Source: Flavobacterium branchiicola
Lineage (GTDB): Bacteria > Bacteroidota > Bacteroidia > Flavobacteriales > Flavobacteriaceae
NCBI RefSeq assembly: GCF_018383905.1
Contig: NZ_JAGYWA010000001.1
Coordinates: 62,001-126,000 of the forward strand
Length of the DNA stretch: 64,000 bases
Reading direction: 5' to 3'
Under the pieces are notes generated by a model. It did not search any database, was not told where the DNA came from, and worked only from the letters and a program-made list of their open reading frames with translations. Below, in pieces: positions 1 through 64,000 of this stretch. Position 1 is the first letter of the stretch, and each line of letters begins with the position of its first letter. Position numbers and translations under genes: made by a program.

Positions 1-1089
1 GTAACGACCTACTTCACCTAAGTTGTAACGTTGGTCAGAGAAGAACAATTTATCTATAATACCACGAGCAGTTTCCTCATCAGGCGGTTCAGCGTTACGC
101 AACTGACGGTAAATGTGCTCTACAGCTTCTTTTTCAGAGTTAGTTGGATCTTTTTGTAACGTGTTGTGGATAATAGCATAATCTGCTTGATTATTATCTT
201 CTTTGTGTAACAAAATAGATTTTACGTTAGAATCGATGATCTCTTCAACATTATCTTTGTCGATAATAGTGTCACGATCAAGGATGATTTCGTTACGTTC
301 GATAGAAACTACCTCTCCAGTATCTTCATCTACGAAATCCTCATGCCATGTATTCAATACACGCGCAGCAAGTCTTCTTCCAATATATTTCTTAATACCA
401 GTTTTAGAAACTTTAATTTCTTCAGCAAGGTCGAAAATTTCAAGGATATCCTTATCTCTTTCGAATCCGATAGCACGGAATAAAGTTGTAACAGGTAATT
501 TTTTCTTTCTATCGATATACGCGTACATAACGCTGTTGATATCTGTAGAAAATTCTATCCAAGAACCTTTAAAAGGAATTACTCTGGCAGAATAAAGTTT
601 AGTTCCATTTGCGTGGAATGATTGTCCAAAGAAAACCCCTGGAGAACGGTGTAATTGAGATACTACAACACGCTCGGCACCATTGATTACAAAAGTACCA
701 CTTGGAGTCATGTAAGGAATTGTTCCAAGATAAACATCTTGTACAATTGTTTCAAAATCTTCGTGTTCTGGATCTGTACAGTATAGTTTTAACCTAGCTT
801 TTAAAGGCACACTATAAGTAAGACCTCTCTCTATACATTCTTGAATTGTATAACGTGGCGGATCAACAAAATAATCTAGGAATTCCAATACGAAGTTATT
901 TCTCGTATCTGTAATTGGGAAGTTTTCCATGAAGGTATTGTATAACCCTTCGTTGCCTCTTTCGTCTGATTTCGTTTCCAATTGGAAGAAATCTTTAAAA
1001 GATTTAACCTGAACATCCAAGAAATCCGGATAGTCAGGAATATTTTTTGTAGAGGCAAAATTCAATCTTTCAGTCTGATTTGTTATCAT
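1..1089 (-). CDS. rpoB: RNA polymerase beta subunit, N-terminal part (cut by window edge)
   Basis: This is the first 363 codons of the beta subunit of DNA-dependent RNA polymerase; the reading frame is open to the window edge. The translation starts [13 protein letters not shown] and continues with the conserved beta-subunit lobe segments, including [15 protein letters not shown] and a following region rich in acidic residues (about residues 290-330). The ATG at 1089 is chosen because it begins the conserved N-terminus and is preceded only by AT-rich DNA. The gene lies downstream of rplL on the same strand, the conserved rplKAJL-rpoBC order. Only the 5' third is visible, so the rifampicin-binding region cannot be checked. 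Confidence 0.98.
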
Positions 1090-1297
1090 CAATGGACAAA
1101 ATTTTGATTAAAAAAAAGTAATTTTTTTTGTGTAAAAACACACTGCGTAGTTTATACTTTCTTTTTAAAACCAATACATCTTTAAAAATAAACCAAGAAT
1201 TCAGTTCAATTTTTTTTCTTCGTATTGATCAAAAACTTTTTCGTATTTTAAACTAATTTGATAATAAAATTTAATGTATTTTATTATACGAAAAATG

Positions 1298-1332
1298 GTT
1301 TAGGCCTTTGAGTGTTAACTCAGGACCTAAAC
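1298..1332 (-). promoter_or_regulatory. Hairpin between rplL and rpoB
   Basis: Seven-base arms (1298-1304 and 1326-1332) are perfectly complementary, and inner bases can extend the stem with bulges. It lies in the 266-base gap between the rplL stop and the rpoB start. On the minus strand it is followed by only a short run of T, so it may be a weak attenuator or an RNA processing site rather than a full terminator. In Escherichia coli an attenuator and RNase III site lies at the same place in the operon; equivalence here is an inference from position. Confidence 0.5.
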
Positions 1333-1355
1333 CTAGTTCTTAAAACCGAGTTGAA

Positions 1356-1727
1356 TTATTTTAATTCAACTACAGCTCCAGCTTCTTCTAATGATTTTTT
1401 AAGACCTTCAGCCTCTTCTTTAGAAACACCTTCTTTAACGTTGCTTGGAGCTCCGTCAACTACATCTTTAGCTTCTTTCAAACCTAAACCTGTAAGTTCT
1501 TTTACTAATTTCACAACTGCTAATTTAGAAGCACCAGCTTCTTTTAATACAACTGTAAATTCAGTTTGTGCTTCTTCAGCAGCACCTTCTCCACCACCAG
1601 CAGCAACTACTACAGCTGCAGCAGCAGGCTCGATACCATACTCGTCTTTTAATATTGTTGCTAATTCGTTAACTTCTTTAACTGTTAAGTTAACTAATTG
1701 TTCTGCGAATTGTTTCAAATCTGCCAT
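1356..1727 (-). CDS. rplL: 50S ribosomal protein L7/L12
   Basis: This is the 123-residue stalk protein of the large ribosomal subunit, which recruits translation GTPases. The N-terminal dimerisation segment (residues 1-30) is followed by an alanine- and glycine-rich hinge (about 34-50) and the conserved C-terminal domain with [15 protein letters not shown] and a terminal [10 protein letters not shown]. Length and order match the family. It sits between rplJ and rpoB. The repetitive GCA/GCT and CTT/TTC codons of the hinge create long open frames on the opposite strand, which are artefacts. Confidence 0.98.
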
Positions 1728-1816
1728 TTTTTCTATCGTTTAAAATGATTTGTAAAATTATATTTTGTTTATTGTGCGCTATTTAAGCAACAAGGAAATA
1801 TTCCCTGCTTGAATTA

Positions 1817-2320
1817 TTATGCTTCAGCTTCTTCTTCGCTACCAGCGAATTTGTTTTGTAAAGCAGAAATAATTCTTTGTGCTGGAGATTGTAATAATCC
1901 AATAAGTTCTCCAAGAAGTTCTTCTTTAGATTTAATAGTTGCTAATGCATCTAATTGATTATCTCCAATATAAATTTCATTGTTAATGAAAGCACCTTTT
2001 AAAACTGGTTTATCAGATTTCTTACGGAAATCTTTGATGATTTTTCCAGGAGCATTAGCTACATCAGAAATGAAGATAGCACTATTACCTGTCAAAACTG
2101 AAGGTAAATCACCATAATCAGTAGAAGAAGCTTCCATTGCTTTTGCAAGCAAAGTGTTCTTTACAACTTCTAATTTGATACCTGCTTTAAAACAAGCTCT
2201 ACGTAAGTTTGAAGTCGTTTCTGCGTTTAATCCAGAAATATCCGATACATAAATAATATTTGTACCAGCTAACTGCGCAGTTAAATTTTCAATCGCGATT
2301 GATTTTTCTTCTCTAGTCAT
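1817..2320 (-). CDS. rplJ: 50S ribosomal protein L10
   Basis: This 167-residue protein anchors L7/L12 dimers to the ribosomal stalk base. The N-terminus (MTREEKSIAIENLTAQLAG) and the segment RRACFKAGIKLEVVKNTLL are typical of L10, and the acidic C-terminal tail (GSEEEAEA) follows the helix that binds L7/L12. It is separated from rplL by 89 bases and from rplA by 22 bases, consistent with co-transcription. In other bacteria L10 with L7/L12 binds its own mRNA leader to repress translation; I did not model such a site here. Confidence 0.98.
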   Translation of the reverse strand: MTREEKSIAIENLTAQLAGTNIIYVSDISGLNAETTSNLRRACFKAGIKLEVVKNTLLAKAMEASSTDYGDLPSVLTGNSAIFISDVANAPGKIIKDFRKKSDKPVLKGAFINNEIYIGDNQLDALATIKSKEELLGELIGLLQSPAQRIISALQNKFAGSEEEAEA

Positions 2321-2342
2321 ACTAAAAATTTTTAACTACCAA

Positions 2343-3032
2343 TTATACTGCTTTTGGATCCAATGCAATAGCTGGACTCATAGTGCTAGTTAAGTGAATA
2401 CCTTTAATGTAAGTACCTTTAGCAGCAGTTGGTTTAAGTTTTATTAATGTTTGAATAATTTCGTGTGCGTTGTCAACAATTTGCTCAGCTCCAAAAGAAA
2501 CTTTACCAATTCCTGCGTGAACGATACCAGTTTTATCAACTTTAAAGTCAATTTTACCAGCTTTAACCTCTTGAACAGCTTTTGCAACATCCATAGTTAC
2601 AGTACCTGTTTTAGGGTTTGGCATTAAACCTCTAGGTCCTAAAATACGACCTAATGGACCTAATTTACCCATAACAGCTGGCATAGTGATGATTACATCA
2701 ACATCTGTCCAACCATCTTTAATTTTTTGTAAATAGTCATCAAGACCAACATAGTCTGCACCAGCTTCTTTAGCTTCCGCTTCTTTATCTGGAGTAACTA
2801 ATGCTAATACTTTAACATCTTTACCTGTTCCGTGAGGTAATGTAACTACACCTCTAACCATTTGATTCGCTTTTCTTGGATCTACACCCAAACGAACTGC
2901 GATATCAACAGACTCATCAAATTTTGCTGAAGCAACAACTTTCAATAATGCCGCAGCATCTTTTAGAGAGTATAATTTGTTCTTTTCAATTTTTGAAGCA
3001 GCCTCTTTTTGCTTTTTTGTTAATTTTGCCAT
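2343..3032 (-). CDS. rplA: 50S ribosomal protein L1
   Basis: This 229-residue protein builds the L1 stalk of the large subunit near the E site. The signature segment [21 protein letters not shown] lies near residues 123-144, followed by [18 protein letters not shown]. The full family length is present. It is preceded by rplK (13-base gap) and followed by rplJ in the usual order. L1 is a translational repressor of the L11 operon in several bacteria; no binding structure was identified from the sequence here. Confidence 0.98.
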
Positions 3033-3045
3033 GTCTTTTTCTTAA

Positions 3046-3483
3046 TTAAAAAGGAGCATCTCCTGATACAGTTATACCCATAGATCTAGCTGTTCCAGCA
3101 ACCATACTCATTGCTTTTTCTACTGTAAAAGCATTTAAGTCAGGCATTTTGTCTTCAGCAATAGCTCTAATTTGTTCCCAAGTAACACTAGCTACTTTTT
3201 TACGATTAGGCTCACCAGAACCAGATTTTAGCTTTGCAGCTTCCATTAACTGAACCGCTGCTGGAGGAGTCTTAACGACAAAATCAAATGATTTGTCTTT
3301 ATACACAGTGATTTGCACTGGGCAAATTTTGCCAGGTTTATCCTGAGTTCTAGCATTAAATTGCTTACAGAACTCCATGATGTTTACCCCAGCAGCTCCT
3401 AAAGCAGGTCCAACCGGTGGCGACGGGTTCGCAGCACCTCCCTTAACTTGTAGTTTAACTACCTTACTAATTTCTTTAGCCAT
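3046..3483 (-). CDS. rplK: 50S ribosomal protein L11
   Basis: This 145-residue protein binds the GTPase-associated centre of 23S rRNA. The start is set at the ATG at 3483, which begins [16 protein letters not shown]; an in-frame upstream start at 3510 would add nine residues absent from the family. The proline-rich segment [20 protein letters not shown] and the C-terminal RNA-binding domain ending in [10 protein letters not shown] are intact. It is the first gene of the rplKAJL cluster and lies 67 bases downstream of nusG. Confidence 0.98.
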
Positions 3484-3550
3484 TTTTAAAAAATTTAACA
3501 CTGTAATCAATGGAAGCGATTACAATGGATATTATATATGTAACAAAAAA

Positions 3551-4102
3551 TTATACTTTTTCAACTTGCATAAAACTTAATTCTAATGGAGTCTTTCTTC
3601 CGAAAATTTTCACCATTACTTCAAGTTTACGCTTTTCTTCATTTATTTTCTCAACCGTTCCGTTAAATCCGTTGAAAGGACCATCGATCACTTTAACAGT
3701 TTCACCTAAGTTGAATGGAATAGCACGAGTATCTGTATTAACAGCCAACTCATCTACTTTTCCTAGCATGCGATTTACTTCCGACAATCTCAAAGGAACA
3801 GGTTCTCCTCCTTTAATCTCACCTAAAAATCCAATCACACTTGTAATAGATTTAATAATATGAGGTATCTCACCAACCAAGTTAGCTTCGATCATTACAT
3901 ATCCAGGAAAATAAACTTTATCCTTAGACATTTTTTTCCCTTCTTTTACAGTTACTACTTTTTCTGTAGGAACTAATACCTGGGAAACATAATCCTCCAT
4001 ACCCAATCTGGCAATTTCAGTTTCGATATAAGCTTTCACTTTATTCTCTTGACCGCTTACTGCTCTAACTACATACCATTTTTTCACATTATTATCTGCC
4101 AT
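3551..4102 (-). CDS. nusG: Transcription termination/antitermination factor NusG
   Basis: This 183-residue protein couples RNA polymerase to Rho or the ribosome. The NGN domain occupies about residues 5-110, starting KKWYVVRAVSGQENKVK, and a KOW domain near residues 125-160 contains VKVIDGPFNGFNGTVEKI. I chose the ATG at 4102; a GTG one codon earlier is possible but adds nothing. It follows secE by 10 bases and precedes rplK, as in most bacteria. Confidence 0.97.
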   Translation of the reverse strand: MADNNVKKWYVVRAVSGQENKVKAYIETEIARLGMEDYVSQVLVPTEKVVTVKEGKKMSKDKVYFPGYVMIEANLVGEIPHIIKSITSVIGFLGEIKGGEPVPLRLSEVNRMLGKVDELAVNTDTRAIPFNLGETVKVIDGPFNGFNGTVEKINEEKRKLEVMVKIFGRKTPLELSFMQVEKV

Positions 4103-4112
4103 CACAAAAAAA

Positions 4113-4310
4113 TTATCCTTTTAACCAGTTAAAAAATCCAGCCAAAGCTTTTGCAAAAAATTCGTCTACTCCCCATGTTGCCAAAGCGAAAAGAATCGAA
4201 AATACAGCCACAACAATTGTCAATTTTTGAACCTCAGCCCAAACAGGCCAAGTAACATTAGACTTTAACTCTCCGAAAGCCTCTGATAAATAATTCGTAA
4301 CTTTTGTCAT
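4113..4310 (-). CDS. secE: Preprotein translocase subunit SecE
   Basis: This 65-residue inner-membrane protein stabilises the SecYEG channel. It has a short cytoplasmic amphipathic segment (YLSEAFGELKSNVTWPVWAEV) containing the conserved TWP motif, and a single membrane helix near residues 30-55. It is the short, one-helix form common outside enterobacteria. The gene lies between tRNA-Trp and nusG. Confidence 0.95.
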   Translation of the reverse strand: MTKVTNYLSEAFGELKSNVTWPVWAEVQKLTIVVAVFSILFALATWGVDEFFAKALAGFFNWLKG

Positions 4311-4328
4311 TTGATATATTTTTTATTG

Positions 4329-4399
4329 CACGGGCGGAGGGATTCGAACCCCCATCAACGGTTTTGGAGACCGCTATTCTACCCTTGAACTACGCCCGT
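4329..4399 (-). tRNA. trnW: tRNA-Trp (anticodon CCA)
   Basis: A full cloverleaf can be drawn on the minus strand. The seven-base acceptor stem pairs 4393-4399 with 4330-4336, the T loop carries GGTTCGAATCC, and the anticodon loop reads CTCCAAA with CCA in the centre. The 3' CCA is not encoded. It lies between tuf and secE, a conserved location in many bacteria. Confidence 0.96.
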
Positions 4400-4402
4400 A
4401 AT

Positions 4403-4442
4403 TAAAGCCAGTGACTTCAGTTAAGAAAATCCACTGGCTTTT
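4403..4442 (-). terminator. Hairpin between tuf and tRNA-Trp
   Basis: Arms at 4403-4413 and 4432-4442 are perfectly complementary over at least ten base pairs, 16 bases after the tuf stop. On the minus strand the stem is followed by only a short TTT before the tRNA begins. This may act as a leaky terminator or an RNA processing structure that separates tuf mRNA from the tRNA-Trp-secE-nusG transcript. Confidence 0.6.
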
Positions 4443-4457
4443 ATAGTTTTTATAGGA

Positions 4458-5645
4458 TTAACCTACGATTTCAGTTACCTGACCTGCACCTACAGTTCTA
4501 CCACCTTCACGGATAGCGAAACGTAAACCTACGCTCATTGCGATTGGGCTTAATAAAGCAACATTGATAGTCAAGTTATCTCCTGGCATTACCATCTCTA
4601 CTCCTTCTGGTAAAGTAATAACTCCTGTTACGTCAGTTGTACGTACGTAGAACTGTGGACGGTAGTTATTGTGGAATGGAGTATGACGTCCACCTTCTTC
4701 TTTTTTCAAGATATAAACCTCAGCTTTGAAAGTAGCGTGTGGTTTTACTGATCCTGGCTTAATGATAACCATTCCTCTTTTGATAGATTCTTTATCAATA
4801 CCTCTTAACAATAAACCTACGTTATCTCCAGCTTCACCTCTATCAAGGATTTTACGGAACATCTCAACTCCTGTAATAGTAGAAGTTAATTTATCAGCTC
4901 CCATACCAATGATTTCAACTGGATCTCCTGTATTAGCAATACCTGTTTCGATACGACCTGTAGCAACAGTTCCACGACCAGTAATTGTAAATACGTCTTC
5001 AACCGGCATCAAGAATGGCTTAGCTACGTCACGCACTGGCTCTTCGATCCAAGCATCAACAGCTTCCATTAATTCAATGATTTTTGGTACCCAAGCAGGA
5101 TCATTATTCAATCCTCCTAAAGCAGAACCTTGAACTACAGGACCATTATCTCCATCATATTCGTAGAAAGATAATAAATCTCTAATTTCCATTTCAACAA
5201 GCTCTAACAATTCAGCATCGTCAACCATATCCACTTTGTTCATGAAAACAACGATTCTTGGAATACCAACCTGACGACCTAAAAGGATGTGCTCACGAGT
5301 TTGTGGCATTGGACCATCTGTAGCAGCAACTACTAAGATAGCTCCGTCCATTTGAGCAGCACCAGTAACCATGTTCTTTACGTAATCCGCGTGACCTGGA
5401 CAGTCAACGTGAGCGTAGTGACGGTTAGCAGTTTCGTACTCTACGTGTGATGTATTAATAGTAATACCTCTTTCTTTCTCCTCTGGAGCGTTATCGATTT
5501 GATCAAACGATTTTGCTTGACAGTAACCAGCATCAGACAATACTTTTGTAATTGCAGCAGTTAATGTAGTTTTTCCGTGATCCACGTGTCCAATTGTACC
5601 TATGTTTAAGTGCGGTTTGGAACGATTAAAATTCTCCTTTGCCAT
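4458..5645 (-). CDS. tuf: Translation elongation factor Tu
   Basis: This 395-residue GTPase delivers aminoacyl-tRNA to the ribosome. The P-loop GHVDHGKT spans residues 19-26, the G3 motif DCPGH is near 80-84, and the G4 motif NKVD near 135-138. Domains 2 and 3 follow, ending in [15 protein letters not shown]. Length and motifs are normal. It lies downstream of tRNA-Thr/Tyr/Thr on the same strand, matching the tRNA-tufB arrangement known from enterobacteria. Confidence 0.99.
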
Positions 5646-5700
5646 TTTACTTAATTTTTAATCTTAGTTATATATTAATTTTCAATTTCCTACTTACTTG

Positions 5701-5772
5701 AGCCAATGTCGGGAATTGAACCCGAGACCTCTTCCTTACCAAGGAAGCACTCTACCCCTGAGCTACACCGGC
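5701..5772 (-). tRNA. trnT: tRNA-Thr (anticodon GGU)
   Basis: A 72-base cloverleaf on the minus strand: the acceptor stem pairs 5766-5772 with 5702-5708 using two G-U pairs, the anticodon loop reads TTGGTAA with GGT, and the T loop holds GGTTCAATTCC. It is the tRNA nearest to tuf, 55 bases upstream of its start. CCA is not encoded. Confidence 0.95.
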
Positions 5773-5814
5773 AGAGTTTTAATTTTAGATTTCAGACTTA
5801 CGAAATCAAAATTG

Positions 5815-5895
5815 TGGGGAGAGCAGGATTCGAACCTGCGAAGTTCACACAGCAGATTTACAGTCTGCCCTCGTTGGCCGCTTGAGTATCTCCCC
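5815..5895 (-). tRNA. trnY: tRNA-Tyr (anticodon GUA)
   Basis: An 81-base class II tRNA with a long variable arm. The acceptor stem GGGGAGA (5889-5895) pairs with 5816-5822, the anticodon loop CTGTAAA contains GTA, and the T arm contains GGTTCGAATCC. It lies between the two tRNA-Thr genes. Confidence 0.95.
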
Positions 5896-5947
5896 TATTT
5901 TATCAATAATTGCATGAACAATTTCAAATCGCATTTGAAATATTTAG

Positions 5948-6021
5948 AGCCGGCGGAGGGACTCGAACCCACGACCTGCTGATTACAAATCAGCTGCTCT
6001 AGCCAACTGAGCTACGCTGGC
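5948..6021 (-). tRNA. trnT: tRNA-Thr (anticodon UGU)
   Basis: A 74-base cloverleaf: acceptor stem GCCAGCG (6015-6021) pairs with 5949-5955, the anticodon loop TTTGTAA contains TGT, and the T arm has GGTTCGAGTCC. It is the first gene of the tRNA-tuf transcript. Enterobacterial clusters at this place carry a tRNA-Gly between Tyr and the second Thr; none is present here. Confidence 0.95.
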
Positions 6022-6029
6022 AATATCAA

Positions 6030-6057
6030 TAAAAAAGTCCGCTATTTCTAACGGACT
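6030..6057 (-). terminator. Terminator for the hpf transcript, overlapping the tRNA promoter start region
   Basis: On the minus strand a six-base stem (6052-6057 with 6036-6041) and a ten-base loop are followed by six T residues. It would stop transcripts arriving from hpf. The predicted start of the tRNA promoter falls near 6052, so the new transcript would lack most of the 5' arm and escape termination. Confidence 0.65.
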
Positions 6058-6058
6058 G

Positions 6059-6088
6059 CAAATGTAGCTATTTTATCTTTTAATCAAA
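6059..6088 (-). promoter_or_regulatory. Promoter of the tRNA-Thr/Tyr/Thr-tuf unit
   Basis: Read on the minus strand, a TTTG box (6085-6088) is followed after 18 bases by TACATTTG (6059-6066). This matches the Bacteroidota sigma-ABfr consensus TTG ... TAnnTTTG with an allowed spacer. The first tRNA begins 38 bases downstream of the -7 box. Confidence 0.75.
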
Positions 6089-6111
6089 ACATTTTTTGAA
6101 AAAAATTTCAA

Positions 6112-6414
6112 TTATATATGTGCTCTTATTTTTTCTTTCCTTTTTACAAGCAAACGTTCTAACGATTCTGCCGAAAGTTCAACCGCCTCTTCAAATGTTT
6201 TACACTGCTTTTTCACCAAAAAATCATCTCCCGGAACATTAATCTTAATCTCTACTGCTTTATTCTCCTTATCACTTGTTCTCTCAACCTTTAGAAAAAC
6301 ATCAGACGAAACAACTCGATCATAATACTTTTCTAATTTACCCATTCTTTCCTGGATAAAATCCACCAATTTTCGGTCAACAGTAAAGTTAACTGCATGA
6401 ACATCTACCTTCAT
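6112..6414 (-). CDS. hpf: Ribosome hibernation promoting factor (HPF/RaiA family)
   Basis: This 100-residue protein belongs to the HPF/RaiA family, which binds the decoding centre of idle ribosomes. The start MKVDVHAVNFTVDRKLVDF at 6414 is chosen over an upstream in-frame start at 6438 because it begins the conserved beta strand. It is the short form, without the dimerising C-terminal domain of long HPF; the C-terminus LVKRKEKIRAHI is basic. It follows the xerC-like gene by 35 bases and is probably co-transcribed with it. Confidence 0.92.
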   Translation of the reverse strand: MKVDVHAVNFTVDRKLVDFIQERMGKLEKYYDRVVSSDVFLKVERTSDKENKAVEIKINVPGDDFLVKKQCKTFEEAVELSAESLERLLVKRKEKIRAHI

Positions 6415-6449
6415 AATACTAATTTTAGGGTTAAACATTTCAGAAACTA

Positions 6450-7343
6450 TTATTTGTTTCGAGGATGCGCATCACCATATACTTTCTTAAGCTCCGCTAA
6501 ACTATTATGAGTATAAACTTGCGTAGAAGCCAAACTCGAATGCCCTAATAATTCCTTAACTGAATTTAAATCTGCTCCGTTATTTAATAAATGAGTCGCA
6601 AAAGTATGCCGAAGCACATGAGGACTTTTTTTTACCTTTTCAGAGACCCTACTAAAGTAAGAATTTATTAATCGATACACAAAAGATTCACTCATTTTTA
6701 AACCTTTTTTCGAAATAAAAAAATAATCATCATCAACTATATTTTCAATCAAAGCACGTTCTTCTAAATAAACTTTAAACTGATCAATAATAACAGGCAA
6801 AACCGGAACTATACGCTCCTTATTTCTTTTACCCAAAATCTTAACCACATTTGAAGACATATCAACATTATAAATCATCAAATGAATCAACTCTGCCCGA
6901 CGCATTCCGGTGGTATAAAAAAGATCTACAATCAACTTATCCCGAATTTCCTCAAAACCAACAGGAGAATTCACTTCCTTCATTAAATCCGTTAATTCTT
7001 TTTCAGAAAACGGAATCTGAACAATTTTAGGAGTCTTTAACGCCTTATACTTCAACATAGGACTAATCTCTATTTGTTTCGTTTTAAGAAGAAATTTATA
7101 AAAAGACTTCAAGGAAGCCATTTTTCTATTAACAGAAACATTAGAAATATTTTGATCTACCAAAGAAACAATCCAACTTCTAATCTGACCATAACTCACT
7201 TTCTCCACATTATCCTGCTCAAAATGCATTTTATTAAACTCCTCAAAGAACTCAATATCATTCAAATAAGCAGAAACGGTATGATCAGAGTATTTTTTCT
7301 CTAATTGAAGATAATCTCGAAAAGCATCTTTATTTGATTTCAT
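6450..7343 (-). CDS. xerC: Tyrosine recombinase, XerC/XerD type
   Basis: This 297-residue site-specific recombinase is predicted to resolve chromosome dimers. An N-terminal SAM-like DNA-binding domain (about 1-95) precedes the catalytic domain. Visible active-site residues are R148 (TTGMRRAEL), K172, H242 and R245 (HVLRHTFATH), H268 (LLGHSS) and the nucleophile Y277 (TQVYTH). The length and the absence of phage genes nearby fit a housekeeping Xer protein. A second Xer partner is not in the window, so XerC versus XerD is a guess. It lies between rpsU and hpf. Confidence 0.88.
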   Translation of the reverse strand: MKSNKDAFRDYLQLEKKYSDHTVSAYLNDIEFFEEFNKMHFEQDNVEKVSYGQIRSWIVSLVDQNISNVSVNRKMASLKSFYKFLLKTKQIEISPMLKYKALKTPKIVQIPFSEKELTDLMKEVNSPVGFEEIRDKLIVDLFYTTGMRRAELIHLMIYNVDMSSNVVKILGKRNKERIVPVLPVIIDQFKVYLEERALIENIVDDDYFFISKKGLKMSESFVYRLINSYFSRVSEKVKKSPHVLRHTFATHLLNNGADLNSVKELLGHSSLASTQVYTHNSLAELKKVYGDAHPRNK

Positions 7344-7401
7344 CAGAACCTATATTATATACCACAACAAACGAAAAACTTTCTACCTCAAAATTAAGCA
7401 T

Positions 7402-7441
7402 AAAAAAAACCGTTAGCATCAAAATATTGATTACTAACGGT
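7402..7441 (-). terminator. Rho-independent terminator after rpsU
   Basis: An eight-base stem (7434-7441 with 7409-7416) and 17-base loop are followed on the minus strand by a run of eight T (7402-7409). It lies 23 bases after the rpsU stop codon. Confidence 0.85.
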
Positions 7442-7464
7442 ATTTATTTTTAAAAAGCTTTATA

Positions 7465-7659
7465 TTAACTTTCTAGACTATCTCTCAAGCCTTGGATGTA
7501 AGCAGCTTTTTGAATTTGAGCTCTTTTGATAACAGAAGGCTTAATAAAAGCAGTACGCGCTCTTAATTGACGAACAGTTCCTGTTTTATCAAATTTTCTT
7601 TTATAGCGCTTTAATGCTCTATCGATATTTTCTCCGTCTTTAATTGGTATAATTAACAT
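7465..7659 (-). CDS. rpsU: 30S ribosomal protein bS21
   Basis: This 64-residue basic protein is ribosomal protein bS21, with the typical N-terminus MLIIPIKDGENIDRALKRYK and the segment FDKTGTVRQLRAR. In Bacteroidota ribosomes bS21 with bS18 and bS6 hides the 3' end of 16S rRNA, which explains the lack of Shine-Dalgarno use in these bacteria. Its own mRNA carries a perfect Shine-Dalgarno (7668-7675), which suggests autoregulation. It is transcribed alone, with a promoter-like box upstream and a terminator downstream. Confidence 0.96.
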   Translation of the reverse strand: MLIIPIKDGENIDRALKRYKRKFDKTGTVRQLRARTAFIKPSVIKRAQIQKAAYIQGLRDSLES

Positions 7660-7667
7660 AATATAGA

Positions 7668-7675
7668 CACCTCCT
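7668..7675 (-). promoter_or_regulatory. Perfect Shine-Dalgarno sequence of rpsU
   Basis: On the minus strand AGGAGGTG lies eight bases before the rpsU ATG and is complementary to all eight bases of the canonical anti-Shine-Dalgarno CACCUCCU. The other starts I inspected in this window have only A-rich DNA at this place. This fits translational control by free anti-Shine-Dalgarno on bS21-deficient ribosomes. Confidence 0.9.
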
Positions 7676-7688
7676 CTCGTTAAGGCTG

Positions 7689-7696
7689 CAAAAGTA
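7689..7696 (-). promoter_or_regulatory. Candidate -7 box of rpsU
   Basis: TACTTTTG on the minus strand matches TAnnTTTG and lies about 30 bases upstream of the rpsU start codon. No TTG at the proper distance was seen, so only the -7 element supports it. Confidence 0.5.
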
Positions 7697-7783
7697 AATA
7701 TTAATTATTAATTATGAGTTATAAATTGTCAATTATTTTTCAAAAAAAGAAAAAAGAGTTTAAAATCTAAGAGAAACTTTACC

Positions 7784-8926
7784 TTATTCTTTTAGCAAAT
7801 TTCTTGAAATAACTAACTTTTGAATTTCAGTAGTTCCCTCTCCAATTGTACAAAGTTTAGAATCTCTATAGAATTTCTCTACCGGAAAATCTTTTGTATA
7901 TCCGTAACCACCGTGAATCTGAACCGCTTCGTTTGCAACTTTTACACAAGTTTCTGACGCATACATTTTTGCCATTGCGCCTAATGTTGTAACTGGTTTA
8001 TGTTGCTGCTTTAAATATGCTGCTTTATGTAATAATAGTTCTGAAGCTTCAATCTCTGTTGCCATATCGGCCAATTTAAAAGAGATTCCCTGAAAACTGC
8101 TTATCGGCTGCCCAAACTGATATCTTTCTTTTGAATATTTTAATGCTGCCTCGTAAGCTCCTTTTGCAATTCCTAAAGACAATGCTCCGATAGAAATTCT
8201 ACCTCCATCTAAAATTTTCATTGCCTGAACAAATCCTTGTCCAACTTCACCTAATCTGTTTGCATCGGGTACACGACAATTATCAAAAACCAATTCAGCG
8301 GTTTCACTTGCGCGCATTCCTAATTTATTTTCTTTTTTTCCTGAAGAAAATCCCGGCATTCCTTTTTCAAAAACAAACGCAGTCATTCCTTTTGAATCAC
8401 CTTTCTCTCCAGTACGAACAATTACCACAGCAATATCTCCTGAAATCGCGTGTGTAATAAAATTTTTTGCTCCGTTAACTATCCATGAATCGCCATCTTT
8501 AACAGCAGTAGTATTCATACCCCCAGCATCAGAACCTGTATTATGTTCCGTTAATCCCCATGCACCGATAAATTCTGCTGTAGCTAATTTTGGCAGCCAC
8601 TTTTTCTTTTGTTCTTCATTTCCAAAAGTCAAAATGTGATTTGTACATAATGAATTATGAGCCGCAACAGACAAACCTATTGACGGATCAACTTTTGAAA
8701 TTTCTTCTATAATAGTAATGTATTCATGGTAACCCAATCCGGATCCTCCATATTCTTCCGGCACCAAAACGCCCATAAATCCCATTTCTCCCAACTGTTT
8801 AAATAATGGAATAGGGAAAATTTGAGCTTCATCCCACTCCATTATATTTGGTCGAATGTTTTTATCGGCAAAATCTTTAATAGACTGCGCAATCATTAAC
8901 TGTGTTTCGTTGTATTCAAAATTCAT
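7784..8926 (-). CDS. Acyl-CoA dehydrogenase
   Basis: This 380-residue FAD enzyme oxidises acyl-CoA to enoyl-CoA, passing electrons to electron transfer flavoprotein. The three usual regions are present: N-terminal helical domain (1-120), middle beta domain with WGLTEHNTGSDAGG and NGAKNFITHA, and C-terminal domain with VQIHGGYGYTKDFPVEKFYRD. The catalytic base is predicted to be E363 in IGEGTTEIQ. Length is that of short- or medium-chain enzymes; substrate chain length cannot be told. It follows the helix-hairpin-helix gene by 13 bases. Confidence 0.93.
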   Translation of the reverse strand: MNFEYNETQLMIAQSIKDFADKNIRPNIMEWDEAQIFPIPLFKQLGEMGFMGVLVPEEYGGSGLGYHEYITIIEEISKVDPSIGLSVAAHNSLCTNHILTFGNEEQKKKWLPKLATAEFIGAWGLTEHNTGSDAGGMNTTAVKDGDSWIVNGAKNFITHAISGDIAVVIVRTGEKGDSKGMTAFVFEKGMPGFSSGKKENKLGMRASETAELVFDNCRVPDANRLGEVGQGFVQAMKILDGGRISIGALSLGIAKGAYEAALKYSKERYQFGQPISSFQGISFKLADMATEIEASELLLHKAAYLKQQHKPVTTLGAMAKMYASETCVKVANEAVQIHGGYGYTKDFPVEKFYRDSKLCTIGEGTTEIQKLVISRNLLKE

Positions 8927-8939
8927 TGTGGCTATTTTT

Positions 8940-9836
8940 TTAGAACTCCAAATATAAACTAATTATTTTTGCTTTTTCAACAGGAAAACCTTTAATTTTT
9001 GATAAATCCTCAATATTTTCAAAATTTCCGTTCATACTTCTATACGTCACAATTTGTTTTGCCAATGCATATTTAAAATACGAAAATTGCGCTAGCTCCT
9101 TTAGTGAAGCATCGTTTACAGCAATTTTTCTTAAGTCTGAAGGCACTACCGTTTTAAAATGAGAATTTAATTCTACCAAAACCTCTGGTGATAGTCCCCA
9201 AATTTCATTTAGTTGCTCCATAGAAACAAAACAACCTAAGATTTCTTTTTGTTTTAAAATCCGTGAGGATAGTGCTTCACCAATTCCGTAAATTTTAATC
9301 AAATCTTCCTGAGTTGCCTGATTAAGATCTAAAACCTTAATCTTTTCCTTTTTGAAATCCGTTTTCTGAGGATACTCCTTTTTCTCACTTTTAAAGTTTG
9401 ATTTATTACTAATCCAATCCGGAAATTTAAAGAAAGGTGAAATAGCTTTTAATAACGAATCTGAAACTTTTGTTACTTCCTGAAATTCTTCGGCTGAGTT
9501 TACATATTTATTTTGTTTTCGAAAACTTAACAATCTGTCAATTTCTTCAACAGACATTCCTAGTTTATATCCTTTCTGGTCAGAAATAAAATTTGGATTA
9601 AAAGTATACACTTTGGGCTTTTGATCATATTTAACTGAACGAAGAGAATCCACTTTAATCTGTAAAGCCATCCATTCCTCTTTTTCTGTAAAAGATTGAG
9701 TATTCTGTCCGAAATCCACAAAAAAGTAAACCATCTGCAACACAATTATGATTAAAAAAAGTAAAAAAAGTCCAATCCGCTCCTGACTAGTAAATTTACA
9801 ATATTGCTTTAAAGCTCTAAAATAACTTTTCTTCAT
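8940..9836 (-). CDS. Membrane-anchored helix-hairpin-helix protein (ComEA-like)
   Basis: This 298-residue protein has one N-terminal membrane helix (about 20-40) and three helix-hairpin-helix units. They are seen near residues 90-140 (YKLGMSVEEIDRLLSFRK), 170-230 (LDLNQATQEDLIKIYGIGEAL) and 240-298 (VNDASLKELAQFSYFKYALA). Such domains bind DNA without sequence specificity. ComEA-type proteins take up DNA in competent bacteria, but this architecture is common in Flavobacteriia and its role is unproven. It is probably co-transcribed with the acyl-CoA dehydrogenase. Confidence 0.8.
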   Translation of the reverse strand: MKKSYFRALKQYCKFTSQERIGLFLLFLIIIVLQMVYFFVDFGQNTQSFTEKEEWMALQIKVDSLRSVKYDQKPKVYTFNPNFISDQKGYKLGMSVEEIDRLLSFRKQNKYVNSAEEFQEVTKVSDSLLKAISPFFKFPDWISNKSNFKSEKKEYPQKTDFKKEKIKVLDLNQATQEDLIKIYGIGEALSSRILKQKEILGCFVSMEQLNEIWGLSPEVLVELNSHFKTVVPSDLRKIAVNDASLKELAQFSYFKYALAKQIVTYRSMNGNFENIEDLSKIKGFPVEKAKIISLYLEF

Positions 9837-10036
9837 TTGTATCTAATTTCATATTGATTACAAATAAAAGCAAATTATTTTTACATTTGTAAGAAAATTA
9901 CTTTGGTTAAAATTTTATACAGAATTATATTATTCAAAATTTATACTGTCATAAATTGATAAATCACAGGCTATAAAGATCGTAAAGCCTTACTTTTATT
10001 AACATTTTAAACATTTTATAACTTAAAACATGATAA

Positions 10037-10070
10037 TTGTTTTTATTTTTTACAAAAAACAATACATTTG
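10037..10070 (+). promoter_or_regulatory. Promoter of the amino acid permease
   Basis: TTG at 10037-10039 and TACATTTG at 10063-10070, spaced by 23 bases, match the Bacteroidota promoter consensus. The permease ATG lies 33 bases after the -7 box. Confidence 0.7.
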
Positions 10071-10102
10071 GAGCTTAATAACAAATAAACCAATATTATA
10101 GT

Positions 10103-11554
10103 ATGTCAATTTGGAAAACTAAACCTCTTTCGGTATTGCTTGGTGAAGCATCCGAATCTGAAAAAGGATTAAAAAGAACCTTATCTTCACGTTCGCTTGT
10201 TGCACTTGGAGTTGGAGCAATTATTGGAGCGGGACTTTTTTCGCTTACTGGAATTGCAGCTGCAGATCATGCAGGTCCGGCCGTTACAATTTCTTTTATT
10301 TTAGCTGCAATAGGTTGTGCATTTGCAGGACTTTGTTATGCTGAATTTGCTTCAATGATTCCTGTTGCCGGTAGTGCATATACGTACTCTTACGCAACTA
10401 TGGGAGAATTTATGGCTTGGATTATTGGTTGGGATTTAGTTTTAGAATACGCATTAGGAGCTGCCACGGTGGGCGTAAGCTGGTCTCGTTATCTTCTAGA
10501 ACTGCTCGCCAAATTTAACATACATCTTCCTCCTCAACTAATTTGTTCGCCGTGGGAAACTTTAACACTAAGTAACGGAACAGTAATTGAAGGCGGAATT
10601 ATCAATTTACCAGCAATCTTTATTGTTTCTCTTCTTTCTTTATTATTAATTAAAGGAACTAAAGAATCGGCTTCATTAAACAATTTCTTAGTTGTTTTAA
10701 AAGTAGCTGTCGTTATTATCTTTATTGTGTTAGGATGGAAATTTATAGACCCAACTAATTATGTTCCTTACATTCCAGAAAACACTGGTGTTTTTGGGAA
10801 ATTTGGATGGTCAGGAATTGCAGCCGGAGCTGGTACTGTATTTTTTGCTTTTATTGGTTTTGATGCTGTTTCAACTGCTGCACAAGAGGCTAAAAACCCT
10901 CAAAAAGGGATGCCAATTGGTATTTTAGGTTCACTAGTAATTTGTACTATATTGTATGTATTGTTCTCTCACGTAATGACGGGACTTGTGCCTTATTATA
11001 AATTTGCCGGAGATGCGAAACCTGCTGCGACTGCGTTTGCTGTTACCGGATATGACTTTTTACAAACTGGCTTAATAATTGCAATTTTAGCTGGTTACAC
11101 TTCTGTAATATTGGTAATGCTTATGGGGCAAAGCCGTGTTTTCTATACTATGAGTAAAGATGGTTTATTACCTCCTTTCTTCAGTGAAGTACATGCAAAA
11201 TTCCGTACTCCATGGAAAACTAACCTTTTCTTCCTTGTATTCGTAAGTTTATTTGCAGGACTTGTGCCGGTAAGTGATTTAGGACATATGGTAAGTATTG
11301 GTACATTATTGGCTTTCGTGTTAGTATGTATTGGAGTTATGGTTATGCGCCATAAAATGCCAGATGCACCAAGAGCTTTTAGAACTCCTTTGGTTCCTTT
11401 TGTACCAGTTGCCGGTATTTTAATATGCCTTGCTTTAATGTATGCTTTGCCAAACGAAAGCTGGGCGAGACTTGTAATCTGGATGGCTTTAGGGATTATT
11501 ATTTATTTTGTTTACGGTAAGAAAAACAGTAAATTAAACAATCCAGAAAAATAA
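10103..11554 (+). CDS. Amino acid permease of the APC superfamily
   Basis: This 483-residue inner-membrane carrier has about twelve hydrophobic segments. The first helix region contains GVGAIIGAGLFSLTGIAAA, the conserved unwound glycine-rich segment of APC carriers, and the sixth has FFAFIGFDAVSTAAQEAKNP. It resembles the cationic amino acid transporter group (YfnA-like). The exact substrate cannot be deduced. It is a single-gene unit with its own promoter and a strong bidirectional terminator. Confidence 0.92.
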   Translation: MSIWKTKPLSVLLGEASESEKGLKRTLSSRSLVALGVGAIIGAGLFSLTGIAAADHAGPAVTISFILAAIGCAFAGLCYAEFASMIPVAGSAYTYSYATMGEFMAWIIGWDLVLEYALGAATVGVSWSRYLLELLAKFNIHLPPQLICSPWETLTLSNGTVIEGGIINLPAIFIVSLLSLLLIKGTKESASLNNFLVVLKVAVVIIFIVLGWKFIDPTNYVPYIPENTGVFGKFGWSGIAAGAGTVFFAFIGFDAVSTAAQEAKNPQKGMPIGILGSLVICTILYVLFSHVMTGLVPYYKFAGDAKPAATAFAVTGYDFLQTGLIIAILAGYTSVILVMLMGQSRVFYTMSKDGLLPPFFSEVHAKFRTPWKTNLFFLVFVSLFAGLVPVSDLGHMVSIGTLLAFVLVCIGVMVMRHKMPDAPRAFRTPLVPFVPVAGILICLALMYALPNESWARLVIWMALGIIIYFVYGKKNSKLNNPEK

Positions 11555-11575
11555 TTTTTCGAAACATAGAAACAT

Positions 11576-11613
11576 AAAAAAAAGGATCAGAAAATATTTT
11601 CTGATCCTTTTTT
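11576..11613. terminator. Bidirectional terminator between the permease and pspC genes
   Basis: A perfect 30-base palindrome (11581-11610) is flanked by A residues on the left and T residues on the right. It can stop the plus-strand permease transcript and the minus-strand pspC transcript. Confidence 0.9.
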
Positions 11614-11630
11614 TTATGTTTAAATTCGAT

Positions 11631-11858
11631 TTACAAGTCAAAAACTGAACTTCTTTTTGCCCTGATTAAATCTTTAAGGCGAATCCAAAATGCCAGAGTA
11701 AGATATACTCCAAATCCTAAACCAACGGTAACAAATGAAATATAAATAAAAAATAATCTAACACTTGTTACTCGCATTCCCAGCTTATCTGCCAATCTGG
11801 AAGAGACATGAAAACCGTATTTTTCGAAAAAGAATTTAAGTTTTAAAATTGCAGACAT
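11631..11858 (-). CDS. PspC-domain membrane protein
   Basis: This 75-residue protein has a PspC domain: a short N-terminal region with RLADKLGMRVTSVRLFFIY followed by a membrane helix (about 38-62) and a basic C-terminus. The ATG at 11858 is chosen because MSAILKLKFFFEKYGFHV begins the conserved part; an upstream start at 11888 would add ten Lys-rich residues. Stand-alone PspC proteins in Bacteroidota have no proven role in phage shock. It follows the DUF2851 gene by 67 bases. Confidence 0.82.
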   Translation of the reverse strand: MSAILKLKFFFEKYGFHVSSRLADKLGMRVTSVRLFFIYISFVTVGLGFGVYLTLAFWIRLKDLIRAKRSSVFDL

Positions 11859-11925
11859 TTTTGCTTTTATTTTTTTATTTGAAAACAAAAATACAAATTA
11901 TCTCTTCATTTGATTTTCTAATTTT

Positions 11926-13197
11926 CTAATTATTTTTCATCAACTCCATTCCTATTGCACAGTTTAAACATGCTTTTTTATTACAATATTCATTTTTTAG
12001 TTCTATTAATGCCTGAGTTTCAAAAGCATTTTTTGGCATAATACCAAAGGTCTCAAATTTTGTAATTATTGCATTATTCTCCCCAGATACTTCATTCATA
12101 AATGCGACCAGATCTTCAGAAATTGATTCGTCCAATACATTTGAATAAGCAAATTGTAACGGGATTATTGTATTTATAATAATGAGATCTAAAAATTGCT
12201 TTGATAAAGACTTCAATTTCTTCGGGCTTTCTTTATCGAATTGATAATGATTTTGCCAATATAAACTCGTTGCAACCGAAAGTAAATCGTAAACACTTTT
12301 GACAGATTTTAAAAGAACTACCTTAGAAAATAAGTTTTGATAAGTATGATATAAATTTGCTAATTGCGAAAGTCGAATGGTGGGAAAATTATCCGGACGG
12401 TGTTTAAAAAACTGAAGCGGATTAACATAAGTCCTTTCTAATTGATACTTATGCAAGAGATAAAAATATCTAAATTTTAAATCGGAAAAATAGACATCTT
12501 CTTTTTCAGCATCTAATAAACCGGAAGCTCCAAAAAGCAAAGCTTCAAGATTTTCAATTTCAAAACTTTCTTTTCTAATAATAGTAAACGGAATAGCTTT
12601 TGCAATCTGAAAAAAAGATTCTCCATTTGTATTAAGTCCAAAATTTTTAGCTAAAAGACAAAATAAAACAGCTTCCCAATCATTGTTTGTTTCTTTGAGC
12701 AAGTCATAAATAAATTTTGATTTACGCTCTAAACGCTCGAAAAATAGTCTTTCCTGCCAGTTTTTAAAGACAAAACTATCTACATCAGCAATTTCTTTTT
12801 CACAAAATATCCAGGATTTGGCACTAATTAGGGACTGATAATTTGCAATAATATCAGATGAAACATAGTCTTTCAAAATTAATACCGGAATTTCAGAATT
12901 GTTCTTTCTGTATATCTCTGCGTCATGTTCCCAGACAACATGCAAAATTACATTGTCATAGGCGTTATCTTTTTCGTGGTGATGCAAATACCAATCGGAG
13001 GATTTCAAATGAATTTCGATATTTCCCGCCCATTTTTGCTCTCCAATTTTTATTTGTGCGTTGAAGAAATCCGGACCTGCCAATTCTAAGTAATCACCTG
13101 TTTTAATGATGGTAATCAATTCATTTTGTGCAGTCTTTAAATTCAAAGTATCAAACTTTTTGAATTTCCAGAGATAATGAAGAAAGTCTTCTCTCAT
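11926..13197 (-). CDS. DUF2851 family protein
   Basis: This 423-residue protein of unknown function is recognised as a DUF2851 member, conserved across Bacteroidota. Visible conserved segments include EDFLHYLWKFKKFD at the start, AGPDFFNAQIKIG, WAGNIEIHLKSSDWYLH and ILHVVWEHD. No signal peptide or membrane segment is seen, so it should be cytoplasmic. The C-terminus carries a cysteine cluster (CNKKACLNCAIG), which could bind a metal. A -7 box lies upstream at 13254-13261. Confidence 0.85.
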   Translation of the reverse strand: MREDFLHYLWKFKKFDTLNLKTAQNELITIIKTGDYLELAGPDFFNAQIKIGEQKWAGNIEIHLKSSDWYLHHHEKDNAYDNVILHVVWEHDAEIYRKNNSEIPVLILKDYVSSDIIANYQSLISAKSWIFCEKEIADVDSFVFKNWQERLFFERLERKSKFIYDLLKETNNDWEAVLFCLLAKNFGLNTNGESFFQIAKAIPFTIIRKESFEIENLEALLFGASGLLDAEKEDVYFSDLKFRYFYLLHKYQLERTYVNPLQFFKHRPDNFPTIRLSQLANLYHTYQNLFSKVVLLKSVKSVYDLLSVATSLYWQNHYQFDKESPKKLKSLSKQFLDLIIINTIIPLQFAYSNVLDESISEDLVAFMNEVSGENNAIITKFETFGIMPKNAFETQALIELKNEYCNKKACLNCAIGMELMKNN

Positions 13198-13253
13198 ATT
13201 AGATTTTGTTTTATTACAAAATCTAAATTACTAAAATTTTAATATTATTCTTA

Positions 13254-13261
13254 CAAATATA
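13254..13261 (-). promoter_or_regulatory. Candidate -7 box of the DUF2851 gene
   Basis: TATATTTG on the minus strand matches TAnnTTTG and lies about 57 bases before the DUF2851 start codon, in the short gap after the exonuclease gene. No TTG element at the proper distance was seen. Confidence 0.4.
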
Positions 13262-13265
13262 AATT

Positions 13266-13748
13266 TTATTGAAGTAAATATAATTTAGCGCATGCTCTAG
13301 CATCTGATAATGCCTCGTGATGGTTTAACTGAATATTCATTTCACGACAACAATCACTTAGTTTTGTAGGTTTAATGCCTTTTGCCTTGTATATTTTAAC
13401 AGTACATTCCCATTTTGAGGCAATGTTTAAATCTTCATAATTCAATCCGTAAAGCAGCATTGACTTCATTAAAACATTACGATCAAAACTTTCATTATGA
13501 GCCACGACAACTCTGTTTTTTAATCTTTTTTCGATTTCCGGATATACTTGTGTAAATGATTTTGCGTTAACGGTATCCCGAGGATAAATACCGTGTACCT
13601 GAATAGTATACGGATTGTATATATTGTTTGGTGGTTTTATTAAAGTTACAAATTCGTCAACTATTATTCCGTTTTGTACAGTAACAATTCCCACTGAACA
13701 CGGATGATAGCTTGTTGCGGTTTCAAAATCTATTGCGGTAAAATTCAT
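13266..13748 (-). CDS. DEDDh 3'-5' exonuclease (DnaQ-like)
   Basis: This 160-residue protein is a stand-alone exonuclease of the DnaQ fold. The acidic residues of motif I are D7 and E9 (AIDFETA), motif II has HNESFDRNVL and motif III has NHEALSDARACAKLYL with the catalytic His and Asp, the DEDDh pattern. It resembles the proofreading epsilon subunit but is short and has no polymerase-binding tail. It may act in DNA repair or RNA trimming. The gene starts just after the terminator of the upstream gene. Confidence 0.85.
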   Translation of the reverse strand: MNFTAIDFETATSYHPCSVGIVTVQNGIIVDEFVTLIKPPNNIYNPYTIQVHGIYPRDTVNAKSFTQVYPEIEKRLKNRVVVAHNESFDRNVLMKSMLLYGLNYEDLNIASKWECTVKIYKAKGIKPTKLSDCCREMNIQLNHHEALSDARACAKLYLLQ

Positions 13749-13757
13749 TTTTTATAT

Positions 13758-13808
13758 TTAAAAAAATATCCATAAACCTAATTGCGGTACTCAATCAGAT
13801 TTATGGAT
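13758..13808 (-). terminator. Terminator after the cystathionine beta-synthase-like gene
   Basis: Nine-base perfect arms (13800-13808 and 13768-13776), extended inward with mismatches, are followed on the minus strand by a T-rich run (13758-13766). It lies 19 bases after the upstream gene and only 10 bases before the exonuclease start codon. Confidence 0.75.
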
Positions 13809-13827
13809 TAATTCTATTTTTAAAGAT

Positions 13828-15189
13828 CTATTTTATTGATCCGATTATATCGTATTTAGTAATAATATGATGATGTCCATTTCCTAAATCAATTAAAACG
13901 GCATCGTTCTCTTTTGTAAAAAGTTTTGAAACTTCTTCTATTGGAGTTCCCATTTTTACAATTGGAAAAGGTTTTCCCATTACATCTTTAATTGGTTTTT
14001 CGGCAACATTTTTATCTGCTACATAACTTCTGAATAAATCCGTTTCATCAACAGAACCTACAAATCCGTTTATATCTACAACCGGAATTTGAGAAATTTT
14101 GTATTTACGCATACGCTCAATAGCATGCGATACCAGTTCTTCTGTACGAACAACGATTAATTCTTTATCTATATGATCTTTAATAACGTCTTCTGCTTTG
14201 GTAACATTCTCTTCAAGAAATCCACGCTCACGCATCCAATCATCATTAAACATCTTACCTACATAACGGCTTCCTGAATCGTGAAAAAGAACCACAACCA
14301 CATCATCTGGCTTAAAATGTTCTTTCAACTGCAATAATCCTTTAATACAAGCTCCGGCAGAATTTCCAACAAAAATAGCTTCTTCAAGTGCAATCTTTCT
14401 GGTGTAAACCGCTGCATCTTTATCTGTTACTTTTGTAAAACCGTCAATTAAAGAAAAATCAACGTTTTTAGGTAGAATATCTTCCCCAATTCCTTCAGTT
14501 ATATAAGAATAGATCTCGTTTTCATCAAAAATTCCAGTTTCGTGGTATTTTTTAAAAATAGATCCATAAGTGTCAATTCCCCAAATTTTGATGTTTGGAT
14601 TTTTCTCTTTTAAATATTTTCCAACACCAGAAATAGTTCCTCCAGTTCCTACTCCAACCACAAAATGAGTTATTTTACCTTCTGTTTGTTTCCAGATTTC
14701 TGGTCCTGTTTGCTCGTAATGCGCCAAAGAATTTGACATATTATCGTATTGATTTACATACCATGAATTTGGTGTTTCTTCTGCTAAACGCTTTGAAACA
14801 GAGTAGTATGAACGTGGATCTGTAGGCTCTACATCTGTCGGACAAACGACAACTTTGGCTCCAACAGCACGAAGAATATCCATTTTCTCTTTAGATTGCT
14901 TATCAGAAATAACGCAGATTAGTTTATATCCTTTTACAATTGCAACAAGTGCCAATCCCATTCCGGTATTTCCGGAAGTTCCTTCAATAATAGTTCCACC
15001 AGGTTTTAATCTTCCATCAGCCTCTGCGTCTTCAATCATCTTAACGGCCATTCTGTCTTTTACAGAATTTCCAGGATTAAAAGTTTCGACTTTTGCCAAT
15101 ACTAATGCATCAATTTCAGCAACAATTTTGTTGAGTTTTACTAGTGGCGTATTCCCTATTGTTTCTAAAATATTTTTTGAAAAGTCCAT
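13828..15189 (-). CDS. Cystathionine beta-synthase-like PLP enzyme with CBS domains
   Basis: This 453-residue protein joins a fold-type II PLP domain (1-320) to two C-terminal CBS domains (about 335-453). The PLP lysine is K44 in NPGNSVKDRMAVK; the phosphate-binding GTSGNTGMGLA and VGVGTGGTISGVGKYL segments are present. This architecture is that of cystathionine beta-synthase (serine plus homocysteine), but O-acetylserine sulfhydrylase activity cannot be excluded. CBS domains suggest control by an adenosyl ligand. It follows the porin gene by 47 bases. Confidence 0.88.
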   Translation of the reverse strand: MDFSKNILETIGNTPLVKLNKIVAEIDALVLAKVETFNPGNSVKDRMAVKMIEDAEADGRLKPGGTIIEGTSGNTGMGLALVAIVKGYKLICVISDKQSKEKMDILRAVGAKVVVCPTDVEPTDPRSYYSVSKRLAEETPNSWYVNQYDNMSNSLAHYEQTGPEIWKQTEGKITHFVVGVGTGGTISGVGKYLKEKNPNIKIWGIDTYGSIFKKYHETGIFDENEIYSYITEGIGEDILPKNVDFSLIDGFTKVTDKDAAVYTRKIALEEAIFVGNSAGACIKGLLQLKEHFKPDDVVVVLFHDSGSRYVGKMFNDDWMRERGFLEENVTKAEDVIKDHIDKELIVVRTEELVSHAIERMRKYKISQIPVVDINGFVGSVDETDLFRSYVADKNVAEKPIKDVMGKPFPIVKMGTPIEEVSKLFTKENDAVLIDLGNGHHHIITKYDIIGSIK

Positions 15190-15236
15190 TTTATTTAAAT
15201 TTTATTATTTGGTTTTAAATATAAATCAATGCCTTT

Positions 15237-17204
15237 TTATTGGAAGAAATTCCAAACTAAACCAAATCGGATAACAAAATCACGATAAGGATTATTAGGC
15301 GCTGAGTAATAATTACTTTGTGAAAAAGCTGCATTAAAGTGCTCTGCTTTTAAGTAAATTCTGGTTTGACGAATTCTTGCATTTACAAAAAAATCAAAAT
15401 TGGCATAGTTTCCAATTTCTTTTGTATTCTGAACAAAAAACTCTCCAACCACCGGGTTATAACTGTTTCCATAGTACTCGGTAAAATAATTAAATGTAAT
15501 ACCAGTCTGCATAAACAATGCTTTCTTGAAAAAGTGGGTTGAGTAATACAACGTATTTCTCGTTACAAAATCAGGCACATTTAAAATTAAATCAGACTGA
15601 TCTACTTTTTGATATAAAAGTGTGTTGTCTAATGCAAATTTTCCGAACTTAAACTCTCTGCTTGCTTTTACAGAAAAATAATTAATTGCATTTCCGTATT
15701 GTGCCGGATTTATAATCTGAACATTTGCCGCTGCCTGAGCCGGGGTCGAAACATCTGCAAAATATAAATGATCTTTTAGTACTGAATATTGTACTTCAGC
15801 ATTTAACCAAGGTGTAAAAACGTTCGCTCCTAACTGATTGATTTTTTCATTCTTAAAATTATTCGACCAATTGTATTCTACATAACTACTTTGGTACAAA
15901 TTGTAATTATTGTTTGGAAGTTTATTAATGTTTCTAAATCTGAAATCAAACTGAATTTTTTCATTTAAATCATATCTCAGCTTTGCATCCAAATCAGAAA
16001 GTGACTGATTTGTAATGGAGCGTGTATATAAGAAACGACCATTCCATTTGTTTTTCTGATATTCATATTGCCCCCCTACATTATTAATCTGCAGGTATAA
16101 ATTATTAGGAATAACTGTTCCGTCTTTTTTCACAATAATTCTATCGTATTCAAAATTGGATCTGTAATCGTCAACAAAAAAATTAAACTTCCCCAAAAGT
16201 ACATTTTCGTATGCCAAACCAACTTTGTTATATAATTTCTCAAAACGAGTCTGATCATTAATATTACCCGTTACATATGATGTACCAAAACGCTGAACAG
16301 AAGTTGTTCCAACATTTGAAAGTAATGTTGGTTGTTTGTATTCAAAATATTTGTGCTCATAATTAAATTGGTGTGTTAAATACAAATTATTAGCTCCTTC
16401 ATTTGGATTTATCCTAAATGCATGATCAAAAAATAATCGCTGTCCCTTTAATAAGGATTGTGCATCTGTTAGATAAACCTGTAAACGCTGCCTGTTTTTA
16501 TAGTCCTTATTATCACTTTCAAAATCTGAGGGTGTCGTTATTCCTCCATTTTCTTCATTGGTCACATCCTGATACGTCACGTGAGCATTTAGGGCATATC
16601 GTTTATTTGTTGTGAAATAACTGGTTGTAAATCTAAAATTCCCGACACTTACTAATTGATTTATATAGTCCCCTTCTGAACGTAAACCTCTGTAAGCAAT
16701 TGAAAAATTAAGATTTTTTGATGTATTTAATGTAATAAAAGAATCTACGTTTTGTCCTTTATTTATAGTGGTATTAAAAAATAGCTCTGTTAATGGAGTC
16801 GCTGCCGAATAGTATCTAATATCCTCTGCCTGTAGGTAATCAAAATGTTTTCCTGAAAAACCAATTTCCGGATAAGGAGAAAAACTGGTCAGACTGTATT
16901 GTAATGTATTATAAGTTTGTCCAATGTTTGAAAATGACAGTAATCCAAAATTATCTTTTCGAAGATAGTTTTGTCTGTAGGCACTTTTTATTGTTAAAGA
17001 GGTATCAACATAAGTCGTATCGTGTTCTAATGTAATTATTTGATATTGATCTATTGTTGCAATTTTTGCTTTTTTCTTTTTTACTGTATCGGTTATACTT
17101 GAATATTTTGAATTCATGTCTAAACTCTTTTTAGAAGTAGTTTTTTCTTGAGAAAACAATAATGCAGGTACAACTAATAGATATAGAAAAATGAATATTC
17201 TCAT
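15237..17204 (-). CDS. Putative outer-membrane beta-barrel porin
   Basis: This 655-residue protein has a signal peptide (MRIFIFLYLLVVPALLFSQ) and alternating aromatic-rich strands typical of outer-membrane barrels, ending in FVIRFGLVWNFFQ with a terminal aromatic residue. It matches the Bacteroidota putative porin family by its N-terminal pattern and length. The solute is unknown. A -7-like box (TACCTTTG, 17247-17254 on the minus strand) lies about 43 bases upstream, without a visible TTG partner. It precedes the cystathionine beta-synthase-like gene. Confidence 0.8.
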   Translation of the reverse strand: MRIFIFLYLLVVPALLFSQEKTTSKKSLDMNSKYSSITDTVKKKKAKIATIDQYQIITLEHDTTYVDTSLTIKSAYRQNYLRKDNFGLLSFSNIGQTYNTLQYSLTSFSPYPEIGFSGKHFDYLQAEDIRYYSAATPLTELFFNTTINKGQNVDSFITLNTSKNLNFSIAYRGLRSEGDYINQLVSVGNFRFTTSYFTTNKRYALNAHVTYQDVTNEENGGITTPSDFESDNKDYKNRQRLQVYLTDAQSLLKGQRLFFDHAFRINPNEGANNLYLTHQFNYEHKYFEYKQPTLLSNVGTTSVQRFGTSYVTGNINDQTRFEKLYNKVGLAYENVLLGKFNFFVDDYRSNFEYDRIIVKKDGTVIPNNLYLQINNVGGQYEYQKNKWNGRFLYTRSITNQSLSDLDAKLRYDLNEKIQFDFRFRNINKLPNNNYNLYQSSYVEYNWSNNFKNEKINQLGANVFTPWLNAEVQYSVLKDHLYFADVSTPAQAAANVQIINPAQYGNAINYFSVKASREFKFGKFALDNTLLYQKVDQSDLILNVPDFVTRNTLYYSTHFFKKALFMQTGITFNYFTEYYGNSYNPVVGEFFVQNTKEIGNYANFDFFVNARIRQTRIYLKAEHFNAAFSQSNYYSAPNNPYRDFVIRFGLVWNFFQ

Positions 17205-17327
17205 TTGATGGCTTTATATAAAATTATTTCGAAAAATTTAGTGAAGCAAAGGTAAAAGATAAATATGTATAAATAAAAAAACATAATAGATAATATAAAA
17301 TCTCAACCTATACTACTATAAGCAAGA

Positions 17328-17356
17328 ACCCCGATCACATAAGTTGCAACCGGGGT
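17328..17356 (-). terminator. Hairpin after susD
   Basis: Six-base GC-rich arms (17351-17356 and 17328-17333) form a stem 44 bases after the susD stop. The T run is weak, so termination strength is uncertain. Confidence 0.5.
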
Positions 17357-17399
17357 CCTAAAATTCAAAATAATTATTGTTTACTATTCTATGGCAACA

Positions 17400-18911
17400 T
17401 TAAAACTTATCCCAGAATAATTTTGTATTCATTAAATCTCCACCAATATCGCTGGCAGCTTTTTTGTAGTTTGTTCCGTTAACAGACTGCTCAACTCCTG
17501 GGTATGTATATCTAACAGGAACTGTAAGGATGTTTTTGTTTACAGCAGTAGTTGGTGATTTCAAAATTGGGAAATCTAATCTTCTGTAAGATGTCCATGC
17601 CTCAAATCCTCTGTTGTAAAGAGCAAACCAAGCCTGCATTCCAATTTTTTCTTTATAAGTTGCTCCACTTAATGGGTTTGTATAACTTACTTTAGGCTGT
17701 GCTAAGTAAGTTGTAATACTTGCCGGTGCAACTCCCCAGTCTGTCATAGATGCCGTAATCGCAGCATCGTAATGAACTTTAGCCTGAGCTGAACCACCTG
17801 GAATTAAGTTTTTCTCAGCTGCTTCAGCTAATAAAAATTGTAATTCAGAATAGTCAAATATTGTAGCAGGGTAAGCCGGATTGTTTAGTGTAGCAGTGAT
17901 ATGTGAATATGTTGCAAAAACGTTAGCTTCACCATAAGTACCTCCAACAAAAGTTCTTCCTGCAGGAATAACCGGAGCCGGTTTAGTTGCATTAACAAAA
18001 TATTTCGTCATCCTTGGGTCACCACCTGGTACTACAGCATCCATTGCAGCAACAAAAGTTTCAGCCGGAATAAAGTCATCTCTCTTGCTAACTACTAAAT
18101 CAGCATATAAAGGGTTTTGATTTCCTGAAGTTGTCAAGTAAACTAATTTAGTATTATCCGCATTAGCTGTCATTACTCCAGAAGCAATAGCTGCCTGAAC
18201 CTGAGTAGCTGCATACGCCTGATCTACATCAGAAAGATTTACTGCTAATCTTACGATTAATGAATTTGCAAATTTTACCCACTTTCCATTACTTGCTGCA
18301 TCACCTGCATAAATAATATCAGAACCACCAAAGTTAGGACTTGCTGCATTTTTTTTCAATACCGCAACGTCTGCTATTAATCTTTTAATAAGATCTTTGT
18401 AAATTGTTTGCGCATCATCATAAACTGGTAACGGATATTTTACAATATCTCCTGCTTGTGAGTAAGGAACATTTCCAAAAGTATCTACAAGAATACTATA
18501 AGTATAAGCTTCTAAAACATCAATAAGAGCTAATTTGTTTTGTTTAACGTTAGCCGCTTCATCAGATTCAGTAACCTGAGCATTGATCATTCCTTTAGCA
18601 TCATAAAAATCAGCTAAAACGTCTCTGTATAAAACACGGAAATGACTATCAGGAATTTTTCTGGCTGTAAGATCGTATTGACTTTCATTAGGGTAAGTCG
18701 TTTCTGCCCATTGCTGAGAAAACAACCTAAAAACGTTTAAGTTAACACTTGTACTTGCCATCTGATCTACTAATTTCTTTTCAGCATTAGTAAACATGTA
18801 TTCTGGTTTGGTTGAAGTTGGTCTTTTAGGATCAACGTTCATATCTGTAATATCAGTACTACATGAAGTAGCAATACCGATAAAAGAAATTAATAAAAGT
18901 ATTTTTTTCAT
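17400..18911 (-). CDS. SusD/RagB-type nutrient-binding outer-membrane lipoprotein
   Basis: This 503-residue lipoprotein has a signal peptide with lipobox ending at C17 (IGIATSCSTD). Conserved SusD features include the TPR-like helices, the segment WVKFANSLIVRLAVNLSD and a C-terminal region with the start of a FLLAEAAEKNLIPGGSAQA helix pair. It most resembles the SusD-like_2 subfamily. It lids the SusC pore encoded four bases upstream. The substrate is unknown because no enzyme or sugar-related gene lies nearby. Confidence 0.93.
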   Translation of the reverse strand: MKKILLLISFIGIATSCSTDITDMNVDPKRPTSTKPEYMFTNAEKKLVDQMASTSVNLNVFRLFSQQWAETTYPNESQYDLTARKIPDSHFRVLYRDVLADFYDAKGMINAQVTESDEAANVKQNKLALIDVLEAYTYSILVDTFGNVPYSQAGDIVKYPLPVYDDAQTIYKDLIKRLIADVAVLKKNAASPNFGGSDIIYAGDAASNGKWVKFANSLIVRLAVNLSDVDQAYAATQVQAAIASGVMTANADNTKLVYLTTSGNQNPLYADLVVSKRDDFIPAETFVAAMDAVVPGGDPRMTKYFVNATKPAPVIPAGRTFVGGTYGEANVFATYSHITATLNNPAYPATIFDYSELQFLLAEAAEKNLIPGGSAQAKVHYDAAITASMTDWGVAPASITTYLAQPKVSYTNPLSGATYKEKIGMQAWFALYNRGFEAWTSYRRLDFPILKSPTTAVNKNILTVPVRYTYPGVEQSVNGTNYKKAASDIGGDLMNTKLFWDKF

Positions 18912-18914
18912 GAT

Positions 18915-21900
18915 TTAGAATTTTAATGTTAGATTACAACCAATGTTTCTTGTTGTAGGTAGTGATCCTCCTGAATAACCTGCAGATAAGTTACCTGAAC
19001 TCATTCCGCTCTCCGGATCTGCATCTGGAAGGTTTTTATGGATGATCCATAAGTTAGATCCAACTAAAGCAAGTCTTAAATCTGTCAATTTTAATTTAGA
19101 AACCAATGTTGAAGGGAAGCTATAAGCAAGAGATACTTCTCTTAATTTAATATAACTTGCATCGTAAACGAATGCTTTTTGTGGGTTTTTAGTATATCCG
19201 TAGATACCTCCCGCTACTTCTGGAGATGGTGTTCTTGTTGTATTTGGTGTACCGTCTTGATTTACTCCCGGAAGAATAACTCCACCACCGTTAGCTAATG
19301 TATTTCTAACTGGGTTTCCTAACTCGTTAACTCCGGCTGTAGACTCATATAAACCTGAGTTTTGTCCGTAGTATTGATCTAAAGAAAAGATATCACCACC
19401 TTTTTGCATATCAATTAAGAATCCTAGAGAAACTTGTTTGTAGGTAAGTTTGTTACGTACTCCTCCAATCCAATCCGGAGTAACATTTCCAATTACGTTA
19501 GTAACTGATTCAGTCATTAAATAAGTTCCTCCTTTAGTAACTTTTTGTCCGTCTGCTGCATACACATAATCTTTACCAATGATATCACCATAAGCATGAC
19601 CTGGTTTTGCAATAATACTTACACCACCCTGGAATGTTCCTAAAGTTAATGTCTCAATTCCCGGAGATAAAGCTTCAACAGTGTTCTCGTTTTTAGACCA
19701 GTTTACAAAAATATCCCATTGGAAGTCTTTTGTTCTTACCGGAGTAGCATTAAATTGAACCTCAATACCTCTGTTCTCAACAGAACCAGCATTTGCATAT
19801 CTTGAAGAATATCCTGATGAAGTAGAATAATCTACAGGGAAGATTTGGTCAGAACTTAAACTTTTGTAAATACTTGTCTCAAAGCCTAATCTTCTATCAA
19901 AGAATTGCATTTCTAAACCAATCTCCTGAGATTTGGTTTTTACAGTATGTAAATCAGGATTAGCACTAATGTCAGGTCTTGAATACAATGGATTTGATCC
20001 GAAGTTATTGAATTTACTAAAAACACTTTGTAATGCATACAAGTCGATATTTCCTTGTGGGTTTTCAGCATAACTTGCTCTTAATTTTCCAAAAGTCAAC
20101 CATTCTTTGTTTACAAGTTTAGTGAAAACGTAACTAGCAGATGTAGAGAATGTATTTACTGAATTACTTCCTTTTGGTAAAGTAGAAAATGCATCATTAC
20201 GTACTGTACCATCTAAGTATAAAAAGTCTCTGTAACCTAAAGAAGCAGATGCATATGCACTGTTTACTCCTGAATTATCTTCAGCTTCTATTGAATATGG
20301 AGCAGGATTTAAAGAGTTTGATAATGAATAAATTCCAGGAATGATAAGTCCTCCATCTGTAGAACCAAGCGTGGAAGTACGTCTTGTTCTTAAAGCATTA
20401 AGACCTGCTAAACCGTTTAACGAAATATCTTCCGTTAATTTTTGGTTAAAGTTCAAATTAAGCTGATAGTTTTGCTCAGAAAACATACCACTGTATTTTT
20501 GGTATCCTGAACCTACTGCTAATCTGTTTATTCCAAAAGTAGCAGGTAAAGAACCTACCGCTTTTCTTTCTTCACGCAATTCAGAATAACTGTCTGTACT
20601 TACTTTTCCAGTTGCAGATAACCAGTTTGCAATTTTATAATCTAACTGAACATAACCGATAAAACGATTTCTCTCGTCAGACTGATAATTTTTATATCTT
20701 GTAAAATAAGGATTATCAGCATACTTAGGACTAGTATTTCCGTTTGCAGGATCTGCCATATTCCATGAAATATTTTGTCCTCCAGATTTTTCATAAACAT
20801 CTTTTTGAGCCTGAATATCAACATTCGTTGCCCACCATTGACGGAATGATCCCATGATATTATCTCCACCATATCCTGTTGTATTTCTACCAACAGTATT
20901 TTGAGTCATATAATTTGCAAATACATTAGCAGATAATTTATCTGTAAACTTATGATTGATTTTTATACTAACATTATTTTTCTTCAATTCACTATTTGGT
21001 AAAATACCATTTTCTTTATAGTTATTGTAGTTCAAAACAAAATTAGTTTTGTCATTACCGTCCTCTATAGAGACAGCGTTATTGAATGTAGTTGCAGCTT
21101 GAAAAAAGGTAACAGGACCATTTTTAGCAGCTTTCCATTCTGTTTTTTTACCGTAGTTTGGAGAATATAAAGAATATGCATCCCATTGATAAACAGAAAG
21201 ACTTGGATCAAAAGCTACACCATAAGAAGCATCATCTGTTGTTGTTGCAACTTGGTTTCCGTTACTGTCAATAGTAAAGAAAGCACCAGTTGGTCCAACC
21301 GGAATACCTTTAGGATTACCATTAGCATCGTAAGTCGGTCCATAACCCTGACCGTATTTGTTTTGATAAACAGGGAATGTTTTTTTATCTACAGTACCTA
21401 CAGAAAAATCACTAGAAATAGTAATTCCCATTCCTTTTTTAGCTTTTCCTTTTTTTGTTGTAATCATGATTACACCATTTCCAGCCTGCCATCCGTACAA
21501 TGCCGCAGCTGCAGCACCTTTAAGAACGTTTAATGTTTCAATATCGTCCGGATTAATATCCATAGCAGCATTACCATAATCGTATGTGTTACGTGCTCCT
21601 TCAGTTTGTTTTCCTGCACTTGAATTCGTATTGGCATTATTGATAGGCATACCATCAATAACAATAAGCATTTGATTATCTCCTGTTAAGTTTTTAACAC
21701 CTCTGGAAACCACGTTTGTAGAACCTCCAAAGTTGGTGTTTTTTCTAATATTTACACCAGCAGCTTTTCCAGAAAGCTCATTAAGAAAGTTTCCACTAGA
21801 AAGTCCTGAATTCAAATCAGCACCTTTAATCTCTTGTGAAGCATAACCTAAAGATTTTTTCTCTCTTTTAATCCCTAATGCGGTTACTACTACACCTTCC

Positions 21901-22202
21901 AGTTCAACTGATGAACTAATTAATTTTACATTTACTGAAGTTGAGCTTGCTGCCACTTCCTGGGTTCTCATCCCAATGTAAGTAAATACCAAGATTTGGC
22001 TTGGTGATGCTTTGATAGAATATTTTCCATCAAAATCGGTTTGCGTTCCACCTTTTGTTCCTTTAACTAACACACTCACACCTGGTAGGGGCATTCCTGC
22101 ATTATCGGAAACAATTCCTGAAACAGCTCTTTCTTGCGCAAAAGTAAGATGCGCCATAAGTACTAGTAGTAGCACTAAGAATCCATTAAACTTTAGTTTC
22201 AT
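18915..22202 (-). CDS. SusC/RagA-type TonB-dependent outer-membrane transporter
   Basis: This 1095-residue protein has a signal peptide (about 1-22), a carboxypeptidase-regulatory-like domain (VSGIVSDNAGMPLPGVSVLVKGTKG, near 28-105), a plug domain and a C-terminal barrel ending in CNLTLKF. It imports a ligand captured by the SusD partner using TonB energy. The gene is the first of a two-gene unit with susD. No sigma/anti-sigma, hybrid two-component or SusR-type regulator is present beside it. Confidence 0.95.
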   Translation of the reverse strand: MKLKFNGFLVLLLVLMAHLTFAQERAVSGIVSDNAGMPLPGVSVLVKGTKGGTQTDFDGKYSIKASPSQILVFTYIGMRTQEVAASSTSVNVKLISSSVELEGVVVTALGIKREKKSLGYASQEIKGADLNSGLSSGNFLNELSGKAAGVNIRKNTNFGGSTNVVSRGVKNLTGDNQMLIVIDGMPINNANTNSSAGKQTEGARNTYDYGNAAMDINPDDIETLNVLKGAAAAALYGWQAGNGVIMITTKKGKAKKGMGITISSDFSVGTVDKKTFPVYQNKYGQGYGPTYDANGNPKGIPVGPTGAFFTIDSNGNQVATTTDDASYGVAFDPSLSVYQWDAYSLYSPNYGKKTEWKAAKNGPVTFFQAATTFNNAVSIEDGNDKTNFVLNYNNYKENGILPNSELKKNNVSIKINHKFTDKLSANVFANYMTQNTVGRNTTGYGGDNIMGSFRQWWATNVDIQAQKDVYEKSGGQNISWNMADPANGNTSPKYADNPYFTRYKNYQSDERNRFIGYVQLDYKIANWLSATGKVSTDSYSELREERKAVGSLPATFGINRLAVGSGYQKYSGMFSEQNYQLNLNFNQKLTEDISLNGLAGLNALRTRRTSTLGSTDGGLIIPGIYSLSNSLNPAPYSIEAEDNSGVNSAYASASLGYRDFLYLDGTVRNDAFSTLPKGSNSVNTFSTSASYVFTKLVNKEWLTFGKLRASYAENPQGNIDLYALQSVFSKFNNFGSNPLYSRPDISANPDLHTVKTKSQEIGLEMQFFDRRLGFETSIYKSLSSDQIFPVDYSTSSGYSSRYANAGSVENRGIEVQFNATPVRTKDFQWDIFVNWSKNENTVEALSPGIETLTLGTFQGGVSIIAKPGHAYGDIIGKDYVYAADGQKVTKGGTYLMTESVTNVIGNVTPDWIGGVRNKLTYKQVSLGFLIDMQKGGDIFSLDQYYGQNSGLYESTAGVNELGNPVRNTLANGGGVILPGVNQDGTPNTTRTPSPEVAGGIYGYTKNPQKAFVYDASYIKLREVSLAYSFPSTLVSKLKLTDLRLALVGSNLWIIHKNLPDADPESGMSSGNLSAGYSGGSLPTTRNIGCNLTLKF

Positions 22203-22862
22203 TTTATAAATTTTGAATTAGTATGCGGCAAACATCATAATATTTTCTTAAAACAACAATGCAATTTCTTAATACAATCTAACCTTTTTTTAATATTATT
22301 TTAACATATGTTTATACAAGCACATTTAATTAGCACTAAATTAGCACTATATGAAATTTTAAGCATAAAATACTGCTATTTTGTTAACGCATCTTTTAAC
22401 ATTTAATTAACATTTAAAAGAAGAATAACCTTAAAAAATTGAAGCGAAAAATAAATTAAAAAGAGCTATTATCTTATAAAAACAACAGTCAAATAAAACA
22501 ATTTCGACTGCGAATGTTTTATTTGACCATTTTTAAAATTAAAAATCATCATTTAACTGTAATAAATTGTAATTCAATTCTTCTAAGTTTTACATTCTCT
22601 TAATTTCACCCTTTTTTATTCAATTTTTAAAAATTCGTAATTAATTATTCTGCAAAAAAATTCATAAAAACCTAAACAGTTTCTCAGTATTTACGATAGT
22701 TTACAAACTAAAAATCATTTTAGATTATCACCAATTTTGCAGTATTTTTCACTTTTAGAAATCAATATTAAAAAATCAAAATACCTATCTTTCCTGCATT
22801 AGATCTTAACTAATGCTTTTTTGAAAAAAAAAACGTAATATTTGTCTTTTAAAACTTAAAAA
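22203..22862. other. Long AT-rich gap between susC and rnhB
   Basis: No reading frame, tRNA or strong hairpin was found in this 660-base divergent region. It should hold promoters for susC (minus) and rnhB (plus). A box reading TAATATTTG at about 22830 resembles the -7 element but has one base too many between TA and TTTG. The length suggests room for regulatory sites of susCD. Confidence 0.4.
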
Positions 22863-23528
22863 ATGCTCGAAAAGAATTACTCAGGATTTGTTTTGGAAAC
22901 CGGAACAGATGAAGCCGGAAGAGGGTGCCTCGCCGGACCAGTTACTGCTGCAGCTATAATTCTGCCAGCCGATTTTGAGAATCAAACTTTAAACGATAGT
23001 AAACAGCTATCCGAAAAAACAAGAGCGCTTTTAAAACCCATTCTGGAGAAAGAGGCATTATGCTTTGCCGTTACCCATTTATTTCCTGAAGAAATCGATG
23101 AAATAAACATTCTTAATGCATCGATGAAAGGAATGCAGGAATGTATTCTGAAATTAAAACATACTCCTGAATATATTATAGTAGATGGAAACCGTGCTTT
23201 GAATGCTAAACTCGGTCTTAAAAATACTTTTGGCAAACAATTCTCAGCAACTGAAATTGAGCTTCTAAAATCGATTCCAAATCAAAGTATTATAAAAGGA
23301 GATGCCAAATATTTGAGTATTGCTGCGGCTTCTGTTTTGGCTAAAACCTATCGGGATGAATACATGGATCAGATTCATGAAGAGTTCCCAATGTACAACT
23401 GGAAACAAAATAAAGGTTACCCAACAAAAGAACATCGGGAAGCGATAAAAGAGTTCGGACCAACAAAATATCACAGAATGAGTTTCAGGCTTTTACCGGA
23501 ACAACTCACTTTAGATTTCTTCGAATAA
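22863..23528 (+). CDS. rnhB: Ribonuclease HII
   Basis: This 221-residue enzyme cleaves RNA at RNA-DNA junctions and removes misincorporated ribonucleotides. The acidic active site is visible as D16 and E17 ([13 protein letters not shown]), D108 (IIVDGN) and D165 (KTYRDEY). The conserved HRMSFR motif region is present as KYHRMSFR. Full family length. It is a single gene with a bidirectional terminator. Confidence 0.96.
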
Positions 23529-23560
23529 AAAAACGACCTGATAAAATCAGGTCGTTTTTT
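23527..23560. terminator. Bidirectional terminator between rnhB and the NTF2-like gene
   Basis: A nine-base perfect stem (23534-23542 with 23546-23554) with a three-base loop is flanked by A and T runs on the two sides. It serves the plus-strand rnhB and the minus-strand neighbour. Confidence 0.9.
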
Positions 23561-23577
23561 TATTCGCTTTTTACTTT

Positions 23578-24429
23578 TTACTTTTTACTTTTCAAAAATT
23601 CAGCAAACTGTTTAGTATCAAAATAAAATGGTCTAACGGCAGTAATTTTTCCATTCTTCAAATCAAAATGCTCTGATATGGGTACGGACATTGTTTTTCC
23701 GGACTTCTTAGCTTTACAGCTTATGGTGAAATAAATAATTACTTCATTTTTGGAAGCATCACTAAAATAGGTCGGTTCTTTTTCTATTTGCAAATCAAAA
23801 AACTCACCTGATTTTGTAAACATTTTAGTCCATTCACTAAAACCAACATATGTTCCGCCATAAGGCAAACCAATAGCCTGATTATAAACGGCACCATCTT
23901 CAATTAAAGTTGCCATCGTATTAAAATCTCTTGTTTTAAATAGACATTCATAATACTTTGCAACCACACTAAGATTCTCTGTTTCCAGATTTTTAAGAGT
24001 ATCAGCCTCTGATAATGTTGCAGTAGTATCCCAAAAACTAATAATCTTACTAACTTGCCCTTTTCCGTTTAATCGGGCAAAGTCCCTGCCAGCCATTATT
24101 AACTTATTTTTTGAATCCAGAATTTTCCATTCCCAGGTTACATAATTATCTTTTACAATTTTAGCTCCTGATGTTAATACAGCATCCGGATTCTTTTTGT
24201 AAAACTCATTTATAACATTGTTAAAGGGAATAATTCCTTTTATAGAAGCCGAAGGATCTTCAAAAGTACTATCGTCTAACCAAATCGATTTAATCAATTT
24301 TAATCTGGCATCGCTATTTTTTTCCTGCCATACTTTCTCATATGCGGTAACAGGATATAATTTATCTTTCTTTTGAGCAAAAAGACCATTTAGCACGAAA
24401 AGGAAACAAACAAAGTAAATTTTTCTCAT
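23578..24429 (-). CDS. Exported protein with two NTF2/SnoaL-like domains
   Basis: This 283-residue protein has a signal peptide (about 1-18, ending LFAQ). Two similar alpha/beta halves are seen: about 27-135 (YEKVWQEKNSDARLKLIKS) and about 150-278 (VVAKYYECLFKTRDFNTMA), each with the long N-terminal helix and curved sheet pattern of SnoaL/NTF2-like folds. Such domains bind small molecules or serve as scaffolds; no catalytic residues could be assigned. The fold call is from pattern only. Confidence 0.6.
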   Translation of the reverse strand: MRKIYFVCFLFVLNGLFAQKKDKLYPVTAYEKVWQEKNSDARLKLIKSIWLDDSTFEDPSASIKGIIPFNNVINEFYKKNPDAVLTSGAKIVKDNYVTWEWKILDSKNKLIMAGRDFARLNGKGQVSKIISFWDTTATLSEADTLKNLETENLSVVAKYYECLFKTRDFNTMATLIEDGAVYNQAIGLPYGGTYVGFSEWTKMFTKSGEFFDLQIEKEPTYFSDASKNEVIIYFTISCKAKKSGKTMSVPISEHFDLKNGKITAVRPFYFDTKQFAEFLKSKK

Positions 24430-24556
24430 AAGCCGATAGATTTAGATTAATTGGAACTTTACAAAAAAGCTTCTACTCAAATTTAGCATAAATAGATGAG
24501 AAAATTACATTACTATTATAATTTATCGTCTGTTAAATTCTATAGGAATGAAAATA

Positions 24557-24593
24557 AAAAAACCGTTTCAAAAAATATCTGAAACGGTTTTTT
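24557..24593 (-). terminator. Terminator after lipB
   Basis: A ten-base perfect stem (24561-24570 with 24580-24589) with a nine-base loop and a T run on the minus strand (24555-24560) follows the lipB stop codon by 15 bases. Confidence 0.85.
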
Positions 24594-24607
24594 ATAGGAG
24601 AAAATCT

Positions 24608-25306
24608 TTAAACAAATTCTGCCTCAAACAAGTCTGCTAAATGTTTAATGATTTTAGATTTAACTTCTTCTTCATCTACTTCCTCAACGCCAAGTTCAAC
24701 GTTTAAAGAGGTAACACCTTTTCCGCGAATTCCACACGGAATAATATTATCAAAATAACCTAAATCTGCATTTACATTTAATGCAAATCCGTGCATGGTT
24801 ACCCAGCGTGATGCACGAACACCCATTGCGCATATTTTACGTGCAAATGGCGTTCCAACTCCTAACCAGACTCCGGTTTCCCCATCACTTCTGCCCGATT
24901 CCAGCCCGTATTCTGCCAAAGTTAGAATGATTGATTCTTCTAGAAAACGCAAATATTTATGAATATCGGTAAAGAAATTTTCCAGATCAAGAATCGGATA
25001 GCCAACAATTTGTCCAGGACCATGATATGTAATGTCGCCACCACGGTTTATTTTATAAAAAGTCGCTCCTTTGGCTTCGAGTTGTTTTTCGTTTAATAAT
25101 AGATTTTCAAAATCACCGCTTTTTCCTAAGGTATAAACATGCGGATGCTCTACAAACAATAAATAATTTGGAGTTGGCAGATCTAATTCTTCTCTTCTGT
25201 TTTTTATTTTTAAATCGACAATAGCTTTAAAAAGTTCTTCCTGATATTCCCAGGTCGATTTGTAATCTCTGTTGCCCAGATCCTGAAGTTGGATTTTTTT
25301 ATTCAT
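24608..25306 (-). CDS. lipB: Lipoyl(octanoyl) transferase
   Basis: This 232-residue enzyme moves octanoyl groups from acyl carrier protein to lipoyl domains of 2-oxoacid dehydrogenases. The family segment RGGDITYHGPGQIVGYP (88-104) is present, with the catalytic cysteine C191 (IIPCGIRGKGVTS) and the lysine K157. It is the last gene of a unit that begins with three paralogous lipoproteins; the gap to the previous gene is five bases. LipA is not in the window. Confidence 0.96.
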   Translation of the reverse strand: MNKKIQLQDLGNRDYKSTWEYQEELFKAIVDLKIKNRREELDLPTPNYLLFVEHPHVYTLGKSGDFENLLLNEKQLEAKGATFYKINRGGDITYHGPGQIVGYPILDLENFFTDIHKYLRFLEESIILTLAEYGLESGRSDGETGVWLGVGTPFARKICAMGVRASRWVTMHGFALNVNADLGYFDNIIPCGIRGKGVTSLNVELGVEEVDEEEVKSKIIKHLADLFEAEFV

Positions 25307-25311
25307 TTTAA

Positions 25312-26064
25312 TTATTTTTCAAACTCAACATCAAAGTTAAGTTTGTCAGGATTCTCCATATAATCCGTAAAAGTGTATTGAATTGTAATTGATTTTCGAT
25401 CGTCACTAAACAGTGCATTCGGATTAGAGACTTTCTTTATCTTTTTTGGAAAGTGATATTTTAAAATATAATTCGATGAAGCAAAAATCATTTTAGACAT
25501 ATCAGCAGCAGAATCTTTAGCTTTAGCCGCTCGTTTTTGTTCATCAATTATTGCTTTTCTGGTAAATTTCTTTCCGTCGTAGGTATAACTTAATTTACTG
25601 CTATTATCTCCAAAACTACTTCCCATTGGGTTTGCACTTCCGGCACCTTCCAGTTTCTGAAGTGTCCCCATTGTTTGCAGAATATCCTGAAGCTCGTTTA
25701 CATTTTTAAAATCTGTTGACACAGTCATTAAGAATTGTTTCTTAGTCGAACTCATTTTTGTAGCCACTACGTAGTTCTCCAGTTTTTTAAGCTCTTTTTG
25801 GGTTTCCGGCGAAAGCTTTGCAATACTATCTTTTTTCTCTTCAAATAATTGTTTGAATGTAAAAGTAGAATCGATGTCTTTTTTTGCATCGGCTCCCATT
25901 TGACTTCCAATCTGGTCTCCTGCCATTTCCATCAAAGCAGAACCATCCATATCTACAGAGAATTTACCTGAACCATTATCGTTAACATAAATATTTTCGG
26001 TAAAAGTGCAACTTGTTAATGTTGCCAATAAGAAAGAAAAAATCAGGAGTTTATATAATTTCAT
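25312..26064 (-). CDS. Lipoprotein, paralogue 3 of a tandem triplet
   Basis: A 250-residue lipoprotein of unknown function. The ATG at 26064 is chosen: it starts MKLYKLLIFSFLLATLTSC with a clear lipobox. The N-terminal motif NDNGSGKFSVDMD, the segment FTFKQLFEEKKDSIAKL and the C-terminal LKYHFPKKIKKVSNPNALF ... DRKSITIQYTFTDYMENP are shared with the next two genes upstream. Middle regions differ. It lies 5 bases before lipB. No known family was recognised with certainty. Confidence 0.75.
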   Translation of the reverse strand: MKLYKLLIFSFLLATLTSCTFTENIYVNDNGSGKFSVDMDGSALMEMAGDQIGSQMGADAKKDIDSTFTFKQLFEEKKDSIAKLSPETQKELKKLENYVVATKMSSTKKQFLMTVSTDFKNVNELQDILQTMGTLQKLEGAGSANPMGSSFGDNSSKLSYTYDGKKFTRKAIIDEQKRAAKAKDSAADMSKMIFASSNYILKYHFPKKIKKVSNPNALFSDDRKSITIQYTFTDYMENPDKLNFDVEFEK

Positions 26065-26136
26065 CGTCGTGTAATTTTTTATCAAATATACGAACTCTAT
26101 TTCTAATTGTTTTATTCTCGATTTTATAGTCTGCTA

Positions 26137-26916
26137 TTAATTTTCAAATAACACTTTGAATCCCAATTTTTCTTCGTCATCGGGAAAATCCTGCATTGGA
26201 ATTTCCATAGTAAAACTTTTTCTGTCTTTTGCAATGACAGCGTTTTTCAATGAAACTGACTTTATTTTTTTCGGAAAATGATATTCTATTGAATATTTAC
26301 ATTCCTTAAAAATCTCATCCATTTTCTTTGAAAAATCATTATCGGGATTTTTTTCTTTTTTCTTTTTCTCTTTATTTCCTTTCTTATTCTCTTCAGGAAT
26401 CAGAATTTTTTTCTCAAAAACCTTTCCGTCATAGCTATAAGAAAATCTTGTTTTTTTCTTCTCTTCTTCAGGAACAGCATTTAGCGCACCTAATTGTTTA
26501 CCCGGTCCAAGTTTTGGCATTGCTTCAAGACCTTCTAAAGGTGAAATCATGTTTTTAAGACTATCTATTGACGGGAAATTATATTCCATGTCCATTTTTA
26601 GCTGTTTTTCTTCCTCGTTTGCTTTAACAATTACTTTAAAATTCTCAAGCATTTTTATCTTTTCTCTGTCTGCCTCCGGTAATTTGGCAATACTATCTTT
26701 TAGCTTTGCAAAGACTTCTTTAAAAGTAAAAACAGTATCTATTGGCTGTTGTTTTTTTACCGAGTCAATACTTTTTAAACCCATTTTAAATATTCCGCCC
26801 AAATCAAATCCGTATGCAAAACTTCCGGAACCATCTTCATTTATCACCATTTTCTCTTTCATAACACAGCTGGAAACCGTCAAAACAACAACTAAACAAA
26901 CTAAAATTTTCTTCAT
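26137..26916 (-). CDS. Lipoprotein, paralogue 2 of a tandem triplet
   Basis: A 259-residue lipoprotein of unknown function with lipobox at VVLTVSSCVM. It shares NEDGSGSFAYGFDLG, FTFKEVFAKLKDSIAKLPE, SYSYDGKVFEKK and YHFPKKIKSVSLKNAV ... DRKSFTMEI with its neighbours. A lysine-rich insert (about residues 175-192, KKGNKEKKKKEK) is unique to this copy. It is 29 bases after paralogue 1 and 72 bases before paralogue 3. Confidence 0.75.
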   Translation of the reverse strand: MKKILVCLVVVLTVSSCVMKEKMVINEDGSGSFAYGFDLGGIFKMGLKSIDSVKKQQPIDTVFTFKEVFAKLKDSIAKLPEADREKIKMLENFKVIVKANEEEKQLKMDMEYNFPSIDSLKNMISPLEGLEAMPKLGPGKQLGALNAVPEEEKKKTRFSYSYDGKVFEKKILIPEENKKGNKEKKKKEKNPDNDFSKKMDEIFKECKYSIEYHFPKKIKSVSLKNAVIAKDRKSFTMEIPMQDFPDDEEKLGFKVLFEN

Positions 26917-26945
26917 TCTTTTCTTTAAATATTTATATTAATGGA

Positions 26946-27671
26946 TTATTCTAAAATCACTTCAAGATTTGTACTTTCAGGATTTCGCAAGAAAGCGGAA
27001 AGCTGAAATTCTATCGTTAACGATTTTTTATCCGAACTGACAATTGCCTTTTCGTTTGAAAATGATTTTATTTTTTGTGGAAAATGATATTTTAAAACAT
27101 AGGATTGTATTAAAGGCATCGAACCGAATTTCGCTTCAAATTTTCCACACTCAACTTTAGCTTTTTCTAATTCTTCAGTATTTATAATGGATACTGTACG
27201 TTTAAAAACTTTCTCTTTTAAAGAATATCCAATTCGGTAATAATGATTTTCTGCTGTTAAAGCATAATTATGCTGAATGTCTGAGGCATAATTTTCGGTT
27301 TTGTATAAATCGGGAATTTCGGAAACTTTATCAAAGTGTAGTGAAAATACATTTTTGTATTCTTTTTCGAAAGAGCTTTTTTTGAGTTGCACTTTTACAT
27401 TGGCATATTTTTGAAATAGTTGTCGCTCTTCGGGCGTATATTTTAAAAATGTCTCATTGTATTTATTAATGTATTCTTTAAAAATATAAGTAGTATCCTG
27501 AAATACATTCTCTTTAGAATATTCTTCACCCGCAATTTGCATATAACTGTTTTCATCTCTAAGCTGAACAACTTCTATATCGCCGCTTCCGTCTGGATTG
27601 ATAATAATTGTTTCTGTAATCTGACAACTTGCAAAAGAAATTAGGAATAGAAAGGCGGATAAATATTTCAT
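26946..27671 (-). CDS. Lipoprotein, paralogue 1 of a tandem triplet
   Basis: A 241-residue lipoprotein of unknown function with lipobox at FLISFASCQI. It shares NPDGSGDIEV, a YIFKEYINKYNETF segment, and YVLKYHFPQKIKSFSNEKA ... DKKSLTIEFQLSAFLRNPES with the two following genes, but is more divergent. It is the first gene of the lipoprotein-lipB unit. No -7 box was seen directly upstream; the region upstream is repeat-rich. Confidence 0.75.
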   Translation of the reverse strand: MKYLSAFLFLISFASCQITETIIINPDGSGDIEVVQLRDENSYMQIAGEEYSKENVFQDTTYIFKEYINKYNETFLKYTPEERQLFQKYANVKVQLKKSSFEKEYKNVFSLHFDKVSEIPDLYKTENYASDIQHNYALTAENHYYRIGYSLKEKVFKRTVSIINTEELEKAKVECGKFEAKFGSMPLIQSYVLKYHFPQKIKSFSNEKAIVSSDKKSLTIEFQLSAFLRNPESTNLEVILE

Positions 27672-27805
27672 TTATTTTAAAGATACTAAGGTTTTGAGTG
27701 GCTAAGATACTAAGATTCTTAGTTGATTTCTTACAGAATCTATTTATTTAAAAATCATAAAAACACTCCAACCCAAACTTCTTATAAAAAACAAAACTTC
27801 TAAAC

Positions 27806-27875
27806 TAGCCCCGATAGAAGCGGTATCCTTTTTCTTGCTTCTTTAGCAAGGAAAAGATAAAGCGGATAGCGGGAC
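27806..27875. ncRNA. Structured intergenic element, possibly a Flavo-1-type RNA
   Basis: An extended imperfect hairpin between the lipoprotein unit and lysS. The terminal stem CTTGC/GCAAG (27834-27838 and 27846-27850) is flanked by TTTT/AAAA and TATC/GATA pairs, then an internal loop in which GATAGAAGCGG on the left faces AAGCGGATAG on the right, closed by CCCG/CGGG. I recall similar sequences recurring in flavobacterial genomes and the Flavo-1 RNA motif, but cannot confirm the match. Strand is not decided. Confidence 0.5.
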
Positions 27876-27952
27876 AAAACGTTCCTGAAAAAACTCTTTT
27901 TGTGCTCCTAATAAAAAACATTACTCTTTTCTAAAACTTTAGACTTTATGAC

Positions 27953-27984
27953 TTTGCAACTTTGCGACTTAAAAACTATCTTTG
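27953..27984 (+). promoter_or_regulatory. Promoter of lysS
   Basis: TTTG at 27953-27956 and TATCTTTG at 27977-27984, spaced by 20 bases, match the Bacteroidota consensus. The lysS ATG lies 23 bases after the -7 box. The -33 box lies in a run of repeated ACTTTGCAAC-like units. Confidence 0.75.
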
Positions 27985-28007
27985 CACACGTAAAAAAATA
28001 GCACAAA

Positions 28008-29708
28008 ATGGCATTATCAGAACAAGAAATCATTAGAAGAGAAAAACTTCAAAACTTACGCAACTTAGGAATCAATCCTTATCCGGCTAATCTTTTTCCT
28101 GTAAATCATACTTCGAAGCAGATAAAGGAAACGTTTGAAGAGGGTAAGAAGGTGATCGTTGCTGGACGTTTGATGAGTGTTCGTGATCAAGGTAAAGCTT
28201 GTTTTGCTGAGTTGCAAGATAGCGAAGGACGTATTCAATTGTACGTGAATCGCGATGTTTTGTGTGAAGGTGACGATAAAACTTTGTACAATCAAGTATT
28301 TAAAAAATTAACCGATTTAGGTGATTTTATTGGTGTTGAAGGTGAATTGTTTACAACACAAGTTGGTGCACAATGTGTTCGCGTTAGCGGCCTTACTTTC
28401 TTAAGTAAAACATTACGCCCACTTCCTCTACCTAGAGTAGATACAGACGGAAATGTACATGATGCTTTTAAAGATGCTGAATTACGCTACAGAATGCGTT
28501 ATGTAGATTTAACTGTAAACCCACAGGTTAAAGAAACTTTTATTAAACGTACCAAGTTATTTACTGCAATGCGTGGTTATTTTAACGATGCAGGATATTT
28601 AGAAGTAGATACTCCGGTTTTACAGTCAATTCCTGGTGGTGCTTCGGCGAGACCTTTTATTACGCATCATAATTCGCTTGACATTCCGCTTTACATGCGT
28701 ATTGCGAACGAATTGTATTTGAAAAGATTAATTGTTGGTGGATTTGAAGGTGTTTATGAGTTTTCCAGAAACTTCCGTAACGAAGGTATGGACAGAACGC
28801 ATAATCCTGAGTTTACTGCAATGGAAATATATGTAGCTTACAAAGACTACAACTGGATGATGGAATTTGCTGAAGGTTTACTTGAGCATTGTGCAATTGC
28901 TGTAAATGGAACTAGTGAAGTTACTTTTGGTGAACACAAAATCAATTTTAAAGCGCCTTATGCTCGTGTGACAATGACAGATTCTATCAAACATTTTACT
29001 GGTTTTGATATTTCTGGAAAAACAGAACAGGAATTGTTTGAAGCTGCTCGTGGAATGGGAATTGAGGTTGACAACACAATGGGTAAAGGAAAATTGATTG
29101 ATGAAATTTTTGGAGCAAAATGCGAAGGAAATTATATTCAGCCAACTTTTATTACTGATTATCCAAAAGAAATGTCTCCGCTTTGTAAAGAGCACCGCGA
29201 TAATCCAGACTTGACGGAACGCTTTGAATTAATGGTTTGCGGTAAAGAAATCGCAAATGCTTATTCTGAATTAAACGACCCGATTGATCAAAGAGAACGT
29301 TTTGAAGATCAAATGCGTTTGGCCGCAAAAGGTGATGATGAAGCAAACGGAATTATCGACGAGGATTTCTTAAGAGCTCTTGAGTACGGTATGCCCCCAA
29401 CTTCTGGAATGGGAATTGGAATGGATCGTTTGATTATGTATTTAACAAATAATGCTTCTATTCAGGAAGTTTTATTGTTCCCACAAATGCGTCCTGAGAA
29501 AAAACAAACAGTTGAACTTTCTGATGAAGAGAAATTTATCGTTGATTTATTGAAAGGAAACGAAAACAGAATGGATCTAACGCAATTAAAAATTACGGCT
29601 AATTTAAGCGGTAAAAAATGGGATGCATCTATGAAGAATTTATCTAAACATGGTTTGACAAAAGTTGTTGTAGATGGTGAATTTAAATTTGTGGAACTAG
29701 CTGAGTAA
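28008..29708 (+). CDS. lysS: Lysyl-tRNA synthetase, class II
   Basis: This 566-residue enzyme charges tRNA-Lys. The N-terminal OB fold (about 45-155) precedes the class II catalytic core with motif 2 (SRNFRNEGMDRTHNPEFTAME) and motif 3 (GMPPTSGMGIGMDRLIM, ending near residue 480). A C-terminal extension of about 65 residues after PQMRPEKK is longer than the enterobacterial enzyme and is predicted to be helical. It is a single-gene unit with promoter and terminator. Confidence 0.97.
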   Translation: MALSEQEIIRREKLQNLRNLGINPYPANLFPVNHTSKQIKETFEEGKKVIVAGRLMSVRDQGKACFAELQDSEGRIQLYVNRDVLCEGDDKTLYNQVFKKLTDLGDFIGVEGELFTTQVGAQCVRVSGLTFLSKTLRPLPLPRVDTDGNVHDAFKDAELRYRMRYVDLTVNPQVKETFIKRTKLFTAMRGYFNDAGYLEVDTPVLQSIPGGASARPFITHHNSLDIPLYMRIANELYLKRLIVGGFEGVYEFSRNFRNEGMDRTHNPEFTAMEIYVAYKDYNWMMEFAEGLLEHCAIAVNGTSEVTFGEHKINFKAPYARVTMTDSIKHFTGFDISGKTEQELFEAARGMGIEVDNTMGKGKLIDEIFGAKCEGNYIQPTFITDYPKEMSPLCKEHRDNPDLTERFELMVCGKEIANAYSELNDPIDQRERFEDQMRLAAKGDDEANGIIDEDFLRALEYGMPPTSGMGIGMDRLIMYLTNNASIQEVLLFPQMRPEKKQTVELSDEEKFIVDLLKGNENRMDLTQLKITANLSGKKWDASMKNLSKHGLTKVVVDGEFKFVELAE

Positions 29709-29754
29709 ATTTCAATCCTAAAATTCCAAATTCCAATTGGACCTATAATATTTC

Positions 29755-29792
29755 AAACCCGACAGGTTTTAAAAACCTGTCGGGTTTTTTTA
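29755..29792 (+). terminator. Terminator of lysS
   Basis: A 33-base near-perfect palindrome (29755-29787) with a stem of about 16 base pairs is followed by T residues. The identical 33 bases occur again at 58389-58421 between another pair of genes. Confidence 0.85.
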
Positions 29793-29851
29793 TTTACATT
29801 TTATATGTTCAATCTAATCAACGACTAATCTAACCGGAACCCCACAACCAG

Positions 29852-30064
29852 ACTGGACTGAAGTCCAGCCCTACAATATGGTTTGTTTCTTCGGAACTAG
29901 AAAAAAGTTTTAGCTTATCGGTTTTTTGTTGGGAATAGAAATAGATTCAATTTTAATTATTCTAAACTGGACTGAAGTCCAGCTCTACAATATGGTTTGT
30001 TCCTTCGGAACTAGAAGAGAGCTTTAGCTCGATACATATTGTAGAGCTGGACTTCAGTCCAGTT
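29852..30064. repeat. Intergenic structured repeat: one complete and one partial copy
   Basis: The complete unit has perfect 30-base inverted arms (29965-29994 and 30035-30064) around a 40-base loop. The loop itself holds two small hairpins, GTTCCTTCGGAAC and GAGCTTTAGCTC. Each arm contains the palindrome CTGGACTGAAGTCCAG or its reverse. A partial copy with one arm and a degenerate loop lies just upstream (29852-29920). The lysS-side gap between genes (29709-30179) holds otherwise only the two terminator-like hairpins. Confidence 0.85.
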
Positions 30065-30115
30065 CAAATAAAGAATTATAATTAAACAAAGCAAAACTGC
30101 ATTTATTTCAAACAA

Positions 30116-30159
30116 AAACCTGACAAGTTTTACCCCAAAACTTGGGAACCGTCAGGTTT
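30116..30159 (-). terminator. Hairpin after the 198-residue lipoprotein gene
   Basis: Nine-base arms (30116-30124 and 30151-30159) with partial inner pairing lie 20 bases after the stop codon of the minus-strand lipoprotein gene. Short T-rich DNA follows on the minus strand. The sequence resembles a diverged copy of the hairpin at 29755. Confidence 0.6.
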
Positions 30160-30179
30160 ATTGTTTATGAAGTTATTCT

Positions 30180-30776
30180 CTAAAATGAATACTTCTCATA
30201 TTTTTTATCCAAAATATTCAAAACCTTTGTACTTTCTTTTGGAATTGTTTCTTTATAAACTTCCTGCACAGAAGGATTTGAGGGATATTTTCCATTCTTC
30301 ATTTTTAGATAATGCAATTTACCACCGCTTTCAAATAGCAAATCATAAAAATTTTCGGTTGAAGTAGTTGTTACATAAATTGGAAAATCGGTTACTGTAA
30401 AATGATTAATCACACTTCCGTCATTATTTAAAATATAACCTGAACAGCCTCCGCTTCCGCAGAAATAGGAATTAGAGAAACCAACAAAGTATTCGTTTTT
30501 CTTGTCATTGTTTAAATCAAATTCTTCGTAGTAAAATAAGCGTTCATCTTTTGTCAATGCCGGAAGATCTTTTTTCAGCAAAACATTTAATTGTTTACGA
30601 ATTAGCTCCACTGCTTTGTCGTCTCTGGGCGGAGCTTCACTTAAATTTGCTGTTCCTCCAAGAGTTTTGGATAATGTATCCTGAACAATAGTTTTAATGA
30701 TATTTTTTTTCTCATTCTTATTTTGACAGGAATACAAAGCCAAAACTCCAATTAGTATTAAAATTTTATTTTTCAT
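30180..30776 (-). CDS. Lipoprotein of unknown function
   Basis: This 198-residue protein has a lipoprotein signal (MKNKILILIGVLALYSC). A calcium-loop-like stretch FDLNNDKKNEYFVGF, near residues 85-100, is followed by a glycine-rich CGSGGCSGYIL segment. This resembles small secreted proteins that carry FG-GAP- or EF-hand-like loops. No enzyme family was recognised. Expressed probably as a single gene. Confidence 0.65.
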   Translation of the reverse strand: MKNKILILIGVLALYSCQNKNEKKNIIKTIVQDTLSKTLGGTANLSEAPPRDDKAVELIRKQLNVLLKKDLPALTKDERLFYYEEFDLNNDKKNEYFVGFSNSYFCGSGGCSGYILNNDGSVINHFTVTDFPIYVTTTSTENFYDLLFESGGKLHYLKMKNGKYPSNPSVQEVYKETIPKESTKVLNILDKKYEKYSF

Positions 30777-30836
30777 AATCTTATATTTTAAATTCTTCTT
30801 TAAGTCTAAAACTGACAGTTTTGTAAATAAGGCATT

Positions 30837-31862
30837 TTAAACCAACAACGCTGCCTTGTTTTCAATATCGTTGTTATCTAGTAATGATTTGATATTATTA
30901 AAAGTAACCAAAGCAATCTGCGTTAAAGCTTCATTGGTAAAAAAGGCCTGATGTGCTGTTACCAAAACATTCGGAAAACTCATTAAACGCTGAATGGCAT
31001 CATCCTGAATAATATCTGCAGAAAGATCTCTAAAAAACAGTTTTTCTTCCTGTTCGTAAACATCGATTCCTAAATAACCAATTTTACCTTCCTTCAAACC
31101 TTCAATAACTGATGATGTTTCGATTAATCCGCCGCGACTTGTATTGATAATCATCACATTGTCTTTCATAAAAGAAAGCGATGTTTTATTAACTACATGT
31201 TTCGTCTGTTCGTTTAATGGACAATGAAGCGAAATAATATCACTCGATTTGAAAATTTCTTCTAAGCCTACAAATGAAACTCCATCTTTTACCATTTCTT
31301 CATTCTCAACAATATCATAAGCTAGGACCTTACATCCAAAACCTGAAGCAATTTTAGCGAACGCTTTCCCTATATTTCCTGTTCCAATAATTCCGATAGT
31401 TTTTCCGAATAAATCAAAACCTAATAATCCATTTAATGAAAAATTCTGCTCGCGAACTCTGTTATATGCTTTATGTGTTTTTCGGTTTAAGGTTAAAATC
31501 ATTGCCATTGCATGTTCTGCAACTGCCTCTGGTGAATAAGCCGGAACGCGACATACTTTAATATTATATTTCTTTGCTGCTTCTAAATCAACATTATTGA
31601 AGCCTGCACAACGCAAAGCAATAATCTTCACGTTTCTTTCTGCTAATTGCTCAATTACTGTTTCATTCACAATATCATTTACGAAGACACAAACTATCGA
31701 AGCATTTTCAATTAAAATTACAGTTTGCGGATTAAGTTGCGTTTCGAAGAAATCCAATTCAAAACCAAAATCTGCATTGTATTTATTAAAGAATGATTTA
31801 TCATAAGGTTGCGTAGAAAAAAAAGCAATTTTATTGTTTTCTGAAATAGAATTAAGGCTCAT
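30837..31862 (-). CDS. ldhA: D-2-hydroxyacid dehydrogenase (D-lactate dehydrogenase-like)
   Basis: This 341-residue NAD enzyme likely interconverts pyruvate and D-lactate. The nucleotide-binding GIIGTGNIGKAFAKIA motif is near residue 155, the catalytic arginine is in INTSRGGLIET, the glutamate in GIDVYEQEEKLFF and the histidine in VTAHQAFFTNEAL. This set and the EEKLFFRD loop fit the LdhA branch rather than phosphoglycerate dehydrogenase. The gene stands alone on the minus strand. Confidence 0.85.
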   Translation of the reverse strand: MSLNSISENNKIAFFSTQPYDKSFFNKYNADFGFELDFFETQLNPQTVILIENASIVCVFVNDIVNETVIEQLAERNVKIIALRCAGFNNVDLEAAKKYNIKVCRVPAYSPEAVAEHAMAMILTLNRKTHKAYNRVREQNFSLNGLLGFDLFGKTIGIIGTGNIGKAFAKIASGFGCKVLAYDIVENEEMVKDGVSFVGLEEIFKSSDIISLHCPLNEQTKHVVNKTSLSFMKDNVMIINTSRGGLIETSSVIEGLKEGKIGYLGIDVYEQEEKLFFRDLSADIIQDDAIQRLMSFPNVLVTAHQAFFTNEALTQIALVTFNNIKSLLDNNDIENKAALLV

Positions 31863-31995
31863 AATGTATCTGTTTTTAAATTTTAATTTGTCTCTAATTT
31901 GTATGCAATTTTGACATTAACCAAATTACATTAAAATCGACACTCAGACAAGAAACTATAAGCTTTCTACTCAACTATTTTTTCTTAATATGCCT

Positions 31996-33465
31996 TTACT
32001 TTCGATCGATATCTTTAGCCATTTCCGGCAATTTTTCTTTTGTCATTTTTACAATAACACGATGCATCCATATTAAACAAGTTAATGATAAAGCCAGAAT
32101 AAATAACCATGAACTTGTCCAGAATCCGGTAAGTGTTAGTAAATATCCAAAAATAATAGGGCCAAAAAAGCCTCCCAAACCTCCGAGTAAACCAACCATT
32201 CCACCAATAACACCTACTTCATTTGGAAAATAATCCGGAATATGTTTAAACACCGCAGCGGAGCCAATTCCCCATGAAATCCCAATTAAAATAACCAATA
32301 CCAAATAAATCCACATATTGGCCTCAAAATGAATTTGTGTGATTCCTTCTGCCAGCAGTTCTTTTTTCTGTACTTTTTGGTTTTCTGCAACTACAACTTC
32401 CTGCCATGTTTTTTTGGAAGGGAAGAATTTAGAATGCTCGTGACTTTCATCCTTTTTACTGATTTTATATTCTTTATCATCAATTGTAATCTTTTCCGGA
32501 GAAACCGACGTAACCGTTCCTGCGTTACTGGCTAAAAGCCCGCTACCCGATGTGGTAATATCCATTTTTGGAAATAACAATAAAAAGCTTAAAACAACCG
32601 AAGAACTTAAAACCCAATACATAACCTTTCTTGCCCCAAATTTATCCGATAGAAACCCTCCAAAGGCACGAACAACACCAGCAGGCAAACTGAAACACGA
32701 AGTGAAAATTCCGCCCAGAATTAATGAAGTGTGGTAAACATTCATAAAATTAGGAAGTAACCATTGCGAAAAAGTCACAAATGAACCAAATACCAGAAAA
32801 TAATACGTTCCAAAACGCCAGACACGAACACTTTTTAAAGGTTGCAATAGCTGTTTTACCGTTTTGGACTGAGCATCGACTTTCTTATTCTTTGCAAAAA
32901 TTATAAATATGATACCAACAAATAATAAAGCTGAACCATAAATAACAGGAATCCATTTCCAACCGTTAACAGGATCACTTTCTGAAAATTTACTTAAGAG
33001 AGATGGTGCCAAAAAAGGCGTTATAGAAGCTCCTGCCGTTCCCATTCCGAAAATTCCTAATGCTCTTCCCTGCCATTCTTTAGGATACCAGACAGAAGTC
33101 GAAGCTACGCCCACAGCAAAACTCGTTCCTACCATTCCGAACAAAAAACTTAAAATGGCAAACATCGTAAAAGAAGTCGCAAAGGGCAATAAAAATAAAG
33201 GAATCGAAGCCAGAATTAATAACGCTGAATGCACAATTTTACCACCAAATTTATCAGTCAGGATTCCCATTGGCAATCGCATAATAGATCCCGTAAGGAC
33301 TGGAATTCCTAAAAGCCAGCCAATTTGTACTACACTCCAGTTAAAAATTCCTTTATCAACAAGGAAAGTAACCAGTACTCCGTTAAGAGTCCAACAGGCG
33401 AAACAAATTGCAAATGCTAAAGTGTTTAAAAAAAGAATACGATGAGATTGGGAAAGATCTGCCAT
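31996..33465 (-). CDS. MFS carrier of the nitrate/nitrite porter family with an extra loop domain
   Basis: The ATG at 33465 gives 489 residues; a TTG at 33546 would add 27 residues with no family support. Twelve membrane helices are seen. The C-terminal nitrate signature GMVGLLGGLGGFFGP (about 423-437) and GMVGTSFAVGVASTSVWYP (about 110-128) support the NarK/NNP family. An insertion of about 80 residues lies between helices 9 and 10 (about 301-384). No nitrate reductase gene is in the window, so the substrate is inferred. Confidence 0.82.
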   Translation of the reverse strand: MADLSQSHRILFLNTLAFAICFACWTLNGVLVTFLVDKGIFNWSVVQIGWLLGIPVLTGSIMRLPMGILTDKFGGKIVHSALLILASIPLFLLPFATSFTMFAILSFLFGMVGTSFAVGVASTSVWYPKEWQGRALGIFGMGTAGASITPFLAPSLLSKFSESDPVNGWKWIPVIYGSALLFVGIIFIIFAKNKKVDAQSKTVKQLLQPLKSVRVWRFGTYYFLVFGSFVTFSQWLLPNFMNVYHTSLILGGIFTSCFSLPAGVVRAFGGFLSDKFGARKVMYWVLSSSVVLSFLLLFPKMDITTSGSGLLASNAGTVTSVSPEKITIDDKEYKISKKDESHEHSKFFPSKKTWQEVVVAENQKVQKKELLAEGITQIHFEANMWIYLVLVILIGISWGIGSAAVFKHIPDYFPNEVGVIGGMVGLLGGLGGFFGPIIFGYLLTLTGFWTSSWLFILALSLTCLIWMHRVIVKMTKEKLPEMAKDIDRK

Positions 33466-33583
33466 AGAATATTGTATTAAATTGTTTTTGGAAAATTTAT
33501 TACTGCGTATGGGGAAATCGAAAAAATGGTCTCTTGATTTTGACAAAAAACAATCTTTCTTTAAAATTAAAAAAAAATATCTA

Positions 33584-33610
33584 AAATAAAATACTTACAG
33601 TATTTTATTT
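33584..33610. promoter_or_regulatory. Perfect inverted repeat in the divergent narK-type/Spy-like gap
   Basis: Eleven-base perfect arms (33584-33594 and 33600-33610) flank a five-base centre. It lies between two divergently transcribed genes, so it is not a normal terminator and may be an operator or a 5' leader hairpin. The rest of the 320-base gap (33466-33785) shows no gene and no clear promoter box. Confidence 0.5.
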
Positions 33611-33785
33611 CGCGTTATAATAATCTTAGAGAAAGAATATCAGATTAAAAATCAACTATTGGTCTATTCTCAACTAAAGACATTGTTTATCAATATGTTA
33701 AATAAAATATAATTTTAAAAATCAGATTAAACTTATTTCAGCTTACCCAGTCTAAAAGCTATAACCTTAAAAAAAGAAGTAAATC

Positions 33786-34226
33786 ATGAAAAAATTATTT
33801 ATGGCAGTTTTGTTATTCATTGGAGTAGCAAATTTTGCACAAGACGCCACTCAAAAACCAACTGGAGATCAAAAAGAAAGATTAACTCCGGAGCAACGTA
33901 ACGAAAAACATCTGAAAAAATTAACAACTGAGTTAAATTTAGATGCCAACCAACAAGCACAGGTTAAACAACTTTTGGCTGACAGAAGTGCTAAAGCAGA
34001 AAAATTTAAAGAAGCACGTAAAGACAAAAAAGACAGTGGAGTAAAACCAACCGCAGCCGAAAAAGAGGCCTTTAAAAAAGAAGTAATGGCTGAAAGAGAT
34101 GCCAATGATGCTAAAATGAAATCAATTCTGAATGCTGACCAATACACAAAATGGAAAAAAATTCAGGAAGAGAACAAAGACAAAGCAAAAGAAAAAATGA
34201 AAGAATACAGAAAAGAAAACAAATAA
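33786..34226 (+). CDS. Periplasmic Spy/CpxP-like helical protein
   Basis: This 146-residue protein has a signal peptide (MKKLFMAVLLFIGVANFAQ) and a lysine- and glutamate-rich helical body. LTPEQRNEKHLKKLTTELNLDANQQAQV resembles the LTxxQ-type repeats of Spy/CpxP chaperones, and a second copy-like segment MKSILNADQYTKW is near the C-terminus. The role is likely envelope-stress related, an inference. It is a single-gene unit with a bidirectional terminator. Confidence 0.7.
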   Translation: MKKLFMAVLLFIGVANFAQDATQKPTGDQKERLTPEQRNEKHLKKLTTELNLDANQQAQVKQLLADRSAKAEKFKEARKDKKDSGVKPTAAEKEAFKKEVMAERDANDAKMKSILNADQYTKWKKIQEENKDKAKEKMKEYRKENK

Positions 34227-34233
34227 TACCAAT

Positions 34234-34262
34234 AAAAAAGGAGGCTTAGCGCCTCCTTTTTT
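34234..34262. terminator. Bidirectional terminator between the Spy-like gene and hemL
   Basis: A GC-rich stem GGAGGC/GCCTCC extended by A/T pairs (arms about 34234-34245 and 34251-34262) lies between two converging genes that end eight and four bases away. Confidence 0.9.
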
Positions 34263-34265
34263 TAT

Positions 34266-35552
34266 TTAAAATGTTTTTGAAACTTTATCAATCGCATTAA
34301 TTGTGAAATCTAAATCTTCATACGTCAATGCATCTGTAATAAACCAGGTTTCATAAGCTGAAGGTGCAATATAAACACCTTCCTGAAGCAATCCGTGGAA
34401 AAACTTCTTAAACGTTTCGTTATCTCCTTTTGCTGCCGTTTGAAAATCGGTAACAGGATTTGCATCAAAATGCACCGAAATCATAGAACCTACTCTATTG
34501 ATGGTAAAAACAACATTATTTGCTTTTAAAACCCTGTCTATTCCAGCTTCTAAATAAGCTGTTTTTTCTTCTAAGCGGGTAAAAATTGCTCTGTCATTAT
34601 CTAAAGATTGCAACATTGCCAATCCCGCAGCCATTGCTAACGGATTTCCAGACAATGTCCCAGCCTGATAAACAGGCCCAAGAGGTGCCAAATAATTCAT
34701 AATTTCTTCACGCGCTGCAAAAGCACCAACCGGAAGTCCTCCTCCAATTACTTTTCCGAAAGTTACAATATCTGCATCCACATTAAATAATTCCTGAACT
34801 CCACCACGAGCCAAACGGAAACCTGTCATAACCTCATCAAAGATTAATAAAATACCGTTTGCTGTACACAAATCTCTTAAACCTTGCAAAAATCCTTCAT
34901 GAGGCGGAATACAGCCCATGTTTCCTGCAACTGGTTCAATAATAATTGCTGCAATTTCGTTTTTATTAACTTCAACCAAAGTTTTCACATTCTCTAAGTC
35001 ATTGTATTTTGCCAATAAAGTATCTTTTGCTGTTCCTTCTGTAACACCAGGACTGTTTGGTGAACCAAAAGTTACGGCTCCACTTCCTGCCTGAATCAAA
35101 AATGAATCAGAATGTCCGTGATAGCAACCTGCAAATTTTACAATTTTATCTCTCTTTGTAAATCCGCGAGCCAAACGAATCGCGCTCATACAAGCTTCTG
35201 TACCTGAATTTACAAAACGGATTTTATCAATATTCGGAACCATAGAAACAGCCAAAGCAGCGATTTCAGTTTCCAGTTCTGTTGGCATACCAAATGAAGT
35301 TCCCAATTTTGCTTTTTCAATCACAGCATCAACAACCGGCTGATAAGCGTGACCTAAAACCATTGGTCCCCAAGAGTTGATATAGTCGATTAATTTATTC
35401 CCATCTTCATCAAATAAATAAGCACCTTTGGCACTTTTTACAAAAATTGGCGTTCCACCAACTGCTTTAAATGCTCTAACTGGTGAATTTACGCCTCCCG
35501 GAATTACTTTTTCTGCTTCAGCAAAAAGCTGACTACTTCTTTTATATAACAT
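34266..35552 (-). CDS. hemL: Glutamate-1-semialdehyde 2,1-aminomutase
   Basis: This 428-residue PLP enzyme makes 5-aminolevulinate from glutamate-1-semialdehyde for heme synthesis. The PLP lysine is in [17 protein letters not shown], and [28 protein letters not shown] and [17 protein letters not shown] are conserved. Full length. It is the last gene of a minus-strand run starting at 38050. Confidence 0.96.
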
Positions 35553-35586
35553 CTTTATTTTAGATTTTTGAGTTCAGATTTTAGAT

Positions 35587-35838
35587 TTATCTACTTAATC
35601 CTTTATCTGTTATAAACTCATTGAAATATTTTTGTTCTAATTGTTCTTCTTTTGAAAGCTCTTCTATTTTTCTGTCCGACATTCCTATTGGTGAATAAAA
35701 AGTCCATTTCCAGACCGGTCTGTATTTTATAAAAAAATATTTTTCTGCAAATTCATCGTGATGATAAACCCCACAAAAAAGTCTAATTGTAATGACTATT
35801 GCAAAAGCAAAAACTCCAATTGTAATTTTCTTTTTCAT
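35587..35838 (-). CDS. Small membrane-anchored protein of unknown function
   Basis: The ATG at 35838 gives 83 residues with an N-terminal membrane helix (about 3-20) followed by VYHHDEFAEKYFFIKYRPVWKW and a charged C-terminus. No family was recognised. It lies between the glucosaminidase gene (30-base gap) and hemL (34-base gap) on the same strand, which supports its being real. Confidence 0.6.
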   Translation of the reverse strand: MKKKITIGVFAFAIVITIRLFCGVYHHDEFAEKYFFIKYRPVWKWTFYSPIGMSDRKIEELSKEEQLEQKYFNEFITDKGLSR

Positions 35839-35868
35839 TAACAATTTACAATTAACAACTCACAATTA

Positions 35869-36768
35869 TTACTTCACCTTCAATCTCTGTCCAATTGAAA
35901 TGGCATTATCAGTTAAATTATTCTTCTGTTTCAAATCATCAACCAATACATTGAATTTCTTTGAAATAGAATATAATGTATCTCCTTTTTGAACTTCATA
36001 CAAATTCGGATCGTTTGAATTTGAATTTGTCTTCGGATAAGACGTTGCTACCGATGATGAACTCTTTGTTGGAGCTGTTTTATTAATTGGCGTATAATTT
36101 TTCCCTGTAATCTGACAATCGTATTGATGTAGATTATAACGCTCGATATAACTTATTAATTTATCCGGATAATTAGGATCTGTAGCATAACCACAAGCTC
36201 TTAATCCTTTTGCCCAGGCTTTATAATCATCTTTTTCGTAAGTAAATAAAGAAGCATATCTGTTTTTTCCAACCAAAAACAAAGCGTGATCGCGATAAGA
36301 TTCTGAAGCTTCGGGATATTTTCTAAAACACTCCTGAGCCGAATCATCGTCATGACGTACGCTTTCTCCGAGCCAGTCTTTATGACATTTTATTCCGAAA
36401 TGATTATTGGCTTCAACCGCCAAATCTCCTCTTCCTGCACCCGATTCCAAAATTCCCTGAGCCAGAATAATACTTGCAGGAATACCATATTTCTGCATAT
36501 TTCCCATTGCAATATCTTTAAACTGCAAAATATAATTATTAACTAAATCGCTGGTAACAACTGTTTTTGAAGTAGACTGAATAACCTCAGTTGTATTATT
36601 TGTAGAAGGGTAATTTTTTCCGATGGGTTTAACAGGATTACTCCTTTTTGTCGAAGCTGTTCTGGCCTGAACTGCTGCCGCTTTTTTAGTCGTCGCTATA
36701 GCAGGCTTACTTGAGGAGCAACTTGCTAAAGCTAATATTACGACAAGTAATACAATTTTTTTAATCAT
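35869..36768 (-). CDS. Lipoprotein glucosaminidase with LysM domain
   Basis: This 299-residue cell-wall hydrolase has a lipobox at LALASCSSS (C17). The GH73-like mannosyl-glycoprotein endo-beta-N-acetylglucosaminidase domain spans about 80-220, with the catalytic glutamate in AQGILESGAGRG and the segment NNHFGIKCHKDW. A C-terminal LysM domain (VQKGDTLYSISKKFNV, about 254-299) binds peptidoglycan. The start overlaps the stop of the upstream gene by eight bases. Confidence 0.92.
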   Translation of the reverse strand: MIKKIVLLVVILALASCSSSKPAIATTKKAAAVQARTASTKRSNPVKPIGKNYPSTNNTTEVIQSTSKTVVTSDLVNNYILQFKDIAMGNMQKYGIPASIILAQGILESGAGRGDLAVEANNHFGIKCHKDWLGESVRHDDDSAQECFRKYPEASESYRDHALFLVGKNRYASLFTYEKDDYKAWAKGLRACGYATDPNYPDKLISYIERYNLHQYDCQITGKNYTPINKTAPTKSSSSVATSYPKTNSNSNDPNLYEVQKGDTLYSISKKFNVLVDDLKQKNNLTDNAISIGQRLKVK

Positions 36769-37669
36769 TGGTTTTGAGTATTGGTAATTTTTTCTGCATC
36801 AATTTTATGTTCATTCCTTCAATTCCCTGTAATCCGCCGGTATGAATGAGTAAAATTTTTGAATACGCAGGAAAATATTTTTTGCCGATTAAATCTATAA
36901 CGCCAAAAACCATCTTTCCTGTATAAATTGGATCTAAGGGTACTTTATTCTCTTCAAAAAAAGCATTAATAAATTCGATTAAATCTAAATTTATCTTGCC
37001 ATAGCCTCCAAAATGATAGTCAGAAATTAAATTCCAGTTATCTTTTCTTGCAAAAATACGAATTTCATCCTTTAAAAAGTCACCTTTTAAAGCCGGAAAT
37101 CCTAAAATTTTCTGATTTGGCGCTGCACTATTTATTAATCCGGAGATTGTTCCGCCCGTTCCGACTGCACAACAGACATAATCAAAAACCGAATCTTCTG
37201 CTGTTAAAATCTCTTCGCAGCCCTTTACTGCCAATTCATTTGTTCCGCCTTCGGGTACTAAATAAAAATCACCCCATTTATTTTTCAGCTTTTCAATAAA
37301 AAAATCCTCACTTTTTAAACGATATTCTTCTCTCGAAACAAATTCAAATTTCATTCCGTTTTCCTGAGCAAATTTCAGCGTTGGATTCTCTGCAATTTTA
37401 TTCGAAAGTTCATCTCCGCGAATGATTCCGATGGTCTTAAAACCATGTTCTTTTCCTGCAAATGCCACAGCTGCAATATGATTCGAAAATGCTCCGCCAA
37501 ATGTTAGTAACGTAGTTTTATTTTCGGATTTCGCCTGAAGTAAATTATATTTTAACTTTCTGAATTTATTACCGGAAACAAACGGATGAATTAAATCTTC
37601 CCGCTTAATTGCCAAAGAAATAGCATTCGGGAAATCGATATTAATGGGCTGATTGAAAACTGGTTTCAT
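36761..37669 (-). CDS. PLP-dependent deaminase/desulfhydrase (ACC deaminase or D-cysteine desulfhydrase type)
   Basis: The ATG at 37669 gives 302 residues; a start at 37699 would add ten residues. It is a fold-type II PLP enzyme, with the predicted PLP lysine K35 in VSGNKFRKLKYN and the conserved GGAFSNHIAAVAF and AVGTGGTISGL segments. 1-Aminocyclopropane-1-carboxylate deaminase and D-cysteine desulfhydrase are hard to tell apart here. It overlaps the glucosaminidase gene by eight bases, suggesting translational coupling. Confidence 0.82.
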   Translation of the reverse strand: MKPVFNQPINIDFPNAISLAIKREDLIHPFVSGNKFRKLKYNLLQAKSENKTTLLTFGGAFSNHIAAVAFAGKEHGFKTIGIIRGDELSNKIAENPTLKFAQENGMKFEFVSREEYRLKSEDFFIEKLKNKWGDFYLVPEGGTNELAVKGCEEILTAEDSVFDYVCCAVGTGGTISGLINSAAPNQKILGFPALKGDFLKDEIRIFARKDNWNLISDYHFGGYGKINLDLIEFINAFFEENKVPLDPIYTGKMVFGVIDLIGKKYFPAYSKILLIHTGGLQGIEGMNIKLMQKKLPILKTND

Positions 37670-37708
37670 TGATTTAAGTTTGAAAGTCGAAAGTGACAAT
37701 AAATATCT

Positions 37709-38050
37709 TTAAAATTTATTGCTATTAAGATATTGCAAAAACTGAAAAAAAGATCGGTTTTTTAGATAATTTAAATTGGTTTCGTTGGCATAAGCTTCTC
37801 TTTCAAAGCTAATATTCCGATAGGCCAAATCCTTGTTTTTATACTGAATTAAACGAAGTAAAAACTCTGCAAAATACAAGACAAAAAACGGAATTACTAA
37901 AAGTTCTAATTGTTGTCTTAAATGTATTTTTTCATGGTTTACAAACGTTCCATTCGTTTTATCAAAACCATATTTCATAACAACAAACGGAAACACAGCC
38001 ATTCCCCTATATCCTTTCGGAATTAAATATTTAGCAACAATCAGAAACAT
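37709..38050 (-). CDS. Small membrane protein with HExxH motif
   Basis: This 113-residue protein has the motif HEKIH at residues 39-43 preceded by VN, followed by a hydrophobic helix (about 50-68) and a FEREAYANE segment near 82-90 that could supply a third metal ligand. The pattern is that of a minimal zinc metallopeptidase. No described family could be named. It is the first gene of the run leading to hemL, 39 bases upstream of the PLP enzyme. Confidence 0.65.
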   Translation of the reverse strand: MFLIVAKYLIPKGYRGMAVFPFVVMKYGFDKTNGTFVNHEKIHLRQQLELLVIPFFVLYFAEFLLRLIQYKNKDLAYRNISFEREAYANETNLNYLKNRSFFQFLQYLNSNKF

Positions 38051-38166
38051 TGGCTGTAAAATTTATAAATTTGTAGCTATAAAATTGTTTCATTTCAACA
38101 AAATCATAATCAAATATTTTTATTTTTGATTTTAGGTCTAATTGAAACTGAATCGTAAGCAGATTT

Positions 38167-38349
38167 ATGAAAGAGCAAAGTAATGAAAATAAATTAATCG
38201 AAGGTGAAGATTTTTACTATACACCGGAAGGTTATAAATGCTTTACCGAAAAACACCATCTAAAACGTGGTTATTGCTGTAAAAGCGGCTGTCGTCATTG
38301 CCCATACGGATTTGATAAAAGAACAGGTGAAATCAGGAAGAAAAGTTAA
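38167..38349 (+). CDS. DUF5522 family protein
   Basis: This 60-residue protein has the conserved core FYYTPEGYKCFTEKHHLKRG followed by CCKSGCRHCPYGF. The three-cysteine cluster CxxxCxxC could bind a metal. It is recognised as DUF5522, a small conserved family of unknown function in Bacteroidota and Proteobacteria. It is divergent from the HExxH gene and is probably transcribed alone. Confidence 0.85.
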   Translation: MKEQSNENKLIEGEDFYYTPEGYKCFTEKHHLKRGYCCKSGCRHCPYGFDKRTGEIRKKS

Positions 38350-38772
38350 TTAGATAATTTGGCAATATGTCAATTAGGTAATTTAAAAATCAATAGTCTA
38401 AAATTATAAATATTATATGGATATCCATTCACAAAAATTCAGGATTAAAATCCACAAATCCTATCACAGGTCGGATATCCGTTATCCCTAGTTTTTTTTT
38501 AATTAGAAAATGTGACAATTAAAATAAATTCCAAATTTTAAATTCCAAATTCCAATTGAAATAAACAATTTAAATACATTACTTAATTGAAGTTTTTGAA
38601 TTGATGGCTGTCGCCGTCTATACAAATTTTTCATTTTTTATCATCAGTCACATTTGAGCCCCAGCAGGGCGATTATAATTTAAAAAGAAGAAAAAAACAT
38701 TAGCTAATTTCTTTACATTAAGTACAAAACCTTAGTACCTTAGAATCTTAGCACCTTAGCACCTTAAAAAAA
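38350..38772. other. Repeat-fragment-rich gap before hutU
   Basis: No gene was found. The gap holds fragments of several repeats: a GATAATTTGGCAATATGTCA-like stretch at its start, a GGATTAAAATCC hairpin near 38442, a GAGCCCCAGCAGGGCG element with GCCC/GGGC arms near 38658, and tandem CTTAGTACCTTAG-type units at 38729-38766. No clear promoter for hutU was seen. Confidence 0.5.
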
Positions 38773-40749
38773 ATGACTTTCAAAGAACAAATACAACAAG
38801 GAATCCCTTCAATACTACCTCCAAAAAGAGAATACGATTTAGCCATTAATCATGCGCCAAAGCGAAAAGAAATTCTTTCGGCAGAAGAAAAAAAACTGGC
38901 TTTAAAAAACGCATTACGTTATTTTGAAGCTAAACATCACGCCGAATTAATTCAGGAATTCTCTGAAGAATTAGAAACTTACGGACGTATTTATATGTAT
39001 CGTCTTCGTCCGGATTACAGAATGTATGCACGTCCAATTGACGAATATCCGGGAAAATCATTGCAGGCAAAAGCCATTATGCACATGATTCAGAATAATC
39101 TGGATTATGCTGTAGCACAACACCCGCATGAGTTGATTACTTATGGCGGAAACGGAGCTGTTTTCCAGAACTGGGCGCAATATTTACTGACGATGCAGTA
39201 TTTATCTGAAATGACAGATGAGCAGACTTTAACAATGTATTCTGGACACCCGATGGGATTATTTCCATCGCATACTGAAGCACCAAGAGTTGTGGTAACA
39301 AACGGAATGGTAATCCCGAATTACTCTAAACCGGACGATTGGGAAAAAATGAATGCTTTAGGCGTTTCGCAATACGGACAAATGACTGCAGGAAGTTATA
39401 TGTACATTGGCCCACAAGGAATTGTACATGGAACAACAATTACAGTTTTGAATGGTTTTAGAAAAATAAAACAAAATCCTGAAGGTAATTTATTTGTTAC
39501 TTCCGGATTGGGCGGAATGTCGGGCGCACAGCCTAAAGCAGGAAATATTGCGGGCTGTATCACGGTTTGTGCCGAAGTTAATCCGAAAATCACTAAAATT
39601 CGTCACGAGCAAGGATGGATTAATGAAGTAGTTACTTCTACAGATGAATTGGTTGCCAGAGTAGCTTTAGCGAAAGCCAATAAAGAAACCGTTTCTATTG
39701 CTTACTTAGGAAATGTTGTAGATGTTTGGGAACGTTTTGATCAGGAAAACATCAAAATTGATTTAGGATCGGATCAAACTTCATTACATAATCCTTGGGC
39801 GGGAGGTTATTATCCGGTTGGAATTTCCTTTGAAGAAGCAAATGAAATGATGGCTAATAATCCCGAATTATTCAAAGAAAAAGTTCAGGAAACTTTACGT
39901 CGTCACGCCGCTGCAATTAATAAACACACTGCAAAAGGAACTTACTTTTTTGATTACGGAAATGCTTTTTTACTTGAAGCTTCACGTGCCGGAGCAGATG
40001 TAATGGCCGAAAATAATATCGATTTTAGATATCCGAGTTACGTTCAGGATATTATGGGACCAATGTGTTTTGATTACGGATTTGGGCCTTTTAGATGGGT
40101 TTGTACCTCCGGAAAACCAGAAGATTTGCAAAAAACAGATGCTATTGCAAGTCAGGTTTTGGAAGAAATGGCAAAAACAGCTCCAAATGAAATTCAGCAA
40201 CAAATGCAGGATAACATCAAATGGATCAAAGGTGCACAGGAAAATAAATTGGTTGTAGGTTCTCAGGCTCGTATTTTATATGCAGATGCAGAAGGACGTA
40301 TTAAAATTGCAGAAGCTTTTAATCAGGCAATTGCAAAAGGCGAAATTGGAGCAGTTGTTTTAGGACGCGATCATCATGATGTTTCAGGAACAGATTCTCC
40401 TTACAGAGAAACTTCAAACATCTACGACGGTTCTCGTTTTACAGCCGATATGGCGATTCAAAACGTGATTGGAGACAGCTTTAGAGGCGCAACATGGGTT
40501 TCGATTCATAATGGCGGCGGAGTTGGCTGGGGAGAGGTTATAAACGGCGGATTTGGTATGGTTCTTGATGGTTCTAAAGAGGCTTCAAAACGTTTAGCAT
40601 CAATGCTTTTCTGGGATGTTAACAACGGAATTTCAAGAAGAAGCTGGGCTAGAAATGACGAAGCTATTTTTGCTATAAAAAGAGCTATGGAAGTTCAGCC
40701 TTTACTAAAAGTAACTTTGCCTAATATAGTCGACGAAACTCTATTTTAG
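38773..40749 (+). CDS. hutU: Urocanate hydratase, long form
   Basis: This 658-residue NAD-dependent enzyme converts urocanate to imidazolonepropionate in histidine breakdown. Conserved segments include ELITYGGNGAVFQNWAQY, YSGHPMGLFPSHTEAPR, FVTSGLGGMSGAQPKAG, and the active-site region FDYGFGPFRWVCTSG. It is about 100 residues longer than enterobacterial HutU, like other Bacteroidota and eukaryotic forms. No hutH, hutI or hutG lies nearby. Confidence 0.95.
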   Translation: MTFKEQIQQGIPSILPPKREYDLAINHAPKRKEILSAEEKKLALKNALRYFEAKHHAELIQEFSEELETYGRIYMYRLRPDYRMYARPIDEYPGKSLQAKAIMHMIQNNLDYAVAQHPHELITYGGNGAVFQNWAQYLLTMQYLSEMTDEQTLTMYSGHPMGLFPSHTEAPRVVVTNGMVIPNYSKPDDWEKMNALGVSQYGQMTAGSYMYIGPQGIVHGTTITVLNGFRKIKQNPEGNLFVTSGLGGMSGAQPKAGNIAGCITVCAEVNPKITKIRHEQGWINEVVTSTDELVARVALAKANKETVSIAYLGNVVDVWERFDQENIKIDLGSDQTSLHNPWAGGYYPVGISFEEANEMMANNPELFKEKVQETLRRHAAAINKHTAKGTYFFDYGNAFLLEASRAGADVMAENNIDFRYPSYVQDIMGPMCFDYGFGPFRWVCTSGKPEDLQKTDAIASQVLEEMAKTAPNEIQQQMQDNIKWIKGAQENKLVVGSQARILYADAEGRIKIAEAFNQAIAKGEIGAVVLGRDHHDVSGTDSPYRETSNIYDGSRFTADMAIQNVIGDSFRGATWVSIHNGGGVGWGEVINGGFGMVLDGSKEASKRLASMLFWDVNNGISRRSWARNDEAIFAIKRAMEVQPLLKVTLPNIVDETLF

Positions 40750-40799
40750 TCTAAAGATTTCTTATTTAATTAAAAATGAGAACATTAAATTTTAAATAT

Positions 40800-41339
40800 A
40801 TGAAAACATTCAAATTAGTACCCGTTTTTCTGCTTTTACTTCTTGTAGCGTCATGCGATACCATCAGTGTTTATTCTGATTATGACAAAAACGTAAATTT
40901 TGCACCTTATAAAACTTATGCCTTTTTTAAGCCGGGGATTGATAAGGTTGAGATTTCTGATTTGGATAAAAGACGTATTCTTCGTGCCATAGACGATCAA
41001 ATGGCAGCTAAAGGATTTACTAAAAGCGAGAATCCTGATTTATTGGTAAATATTTTTACAAAATCAAGAGAGCAAATAGATGTAAACCAATTTAACGCCG
41101 GTTGGGGTTATGGATGGGGATATGGATGGAATCCTTACATGATGTACGGAGGAACAACTACTGTTTCCAGCTCTACTGAAGGAACTTTGTATATTGATTT
41201 AATTGATGCTAAAAAGAAAGAAATGATCTGGCAAGGTGAAGGTGTTGGTACTTTGACCAAAAACGTTGATAAAAAAGACGAAAAAATAGCCGAATTTGTG
41301 GGCAAAATTTTAGCTCAATATCCTCCGGTAAAAAAATAA
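40800..41339 (+). CDS. DUF4136 lipoprotein
   Basis: The ATG at 40800 gives 179 residues starting with a lipoprotein signal (MKTFKLVPVFLLLLLVASC). The DUF4136 pattern is visible in FAPYKTYAFFKPG and in the C-terminal STEGTLYIDLIDAKKKEMIWQG. A tyrosine- and glycine-rich stretch (about 100-118) is unusual. It lies 50 bases after hutU and is probably co-transcribed, and it precedes the ilvA leader region. Confidence 0.85.
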   Translation: MKTFKLVPVFLLLLLVASCDTISVYSDYDKNVNFAPYKTYAFFKPGIDKVEISDLDKRRILRAIDDQMAAKGFTKSENPDLLVNIFTKSREQIDVNQFNAGWGYGWGYGWNPYMMYGGTTTVSSSTEGTLYIDLIDAKKKEMIWQGEGVGTLTKNVDKKDEKIAEFVGKILAQYPPVKK

Positions 41340-41344
41340 TTAAT

Positions 41345-41352
41345 TACATTTG
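41345..41352 (+). promoter_or_regulatory. Candidate -7 box for the ilvA leader transcript
   Basis: TACATTTG matches TAnnTTTG exactly and lies 19 bases before the leader peptide ATG, giving a predicted start near 41359. No TTG box was found 17-23 bases upstream. Transcription could also come from the gene before it. Confidence 0.5.
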
Positions 41353-41371
41353 TTGTTCAAATAAGTTAAAA

Positions 41372-41431
41372 ATGACAAACTTTAGTAACATTATTATCGC
41401 TATTATCAGCATTATTGCAATTCAGCAATAA
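41372..41431 (+). CDS. ilvL: Isoleucine-rich leader peptide of ilvA
   Basis: A 19-residue open frame, MTNFSNIIIAIISIIAIQQ, has eight isoleucine codons between 41390 and 41422, and ends at TAA 41429-41431. It is too short for usual gene finders. It sits 173 bases before ilvA, the threonine dehydratase of isoleucine synthesis, and just before a hairpin set that behaves as an attenuator. The symbol is by analogy with the leader peptide of enterobacterial ilv operons; a small hydrophobic membrane peptide is a less likely alternative. Confidence 0.75.
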   Translation: MTNFSNIIIAIISIIAIQQ

Positions 41432-41500
41432 TGGCGAGGTGTTATATAAATAAGTAAAATATAATTTATAAAGACCTCCCAATTGGGAGGTCTTTTTATT
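41398..41500 (+). promoter_or_regulatory. Transcription attenuator of ilvA
   Basis: Three alternative structures are seen. A leader hairpin pairs 41398-41406 with 41428-41436. An antiterminator pairs 41436-41440 with 41474-41478 and, past a bulge and a mismatch, 41445-41451 with 41464-41470. A terminator pairs 41471-41480 with 41485-41494 and is followed by T residues. The antiterminator uses the left arm of the terminator, so they exclude each other. A ribosome at the leader stop would cover 41436-41443 and favour termination; one stalled at the isoleucine codons would favour read-through. Confidence 0.75.
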
Positions 41501-41505
41501 TAAAT

Positions 41506-41584
41506 CGCCACGAATTACACGAATTGGCACTAATTTAGTCATACTAAATAAAAATAATTCGTGTTCATTTGTGCAATTCGTGGC
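41506..41584. repeat. Imperfect inverted repeat with GCCACGAATT ends
   Basis: The left arm starts GCCACGAATTACAC at 41507 and the right arm ends GTGCAATTCGTGGC at 41584. The centre, TAGTCATACTA, is also palindromic. Related elements lie at 46665-46780 and, as one arm, at 55328-55350. It lies between the ilvA attenuator and the ilvA start. Confidence 0.75.
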
Positions 41585-41604
41585 AAAACAAAAAAACAGA
41601 CATC

Positions 41605-42849
41605 ATGAATTTATTTAACGAAGTACTTAATGCCAAAAAGCAACTCGAAAATGTAGTTGCTGCTACTCCACTAACTCAGAATTTAAATCTTTCAGACGAA
41701 TTCGAGTCTACTATTTTATTAAAAAGAGAAGATTTGCAAATTGTAAGATCATATAAAATCAGAGGAGCTTATAATAAGATTTCTTCGTTAACTGATGCTG
41801 AAAAACAAATTGGTGTAGTCTGCGCCAGTGCAGGAAATCATGCACAAGGAGTTGCTTATTCCTGTAATCTTCTTAAAATAAAAGGCAAGATCTACATGCC
41901 TAAAACAACTCCAAAACAAAAAGTAAAACAAGTACAATTATTCGGAAAATCGTTTGTTGAAATTGTACTTACAGGTGATACTTTTGATGACGCTTACGCA
42001 TCGGCAACGGCAGACGCGATCAAAAACCACAAAATATTTATTCATCCTTTTGATGATGAAAAAGTAATTGCCGGTCAGGGAACTGTTGGCTTAGAAATCC
42101 TTGAAAGTTTTAAAGAACCAATTGATTATGTTTTTGTCCCGATTGGCGGCGGCGGACTTGCTTCTGGTTTATCAGAAGTTTTCAGGCATTTAAGTCCGAG
42201 CACAAAAATTATTGGTGTTGAACCAAAAGGTGCACCATCTATGAAAACTTCCATCGAAGAGAATAAAAATACGGCTCTAAAAACAATAGATAAATTTGTA
42301 GATGGCGCCGCAGTAAAACAAGTTGGTGATATGACTTTTGAAATCTGCCGATATAATCTTGAAGATATTATTTTGGTTCCCGAAGGAAAAGTCTGCACCA
42401 CTATTTTGCGTCTTTACAATGAAGAAGCAATGGTCGTAGAACCTGCAGGAGCTTTAACAATTGCTGCATTAGACTTTTATAAAGACAAAATTAAAGGTAA
42501 AAATGTGGTTTGTGTGGTAAGCGGAAGCAATAACGATATTGAAAGAACTGCCGAAATAAAAGAACGTTCCCTACTTTATGAAGGTTTAATGCATTATTTC
42601 ATGATTCAGTTTCCACAGCGTCCCGGAGCTTTGAAAGAATTTGTAAACAACATTTTAGGTCCCGATGACGATATCACTTATTTTCAGTTTGCAAAGAAAA
42701 ACAGTCGCGAAGTTGGTTCTGTTGTTGTAGGTCTGGAATTAAAAAACAAAAATGATATCATGCCAATTAAATTAAAAATGACTGAAAATGGTTTTGAGTT
42801 TCAGTATTTAAATGATAATCAGGATCTTTTTACACAATTAATAGGTTAA
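41605..42849 (+). CDS. ilvA: Threonine dehydratase, biosynthetic
   Basis: The ATG at 41605 gives 414 residues; earlier in-frame codons run into repeat DNA. It deaminates threonine to 2-oxobutanoate for isoleucine synthesis. The PLP lysine is K51 in VRSYKIRGAYNKIS, and the GGGGLASGLSE phosphate loop is present. A C-terminal ACT-like domain (about 325-414, with FPQRPGALKEFVNNILG) suggests feedback control. The upstream attenuator supports the biosynthetic role over a catabolic one. Confidence 0.93.
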   Translation: MNLFNEVLNAKKQLENVVAATPLTQNLNLSDEFESTILLKREDLQIVRSYKIRGAYNKISSLTDAEKQIGVVCASAGNHAQGVAYSCNLLKIKGKIYMPKTTPKQKVKQVQLFGKSFVEIVLTGDTFDDAYASATADAIKNHKIFIHPFDDEKVIAGQGTVGLEILESFKEPIDYVFVPIGGGGLASGLSEVFRHLSPSTKIIGVEPKGAPSMKTSIEENKNTALKTIDKFVDGAAVKQVGDMTFEICRYNLEDIILVPEGKVCTTILRLYNEEAMVVEPAGALTIAALDFYKDKIKGKNVVCVVSGSNNDIERTAEIKERSLLYEGLMHYFMIQFPQRPGALKEFVNNILGPDDDITYFQFAKKNSREVGSVVVGLELKNKNDIMPIKLKMTENGFEFQYLNDNQDLFTQLIG

Positions 42850-42927
42850 TGTTTTCCTAATGATAAATATCATGGAATAAACAGTATACGAAATTGTATT
42901 TTTGTAATTCAATTTAGACAGAAGAAC

Positions 42928-43335
42928 ATGGAAACGCTTAAAGATATTTCGACTTTAGAAGATATTAAACAAATGGTAGACAGCTTTTATGGCAATGTGC
43001 GAAAAGATGATCTTCTAGGTCCCATCTTTAATGATAAATTGCAAGATCGCTGGGCAGAGCATTTGCAAAAAATGTATGGTTTCTGGCAGACTATTTTATT
43101 TGATGTTCGTGCTTATTCAGGAACGCCATTTCCGCCGCATAAACAATTGCCTGTAGATAAAACGCATTTTGACAGATGGATTCAGATTTTCAATAGTAAC
43201 ATTGATGCGCAATTTGCAGGTGTAGTTACTGAAGAAGCAAAAATGCGTGCTACCAATATGGCTTTTATGTTTAGTCATAAAATCGAATACTTTAGAAATG
43301 CTGAAAACGAGCTTAAAAATTCTTTGAAAAAGTAA
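42928..43335 (+). CDS. Group III truncated hemoglobin
   Basis: This 135-residue globin has the short helical pattern of group III truncated hemoglobins: VDSFYGNVRKDDLLGPIFN at the B-C region, WQTILFDVRAYSGTPFPPHKQLP before the F helix, and HFDRWIQIFN with the likely proximal His. Ligand and role are not known; oxygen or nitric oxide binding is typical. A TATTTTTG box at 42897-42904 lies 23 bases upstream. Confidence 0.88.
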   Translation: METLKDISTLEDIKQMVDSFYGNVRKDDLLGPIFNDKLQDRWAEHLQKMYGFWQTILFDVRAYSGTPFPPHKQLPVDKTHFDRWIQIFNSNIDAQFAGVVTEEAKMRATNMAFMFSHKIEYFRNAENELKNSLKK

Positions 43336-43429
43336 CCTTAAAAAACAGACGGAACTATTATTTTTTGAATAAATTTGGTTAGTCAAAAAATCAATCTGTA
43401 CTAACTAAAACCAATTAAATAATTTCCGC

Positions 43430-43873
43430 ATGAAAAAAATGCTTCTGTTTTTTATATTCACTTTTTCTTTTTTAAGCCATACCCAAGCCCAAACATCTCC
43501 AACTTCAAATTTATACAAAGGTACTCTGGACGGAAAAACTCCGATTACCGTTTACATCAAAACAGAAGAAAATCCTTGTACTGCCGATTTAATGTACACC
43601 TCAATGTATCGTTATAACAAATCAAACAAATGGATTCAGCTGGATATTACTCAGAATGTAAAGAATGAAAATGAATTTGTTTTAGTTGAACATGGTTTTA
43701 GCGGTGTACTTATTCTGAAAAAAACCGGAAATGCCTTTAACGGATTATGGATTAGTTCAGACACAAAAAAACAATTAAAGGTTGATCTTAAAGAAGCTGT
43801 AATGACCAAAAAAGAGCTTGAAAACCATGAAAAAACATTGGAAAAAGTGAATTATGAGAATAATGACTGTTAA
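43430..43873 (+). CDS. Secreted protein of unknown function
   Basis: This 147-residue protein has a signal peptide (MKKMLLFFIFTFSFLSHTQAQ). The mature part has a repeated beta-strand pattern (LYKGTLDGKTPITVYIKTEE ... GLWISSDTKKQLKVDLKEA) and ends in a charged helix. A lone cysteine pair (C52 region and C147) is present. No family recognised. It lies between the globin and hydroxylase genes. Confidence 0.6.
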   Translation: MKKMLLFFIFTFSFLSHTQAQTSPTSNLYKGTLDGKTPITVYIKTEENPCTADLMYTSMYRYNKSNKWIQLDITQNVKNENEFVLVEHGFSGVLILKKTGNAFNGLWISSDTKKQLKVDLKEAVMTKKELENHEKTLEKVNYENNDC

Positions 43874-44010
43874 AATGCATCTTTTTAAATCAACTTCAAA
43901 ATCTATAAAAACGCAATAAAACATACTTTCGAATAAAAATATTGTGAGGAATAGCAAAAAACCGAGTCTTAAATTCGTAATTTTACATTCTAATCTACAA
44001 CGTTTTCGAA

Positions 44011-45777
44011 ATGAATGCATCTATAGAAACAAATCCATTATTAGAGCGATTGCCTAAACATTTAAAGCAATTTATTAAACCTCAGGATTATAGCGATTAC
44101 ACTCCTATAAATCAGGCGGTTTGGCGTTATGTAATGCGTAAAAACGTAGATTATCTTTCTAAAGTTGCTCATAGTTCTTATTTAGAAGGTTTACGTAAAA
44201 CGGGAATTGAAATCGATTCTATTCCAAGTATGTACGGAATGAACCGAATTCTGACTGAAATTGGCTGGGCTGCTGTTGCCGTTGATGGTTTTATTCCGCC
44301 AAATGCTTTTATGGAATTTCAGGCCTATAACGTTTTGGTTATTGCCTCAGATATCAGACAATTAGAACATATTGAATATACACCTGCACCAGACATTATT
44401 CACGAAGGTGCCGGCCACGCTCCTATTATTGCCAATCCTGAATATGCTGAATACTTGCGACGTTTTGGCGAAATTGGCTGTAAAGCGATTTCCTCTCATA
44501 AAGATTATCAAATGTATGAAGCAATACGTTTGCTTTCTATTTTGAAAGAAGCTGAAGATACTCCGCAGGAAAAAATTGACGAAGCTGAAAAAGCGGTTGC
44601 CGATTTACAAAACAATATGGGTGAATTATCTGAAATGGCTCAGATTCGTAATTTGCATTGGTGGACTGTTGAATACGGTTTAATCGGAACTGTTGAAAAC
44701 CCAAAAATTTACGGTGCCGGATTACTTTCTTCAATTGGTGAAAGTGCCCATTGTATGACCGATAATGTTAAAAAAATCCCTTACGATATTTCTGCCGCAA
44801 ATCAGAATTTTGATATTACGCAGTTACAACCTCAACTTTATGTAACACCAAACTTCTCTTACCTAAGTTTGATTTTAGAAGAGTTTGCCAATAAAATGGC
44901 TTTGAGAACTGGTGGTTTATCCGGAATTCAGAAACTAATACAATCAAACGCTTTAGGAACAATCGAATTAAGTACAGGTTTACAAGTTTCGGGAGTTTTT
45001 ACCAATGTTATTGAAGAAGAAGGCAAACCAATTTACATTCAGACAACGGGAAAAACGGCTCTTTCTTACCGTGAAAAAGAATTAGTTGGCCACGGAACGT
45101 TGACACATCCGCATGGATTTGGAAGTCCGATTGGAAAATTAAAAGGCTTCAATTTAGCGATTGAAGATATGAGTCCAAAGGATTTACAGGCGTACAGTAT
45201 TGTTGAAAATGAAACGGTTAAACTGGAATTTGAAGGTAATATTAAGGTTGAAGGTGAAATCATTACAGGCTCACGAAACCTACATGGTGAAATCATCTTA
45301 ATTAGTTTTAGAAATTGTACTGTAACGCATGGCGAAACTGTTTTGTTTCAGCCGGAATGGGGGAATTATGATATGGCAATTGGAAAAAAAGTAGTTTCTG
45401 CTTTTTCCGGTCCAGCCGATGTGAATAGTTTTGACCTGATCAATATTGTTCCGACAACTAAAACTATTAAAGCAAAACATACAAATGAACGTGATGAATT
45501 AGAACTTTTGTATGCAACGGTTCGAAACATCCGAAATAACAAAGATTCAAAAACAGAATTACAATCTGTATTCGAGAAAGTTAAAACCAATCATGCTAAC
45601 GACTGGTTACTGTCTGTTGAAATTGCTGAACTTCTGAAAGATTCAGATGAAAAACAGCTTTTACAGGAAGTACTGGTTTATTTGGATCAACTGAAAGAAA
45701 GACGTCCTGAAGTGGCGCATTTAATTTCCGGTGGATTGGATTTGATTTTTGATAATTCTTTGCCACAAAGACACTAA
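44011..45777 (+). CDS. phhA: Aromatic amino acid hydroxylase (phenylalanine 4-monooxygenase) with C-terminal extension
   Basis: This 588-residue protein has a pterin-dependent hydroxylase core (about 25-330). The iron ligands are H131 and H136 (IIHEGAGHAP) and E221 (WWTVEYGLIG). There is no N-terminal ACT domain. About 258 C-terminal residues follow the core and are not part of the classical enzyme. The last codons lie in a CAAAGACACTAAG repeat, so the exact C-terminus may have been set by that repeat. The likely reaction is phenylalanine to tyrosine. Confidence 0.88.
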   Translation: MNASIETNPLLERLPKHLKQFIKPQDYSDYTPINQAVWRYVMRKNVDYLSKVAHSSYLEGLRKTGIEIDSIPSMYGMNRILTEIGWAAVAVDGFIPPNAFMEFQAYNVLVIASDIRQLEHIEYTPAPDIIHEGAGHAPIIANPEYAEYLRRFGEIGCKAISSHKDYQMYEAIRLLSILKEAEDTPQEKIDEAEKAVADLQNNMGELSEMAQIRNLHWWTVEYGLIGTVENPKIYGAGLLSSIGESAHCMTDNVKKIPYDISAANQNFDITQLQPQLYVTPNFSYLSLILEEFANKMALRTGGLSGIQKLIQSNALGTIELSTGLQVSGVFTNVIEEEGKPIYIQTTGKTALSYREKELVGHGTLTHPHGFGSPIGKLKGFNLAIEDMSPKDLQAYSIVENETVKLEFEGNIKVEGEIITGSRNLHGEIILISFRNCTVTHGETVLFQPEWGNYDMAIGKKVVSAFSGPADVNSFDLINIVPTTKTIKAKHTNERDELELLYATVRNIRNNKDSKTELQSVFEKVKTNHANDWLLSVEIAELLKDSDEKQLLQEVLVYLDQLKERRPEVAHLISGGLDLIFDNSLPQRH

Positions 45778-45802
45778 GGCGCGAAGTTTTTCCCTCATTT
45801 TA

Positions 45803-45902
45803 TGTCATTTTGACGAAGGAGAAATCACACGCGGGATTACGCAAAGAGAATCGTCAATCTTTGTCGAGTTTCTAGTGTGATTTCTCCTTCGTCGAAATGA
45901 CA
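45803..45902. repeat. Long intergenic inverted repeat
   Basis: Arms of 28 bases (45803-45830 and 45875-45902) are complementary at 27 positions, with the remaining one a possible G-U pair. The 44-base loop has a small CAAAGA/TCTTTG stem. It lies between two converging genes, phhA and the DUF4230 gene. It may end transcription of both, or be a mobile repeat. Confidence 0.85.
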
Positions 45903-45969
45903 AGATTGCGAAATCTATATAAATTTTACAGCTTTGACCCTTTGTAACTTTGTCTCTTTGAACCTCTGC

Positions 45970-46599
45970 CTATAATTTCAAATCCTGATTCAACTCTTTC
46001 TCAGATTCAATCGTTTTTCCATTATACTGCAGTTTCCAGCCCATTGAATTTGTCATGATTAAGATTTTCGATAATTCGCTGATTAATCTGTTTTGTGCGT
46101 TGGTTTTAAGTGAAGATGTTTCGATTTTCTTCGCCAGATTCGCTTTTACCGATTTGTTGATTTTATTGTAATCATCTCCCGTAAACGGATTCAGCTTACT
46201 TTGTTCTACATCATAAAACTGAATATCCGGATTGATGGTAATTTCTTCTTTTGGAATATTAAGAATCGTGATGGTTTTATTTTTTTCGTCAATATCGTAT
46301 TTCATTTTATGCAAATCATACGCTACCGTAACATTTGCATTTACAACAACAAGTGCTTTCTTCTCAAAAGAAACCATGTCCATTAAATATTTCTGCTGAT
46401 TTTTATAAGTGATAACTTCAGAAAAATGGCCTTCGGTAACCACCAATTTTCCAACATTAAGTATCTGTTGCTGAATTAAATTGGTATTATAATCGATTGT
46501 AGAATCATCGTCTTTTTTAAACTCGCAATATTTAAAAGCCAGAACAATGACTAAAACAATAACTCCAACTCCGATGATTCTTTTAACTAAGTTTTGCAT
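45970..46599 (-). CDS. DUF4230 family membrane-anchored protein
   Basis: This 209-residue protein has one N-terminal membrane helix (about 7-25) and an extracytoplasmic domain with LNVGKLVVTEGHFSEVITYKN-like start, VNANVTVAYDLHKMKYDID and ITILNIPKEEITINPDIQFYD, matching the DUF4230 pattern. The function is unknown. It lies between phhA and tamL, probably transcribed alone. Confidence 0.82.
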   Translation of the reverse strand: MQNLVKRIIGVGVIVLVIVLAFKYCEFKKDDDSTIDYNTNLIQQQILNVGKLVVTEGHFSEVITYKNQQKYLMDMVSFEKKALVVVNANVTVAYDLHKMKYDIDEKNKTITILNIPKEEITINPDIQFYDVEQSKLNPFTGDDYNKINKSVKANLAKKIETSSLKTNAQNRLISELSKILIMTNSMGWKLQYNGKTIESEKELNQDLKL

Positions 46600-46664
46600 T
46601 CTAATATAATATTTAGACGAATTTACTTCTTTTTTTGCTCTTTTAAGCCACGATTTTTTTTTTC

Positions 46665-46780
46665 GCCACGAATTTCACTAATTACGCTAATTTTTATACT
46701 CCAAATGTGATTTAGTTCAAATTCGCGAAATTAAAAATAAATACAAAAAAGAATTTGTGCTAATTCGTGAAATTCGTGGC
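46665..46780. repeat. Imperfect inverted repeat with GCCACGAATT ends
   Basis: The left arm begins GCCACGAATTTCAC at 46666 and the right arm ends GTGAAATTCGTGGC at 46780, with partial pairing further inside. It is the second copy of the family seen at 41506-41584. It lies between tamL and the DUF4230 gene. Confidence 0.8.
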
Positions 46781-46788
46781 TAAAAAAA

Positions 46789-49104
46789 TTAAAATGGATA
46801 ACCAATTGCAATATTCAGAATCAGGTTTTCTTTTCGCCAAGGGCCACTTCCAAAATCAATATCTTTGATTACCCATCTTTCTCCGTCAGGTAAATAAGGT
46901 TTTCTTAATGGAAAGGCCAAATCGGTTCTCAGAATAAAGAAAGAAACATCAAATCGTAAACCTACACCAGCGCCTACAGCAATTTCTTTCATGAAATTTT
47001 TAGAAAACTCCGCGCCCGCTTTATCAGGATCTGGGTTTACAAGCCAAATATTTCCTGCATCAATAAAAGCGGCACCACGAACGATACTAAAAAGTTTTGC
47101 CCGATATTCGGTACTGAATTCCAATTTTAAATCTCCAGATTGATCCGGAAGATAATCGTTTGTTGTTGCTGTATTAACAAAACTTCCCGGCCCGATTGAT
47201 CTTGCTCTAAAGGCCCTAATACTATTTGTTCCTCCAACTACAAATTGTTTTGCTGTTGGCAGAACACTTGAATTTCCATAAGGAATACCGGCTCCGACAA
47301 TAATACGACTGGCCAATTGACTTTCTTTTCCTAATTTTAAATAGTGCCTGAAATCTCCTCTTATTTTTGCATATTGACTAAACGGAACATCAAAAATTTT
47401 GACTTCATCATTCTTTTTGACATTCGCTCCAGTAATTAAACCCGTTATATTTCCCGCTAAATCCAATTCTCCATTAAAGTAAAACGTATTTTTTTTACGT
47501 TTTTGCATTGTATTCGTGTATGTAAATGAGTATGTTGGACCAAAAATCAATTGTTTTTCAATTACTTTCTCCAAAGATGGATCATCTTTAATGTCATCAA
47601 GATATTCCTGTGTAACATGATTTGGACTTACATAGGTAATATCAAATACATTCAATTGATGTTCTTTGCGGGCATTTTCTTTCCATAAATAACCGAAAGC
47701 TGTTTTAAATGAATTCAAAGCGTACAATTGAGTTCTGTTTTGAAACTCATAACGTAGCGATACCTTCGTTCTTGGCACATATTCGCTTGAACCTTCAATA
47801 TGAAAAGGCGTAATAAATCGCGGCCAGGTCAAACTTGTTTCTGTTCCTAATTTATAGATATTTTTGCCCTTATTTACTCCCGAAAGCTGAAAATCGGCAC
47901 CACCAAAAACGGAAACGGTAAATAACTCAGCTCCGTGAAATAAATTACGATTGTTCCAGTTTACATTAATTTCTGAACCAGTATAGCTCGCCGAATTTGT
48001 TTTTCCTAAAACTTCTACACGAATAAATTTTCTAGGTAAAAGCGTTAAGTAATAATAAGAATCCAGTGCATTTTTTATGCTGTCTGAAGGTTTAAATTCA
48101 TTTTTTACAAAACTAAAAGTTCCCAGATTTACAAATCGGTTTAAGGTTAGATTATGATCTTTTCGATTGTATAAATCCCCTTTTTTAAAATATATGGTCC
48201 GATCAAAAACTCTCGGCTTAAAAGTATCTGCCGAATCAATAATGGTGAAATCTTTGTACTGTACAACATCTTCAGGCTTGTATTTTACGCTGTCTTTTGA
48301 AATGGAAAAATTCGGATAAACAAAGATCTTATTGATTTTATAAGCCGTTAGCGCTTTTGGCGGAGCATCATCTTTTATGACCAATCTTATTTTTACTTCG
48401 TGATCGCCTTTGCTGCTGTCTACTTTTGCCAAAATATAATCGGGATTAAAATAATAATATCCTCTTTCTTTTAATCTCGCATCGATTCTTTCTCTTTCGG
48501 CTTTTATAACATCCAGATCATAAGGTTTGCCCACTTTTAGCAAACTTCTTCTACTAGATCTTCCTATAATTCTGGACATTGCAAGCGAATCATCAGGAAA
48601 AGTCACGCTTTTAATAATGTATTGTTTTTTTGGTACTACGGTATATTCAGCGGTAACTCTCTTGTTTCGAACAGTAGAATCTGCACTTACGCGGGTTTTA
48701 AAAAAGCCTTTATTTTCTGTAAAATTTCTTAAAAGAGAAGCATTGTAATCTAAATCGACTTTGCTAAAAAGTACTGGTTCTTCGCCTACTTTTGTTCGAA
48801 GCCAATACCTGAATCCTTTTTGTTTTTTAGGCACTCCGGCAATATTATAAAACCATAATTTAGGACGCAAACCTAAAAATTGTTTGTTTGGTTTTGGTCT
48901 TAAAAGTCCCTCTAATTCGGTTTCCAGCGCTTTTCTTTCTTTCTTCTTTAATATCGAATCCTTAACCGTTACAGAGCCTCCTGTATAGAGCAAATCGCCT
49001 TCGGGCAGGTATTTTGTGTTACTACAGCCTAAAACAAAAAGCAGGCTGAGCAGTACAGAACACTTTATAAAAAGATTTTTTATATGATTATGTTTTTTGT
49101 TCAT
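46789..49104 (-). CDS. tamL: Outer-membrane TamL protein (BamA/TamA family lipoprotein)
   Basis: The ATG at 49104 gives 771 residues; a TTG at 49128 lies inside the upstream gene. A lipobox ends at C27 (LLFVLGCSNTKYLPEG). POTRA-like repeats occupy about 40-350, followed by a 16-strand barrel of the Omp85 family with the FxVGGTNSIRAFRARS-type motif near 620 and terminal segment LILNIAIGYPF. It forms the outer-membrane half of the TAM complex. The start overlaps the tamB end by 17 bases. Confidence 0.9.
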   Translation of the reverse strand: MNKKHNHIKNLFIKCSVLLSLLFVLGCSNTKYLPEGDLLYTGGSVTVKDSILKKKERKALETELEGLLRPKPNKQFLGLRPKLWFYNIAGVPKKQKGFRYWLRTKVGEEPVLFSKVDLDYNASLLRNFTENKGFFKTRVSADSTVRNKRVTAEYTVVPKKQYIIKSVTFPDDSLAMSRIIGRSSRRSLLKVGKPYDLDVIKAERERIDARLKERGYYYFNPDYILAKVDSSKGDHEVKIRLVIKDDAPPKALTAYKINKIFVYPNFSISKDSVKYKPEDVVQYKDFTIIDSADTFKPRVFDRTIYFKKGDLYNRKDHNLTLNRFVNLGTFSFVKNEFKPSDSIKNALDSYYYLTLLPRKFIRVEVLGKTNSASYTGSEINVNWNNRNLFHGAELFTVSVFGGADFQLSGVNKGKNIYKLGTETSLTWPRFITPFHIEGSSEYVPRTKVSLRYEFQNRTQLYALNSFKTAFGYLWKENARKEHQLNVFDITYVSPNHVTQEYLDDIKDDPSLEKVIEKQLIFGPTYSFTYTNTMQKRKKNTFYFNGELDLAGNITGLITGANVKKNDEVKIFDVPFSQYAKIRGDFRHYLKLGKESQLASRIIVGAGIPYGNSSVLPTAKQFVVGGTNSIRAFRARSIGPGSFVNTATTNDYLPDQSGDLKLEFSTEYRAKLFSIVRGAAFIDAGNIWLVNPDPDKAGAEFSKNFMKEIAVGAGVGLRFDVSFFILRTDLAFPLRKPYLPDGERWVIKDIDFGSGPWRKENLILNIAIGYPF

Positions 49105-52100
49105 TGCCTTCAATTTGATTTTCTTCAAGCTTTTTTTCTTGTTTCTCTATTCGCTTATTTTTTTCTTTACGAGCTTTTTCTTCTTTAATCATTTGCTTTT
49201 CCTTTTCGGTACGATGAAAAAGCTCTCTGAATTTATTATAACTCATCGTGATAATAAAAGCGATTCCTGTTTCAATAACCTGCCCTTCAACAGCAACCTG
49301 ATATTGATTTTTTCGATACGCACGAAGCATATATCGGCCGTCTTTAGTAAGTTGATAATCCAGAGCAACATCGCCGGCAATATTAGTACTTTGCTCATTA
49401 GCACGCTCCTGACCTTCTACTGCAAAACTGCTTCCAACAGTAACTTTCAAACGGTCATCTAAAAGTTTTTTCGAAACGCCCACGTTCAAGTCTGTTCTGT
49501 TTTCCATCGTTCCTGTGGTGTAATCTTCGGTAGATTCCAGATCAAAATTTACCTCAAAACCTGTAATTAATTCACCCGCAAGATTATTCAACTGTTGCGA
49601 AAGAATTTTGCTCACACTTTGTCTTGCAATTGATTCTGCATTTGTGCCGCCACTTTCGCTCGCAAATGGGTTTTCACCAACAAATCGGTTCAATATTAAA
49701 AGTGCAAAAACCTGTTTATTCATTTCTGCCGGATCTTGTTCCAGTTGTTTTAATTTACTTTGCGTAAGATCTACAACGTTCGACGAAACATCATAATTCC
49801 CTTCCGGAAGCACAATTCCAAATGAAATATCCGGTTTCAGTAATTCCCCATTCATTTTCAATAAAGTCTGAAAAGGAAGTTTTTGCTTGTATGTATTTTG
49901 TTCTGTAATAGGTCTATCTTTAATCTGATTTCCGATCAAATCAATTGGTGCCGCATTTACTTTATAAATTGCTGTAATATTTAGAGTCGCCATCGTGGGT
50001 TCACCATTCCAGGTGATAGAACTTCCTTTCTGAATGTCAAATTTTCTTTTTATTCCGTTAAAATTCATTTCATAAGAACCGTCCGAAAACTCATATTTCC
50101 CAGTCAAAGTTGTTTTTCCCGACTGATCGATTCCTCCAACTAATTCCGCTTCGCCTTTTAATTTTAAATAATCCCCATTTCCTTTATCAATTAATAAAGT
50201 CAATTCGGCTTCTTTGTCAATCGAAATCGCGACATTAACATTCATTCCTTTTATTTCAGACTGATCCAGTTTGTTTTGAAGATCAACCGTCTGTTTTAAA
50301 TACATATTATCTTCATCAACAAACTCTACAATTCCTTCACGATCTGCAATCGAAGGATCTGACTGCGGCATTACTACCGTAAATTTGGTTTCTTTATTAA
50401 TCTTAATTGTTCCGCCAACAACCGGACTTTCCAAATCTCCTTTTATGTTTAATTTGGTATCCAAAAACAAATCACCGTAAAACAAATCGCTGTCTGTTTC
50501 TTTAGAATGTATTGCTCTAAAATCATCGGCTTCAACAACCAGATCAAAAGTATAGTTTCTAAAATCGGCTGATTTTATATTTCCGTTTACAAACAATTCA
50601 TTGTCATTTTCATCAAATACTGAAAACTTATCAAATGAAATGGTTTCATTATCAAAAGTGATTTTTTCTTTTCCTATTTTAAAATACGAATTCAGCTGTT
50701 TTACTCTAAAAGCCGCATCATTAAAGTTCAGTTCTCCATTAACTTTAGGCGCATCGGCATTTCCCTGAATTTTAAAATTTCCGGATAAATAACCCGTTCC
50801 TTCAGAAATATTATCCATGCTAAAACCCTGAATACTTTTAATATTCAGTTTATTTATCGCAACATCAAAATCAAAAGTTCCTGCCTCTATTGCGTAATCT
50901 CCGCTAAGACTTACATCATTTCCTTCGTCGCTCAATTGTACGTTGGCAGCCAGAACATTGGCGGTTTTATTATCTACTTTTATTTCTAAATCACCTACTT
51001 TTTCACCTTTAAAAGTAAAATCATCAATTTTTAGGTTTGAAGTAAAAACTGGATTTGTCATCACATTTTCGACCACAGCATTTCCGTTAATCAAACCCTG
51101 CATAAGTAATTCGTCTTTTTTGACGATATTCATGATAGTTTCGATTTTGAAGTTTGCAAAATCAACCTGAATCGGTGCATTATTCTGTGTTCCTTGTGAT
51201 TGAATTTTTAATTCATTTCCTGAATTTTCCAGAAAGAACTTGTTGATATAAAGTCGCTTTTCGCCAAATTCAATAGCATTTTCCGGATCAATATTCCATT
51301 TATCATAATTCAGCACAAAGTTCTCTGCATCAATTTTGAAGATGTTTTTAGAATCTTCGGCTTTAAATTCTCCGCCAACAAAATACTGTTGTTTGTCTTT
51401 TGCGTCTTTTACCTCAAGTGCATAGTCCAGAATATTATTCTCGACTTTTCCTGACAAACTTGTAAACGGAATTTTTAAAGATCCGCTTTCGATTGTTGCT
51501 ACAGATATGGCATATTCCAAAGCATTTCCTTTGGCTTCAATATTTATTTTTCCATCAGAAATGGTATTTTCTGCATACACGATTCTCGGAATTGTTCCTT
51601 TTATTTCTAATGAATCCGTGACATTATTATATTTTCCGGTAATTTTAAGAGGTTCTAAACCTGTCAGTTTCGGAATCAATTTAAACAGAATCGGATCATT
51701 ATCTACCGAAATTGTAAATGCCAGTCTTTGCTCGTCTGATTCTCCTTTATGTTTCGGAGTTTTCAAATCAATGTACTTCGATAATGATTTTTTTATCGCT
51801 GCCGCTAATGTGGTTAATTTGTACTTTCCGTCAACCTCAGCTTTTAAAAACTGAGATGAAATTTTGATATTGTTTCGGGTATTATCTGAAAAAGCAATTA
51901 CACGAACCGAATCTAAAACAATTGGTTCTGTATCTTGTAAAATCTGAATGTTAGAAAGAAATACTTTTCCGTTTAAAAAATCAGGGTTACTATTGGCAAT
52001 ATCAGCATCAACATTTCCGCGAAGTTTCATTGGCCCGGCATGAAGATTCAGTTTTTCCAAATCGGCAATATCCAGATTCAGTTTTAATTGAACTGATGGA

Positions 52101-54178
52101 TATTTATCTTTTGTGCTTCCGCTTGCTGTTAAATCAAAATTCAAATTCGGATCTTTCATTCCTGATTTTACAGCAAAGGAACCGTTTTCGATATTTCCTT
52201 TCAGCGCTAAATCTTTATACGTATATCGGTTAAAAACTGCTTTCTGAACCAAACCATCAATTGCAGCATTTGCCGTTTTTGGGTCTAGACCGTTTCCTTT
52301 TACTTTCGCTTTAAGCGTAATTTTTCCAATGGAATCGTTTTTAATTAATCGACCCAAATCAAAATCCAGTAAATAAACTGTGGCGTCGTATTTTTCTCTT
52401 TTTTTAATTCTTTGATCAAATAAAGCATCGATTTTGGCATTTCCGAAACTGCTGTTTAAAGCCAGATTTGTTTTGAAATTCTGAACCGAACCTTTAAACT
52501 TTCCCTGCAAACTTAATTGTGAAGGAATTTGAATATTCTTTGGAATTGTTCCGGCTGGTACAAATGAATTGATATCTTTTGAAGTGCTGGAAAGCTTCTT
52601 AATATTCAAATCATAATAGGCTTTTTGCGCATCCGGCAATCCTTTTATTTTCCCCGAAAGGGAAACTTTTGTACTTCCTATTCCACTCATTTCAAACTGC
52701 GAAATATCCAAGTCTTTTACTTTTCCTTTTACACGTGCATTTATCGCCAAAACCGCTTTTGGATTACTTTTAAACGGATTTGTTTTTTGTAAATCGGGTA
52801 CAAAAAGTAAAATGTCCTTAAAACCTATTTTCGAATCTTTTACATTGGCATCAATAGAAAGATTGGCAATATCTTTTTGAAGTGCTTCGAGCGATTTATA
52901 TTCGGCTTTAATTTTATTCTGAAGAAGTGTCTGAGGCGTTTTTAAATATAAGTTATTCAAATAGGTATTTTTAGGCCCGTAGAAAAAATCGGTTTTTAGG
53001 GACTGAATCTGCAAGCCGCTTTTTTCGTTTACCGTTAGTGTTTTTATATTTCCAGAAATGGTATCATTTGCGTAGTATAGTTTCTCGGCTTTAAAGTTGA
53101 ATTTATCTAAATCCAGATGACTGTAATCCATTCCTTTCGAAACTGGTTTTGACTGCATATCATCAAATTTGAAAGCAATATTTTCCAGATTAGTTTCATT
53201 TAATTTAACTTTCCATCCAGATTGTTTAATGGCTGTTGAATCTAAATCAGGAGTTTGAATTTGTTTGTCTTTTGCCCCTAATCTTAAGTTTCCGCTTAAG
53301 TTTTTTACTTCAAAAGTTTCAAAATCTAAAAGCTGCTTATTCAAATCGATTTTATTTACCGATAAATTCAGATTGCCTAAACTAATTCCGGAATTTAGTT
53401 TTGAATCTTTATTATCGTATAAAATATCAATTTTGGAAAGACTAATTTTTTCGAGATTCAAATTGAAATCTTGACGCTTCGAAATGGTATCAACGGTTTT
53501 CACTGAAACCTCTGCAATTTTTTCCACAACATCCTGATTCAAAACTACTTTCAATCCATCCAGATTAATATTCGGAATATTGAAATCCATTTTATCTAAA
53601 TCGAATTTCTTGAACTTAGTATCAAAATGGGTCAGATTCACTCGAATATCGTTCTTCGAAAAATCATCTTTAAAATTGAATTTAACATTATCGAGATTTA
53701 CTTTTACAACTGATATTTGGAAAGGTTTAGCATCGGAATCTTCAACTTTTGGCTCTTTAGATTCGAATGCTTTTACGATGTAATCGAAATTGAAAACGCC
53801 ATTTTTATCTCTGGAAATATTAGCTTTGGTATTTTCTAAAGAAACCGAATTGATTTCAAGCTCACTGCTGACTAGTTTAAAAAGGTCAACATCAAGTTCT
53901 AATCTTTTACCAGCCAATAAAGTATCTTTTTTTTGATCTTCAAAATAGAAACCTTCCAGCACTACATCTTTGGGGAATTCTATCGAAATATGATCTAAAG
54001 AAACTTTGGTTTTTATCTTATCCTGAAGATACGTTATCGCTTTATCTTTAACGAAATTTTGTACTGACGGAACCTGAATTAAAACAATGAGAAGTAATAA
54101 AAGTGCAACTATAGAAACCACGCACCACAATAGCACACGAAGTATTTTTTTTAGAAAATGTTTCGGTTTCTTATTCAT
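49088..54178 (-). CDS. tamB: Translocation and assembly module protein TamB
   Basis: This 1696-residue inner-membrane-anchored protein spans the periplasm and works with TamL in outer-membrane protein insertion or lipid transport. One N-terminal membrane helix (about 14-33) is followed by a very long stretch of beta repeats and the C-terminal DUF490 domain (about 1240-1690), then a basic coiled tail rich in Lys and Glu. It is longer than the enterobacterial protein. The tamB-tamL order is tamB first. Confidence 0.9.
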   Translation of the reverse strand: MNKKPKHFLKKILRVLLWCVVSIVALLLLLIVLIQVPSVQNFVKDKAITYLQDKIKTKVSLDHISIEFPKDVVLEGFYFEDQKKDTLLAGKRLELDVDLFKLVSSELEINSVSLENTKANISRDKNGVFNFDYIVKAFESKEPKVEDSDAKPFQISVVKVNLDNVKFNFKDDFSKNDIRVNLTHFDTKFKKFDLDKMDFNIPNINLDGLKVVLNQDVVEKIAEVSVKTVDTISKRQDFNLNLEKISLSKIDILYDNKDSKLNSGISLGNLNLSVNKIDLNKQLLDFETFEVKNLSGNLRLGAKDKQIQTPDLDSTAIKQSGWKVKLNETNLENIAFKFDDMQSKPVSKGMDYSHLDLDKFNFKAEKLYYANDTISGNIKTLTVNEKSGLQIQSLKTDFFYGPKNTYLNNLYLKTPQTLLQNKIKAEYKSLEALQKDIANLSIDANVKDSKIGFKDILLFVPDLQKTNPFKSNPKAVLAINARVKGKVKDLDISQFEMSGIGSTKVSLSGKIKGLPDAQKAYYDLNIKKLSSTSKDINSFVPAGTIPKNIQIPSQLSLQGKFKGSVQNFKTNLALNSSFGNAKIDALFDQRIKKREKYDATVYLLDFDLGRLIKNDSIGKITLKAKVKGNGLDPKTANAAIDGLVQKAVFNRYTYKDLALKGNIENGSFAVKSGMKDPNLNFDLTASGSTKDKYPSVQLKLNLDIADLEKLNLHAGPMKLRGNVDADIANSNPDFLNGKVFLSNIQILQDTEPIVLDSVRVIAFSDNTRNNIKISSQFLKAEVDGKYKLTTLAAAIKKSLSKYIDLKTPKHKGESDEQRLAFTISVDNDPILFKLIPKLTGLEPLKITGKYNNVTDSLEIKGTIPRIVYAENTISDGKINIEAKGNALEYAISVATIESGSLKIPFTSLSGKVENNILDYALEVKDAKDKQQYFVGGEFKAEDSKNIFKIDAENFVLNYDKWNIDPENAIEFGEKRLYINKFFLENSGNELKIQSQGTQNNAPIQVDFANFKIETIMNIVKKDELLMQGLINGNAVVENVMTNPVFTSNLKIDDFTFKGEKVGDLEIKVDNKTANVLAANVQLSDEGNDVSLSGDYAIEAGTFDFDVAINKLNIKSIQGFSMDNISEGTGYLSGNFKIQGNADAPKVNGELNFNDAAFRVKQLNSYFKIGKEKITFDNETISFDKFSVFDENDNELFVNGNIKSADFRNYTFDLVVEADDFRAIHSKETDSDLFYGDLFLDTKLNIKGDLESPVVGGTIKINKETKFTVVMPQSDPSIADREGIVEFVDEDNMYLKQTVDLQNKLDQSEIKGMNVNVAISIDKEAELTLLIDKGNGDYLKLKGEAELVGGIDQSGKTTLTGKYEFSDGSYEMNFNGIKRKFDIQKGSSITWNGEPTMATLNITAIYKVNAAPIDLIGNQIKDRPITEQNTYKQKLPFQTLLKMNGELLKPDISFGIVLPEGNYDVSSNVVDLTQSKLKQLEQDPAEMNKQVFALLILNRFVGENPFASESGGTNAESIARQSVSKILSQQLNNLAGELITGFEVNFDLESTEDYTTGTMENRTDLNVGVSKKLLDDRLKVTVGSSFAVEGQERANEQSTNIAGDVALDYQLTKDGRYMLRAYRKNQYQVAVEGQVIETGIAFIITMSYNKFRELFHRTEKEKQMIKEEKARKEKNKRIEKQEKKLEENQIEGNEQKT

Positions 54179-54362
54179 ACGTCAACAAAACACGTTAGAT
54201 TAAAATTGTGCTTTTGGAAAAGCCATATTATCGATTCTACAAAATTGGAGAATTTATATTTTAACAATTTACACAATTATGCGCAATTATTCTAAAATTT
54301 TACTGACAAATAGTTAATTTCTTACTTCTAACAAAGGCTCAAAGACACAAAGGTTTTGGCAA

Positions 54363-55313
54363 TTAGAATTTTATATGTGGCAGTTTTTCTCCTAAAAGAC
54401 TGATCTTCTTTTGAAGATTTTCTAAGAATTTTTTATGCTGTTCTGATTCTGGATTGAAACTACGATGACGAAGACTTTTTTGAATTTCGTCTACATCTTT
54501 CATAACAAAAAAACTGTTTTCTGAAATGTAATTTTCGCTAAAAAGCTTCCAGATATAATCAATGGCAATTTGATTAGGATGAAGCATGTCTTCATTATAA
54601 AAACGATAATCACGAAGTTCATCCATCATGATTTCGTACGAAGGAAAATAGTCGAAAGCCGAAAGTCGAAAGTCGAAAGTCTTATGCAATGCTGTAAATA
54701 AATGTGATTTACTTAGTTGATTTTCTGTAAAACCGTCTTTTATATGGCGTACAGGTGAAACGGTGAAAATGAAATTTATCTCAGGATTTAAACCCTGAAT
54801 TAAATCAATAGTATTTTGAATGCTCTTTTGGATAACTTCAACCGATAATAATTCTTTAGAGAATTGCTTTTGAGGTACTTTATGGCAATTGGCTACAATT
54901 TCATCACTTTCAATATTTCTATAAATCCAGGAAGTTCCCAAAGTGATTATTATATGGGTCGCTTCTTTTAATTGTTTATGAGTTTCTGTTATTGCTTTAT
55001 TGAGCGATTCTAATAATTCTTGTCGGTCTGAGTTACTTAAATCGGAATGTACTTCAAAGCTATGCCAGCGTTCATTATGGAAGAAAACGTCTTTTTCCTG
55101 AAAGAAATTCTGTTCACAAACTCTTCGAAACAAATTCTCAATTGAAACCGGATTAAAAATAATTCCAAAAGGATTGGTTTCATTTTGAAATTTAAAATAA
55201 TCGAATTTCTCCGCCATATTTTCTGCAAAACAGGAACCAACAGAAAGTATCTTCGAATTATAATCGATTGGATTATTACTTTTTGAAATTGGAATTTGAG
55301 TTCTGAATTGCAT
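54363..55313 (-). CDS. GSCFA domain protein
   Basis: This 316-residue protein carries the GSCFA signature in ILSVGSCFAENMAEKFDYFKF at residues 24-44, followed by NPFGIIFNPVSIENLFRR. GSCFA proteins resemble SGNH/GDSL hydrolases; a second block TLGTSWIYRN and a later DMLHPNQIA (Asp-His type) are visible, consistent with a hydrolase active site. Substrate unknown. It is flanked by tamB and a lipoprotein gene. Confidence 0.88.
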   Translation of the reverse strand: MQFRTQIPISKSNNPIDYNSKILSVGSCFAENMAEKFDYFKFQNETNPFGIIFNPVSIENLFRRVCEQNFFQEKDVFFHNERWHSFEVHSDLSNSDRQELLESLNKAITETHKQLKEATHIIITLGTSWIYRNIESDEIVANCHKVPQKQFSKELLSVEVIQKSIQNTIDLIQGLNPEINFIFTVSPVRHIKDGFTENQLSKSHLFTALHKTFDFRLSAFDYFPSYEIMMDELRDYRFYNEDMLHPNQIAIDYIWKLFSENYISENSFFVMKDVDEIQKSLRHRSFNPESEQHKKFLENLQKKISLLGEKLPHIKF

Positions 55314-55360
55314 GATTTCTAGTTTATACCACGAATTTCATCAATTTTTACCAATAAAAA

Positions 55361-55385
55361 AACCAAATACAAAAAGTATTTGGTT
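55361..55385 (-). terminator. Terminator after the 264-residue lipoprotein gene
   Basis: A ten-base perfect stem (55376-55385 with 55361-55370) and a five-base loop are followed on the minus strand by a T run. It lies 23 bases after the stop codon. Just beyond lies a single-arm fragment of the GCCACGAATT repeat (55328-55350). Confidence 0.88.
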
Positions 55386-55408
55386 TCTATAATAAAGTAT
55401 GCTTTTAA

Positions 55409-56203
55409 TTAGTACGTATAGTCATTTGATTCAACAGCTTTTCCGTCTTTTGTGAAATTAGTAATTTTTGACGGGAAATTATTTGCATCATATACAATTT
55501 CGCTTTTGTATACATTTGCTGTTTCATTTGAATAAGATGCTGTATACTTAACAATATTGTTTACAGAGCTATATATAGAACCTTCACCTTCACTATGGTC
55601 TATTAACAAATTGAATCCTGCAATGTTTTTGTATGGATTGTTCTTATTGTCATACTCATATGCAGCTGTAAATACACTACCTGTTTCTGAATCTGTTTGG
55701 ACACTTTTAACTAGATTTCCATTCGCAAAAGTTAACACTTCAGAATAAATACTTTTTGTTTCTGTAGTACCATTTATATTATATCGATCTCTTTTTACTG
55801 TTCCATCTGCGTTATGCATAAATACTATTTTACTTTTATATTCACCATTAGGAAATGCTGTCGAAAAACCTTCTGCAAATGCAGACTCTGTAAGCTTTCC
55901 GTTTGTATATTTATAAGTTGTTATGTCACTAATAATATCTTTACCGCTTTCAGTATCATAATTAATTTCTTTTACCACAAGGTTACCATCGTAAGTATAG
56001 TCAGTTCTCCCTGCTTCATCTTTCATGCTTACAATTTTAGTACCACTGTAAGTTGCTACATACGTAGAATTCTCTGAAGGATATGCTACACTAGAATATT
56101 TAATTGTTTTTGGTAAAATAGCACTTCCTTCCTGATTATCATCACTTGAACAAGATGTTAAAACTAGTGCTAAAGCGCTAAAAAGGCATAAAACTTTTTT
56201 CAT
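55409..56203 (-). CDS. Lipoprotein with YD-type repeats
   Basis: This 264-residue protein has a lipobox at ALVLTSCSSDD. Repeated short units are seen such as YTYDGNLVVKEINYD, YKYTNGKLTES, YEYDNKNNPYKN and YDANNFPSKITNF, similar to the YD/RHS-type repeats of DUF4595-like lipoproteins. Such proteins are surface-exposed or periplasmic in Bacteroidota with no known function. A TATGTTTG box lies about 30 bases upstream. Confidence 0.75.
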   Translation of the reverse strand: MKKVLCLFSALALVLTSCSSDDNQEGSAILPKTIKYSSVAYPSENSTYVATYSGTKIVSMKDEAGRTDYTYDGNLVVKEINYDTESGKDIISDITTYKYTNGKLTESAFAEGFSTAFPNGEYKSKIVFMHNADGTVKRDRYNINGTTETKSIYSEVLTFANGNLVKSVQTDSETGSVFTAAYEYDNKNNPYKNIAGFNLLIDHSEGEGSIYSSVNNIVKYTASYSNETANVYKSEIVYDANNFPSKITNFTKDGKAVESNDYTY

Positions 56204-56231
56204 TTTGATTTGTTAAAATTGATTATTGCCG

Positions 56232-56239
56232 CAAACATA
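56232..56239 (-). promoter_or_regulatory. Candidate -7 box of the YD-repeat lipoprotein gene
   Basis: TATGTTTG on the minus strand matches TAnnTTTG, 28 bases before the lipoprotein start. A TTG box at proper distance was not found. The rest of the 330-base gap (56204-56533) shows no gene. Confidence 0.45.
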
Positions 56240-56498
56240 ACACATCCAAAAATTAAAACCTTACGGGATTCCTCATTACAACACAAAACTTACTTCCGAA
56301 ATTACATAACAGACTAATAACAATCAACATACAAACAAAGAACTAGAAAAAGATTTAACTAAAAATAAATAGTACATAAATACACACCTTTTTCTTAAAG
56401 TTGAAACAGGATTATTAACCAATAAATTAAAAAATAGAACAATAATAAATTTACATTTTAATTAACCCAAATGAACTTTACAAACCCAAACAATTCCT

Positions 56499-56506
56499 TA
56501 CTTTTG
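56499..56506 (+). promoter_or_regulatory. Candidate -7 box of the ABC exporter gene
   Basis: TACTTTTG matches TAnnTTTG, 27 bases before the exporter ATG. The -33 region has only an ACTTTAC stretch, a weak match. Confidence 0.5.
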
Positions 56507-56533
56507 TATCTTGCACTTTTCTAAAAATCGTAT

Positions 56534-58279
56534 ATGAAATTACTATATTCTTATATAATCAAACATAAAATGCTTTTGTTTTTTGCTTTGATTATGGCCT
56601 CTATAAACATTTGTTTCAGTTTGTCAGACTCTATTATTACCGGTAAATTAATGCAGGACTGCGGTGTCGGACTGCATAAATATGACGGAAATGCAGCTGG
56701 TTTTATCAAATCGTTGTCTTTCTGGCTCGCGCTCTCACTTGGTGCTGCCATGATTTCCAGAATTACTAAAAACTTTCAGGACTATTTCACCAATATCGTA
56801 ATTCAGAGAACCGGTGCTCAAATGTATACTGACGGTATAAAAAAATCACTTGACTTGCCTTATGCTGAATTTGAAGATCAGCGAAGCGGTGAAACTTTAA
56901 GTAAATTAACCAAAGTAAGATCTGATTCTGAAAAATTAATCACACTTTCGATTTCTTTGATTTTCCAAACTATTATTGGATTCATCTTTGTAATTCTTTA
57001 TGTAGCGAGAATTGATTTTCGTATTTCGCTAATCTTTTTAATTACCGCACCTATTATTGCGTTGGTGAGTTCTTATTTAGGAAAAAAGATTAAAGTCGTT
57101 TCTAAAAAAATCGTAAATCAAACGAATGCTTTGGCAGGTTCTACAACTGAAAGTTTAAGAAACATCGAACTTGTAAAAAGTCTTGGTTTAACGTATCAGG
57201 AAGAAAAACGTCTGAACTTAAATACCTTTAAAATCTTACACCTTGAACTGGAAAAAGTTCGCTACATACGAAGCTTAAGTTTTATTCAGGGAACAACCGT
57301 TCACTTTTTAAGAACCTGCGTGGTATTTACTTTGTACTATTTCTTGTTTGGAGGAAAAATTATTGTGGGTGATTTATTGACGATGGTCTTTTTTACCTTC
57401 TTTATATTTGGTCCATTGCAGGAACTTGGAAACTTTATCATTACGGTTAATGAAACAAAAGTTTCAATGGAAAATTTCAGAGTACTTTTAAATGCTCCGA
57501 AAGAATTTCGTCCTAAAGATCCAAAACATGTTGGAGCAATTCAGTCCTTATTGTTTTCGAATGTGAGTTTCAAACATAAAACAGCCAAATTTAAAGCGGT
57601 TGAAAATATTAATTTCGAAATCAAGCAAGGACAGACCGTTGCCTTTGTTGGTCCGTCTGGTTCAGGTAAAACTACTTTAGTAAAATTATTAGTTGGTTTA
57701 TATACGCCCGCCGAAGGTCAGGTTTTTTATAATGAAATCGATTCAACCGAAATTGATTTATTGGATCTTAGAAAACAATTGGGTTTTGTAACGCAGGATG
57801 CTCAATTATTCTCAGGAACAATTCGCGAAAATTTATTGTTTGTAAAACCAAATGCAACAGACGAAGAAATATATGACGCCTTAAAAAGAGCGAGCTGTGA
57901 AAAACTGCTAAAACGTGCCGAAGATGGTTTAAACACCACAATTGGTGAAGGTGGAATAAAGGTTTCCGGCGGAGAAAAACAACGTTTATCGATTGCCAGA
58001 GCTATTCTTAGAAATCCGAATTTATTGATTTTTGATGAAGCAACTTCTGCTTTGGATTCTATTACGGAGGAGGAAATTAATGCTACAATCAGAAATATAT
58101 CCGACAAAAATAGAATTACGGTTTTAATTGCACACCGTTTGTCTACCGTTATGCACGCCGATAGAATATTTGTTCTTGAACAAGGTAAAATCATCGAGCA
58201 AGGTAAACATGACGATTTAATTGTAGAAAAAGGTCTGTATTACGCCATGTGGCGCCAGCAGATTGGGGAACGTAAATAG
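56534..58279 (+). CDS. ABC exporter, fused membrane and ATPase half-transporter
   Basis: This 581-residue half-transporter has six membrane helices in residues 1-310 and an ATPase domain in 335-580. Walker A GPSGSGKTT spans 373-381, the signature VSGGEKQR 477-484, Walker B LLIFDE 497-502 and the H-loop histidine H534. Lipid or drug export (MsbA-like) is typical of the family, but the substrate cannot be deduced. It works as a homodimer, as no partner gene is adjacent. Confidence 0.9.
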   Translation: MKLLYSYIIKHKMLLFFALIMASINICFSLSDSIITGKLMQDCGVGLHKYDGNAAGFIKSLSFWLALSLGAAMISRITKNFQDYFTNIVIQRTGAQMYTDGIKKSLDLPYAEFEDQRSGETLSKLTKVRSDSEKLITLSISLIFQTIIGFIFVILYVARIDFRISLIFLITAPIIALVSSYLGKKIKVVSKKIVNQTNALAGSTTESLRNIELVKSLGLTYQEEKRLNLNTFKILHLELEKVRYIRSLSFIQGTTVHFLRTCVVFTLYYFLFGGKIIVGDLLTMVFFTFFIFGPLQELGNFIITVNETKVSMENFRVLLNAPKEFRPKDPKHVGAIQSLLFSNVSFKHKTAKFKAVENINFEIKQGQTVAFVGPSGSGKTTLVKLLVGLYTPAEGQVFYNEIDSTEIDLLDLRKQLGFVTQDAQLFSGTIRENLLFVKPNATDEEIYDALKRASCEKLLKRAEDGLNTTIGEGGIKVSGGEKQRLSIARAILRNPNLLIFDEATSALDSITEEEINATIRNISDKNRITVLIAHRLSTVMHADRIFVLEQGKIIEQGKHDDLIVEKGLYYAMWRQQIGERK

Positions 58280-58388
58280 TTTTTTTTTTTAAGTTACTAA
58301 GATGCTAAGGTTCTAAGTTTTTTTTTTATAGCCTTCTGCTTTAGTTGGACGCTATTAAATTTTAATTATCTTCTTGATTATAAATACA

Positions 58389-58421
58389 AAACCCGACAGG
58401 TTTTAAAAACCTGTCGGGTTT
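58389..58421. repeat. Second copy of the 33-base hairpin found after lysS
   Basis: These 33 bases are identical to 29755-29787 and form a stem of about 16 base pairs between two converging genes (ABC exporter and alaS). A T run is missing here, so it may be a dispersed repeat rather than a dedicated terminator. CTAAG/CTTAG-type short repeats flank it on both sides (58291-58317 and 58441-58472). Confidence 0.85.
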
Positions 58422-58470
58422 GTTGTGATTTATAAAAACTTAGTCCCTCAGAACCTTAGCATCTTAGTAC

Positions 58471-61110
58471 CTATTTAACAAAATCCACTGCTTTGGAAAG
58501 CGCCTCAGCAACTCCATCAGCATTTTTACCTCCTGCGGTTGCGAAGAAAGGCTGACCTCCTCCTCCACCTTGGATATATTTACCTAATTCACGAACAACT
58601 TGTCCAGCGTTTAGGTTTTTCTCTACTACTAATTCTTTAGAGATATAGCACGTTAACATTGGTTTTCCGTCATTAACTGTAGCCAAAACAAGAAACAGAT
58701 TTTTAGATGTATTACCTAATTCGTAAGCCAAATCTTTTGCTCCTTCCGGATTTAGATCCACTTGTTTTGCTAAGAATTGAATTCCGTTAATATCTTGTAA
58801 TTCTTTAGCCAAATCACCTTTCATATTTTTAGCTTTATCTTTCAATAAAACTTCCAATTGTTTTTTCAACTGTGCATTCTCATCTTGTAATGCCTGAATC
58901 GCTTTTACAGGATCCTGAGCATTTTTAAGCGCTTCTTTAATTTCGATGAAAGAAAGTGCCTGAGATTCAAAATATTCTTTTGCAGCTTCACTTGTAATTG
59001 CTTCAATTCTTCTGATTCCGGCTGCAACTGCTCCTTCTGAAACAATTTTAAAGTGCCAGATATCAGATGTATTTGCAACGTGTGTTCCTCCACATAATTC
59101 GACAGAATCACCAAATTTAATGGTACGAACTAAATCTCCGTATTTCTCACCAAATAAAGCAATTGCACCATCTTCAAGAGCCTGATCTTTTGGAATCGCT
59201 CTTTTTTCGATTAATGGCAAACTCTCACGTATCCTTGCATTTACAAAGTTTTCTACTTCCAGTAATTCCTCATCAGAAACTTTAGAGAAATGAGAAAAGT
59301 CAAAACGTAAAGAAGCATTACGAACCATAGATCCTTTTTGCTCAATATGTGTTCCTAAAATCTTACGTAAACCCTGGTGCAATAAATGCGTAGCCGAGTG
59401 ATTTGACGAAGTTTTAGCTCTTTGAACAGCATCAACAACAGCAGTAAATGTTCCCGTAATATTATCCGGAAGCGATTTTGCTAAATGTATCGTTTGGTTA
59501 TTTTCTTTTTTAGTATCGATAATATAAATAATGTCACCGTTTTGCGCTTCAAGATATCCCTTATCACCAGTTTGTCCTCCGCTTTCTCCATAAAAAGGAG
59601 TTGCATTGAAAACTAATTGAAAAATCTCTCCGTCTTTTGCGCTTTCAACTCTTCTGTATTTAGTGATTTTCACTTGTTGTGATAAACGATCGTACCCAAC
59701 AAATTCCTGAATATCATCTTCTATAATTACATTCCAGTCTCCGGCAGTGACTTTTGATGCTGCACGAGATCTTTCTTTTTGTAATTGCAATTGCTCCTGA
59801 AAGCCTTTTTCATCTAACTTTAATCCTTTTTCAGAAAGAATCAAAGCAGTTAAATCGATTGGAAACCCGTAAGTATCATACAATTCAAAAGCTTTTTTAC
59901 CATCAATTGTATCTCCTGTATTATTTAAAATAACAGCATCCAAAAGAATTAATCCCTGATCTAATGTTCTTAAGAAAGAATTCTCTTCCTCACGAATAAC
60001 ATTTGAACTAAGTGCTTTCTGCGTTCTGATTTCCGGGAAAGAATCTCCCATTTGCTCGCTTAAAGTTTCTACCAATTTATAGATAAATGCTTCTTTAGTA
60101 TTTAAGAAAGTAAATCCATAACGAATTGCACGACGTAAAATTCTACGAATTACATAACCAGCTCCAGTGTTAGAAGGCAACTGACCATCAGCAATAGCAA
60201 AAGCTACAGCACGAACGTGATCTGCAATAACACGAATAGCGATATTCATTTTGTTTTGTTCATCACTAATGTTTGTTACTTCATTAGATGTATATTTTGC
60301 TCCAGTAATCGTTTCAATTTCTCTAATTAGAGGCATGAAAACATCAGTATCATAATTCGATGTTTTTCCTTGTAATGCCATACACAAACGTTCAAATCCC
60401 ATTCCGGTATCAACGTGTTGTGCTGGAAGTTTTTCCAGAGAACCATCCGCTTTACGGTTGAATTCCATGAATACATTATTCCAGATTTCAACAACCTGAG
60501 CATTATCCCCATTCACTTCTCCTTTTCCTGGTTTCAGAGCTTTTTCTTCTGCAGAACGTAAATCAACGTGAATTTCAGAACAAGGCCCGCATGGCCCTTG
60601 ATCTCCCATTTCCCAGAAATTATCTTTTTTATTTCCTAGAACAATTCGGTCTTCGTCGATTAAAGTTTTCCAGATATCCCAAGCTTCCTGATCAAACGGA
60701 ACATTATCTTCTTTGCTTCCTTCAAAAACAGAAACATAAAGATTCTCTTTTGGAATTTTATACACTTCTGTCAATAGTTCCCAAGCCCAGTTGATTGCTT
60801 CTTTTTTGAAATAATCACCAAAAGACCAGTTTCCTAACATCTCAAACATAGTATGGTGGTACGTATCAATACCAACCTCCTCAAGATCATTATGTTTTCC
60901 TGAAACACGAAGACATTTTTGCGTATCGGCTATTCTTTTGCTTTTTGGAGTTCCGTTTCCTAAGAAAAATTCTTTAAACTGGGCCATACCCGAGTTATTG
61001 AACATTAAGGTTGGGTCGTCTTTAAGTACAATAGGAGCCGAAGGAACAATAGTATGTCCTTTACTCTCAAAAAAATCTAAAAATTGTTTACGTACGTCTT
61101 GTGATTTCAT
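58471..61110 (-). CDS. alaS: Alanyl-tRNA synthetase
   Basis: The ATG at 61110 gives 879 residues beginning [19 protein letters not shown]; a start at 61182 would add 24 residues that lie in repeat DNA. The class II core (1-450), the editing domain with the zinc-type motif [12 protein letters not shown] and [11 protein letters not shown], and the C-terminal DHHA1-like domain ([18 protein letters not shown]) are all present. It charges tRNA-Ala and clears mischarged Ser or Gly. Confidence 0.97.
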
Positions 61111-61126
61111 ATTAAAATTAGAAAAT

Positions 61127-61291
61127 GTGTCAATTTGATAATGTGATAATTTGAATAATATGCCAATAAATAAAGGTGTCAATTTGATAATGTGACAATT
61201 AGATAATTTTAAACTAAAATTAATAGCTCAAAACAATAAATTACCCATTTAATACATTATCTAATTATCTAATTGACTCAATTATCTAATT
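61127..61291. repeat. Cluster of GATAATGTGACAATTAG-like repeats upstream of alaS
   Basis: A 20-base direct repeat occurs at 61127-61146 and 61176-61195. CAATTAGATAATT-type units on the left are complementary to AATTATCTAATTG units at 61263-61291, so folded forms are possible. The cluster fills most of the gap between the divergent alaS and M23 genes. A fragment also appears near 38352. Confidence 0.75.
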
Positions 61292-61390
61292 GCTTTTATT
61301 CTTGAAAAAAAGTCCCGAACAACTGAAACATTTAGTAATTTTGTTCGACTAACTCATTTTACAAGCTGCAAAAATAGGGTATTTTAAAAT

Positions 61391-62368
61391 ATGGCGAAAG
61401 TAAAATATTATTACGACTCAGAAAATCTGGCTTATACGAAAATAAAAACCAGAAAAAGGGCAAAATTTGGCTATGCATTGTTGTTTTTGGTAGCTTCAGC
61501 ATTATTTGGTTTTTTAGTTTTTATACTTTTAATCAATACTTCGTACTTCGAAACTCCAAAAGATCGTTTACAGGCTCGCGAAATTGAGAATTTGAAGCTG
61601 AATTATGCTATTTTGAATAAAAAAATGGACGAAATCGATGCTGCAGCAGAAGCTCTTGAAGACCGTGACAATAATATTTACAGAGTATATTTTAATAAAA
61701 CCGAAATTCCTGATTCAATCAGAAAAGCAGGTTTTAGAAATCCCGAGAGATACAAAATATTAGAAGGATATAATAACTCGCAATTGGTTTTAAATACGAC
61801 TAAAAGAGTTGATAAACTTTCTAAAGAATTAGCTATTCAATCTAAATCTTTAGATGAAATTTTAAAACTGGCAAGTACAAAAGGGAATCTATTATTGGCA
61901 ATTCCGGCAATTCAGCCTGTGCAGAATGAGAATTTAAAACGTGTTGCTTCAGGTTTTGGATACAGACTTGATCCTTTCACGAAAGTGAGAAAAATGCATA
62001 ACGGAATGGATTTTACTGCCAACACCGGCGCTCCCGTTTATGCCACAGGCGATGGTGTAATTGATAGAGCCGACAGTAACGCATCTGGTTACGGAAATCA
62101 TGTCGTTATCAGGCACGGTTTTGGATACGAAAGTTTGTATGCGCATTTAAGCAAATACAATTGCAGACCTGGTCAGCATGTAAAACGCGGCGATGTTATT
62201 GGTTATGTAGGAAGTACCGGAAGATCTGAAGGTCCGCATTGTCATTATGAAGTTCATAAAGATGGAAAAGTCGTGAATCCGTTGAATTTTTATTACGGAA
62301 ATATTTCTGCTGTAGAATATGTGGCAATTTCACAAATGGCCAATCAGGAAAACCAATCATTAGATTAA
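61391..62368 (+). CDS. M23 family zinc metallopeptidase
   Basis: This 325-residue inner-membrane-anchored protein has one membrane helix (about 28-48), a coiled-coil stretch (60-165) and a C-terminal LytM domain. The zinc ligands are predicted to be H203, D207 (MHNGMDF) and H285 (PHCHYEVH), with H252 (YAHLSK) in the active site. It likely cuts or regulates cutting of peptidoglycan. A TAATTTTG box at 61336-61343 lies 48 bases upstream. Confidence 0.92.
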   Translation: MAKVKYYYDSENLAYTKIKTRKRAKFGYALLFLVASALFGFLVFILLINTSYFETPKDRLQAREIENLKLNYAILNKKMDEIDAAAEALEDRDNNIYRVYFNKTEIPDSIRKAGFRNPERYKILEGYNNSQLVLNTTKRVDKLSKELAIQSKSLDEILKLASTKGNLLLAIPAIQPVQNENLKRVASGFGYRLDPFTKVRKMHNGMDFTANTGAPVYATGDGVIDRADSNASGYGNHVVIRHGFGYESLYAHLSKYNCRPGQHVKRGDVIGYVGSTGRSEGPHCHYEVHKDGKVVNPLNFYYGNISAVEYVAISQMANQENQSLD

Positions 62369-62417
62369 TCGTACAAAAAGTACTATTTTTGAAATAAATT
62401 AAAGAAAATTAAAAAAC

Positions 62418-62750
62418 ATGCATATTGAACTTTCAAAAGATAAAAGATATTACAGCATTGGCGAAGTAGCCAAAGCTTTTAATGTCAATGCATCATTGAT
62501 ACGTTTTTGGGACAGCGAATTTGATATTCTAAAACCTAAAAAGAATGCAAAAGGCAATAGAATGTTTACTCCTGATGATATTACCAACCTGCAATTGATC
62601 TATCATTTGGTTAAAGAAAGAGGTTTTACGCTTGAAGGAGCCAAAACTCATTTAAAAGAAGGACAAAAGAAAACATTAGATAAATTCGAAATAATACGTA
62701 AATTAGAGTCCATAAAAACGCAATTAAACGACATCAAAAACGAATTGTAA
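62418..62750 (+). CDS. MerR-family transcriptional regulator
   Basis: This 110-residue protein has a MerR-type winged helix-turn-helix at residues 10-75 (YYSIGEVAKAFNVNASLIRFWD ... GNRMFTPDDITNL). It has only a short C-terminal helix (about 85-110) and no obvious ligand domain, which suggests control by dimerisation only. Target genes are unknown. It follows the M23 peptidase gene by 49 bases. Confidence 0.9.
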   Translation: MHIELSKDKRYYSIGEVAKAFNVNASLIRFWDSEFDILKPKKNAKGNRMFTPDDITNLQLIYHLVKERGFTLEGAKTHLKEGQKKTLDKFEIIRKLESIKTQLNDIKNEL

Positions 62751-62788
62751 TTAAATAAAAATAGAAATAAACTTAAATCAAAACAAAT

Positions 62789-63370
62789 ATGAAAAAGTGG
62801 TTAATCCCTGTAGGAATTATTATAGCACTTATTGCTATTATCGCATTTTGGTCAATTGGAATTAAAAATACTGGTTTGCAAAAAAACCAAGCAGTTAACA
62901 AAGAATGGGGTAATGTAAGCACTACTTACCAAAGAAGAAATGATCTTATCGGGAATTTAGTAAATACCGTAAAAGGTGCCGCAGATTTCGAAAAATCAAC
63001 ATTAACAGCAGTTATTGAAGCACGTGCAAAAGCTACATCTGTTACAATTGATCCAAGTAATGTAACTCCTGAACAATTAGCGCAATATAACCAGGCACAA
63101 AGTGGTGTATCTTCCTCTTTATCAAGATTATTGGTTTCTGTTGAACAATATCCAACTTTGAAAGCAAACGAAAACTTCCTGAAATTACAAGATGAATTAG
63201 CAAGTACTGAAAACCAAATTTTAACAGCAAGAACTCGTTTTAACGAAGCTGTACAAGATTACAATGGTTATATTCTTGCAATCCCAAACAAATGGTTCTT
63301 AGATTACAAAGAAAAACCATACTTCGAAGCTGTTGCAGGAGCTGATAAACCTGTTGAAGTAAAATTCTAA
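62789..63370 (+). CDS. lemA: LemA family protein
   Basis: This 193-residue protein has an N-terminal membrane helix (about 4-24) and the LemA helical domain (YQRRNDLIGNLVNTVKGAADFEKSTL, LKLQDELASTENQILTAR, FNEAVQDYNGYI). LemA proteins are membrane-associated and of unclear function. In many bacteria lemA precedes one or two TPM-domain genes, as here. Confidence 0.93.
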   Translation: MKKWLIPVGIIIALIAIIAFWSIGIKNTGLQKNQAVNKEWGNVSTTYQRRNDLIGNLVNTVKGAADFEKSTLTAVIEARAKATSVTIDPSNVTPEQLAQYNQAQSGVSSSLSRLLVSVEQYPTLKANENFLKLQDELASTENQILTARTRFNEAVQDYNGYILAIPNKWFLDYKEKPYFEAVAGADKPVEVKF

Positions 63371-63423
63371 ATAGATTCCAAATTAAATCTGAAATCTAAA
63401 ATCAATAATCTAAAATTACTCAG

Positions 63424-63861
63424 ATGTCAAAAGTAGAAGATTTTTTATCCAAAGAAGACGAACAAGAAATTGTTGAAGCTATTCGCGTGGCTGAAAAAAA
63501 TACTTCCGGAGAGATTAGAGTACATATAGAAAAAACAACTTCTAAAGTTCCTTTTGAAAGGGCTTTAGAAGTTTTTCATGATTTAAAAATGAATGAAACC
63601 CAACAGCAAAACGGGGTTTTATTTTACTTTGCTGTAGAAGATAAAAGTTTTGCCATTTGCGGAGATAAAGGCATCAATGACCTTGTAGCCAATGATTTTT
63701 GGGACTGTACCAAAGATAAAATGGTAGAACAATTTAAAGCTCAAAACTTTAAGCAAGGTATTGTTGACGGTATTCTGAATGCCGGCGAACAATTAAAAAA
63801 ATACTTTCCGTGGTCGGAAGACGACACCAATGAATTATCTAACGAAATCTCAAAAGGATAA
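63424..63861 (+). CDS. TPM domain protein
   Basis: This 145-residue cytoplasmic protein has the TPM (DUF477) pattern: FLSKEDEQEIVEAIRVAEKNTSGEIRVHIE near the start, then NGVLFYFAVEDKSFAICGDKGIND and a helical end. No signal peptide or membrane helix is present. It follows lemA by 53 bases and ends three bases before the next start, so the three genes form a unit. Confidence 0.88.
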   Translation: MSKVEDFLSKEDEQEIVEAIRVAEKNTSGEIRVHIEKTTSKVPFERALEVFHDLKMNETQQQNGVLFYFAVEDKSFAICGDKGINDLVANDFWDCTKDKMVEQFKAQNFKQGIVDGILNAGEQLKKYFPWSEDDTNELSNEISKG

Positions 63862-63864
63862 ATA

Positions 63865-64000
63865 ATGAAAAATTCCAATAATAAAATCCCAAATTCCAAT
63901 AGAATTTTTCAGATTACACTTTTGTTTATCGCGTTTTTCATCAGCAATACTATTTTTGCACAATTTACCATTCCCGAAAAACCAACTTTACAGACTTCTG
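63865..64000 (+). CDS. Exported TPM domain protein, 5' part (cut by window edge)
   Basis: An open frame begins at the ATG at 63865, three bases after the preceding stop, and runs to the window edge for 45 codons. It shows a membrane or signal helix (LLFIAFFISNTIFAQ) followed by FTIPEKPTLQTS, the usual start of YgcG-type TPM proteins. The position after lemA and a first TPM gene supports this. The rest of the gene is not visible. Confidence 0.8.
   Translation, partial: MKNSNNKIPNSNRIFQITLLFIAFFISNTIFAQFTIPEKPTLQTS

Follow-up and report, generated by a model that had tools for sequence, protein, structure and literature searches.

Ribosome-mediated attenuation is established in enterobacteria, where the trp, his, ilvGMEDA and leu operons are controlled in this way. 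The unit upstream of ilvA in Flavobacterium branchiicola that is described here has several features in common with these attenuators, namely a leader peptide rich in the end product of the pathway, alternative protector, antiterminator and terminator structures (at ilvA partly predicted by folding) and a biosynthetic gene downstream. It differs from the enterobacterial attenuators in that it uses Ile codons only, precedes a lone ilvA gene, matches no Rfam family and is known from its sequence alone. Two further differences are the 5' leader, which is probably short, and the phylum, the Bacteroidota, which is said to lack Shine-Dalgarno sequences (PMC6847099).

In Flavobacterium psychrophilum, "strong clues" for leader-peptide attenuation have been described upstream of amino-acid biosynthesis operons, and conserved 5' elements have been named at pheA and hisG (PMC9723704). 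These elements come from the same genus as the ilvA unit and point to the same kind of leader-peptide control, although "ilv" does not occur in the main text of that paper and section 19 of it makes no mention of tandem units. From the same phylum, Bacteroides thetaiotaomicron has small ORFs (sORFs) within its long 5' UTRs that are described as reminiscent of attenuation leader peptides (PMC7366714). The example given there is a hypothetical gene, and neither "ilv" nor "isoleucine" appears in that article. Attenuators in tandem have been described for Salmonella mgtCBR, where they respond to different signals, ATP and proline (PMC3641672). A literature search, conducted mostly in journals open without subscription, found no report of an attenuator of ilvA or of a tandem isoleucine attenuator in Flavobacterium. 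What is new here is the ilvA unit; the attenuation mechanism and the leader-peptide clues in F. psychrophilum are already known.

The isoleucine-rich leader of ilvA

In the window, the whole stretch of 64,000 nucleotides that was analysed, a leader peptide ORF at 41372–41431 on the plus strand encodes MTNFSNIIIAIISIIAIQQ in 19 codons, followed by TAA at 41429–41431. Eight of the 19 codons specify Ile (six ATT and two ATC), the last of them at 41420–41422. The frame and its number of Ile codons agree with the preliminary description of this DNA, and the ORF is also found in relatives. A Bacteroidetes-type -7 promoter element, TACATTTG, is located at 41345–41352 (plus strand), 19 nt 5' of the leader ATG; its consensus is TAnnTTTG, as quoted in PMC6847099. 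Transcription of the leader would start at about 41357–41360, some 12–15 nt 5' of the leader ATG. The next gene is indeed ilvA (41605–42849, plus strand), encoding a threonine ammonia-lyase of 414 aa, for which the NCBIfam models NF006390 and TIGR02079, both above cut-off, agree with the Pfam matches PF00291 and PF00585. On the other side of the leader lies a DUF4136 gene (40776–41339, plus strand; Pfam PF13590).

The antiterminator at 41436–41478 (plus strand) stands as earlier described. It consists of a G+C arm, in which GAGGT (41436–41440) can pair with ACCTC (41474–41478), and an A+U helix, and the stretch 41432–41478 folds with -9.4 kcal/mol (z -3.27). The intrinsic terminator (41470–41500, plus strand), found by a consensus scan and by folding, comprises an 11-pair stem at 41470–41495 and a T-rich tail, and the stretch 41465–41500 folds with -18.9 kcal/mol (z -5.33). 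Terminator and T run are thus present, but the stem extends by a further base at either end beyond the 41471–41494 first given. In the same way, antiterminator and terminator do overlap and would exclude each other, but the stretch that they share is 41470–41478 and not 41471–41478. The minimum free energy fold of the whole ilvA leader contains a third element, a predicted protector structure at 41385–41445 (plus strand), with the pairs 41385–41392/41438–41445 and 41397–41400/41434–41437 and an inner hairpin 41410–41418/41425–41433.

The start of ilvA at 41605 is 109 nt 3' of the terminator stem. Between the two, a repeat with inverted ends GCCACGAATT/AATTCGTGGC (41507–41584, strand undefined) was read from the sequence, and it is not taken as a component of the switch. 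Repeats like it were also read 5' of ilvA at L173 and, in several copies, at L221.

A chance test was made with a caller whose hits had to combine a terminator with an ATG frame no more than 60 nt upstream, 30 codons long or shorter, with five or more Ile codons and an Ile share of 35% or higher. On both strands of the window this caller gave one hit, the ilvA unit, and it gave none when a single strand of each of 60 dinucleotide-shuffled 64-kb windows was searched. The caller also flagged a Lys-rich frame at 34132–34200 (plus strand) and a Leu-rich frame at 23592–23654 (minus strand) before terminator-like sites, both of which are probably due to chance. Searched against Rfam with gathering scores as cut-off, the whole window yielded only a Flavo-1 RNA (RF01705, 27803–27880, 78 bits), the function of which is described as unclear in PMC9723704, and four tRNA genes (4329–6021, minus strand). 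At this score no family was found at the ilvA leader, T-boxes and metabolite riboswitches included, and the enterobacterial leader RNA families had no match in the window.

Conservation and spacing at ilvA in the genus

Comparison with other Flavobacterium genomes, which the preliminary description had proposed as a check, spoke for its interpretation and showed that the Ile-rich frame, the antiterminator, the terminator and the promoter element are conserved jointly. The genus sample consisted of 150 genomes, of which 60 had a full-grade ilvA match, and upstream DNA was tabulated for 58 of these, all but G031 and the contig-edge G116. At 35 of the 58 loci, an Ile leader with a terminator is positioned directly 5' of ilvA; this count includes L045, where the frame is degenerate and runs through the antiterminator arm. 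At 14 further loci ilvA follows ilvC and has no separate unit (KARI_C was found in all four of these loci that were tested, the remainder being called by reading), and at five (G070, G030, G056, G046 and G105) it stands behind ilvN2 under a double attenuator, the unit being 1–2 genes upstream. These arrangements qualify the earlier view of a switch acting on a lone ilvA. Loss of the leader with ilvA kept had been named beforehand as evidence against the switch, and it is mostly absent. It was read at L035 and L036, where ilvA and the terminator are kept with neither leader frame nor antiterminator arm, and at L013, where the unit is gone and no antiterminator arm was seen, to which the degenerate L045 may be added; one locus (L042) is cut short by its contig.

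A second set, which overlaps the genus sample, comprised 80 ilvA loci of Flavobacterium and near records; contigs of equal length occur in both, among them those of L013 and L173. The unit was directly 5' of ilvA in 78 of the 79 evaluable loci (77 called by script and L221, from F. hydrocarbonoxydans, by reading), L223 being cut by a contig end; no ilvA unit was found for F. araucananum in this set. Across unique ilvA leaders, TAnnTTTG or a near form is located 16–22 nt 5' of the ATG in 96 of 97. The Ile share is 44% in 75 unique leader ORFs, Met1 excluded. The distinct variant codons of the ilvA leaders differ 39, 61 and 61 times at positions 1, 2 and 3, and the codon changes are 24 synonymous versus 78 nonsynonymous (12 versus 17 in the Ile columns), counts that do not by themselves prove coding of the leader.

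The same leaders were compared by folding. Whole-leader folds of 89 unique ilvA leaders formed the terminator in every case and sequestered the antiterminator arm upstream, with at least three of the five arm bases paired, in 83. For the antiterminator, 75 of 79 unique ilvA sequences had at most 5% of shuffles (of the 5' part) as good as the original, and in 78 of the 79 the antiterminator fold made at least four pairs to the left arm of the terminator. A classical three-way switch between protector, antiterminator and terminator is therefore predicted at the ilvA leaders by these folds. When 22 ilvA terminators were compared, 98.3% of cells were paired, against at most 72.7% in slid versions. 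Covariation among them is in the right direction and thin, with two pairs changed on both sides in three cells, because the letters of the terminator and the arm are nearly invariant within ilvA loci.

The distance between the Ile codons and the antiterminator was determined for 85 unique ilvA leaders with frame and spacer, in 79 of which the arm motif was matched; the six unmatched leaders are four in which GGGGT was read where the arm normally lies, L219 with a shifted arm and the degenerate L045. Counted between the first bases of the last Ile codon and of the arm, the spacing among the 79 leaders is 16 nt in 78 and 15 nt in one, and the 16 nt are also kept in three ilvA leaders whose stop codon is 3 nt earlier. 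A folding-based distance gave 13 nt for 75 of 88 leaders, 13 instead of 16 because most ilvA leaders gain an outer pair when folded. The constant spacing at ilvA is partly a matter of shared ancestry.

Tandem units before ilvN2 and leaders of other pathways

The RNA core of the ilvA unit was made into a model, R1, and used for searching genomes. In the same genome, R1 found a second site (L104; contig C31:351285–351358 and the next ~130 nt, minus strand, E 1.4e-5), where two leaders, MKNLINIVSIIIIIIIG and MKKAVQHNIIISIIIIRIT, each ending in a stop, precede ilvN2, a homologue of the acetolactate-synthase small subunit (PF10369). Two Ile leaders in series, each with its own terminator, are present in all 19 loci examined. 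These loci were chosen from the R1 hits, 14 before a lone ilvN2 and five before longer operons, which are ilvN2-ilvA in L109 (G030), L110 (G056), L114 (G046) and L115 (G105) and ilvB2-ilvN2-ilvA in L108 (G070). At L235, the first of the two frames runs past the antiterminator arm. An ilvN2 homologue was found downstream by blastp in 19 of 19, as the first long frame in 18 and as the second in G070, with low similarity in L109, L110, L114 and L115 (34–41% over 92–96 aa). The ilvN2 antiterminators beat 95% of shuffles in only 7/19 and 7/19 loci for the two leader types, and they pair with the left arm of the terminator in 18/19 and 19/19. The tandem-controlled ilvN2-ilvA and ilvB2-ilvN2-ilvA operons resemble an acetolactate synthase unit linked solely to isoleucine. 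As in mgtCBR (PMC3641672), two leader ORFs and two attenuators are arranged in series, but in the ilvN2 tandem both leaders are isoleucine-rich. Within the finding as a whole, this tandem arrangement was less to be expected than the ilvA unit, and it is possibly a new variant.

According to Pfam, the tandem-attenuator operons of L108, L109, L114 and L115 likewise have a DUF4136 gene in front of them. The occurrence of this gene both before ilvA and before the tandem operons suggests that ilvA and ilvN2, where they stand alone, derive from a single operon that has since been split. In an IlvA gene tree of 56 rows, used solely for placing G112, this genome with its single unit nests among the tandem loci as the sister of G030; the drawn root is meaningless because the row of G052 is a wrong frame.

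The hairpin in front of ilvA could be a mere terminator of the upstream DUF4136 gene, the Ile-rich frame then being a coincidence and the promoter of ilvA lying further downstream. Such a role can exist, since at L035 and L036 a terminator was read directly 3' of a DUF4136-like gene with no leader frame. For the unit as a whole this explanation is very unlikely, given the promoter-like element that stands 5' of the leader in nearly all unique leaders, the joint conservation of leader and antiterminator and the related units before ilvN2 at loci with other genes upstream.

Leaders followed by terminators were also identified in the same genome before ilvD (Ile/Val; L060), hisG (a His run; L099) and pheA (Phe/Tyr; L100). 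In relatives, they occur at 21 of 28 ilvD loci (Ile/Val; L096–L098 left out), at 28 of 28 hisG loci (His) and at 27 of 28 pheA loci (Phe/Tyr), and at these three genes the antiterminator arm lies inside the leader ORF. A crude automated screen of other genera recovered Ile/Leu/Val leaders before ilvD at 14 of 29 loci. In the pheA leaders, one position can be followed across the antiterminator arm, the shared strand and the terminator arm: 14 leaders have A-T-A and eight have G-C-G, so that 22 of the 27 are concordant, these states being sequence counts and not independent events. Two of the remaining leaders have G-U there, two differ elsewhere (G-U pairing still being possible) and one is unmatched by the pattern. 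The pheA leaders appear, from their sequences, to be a clearer test of the pairing than the ilvA terminators.

An ilvA-type RNA core, with a leader that mixes Ile and Val codons, is also present at L111 (G116, contig C73); behind it come a gene for a class IV aminotransferase, regarded as ilvE-like, and then an IlvD-like frame. No leader with a terminator was found upstream of L238, one of the three aspartokinase/homoserine dehydrogenase genes of the genome. At E <= 0.01, R1 has matches in 70 of 299 Flavobacteriaceae genomes, but outside the two Flavobacterium genomes G000 and G060 the matches are weak, 1.2e-4 at best, and none of them was counted as ilvA-type. The match in G208 is just 5' of its ilvD, and L113 (E 1.2e-4) showed on inspection no Ile leader and no ilvN2-like gene. 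With E <= 0.5, R1 matches 149 of the 150 genus genomes, so the weak matches are mostly noise.

The codons of the leaders fit the gene behind them (Ile at ilvA, Ile/Val at ilvD, His at hisG and Phe/Tyr at pheA), which was counted in favour of ribosome-mediated attenuation. An attenuator that works as a T-box or riboswitch, or through an RNA-binding protein, in place of a translating ribosome is slightly less probable still than a terminator of the DUF4136 gene. Its one attraction is the A+U-rich stretch TTATATAAATAAGT...ATACAATTTAT, which seems more conserved than pairing alone requires; against it, no Rfam family reaches its cut-off at the ilvA leader, and ligand binding needs no codon content that tracks the pathway from gene to gene.

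Ribosome-mediated attenuation also bears on the spacing in these leaders. By folding, the antiterminator of the ilvA, both ilvN2, ilvD, hisG and pheA leaders starts 12–19 nt from the control codon, which was chosen as the last of its run. This method can report nothing below 12 nt, and in 23 of the 28 hisG leaders another His codon follows 6 nt after the chosen one. The corresponding distance in the ilvD leaders of other genera is 13–20 nt. For the two ilvN2 leader types, it is 15–16 nt in 14/19 and 18/19, the stops being mostly 6 and 12 nt away. From stop codon to control codon, the distance varies from 3 to 42 nt across the leaders (6–42 nt in ilvN2, ilvD, hisG and pheA). Such a pattern would be expected if the switch is set by the stalled ribosome rather than by the stop codon. 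A similar spacing is known from the trp leader of E. coli.

Proposed mechanism and its meaning

The ilvA unit is, with high probability, a ribosome-mediated transcription attenuator of ilvA that senses charged isoleucine tRNA. Its sequence elements, their conservation and their spacing are direct observations. Several features of a classical attenuator are found at ilvA: an Ile-rich leader ORF and an intrinsic terminator before the gene, from sequence and folding, and, from the spacing, a control codon so placed that the antiterminator would stay clear of a ribosome stalled there. Two others, an antiterminator that excludes the terminator and a protector pairing that keeps the gene off when there is no translation, are predictions. 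With ample isoleucine, the ribosome would get to the stop codon and cover the arm from 41436, and the terminator would form. When Ile-tRNA is short, the ribosome would stall on the Ile codons and open the protector, and the arm would be left free; the antiterminator could then form and ilvA would be transcribed. If the leader is not translated, protector and terminator would both form and ilvA would be off. The three alternative pairings used in this scheme are those predicted by folding, while we infer where transcription starts, that the leader is translated, that ribosomes stall on it, that transcripts terminate in vivo and that ilvA responds to isoleucine.

The least probable alternative is that the leader acts mainly on translation, by reinitiation at the ATG overlapping its stop codon (mini-ORF MARCYINK, 41430–41456), and not on termination: an ATG overlaps the stop or closely follows it in 32 of 34 tabulated ilvA leaders (29 overlapping, three at +5), but it is absent in L031 and L038, the ilvN2 units that were read do not keep the mini-ORF frame, and the terminator forms in all of the whole-leader folds. 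The mini-ORF after the stop was rejected as a main feature on the same grounds. The SD-like GAGG/GGAG arm was considered as an anti-SD decoy and also rejected, because the arm letters vary among leaders (GAGG, GGAG, GGGG, GGGA, GAG and AGGATTGT).

For Flavobacterium as a whole, we lean slightly towards a wider view, in which isoleucine synthesis would be run by copied attenuator cassettes made of one RNA core with exchangeable leader peptides. These would include a double version, with two isoleucine sensors in series guarding ilvN2, ilvN2-ilvA or ilvB2-ilvN2-ilvA, which may respond more sharply than a single one, and the fixed spacing would imply close timing of ribosome and polymerase in a phylum whose translation initiation does not use Shine-Dalgarno pairing. 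The ilvA unit provides a concrete and testable isoleucine switch for ilvA in the Bacteroidota, in which little was found on leader-peptide control. With the set of leaders at ilvA, the ilvN2 tandem, ilvD, hisG and pheA, ribosome-polymerase coupling without Shine-Dalgarno sequences would become testable by simple reporters, and the ilvN2 tandem is a natural case for the role of two sensors of the same amino acid in series.
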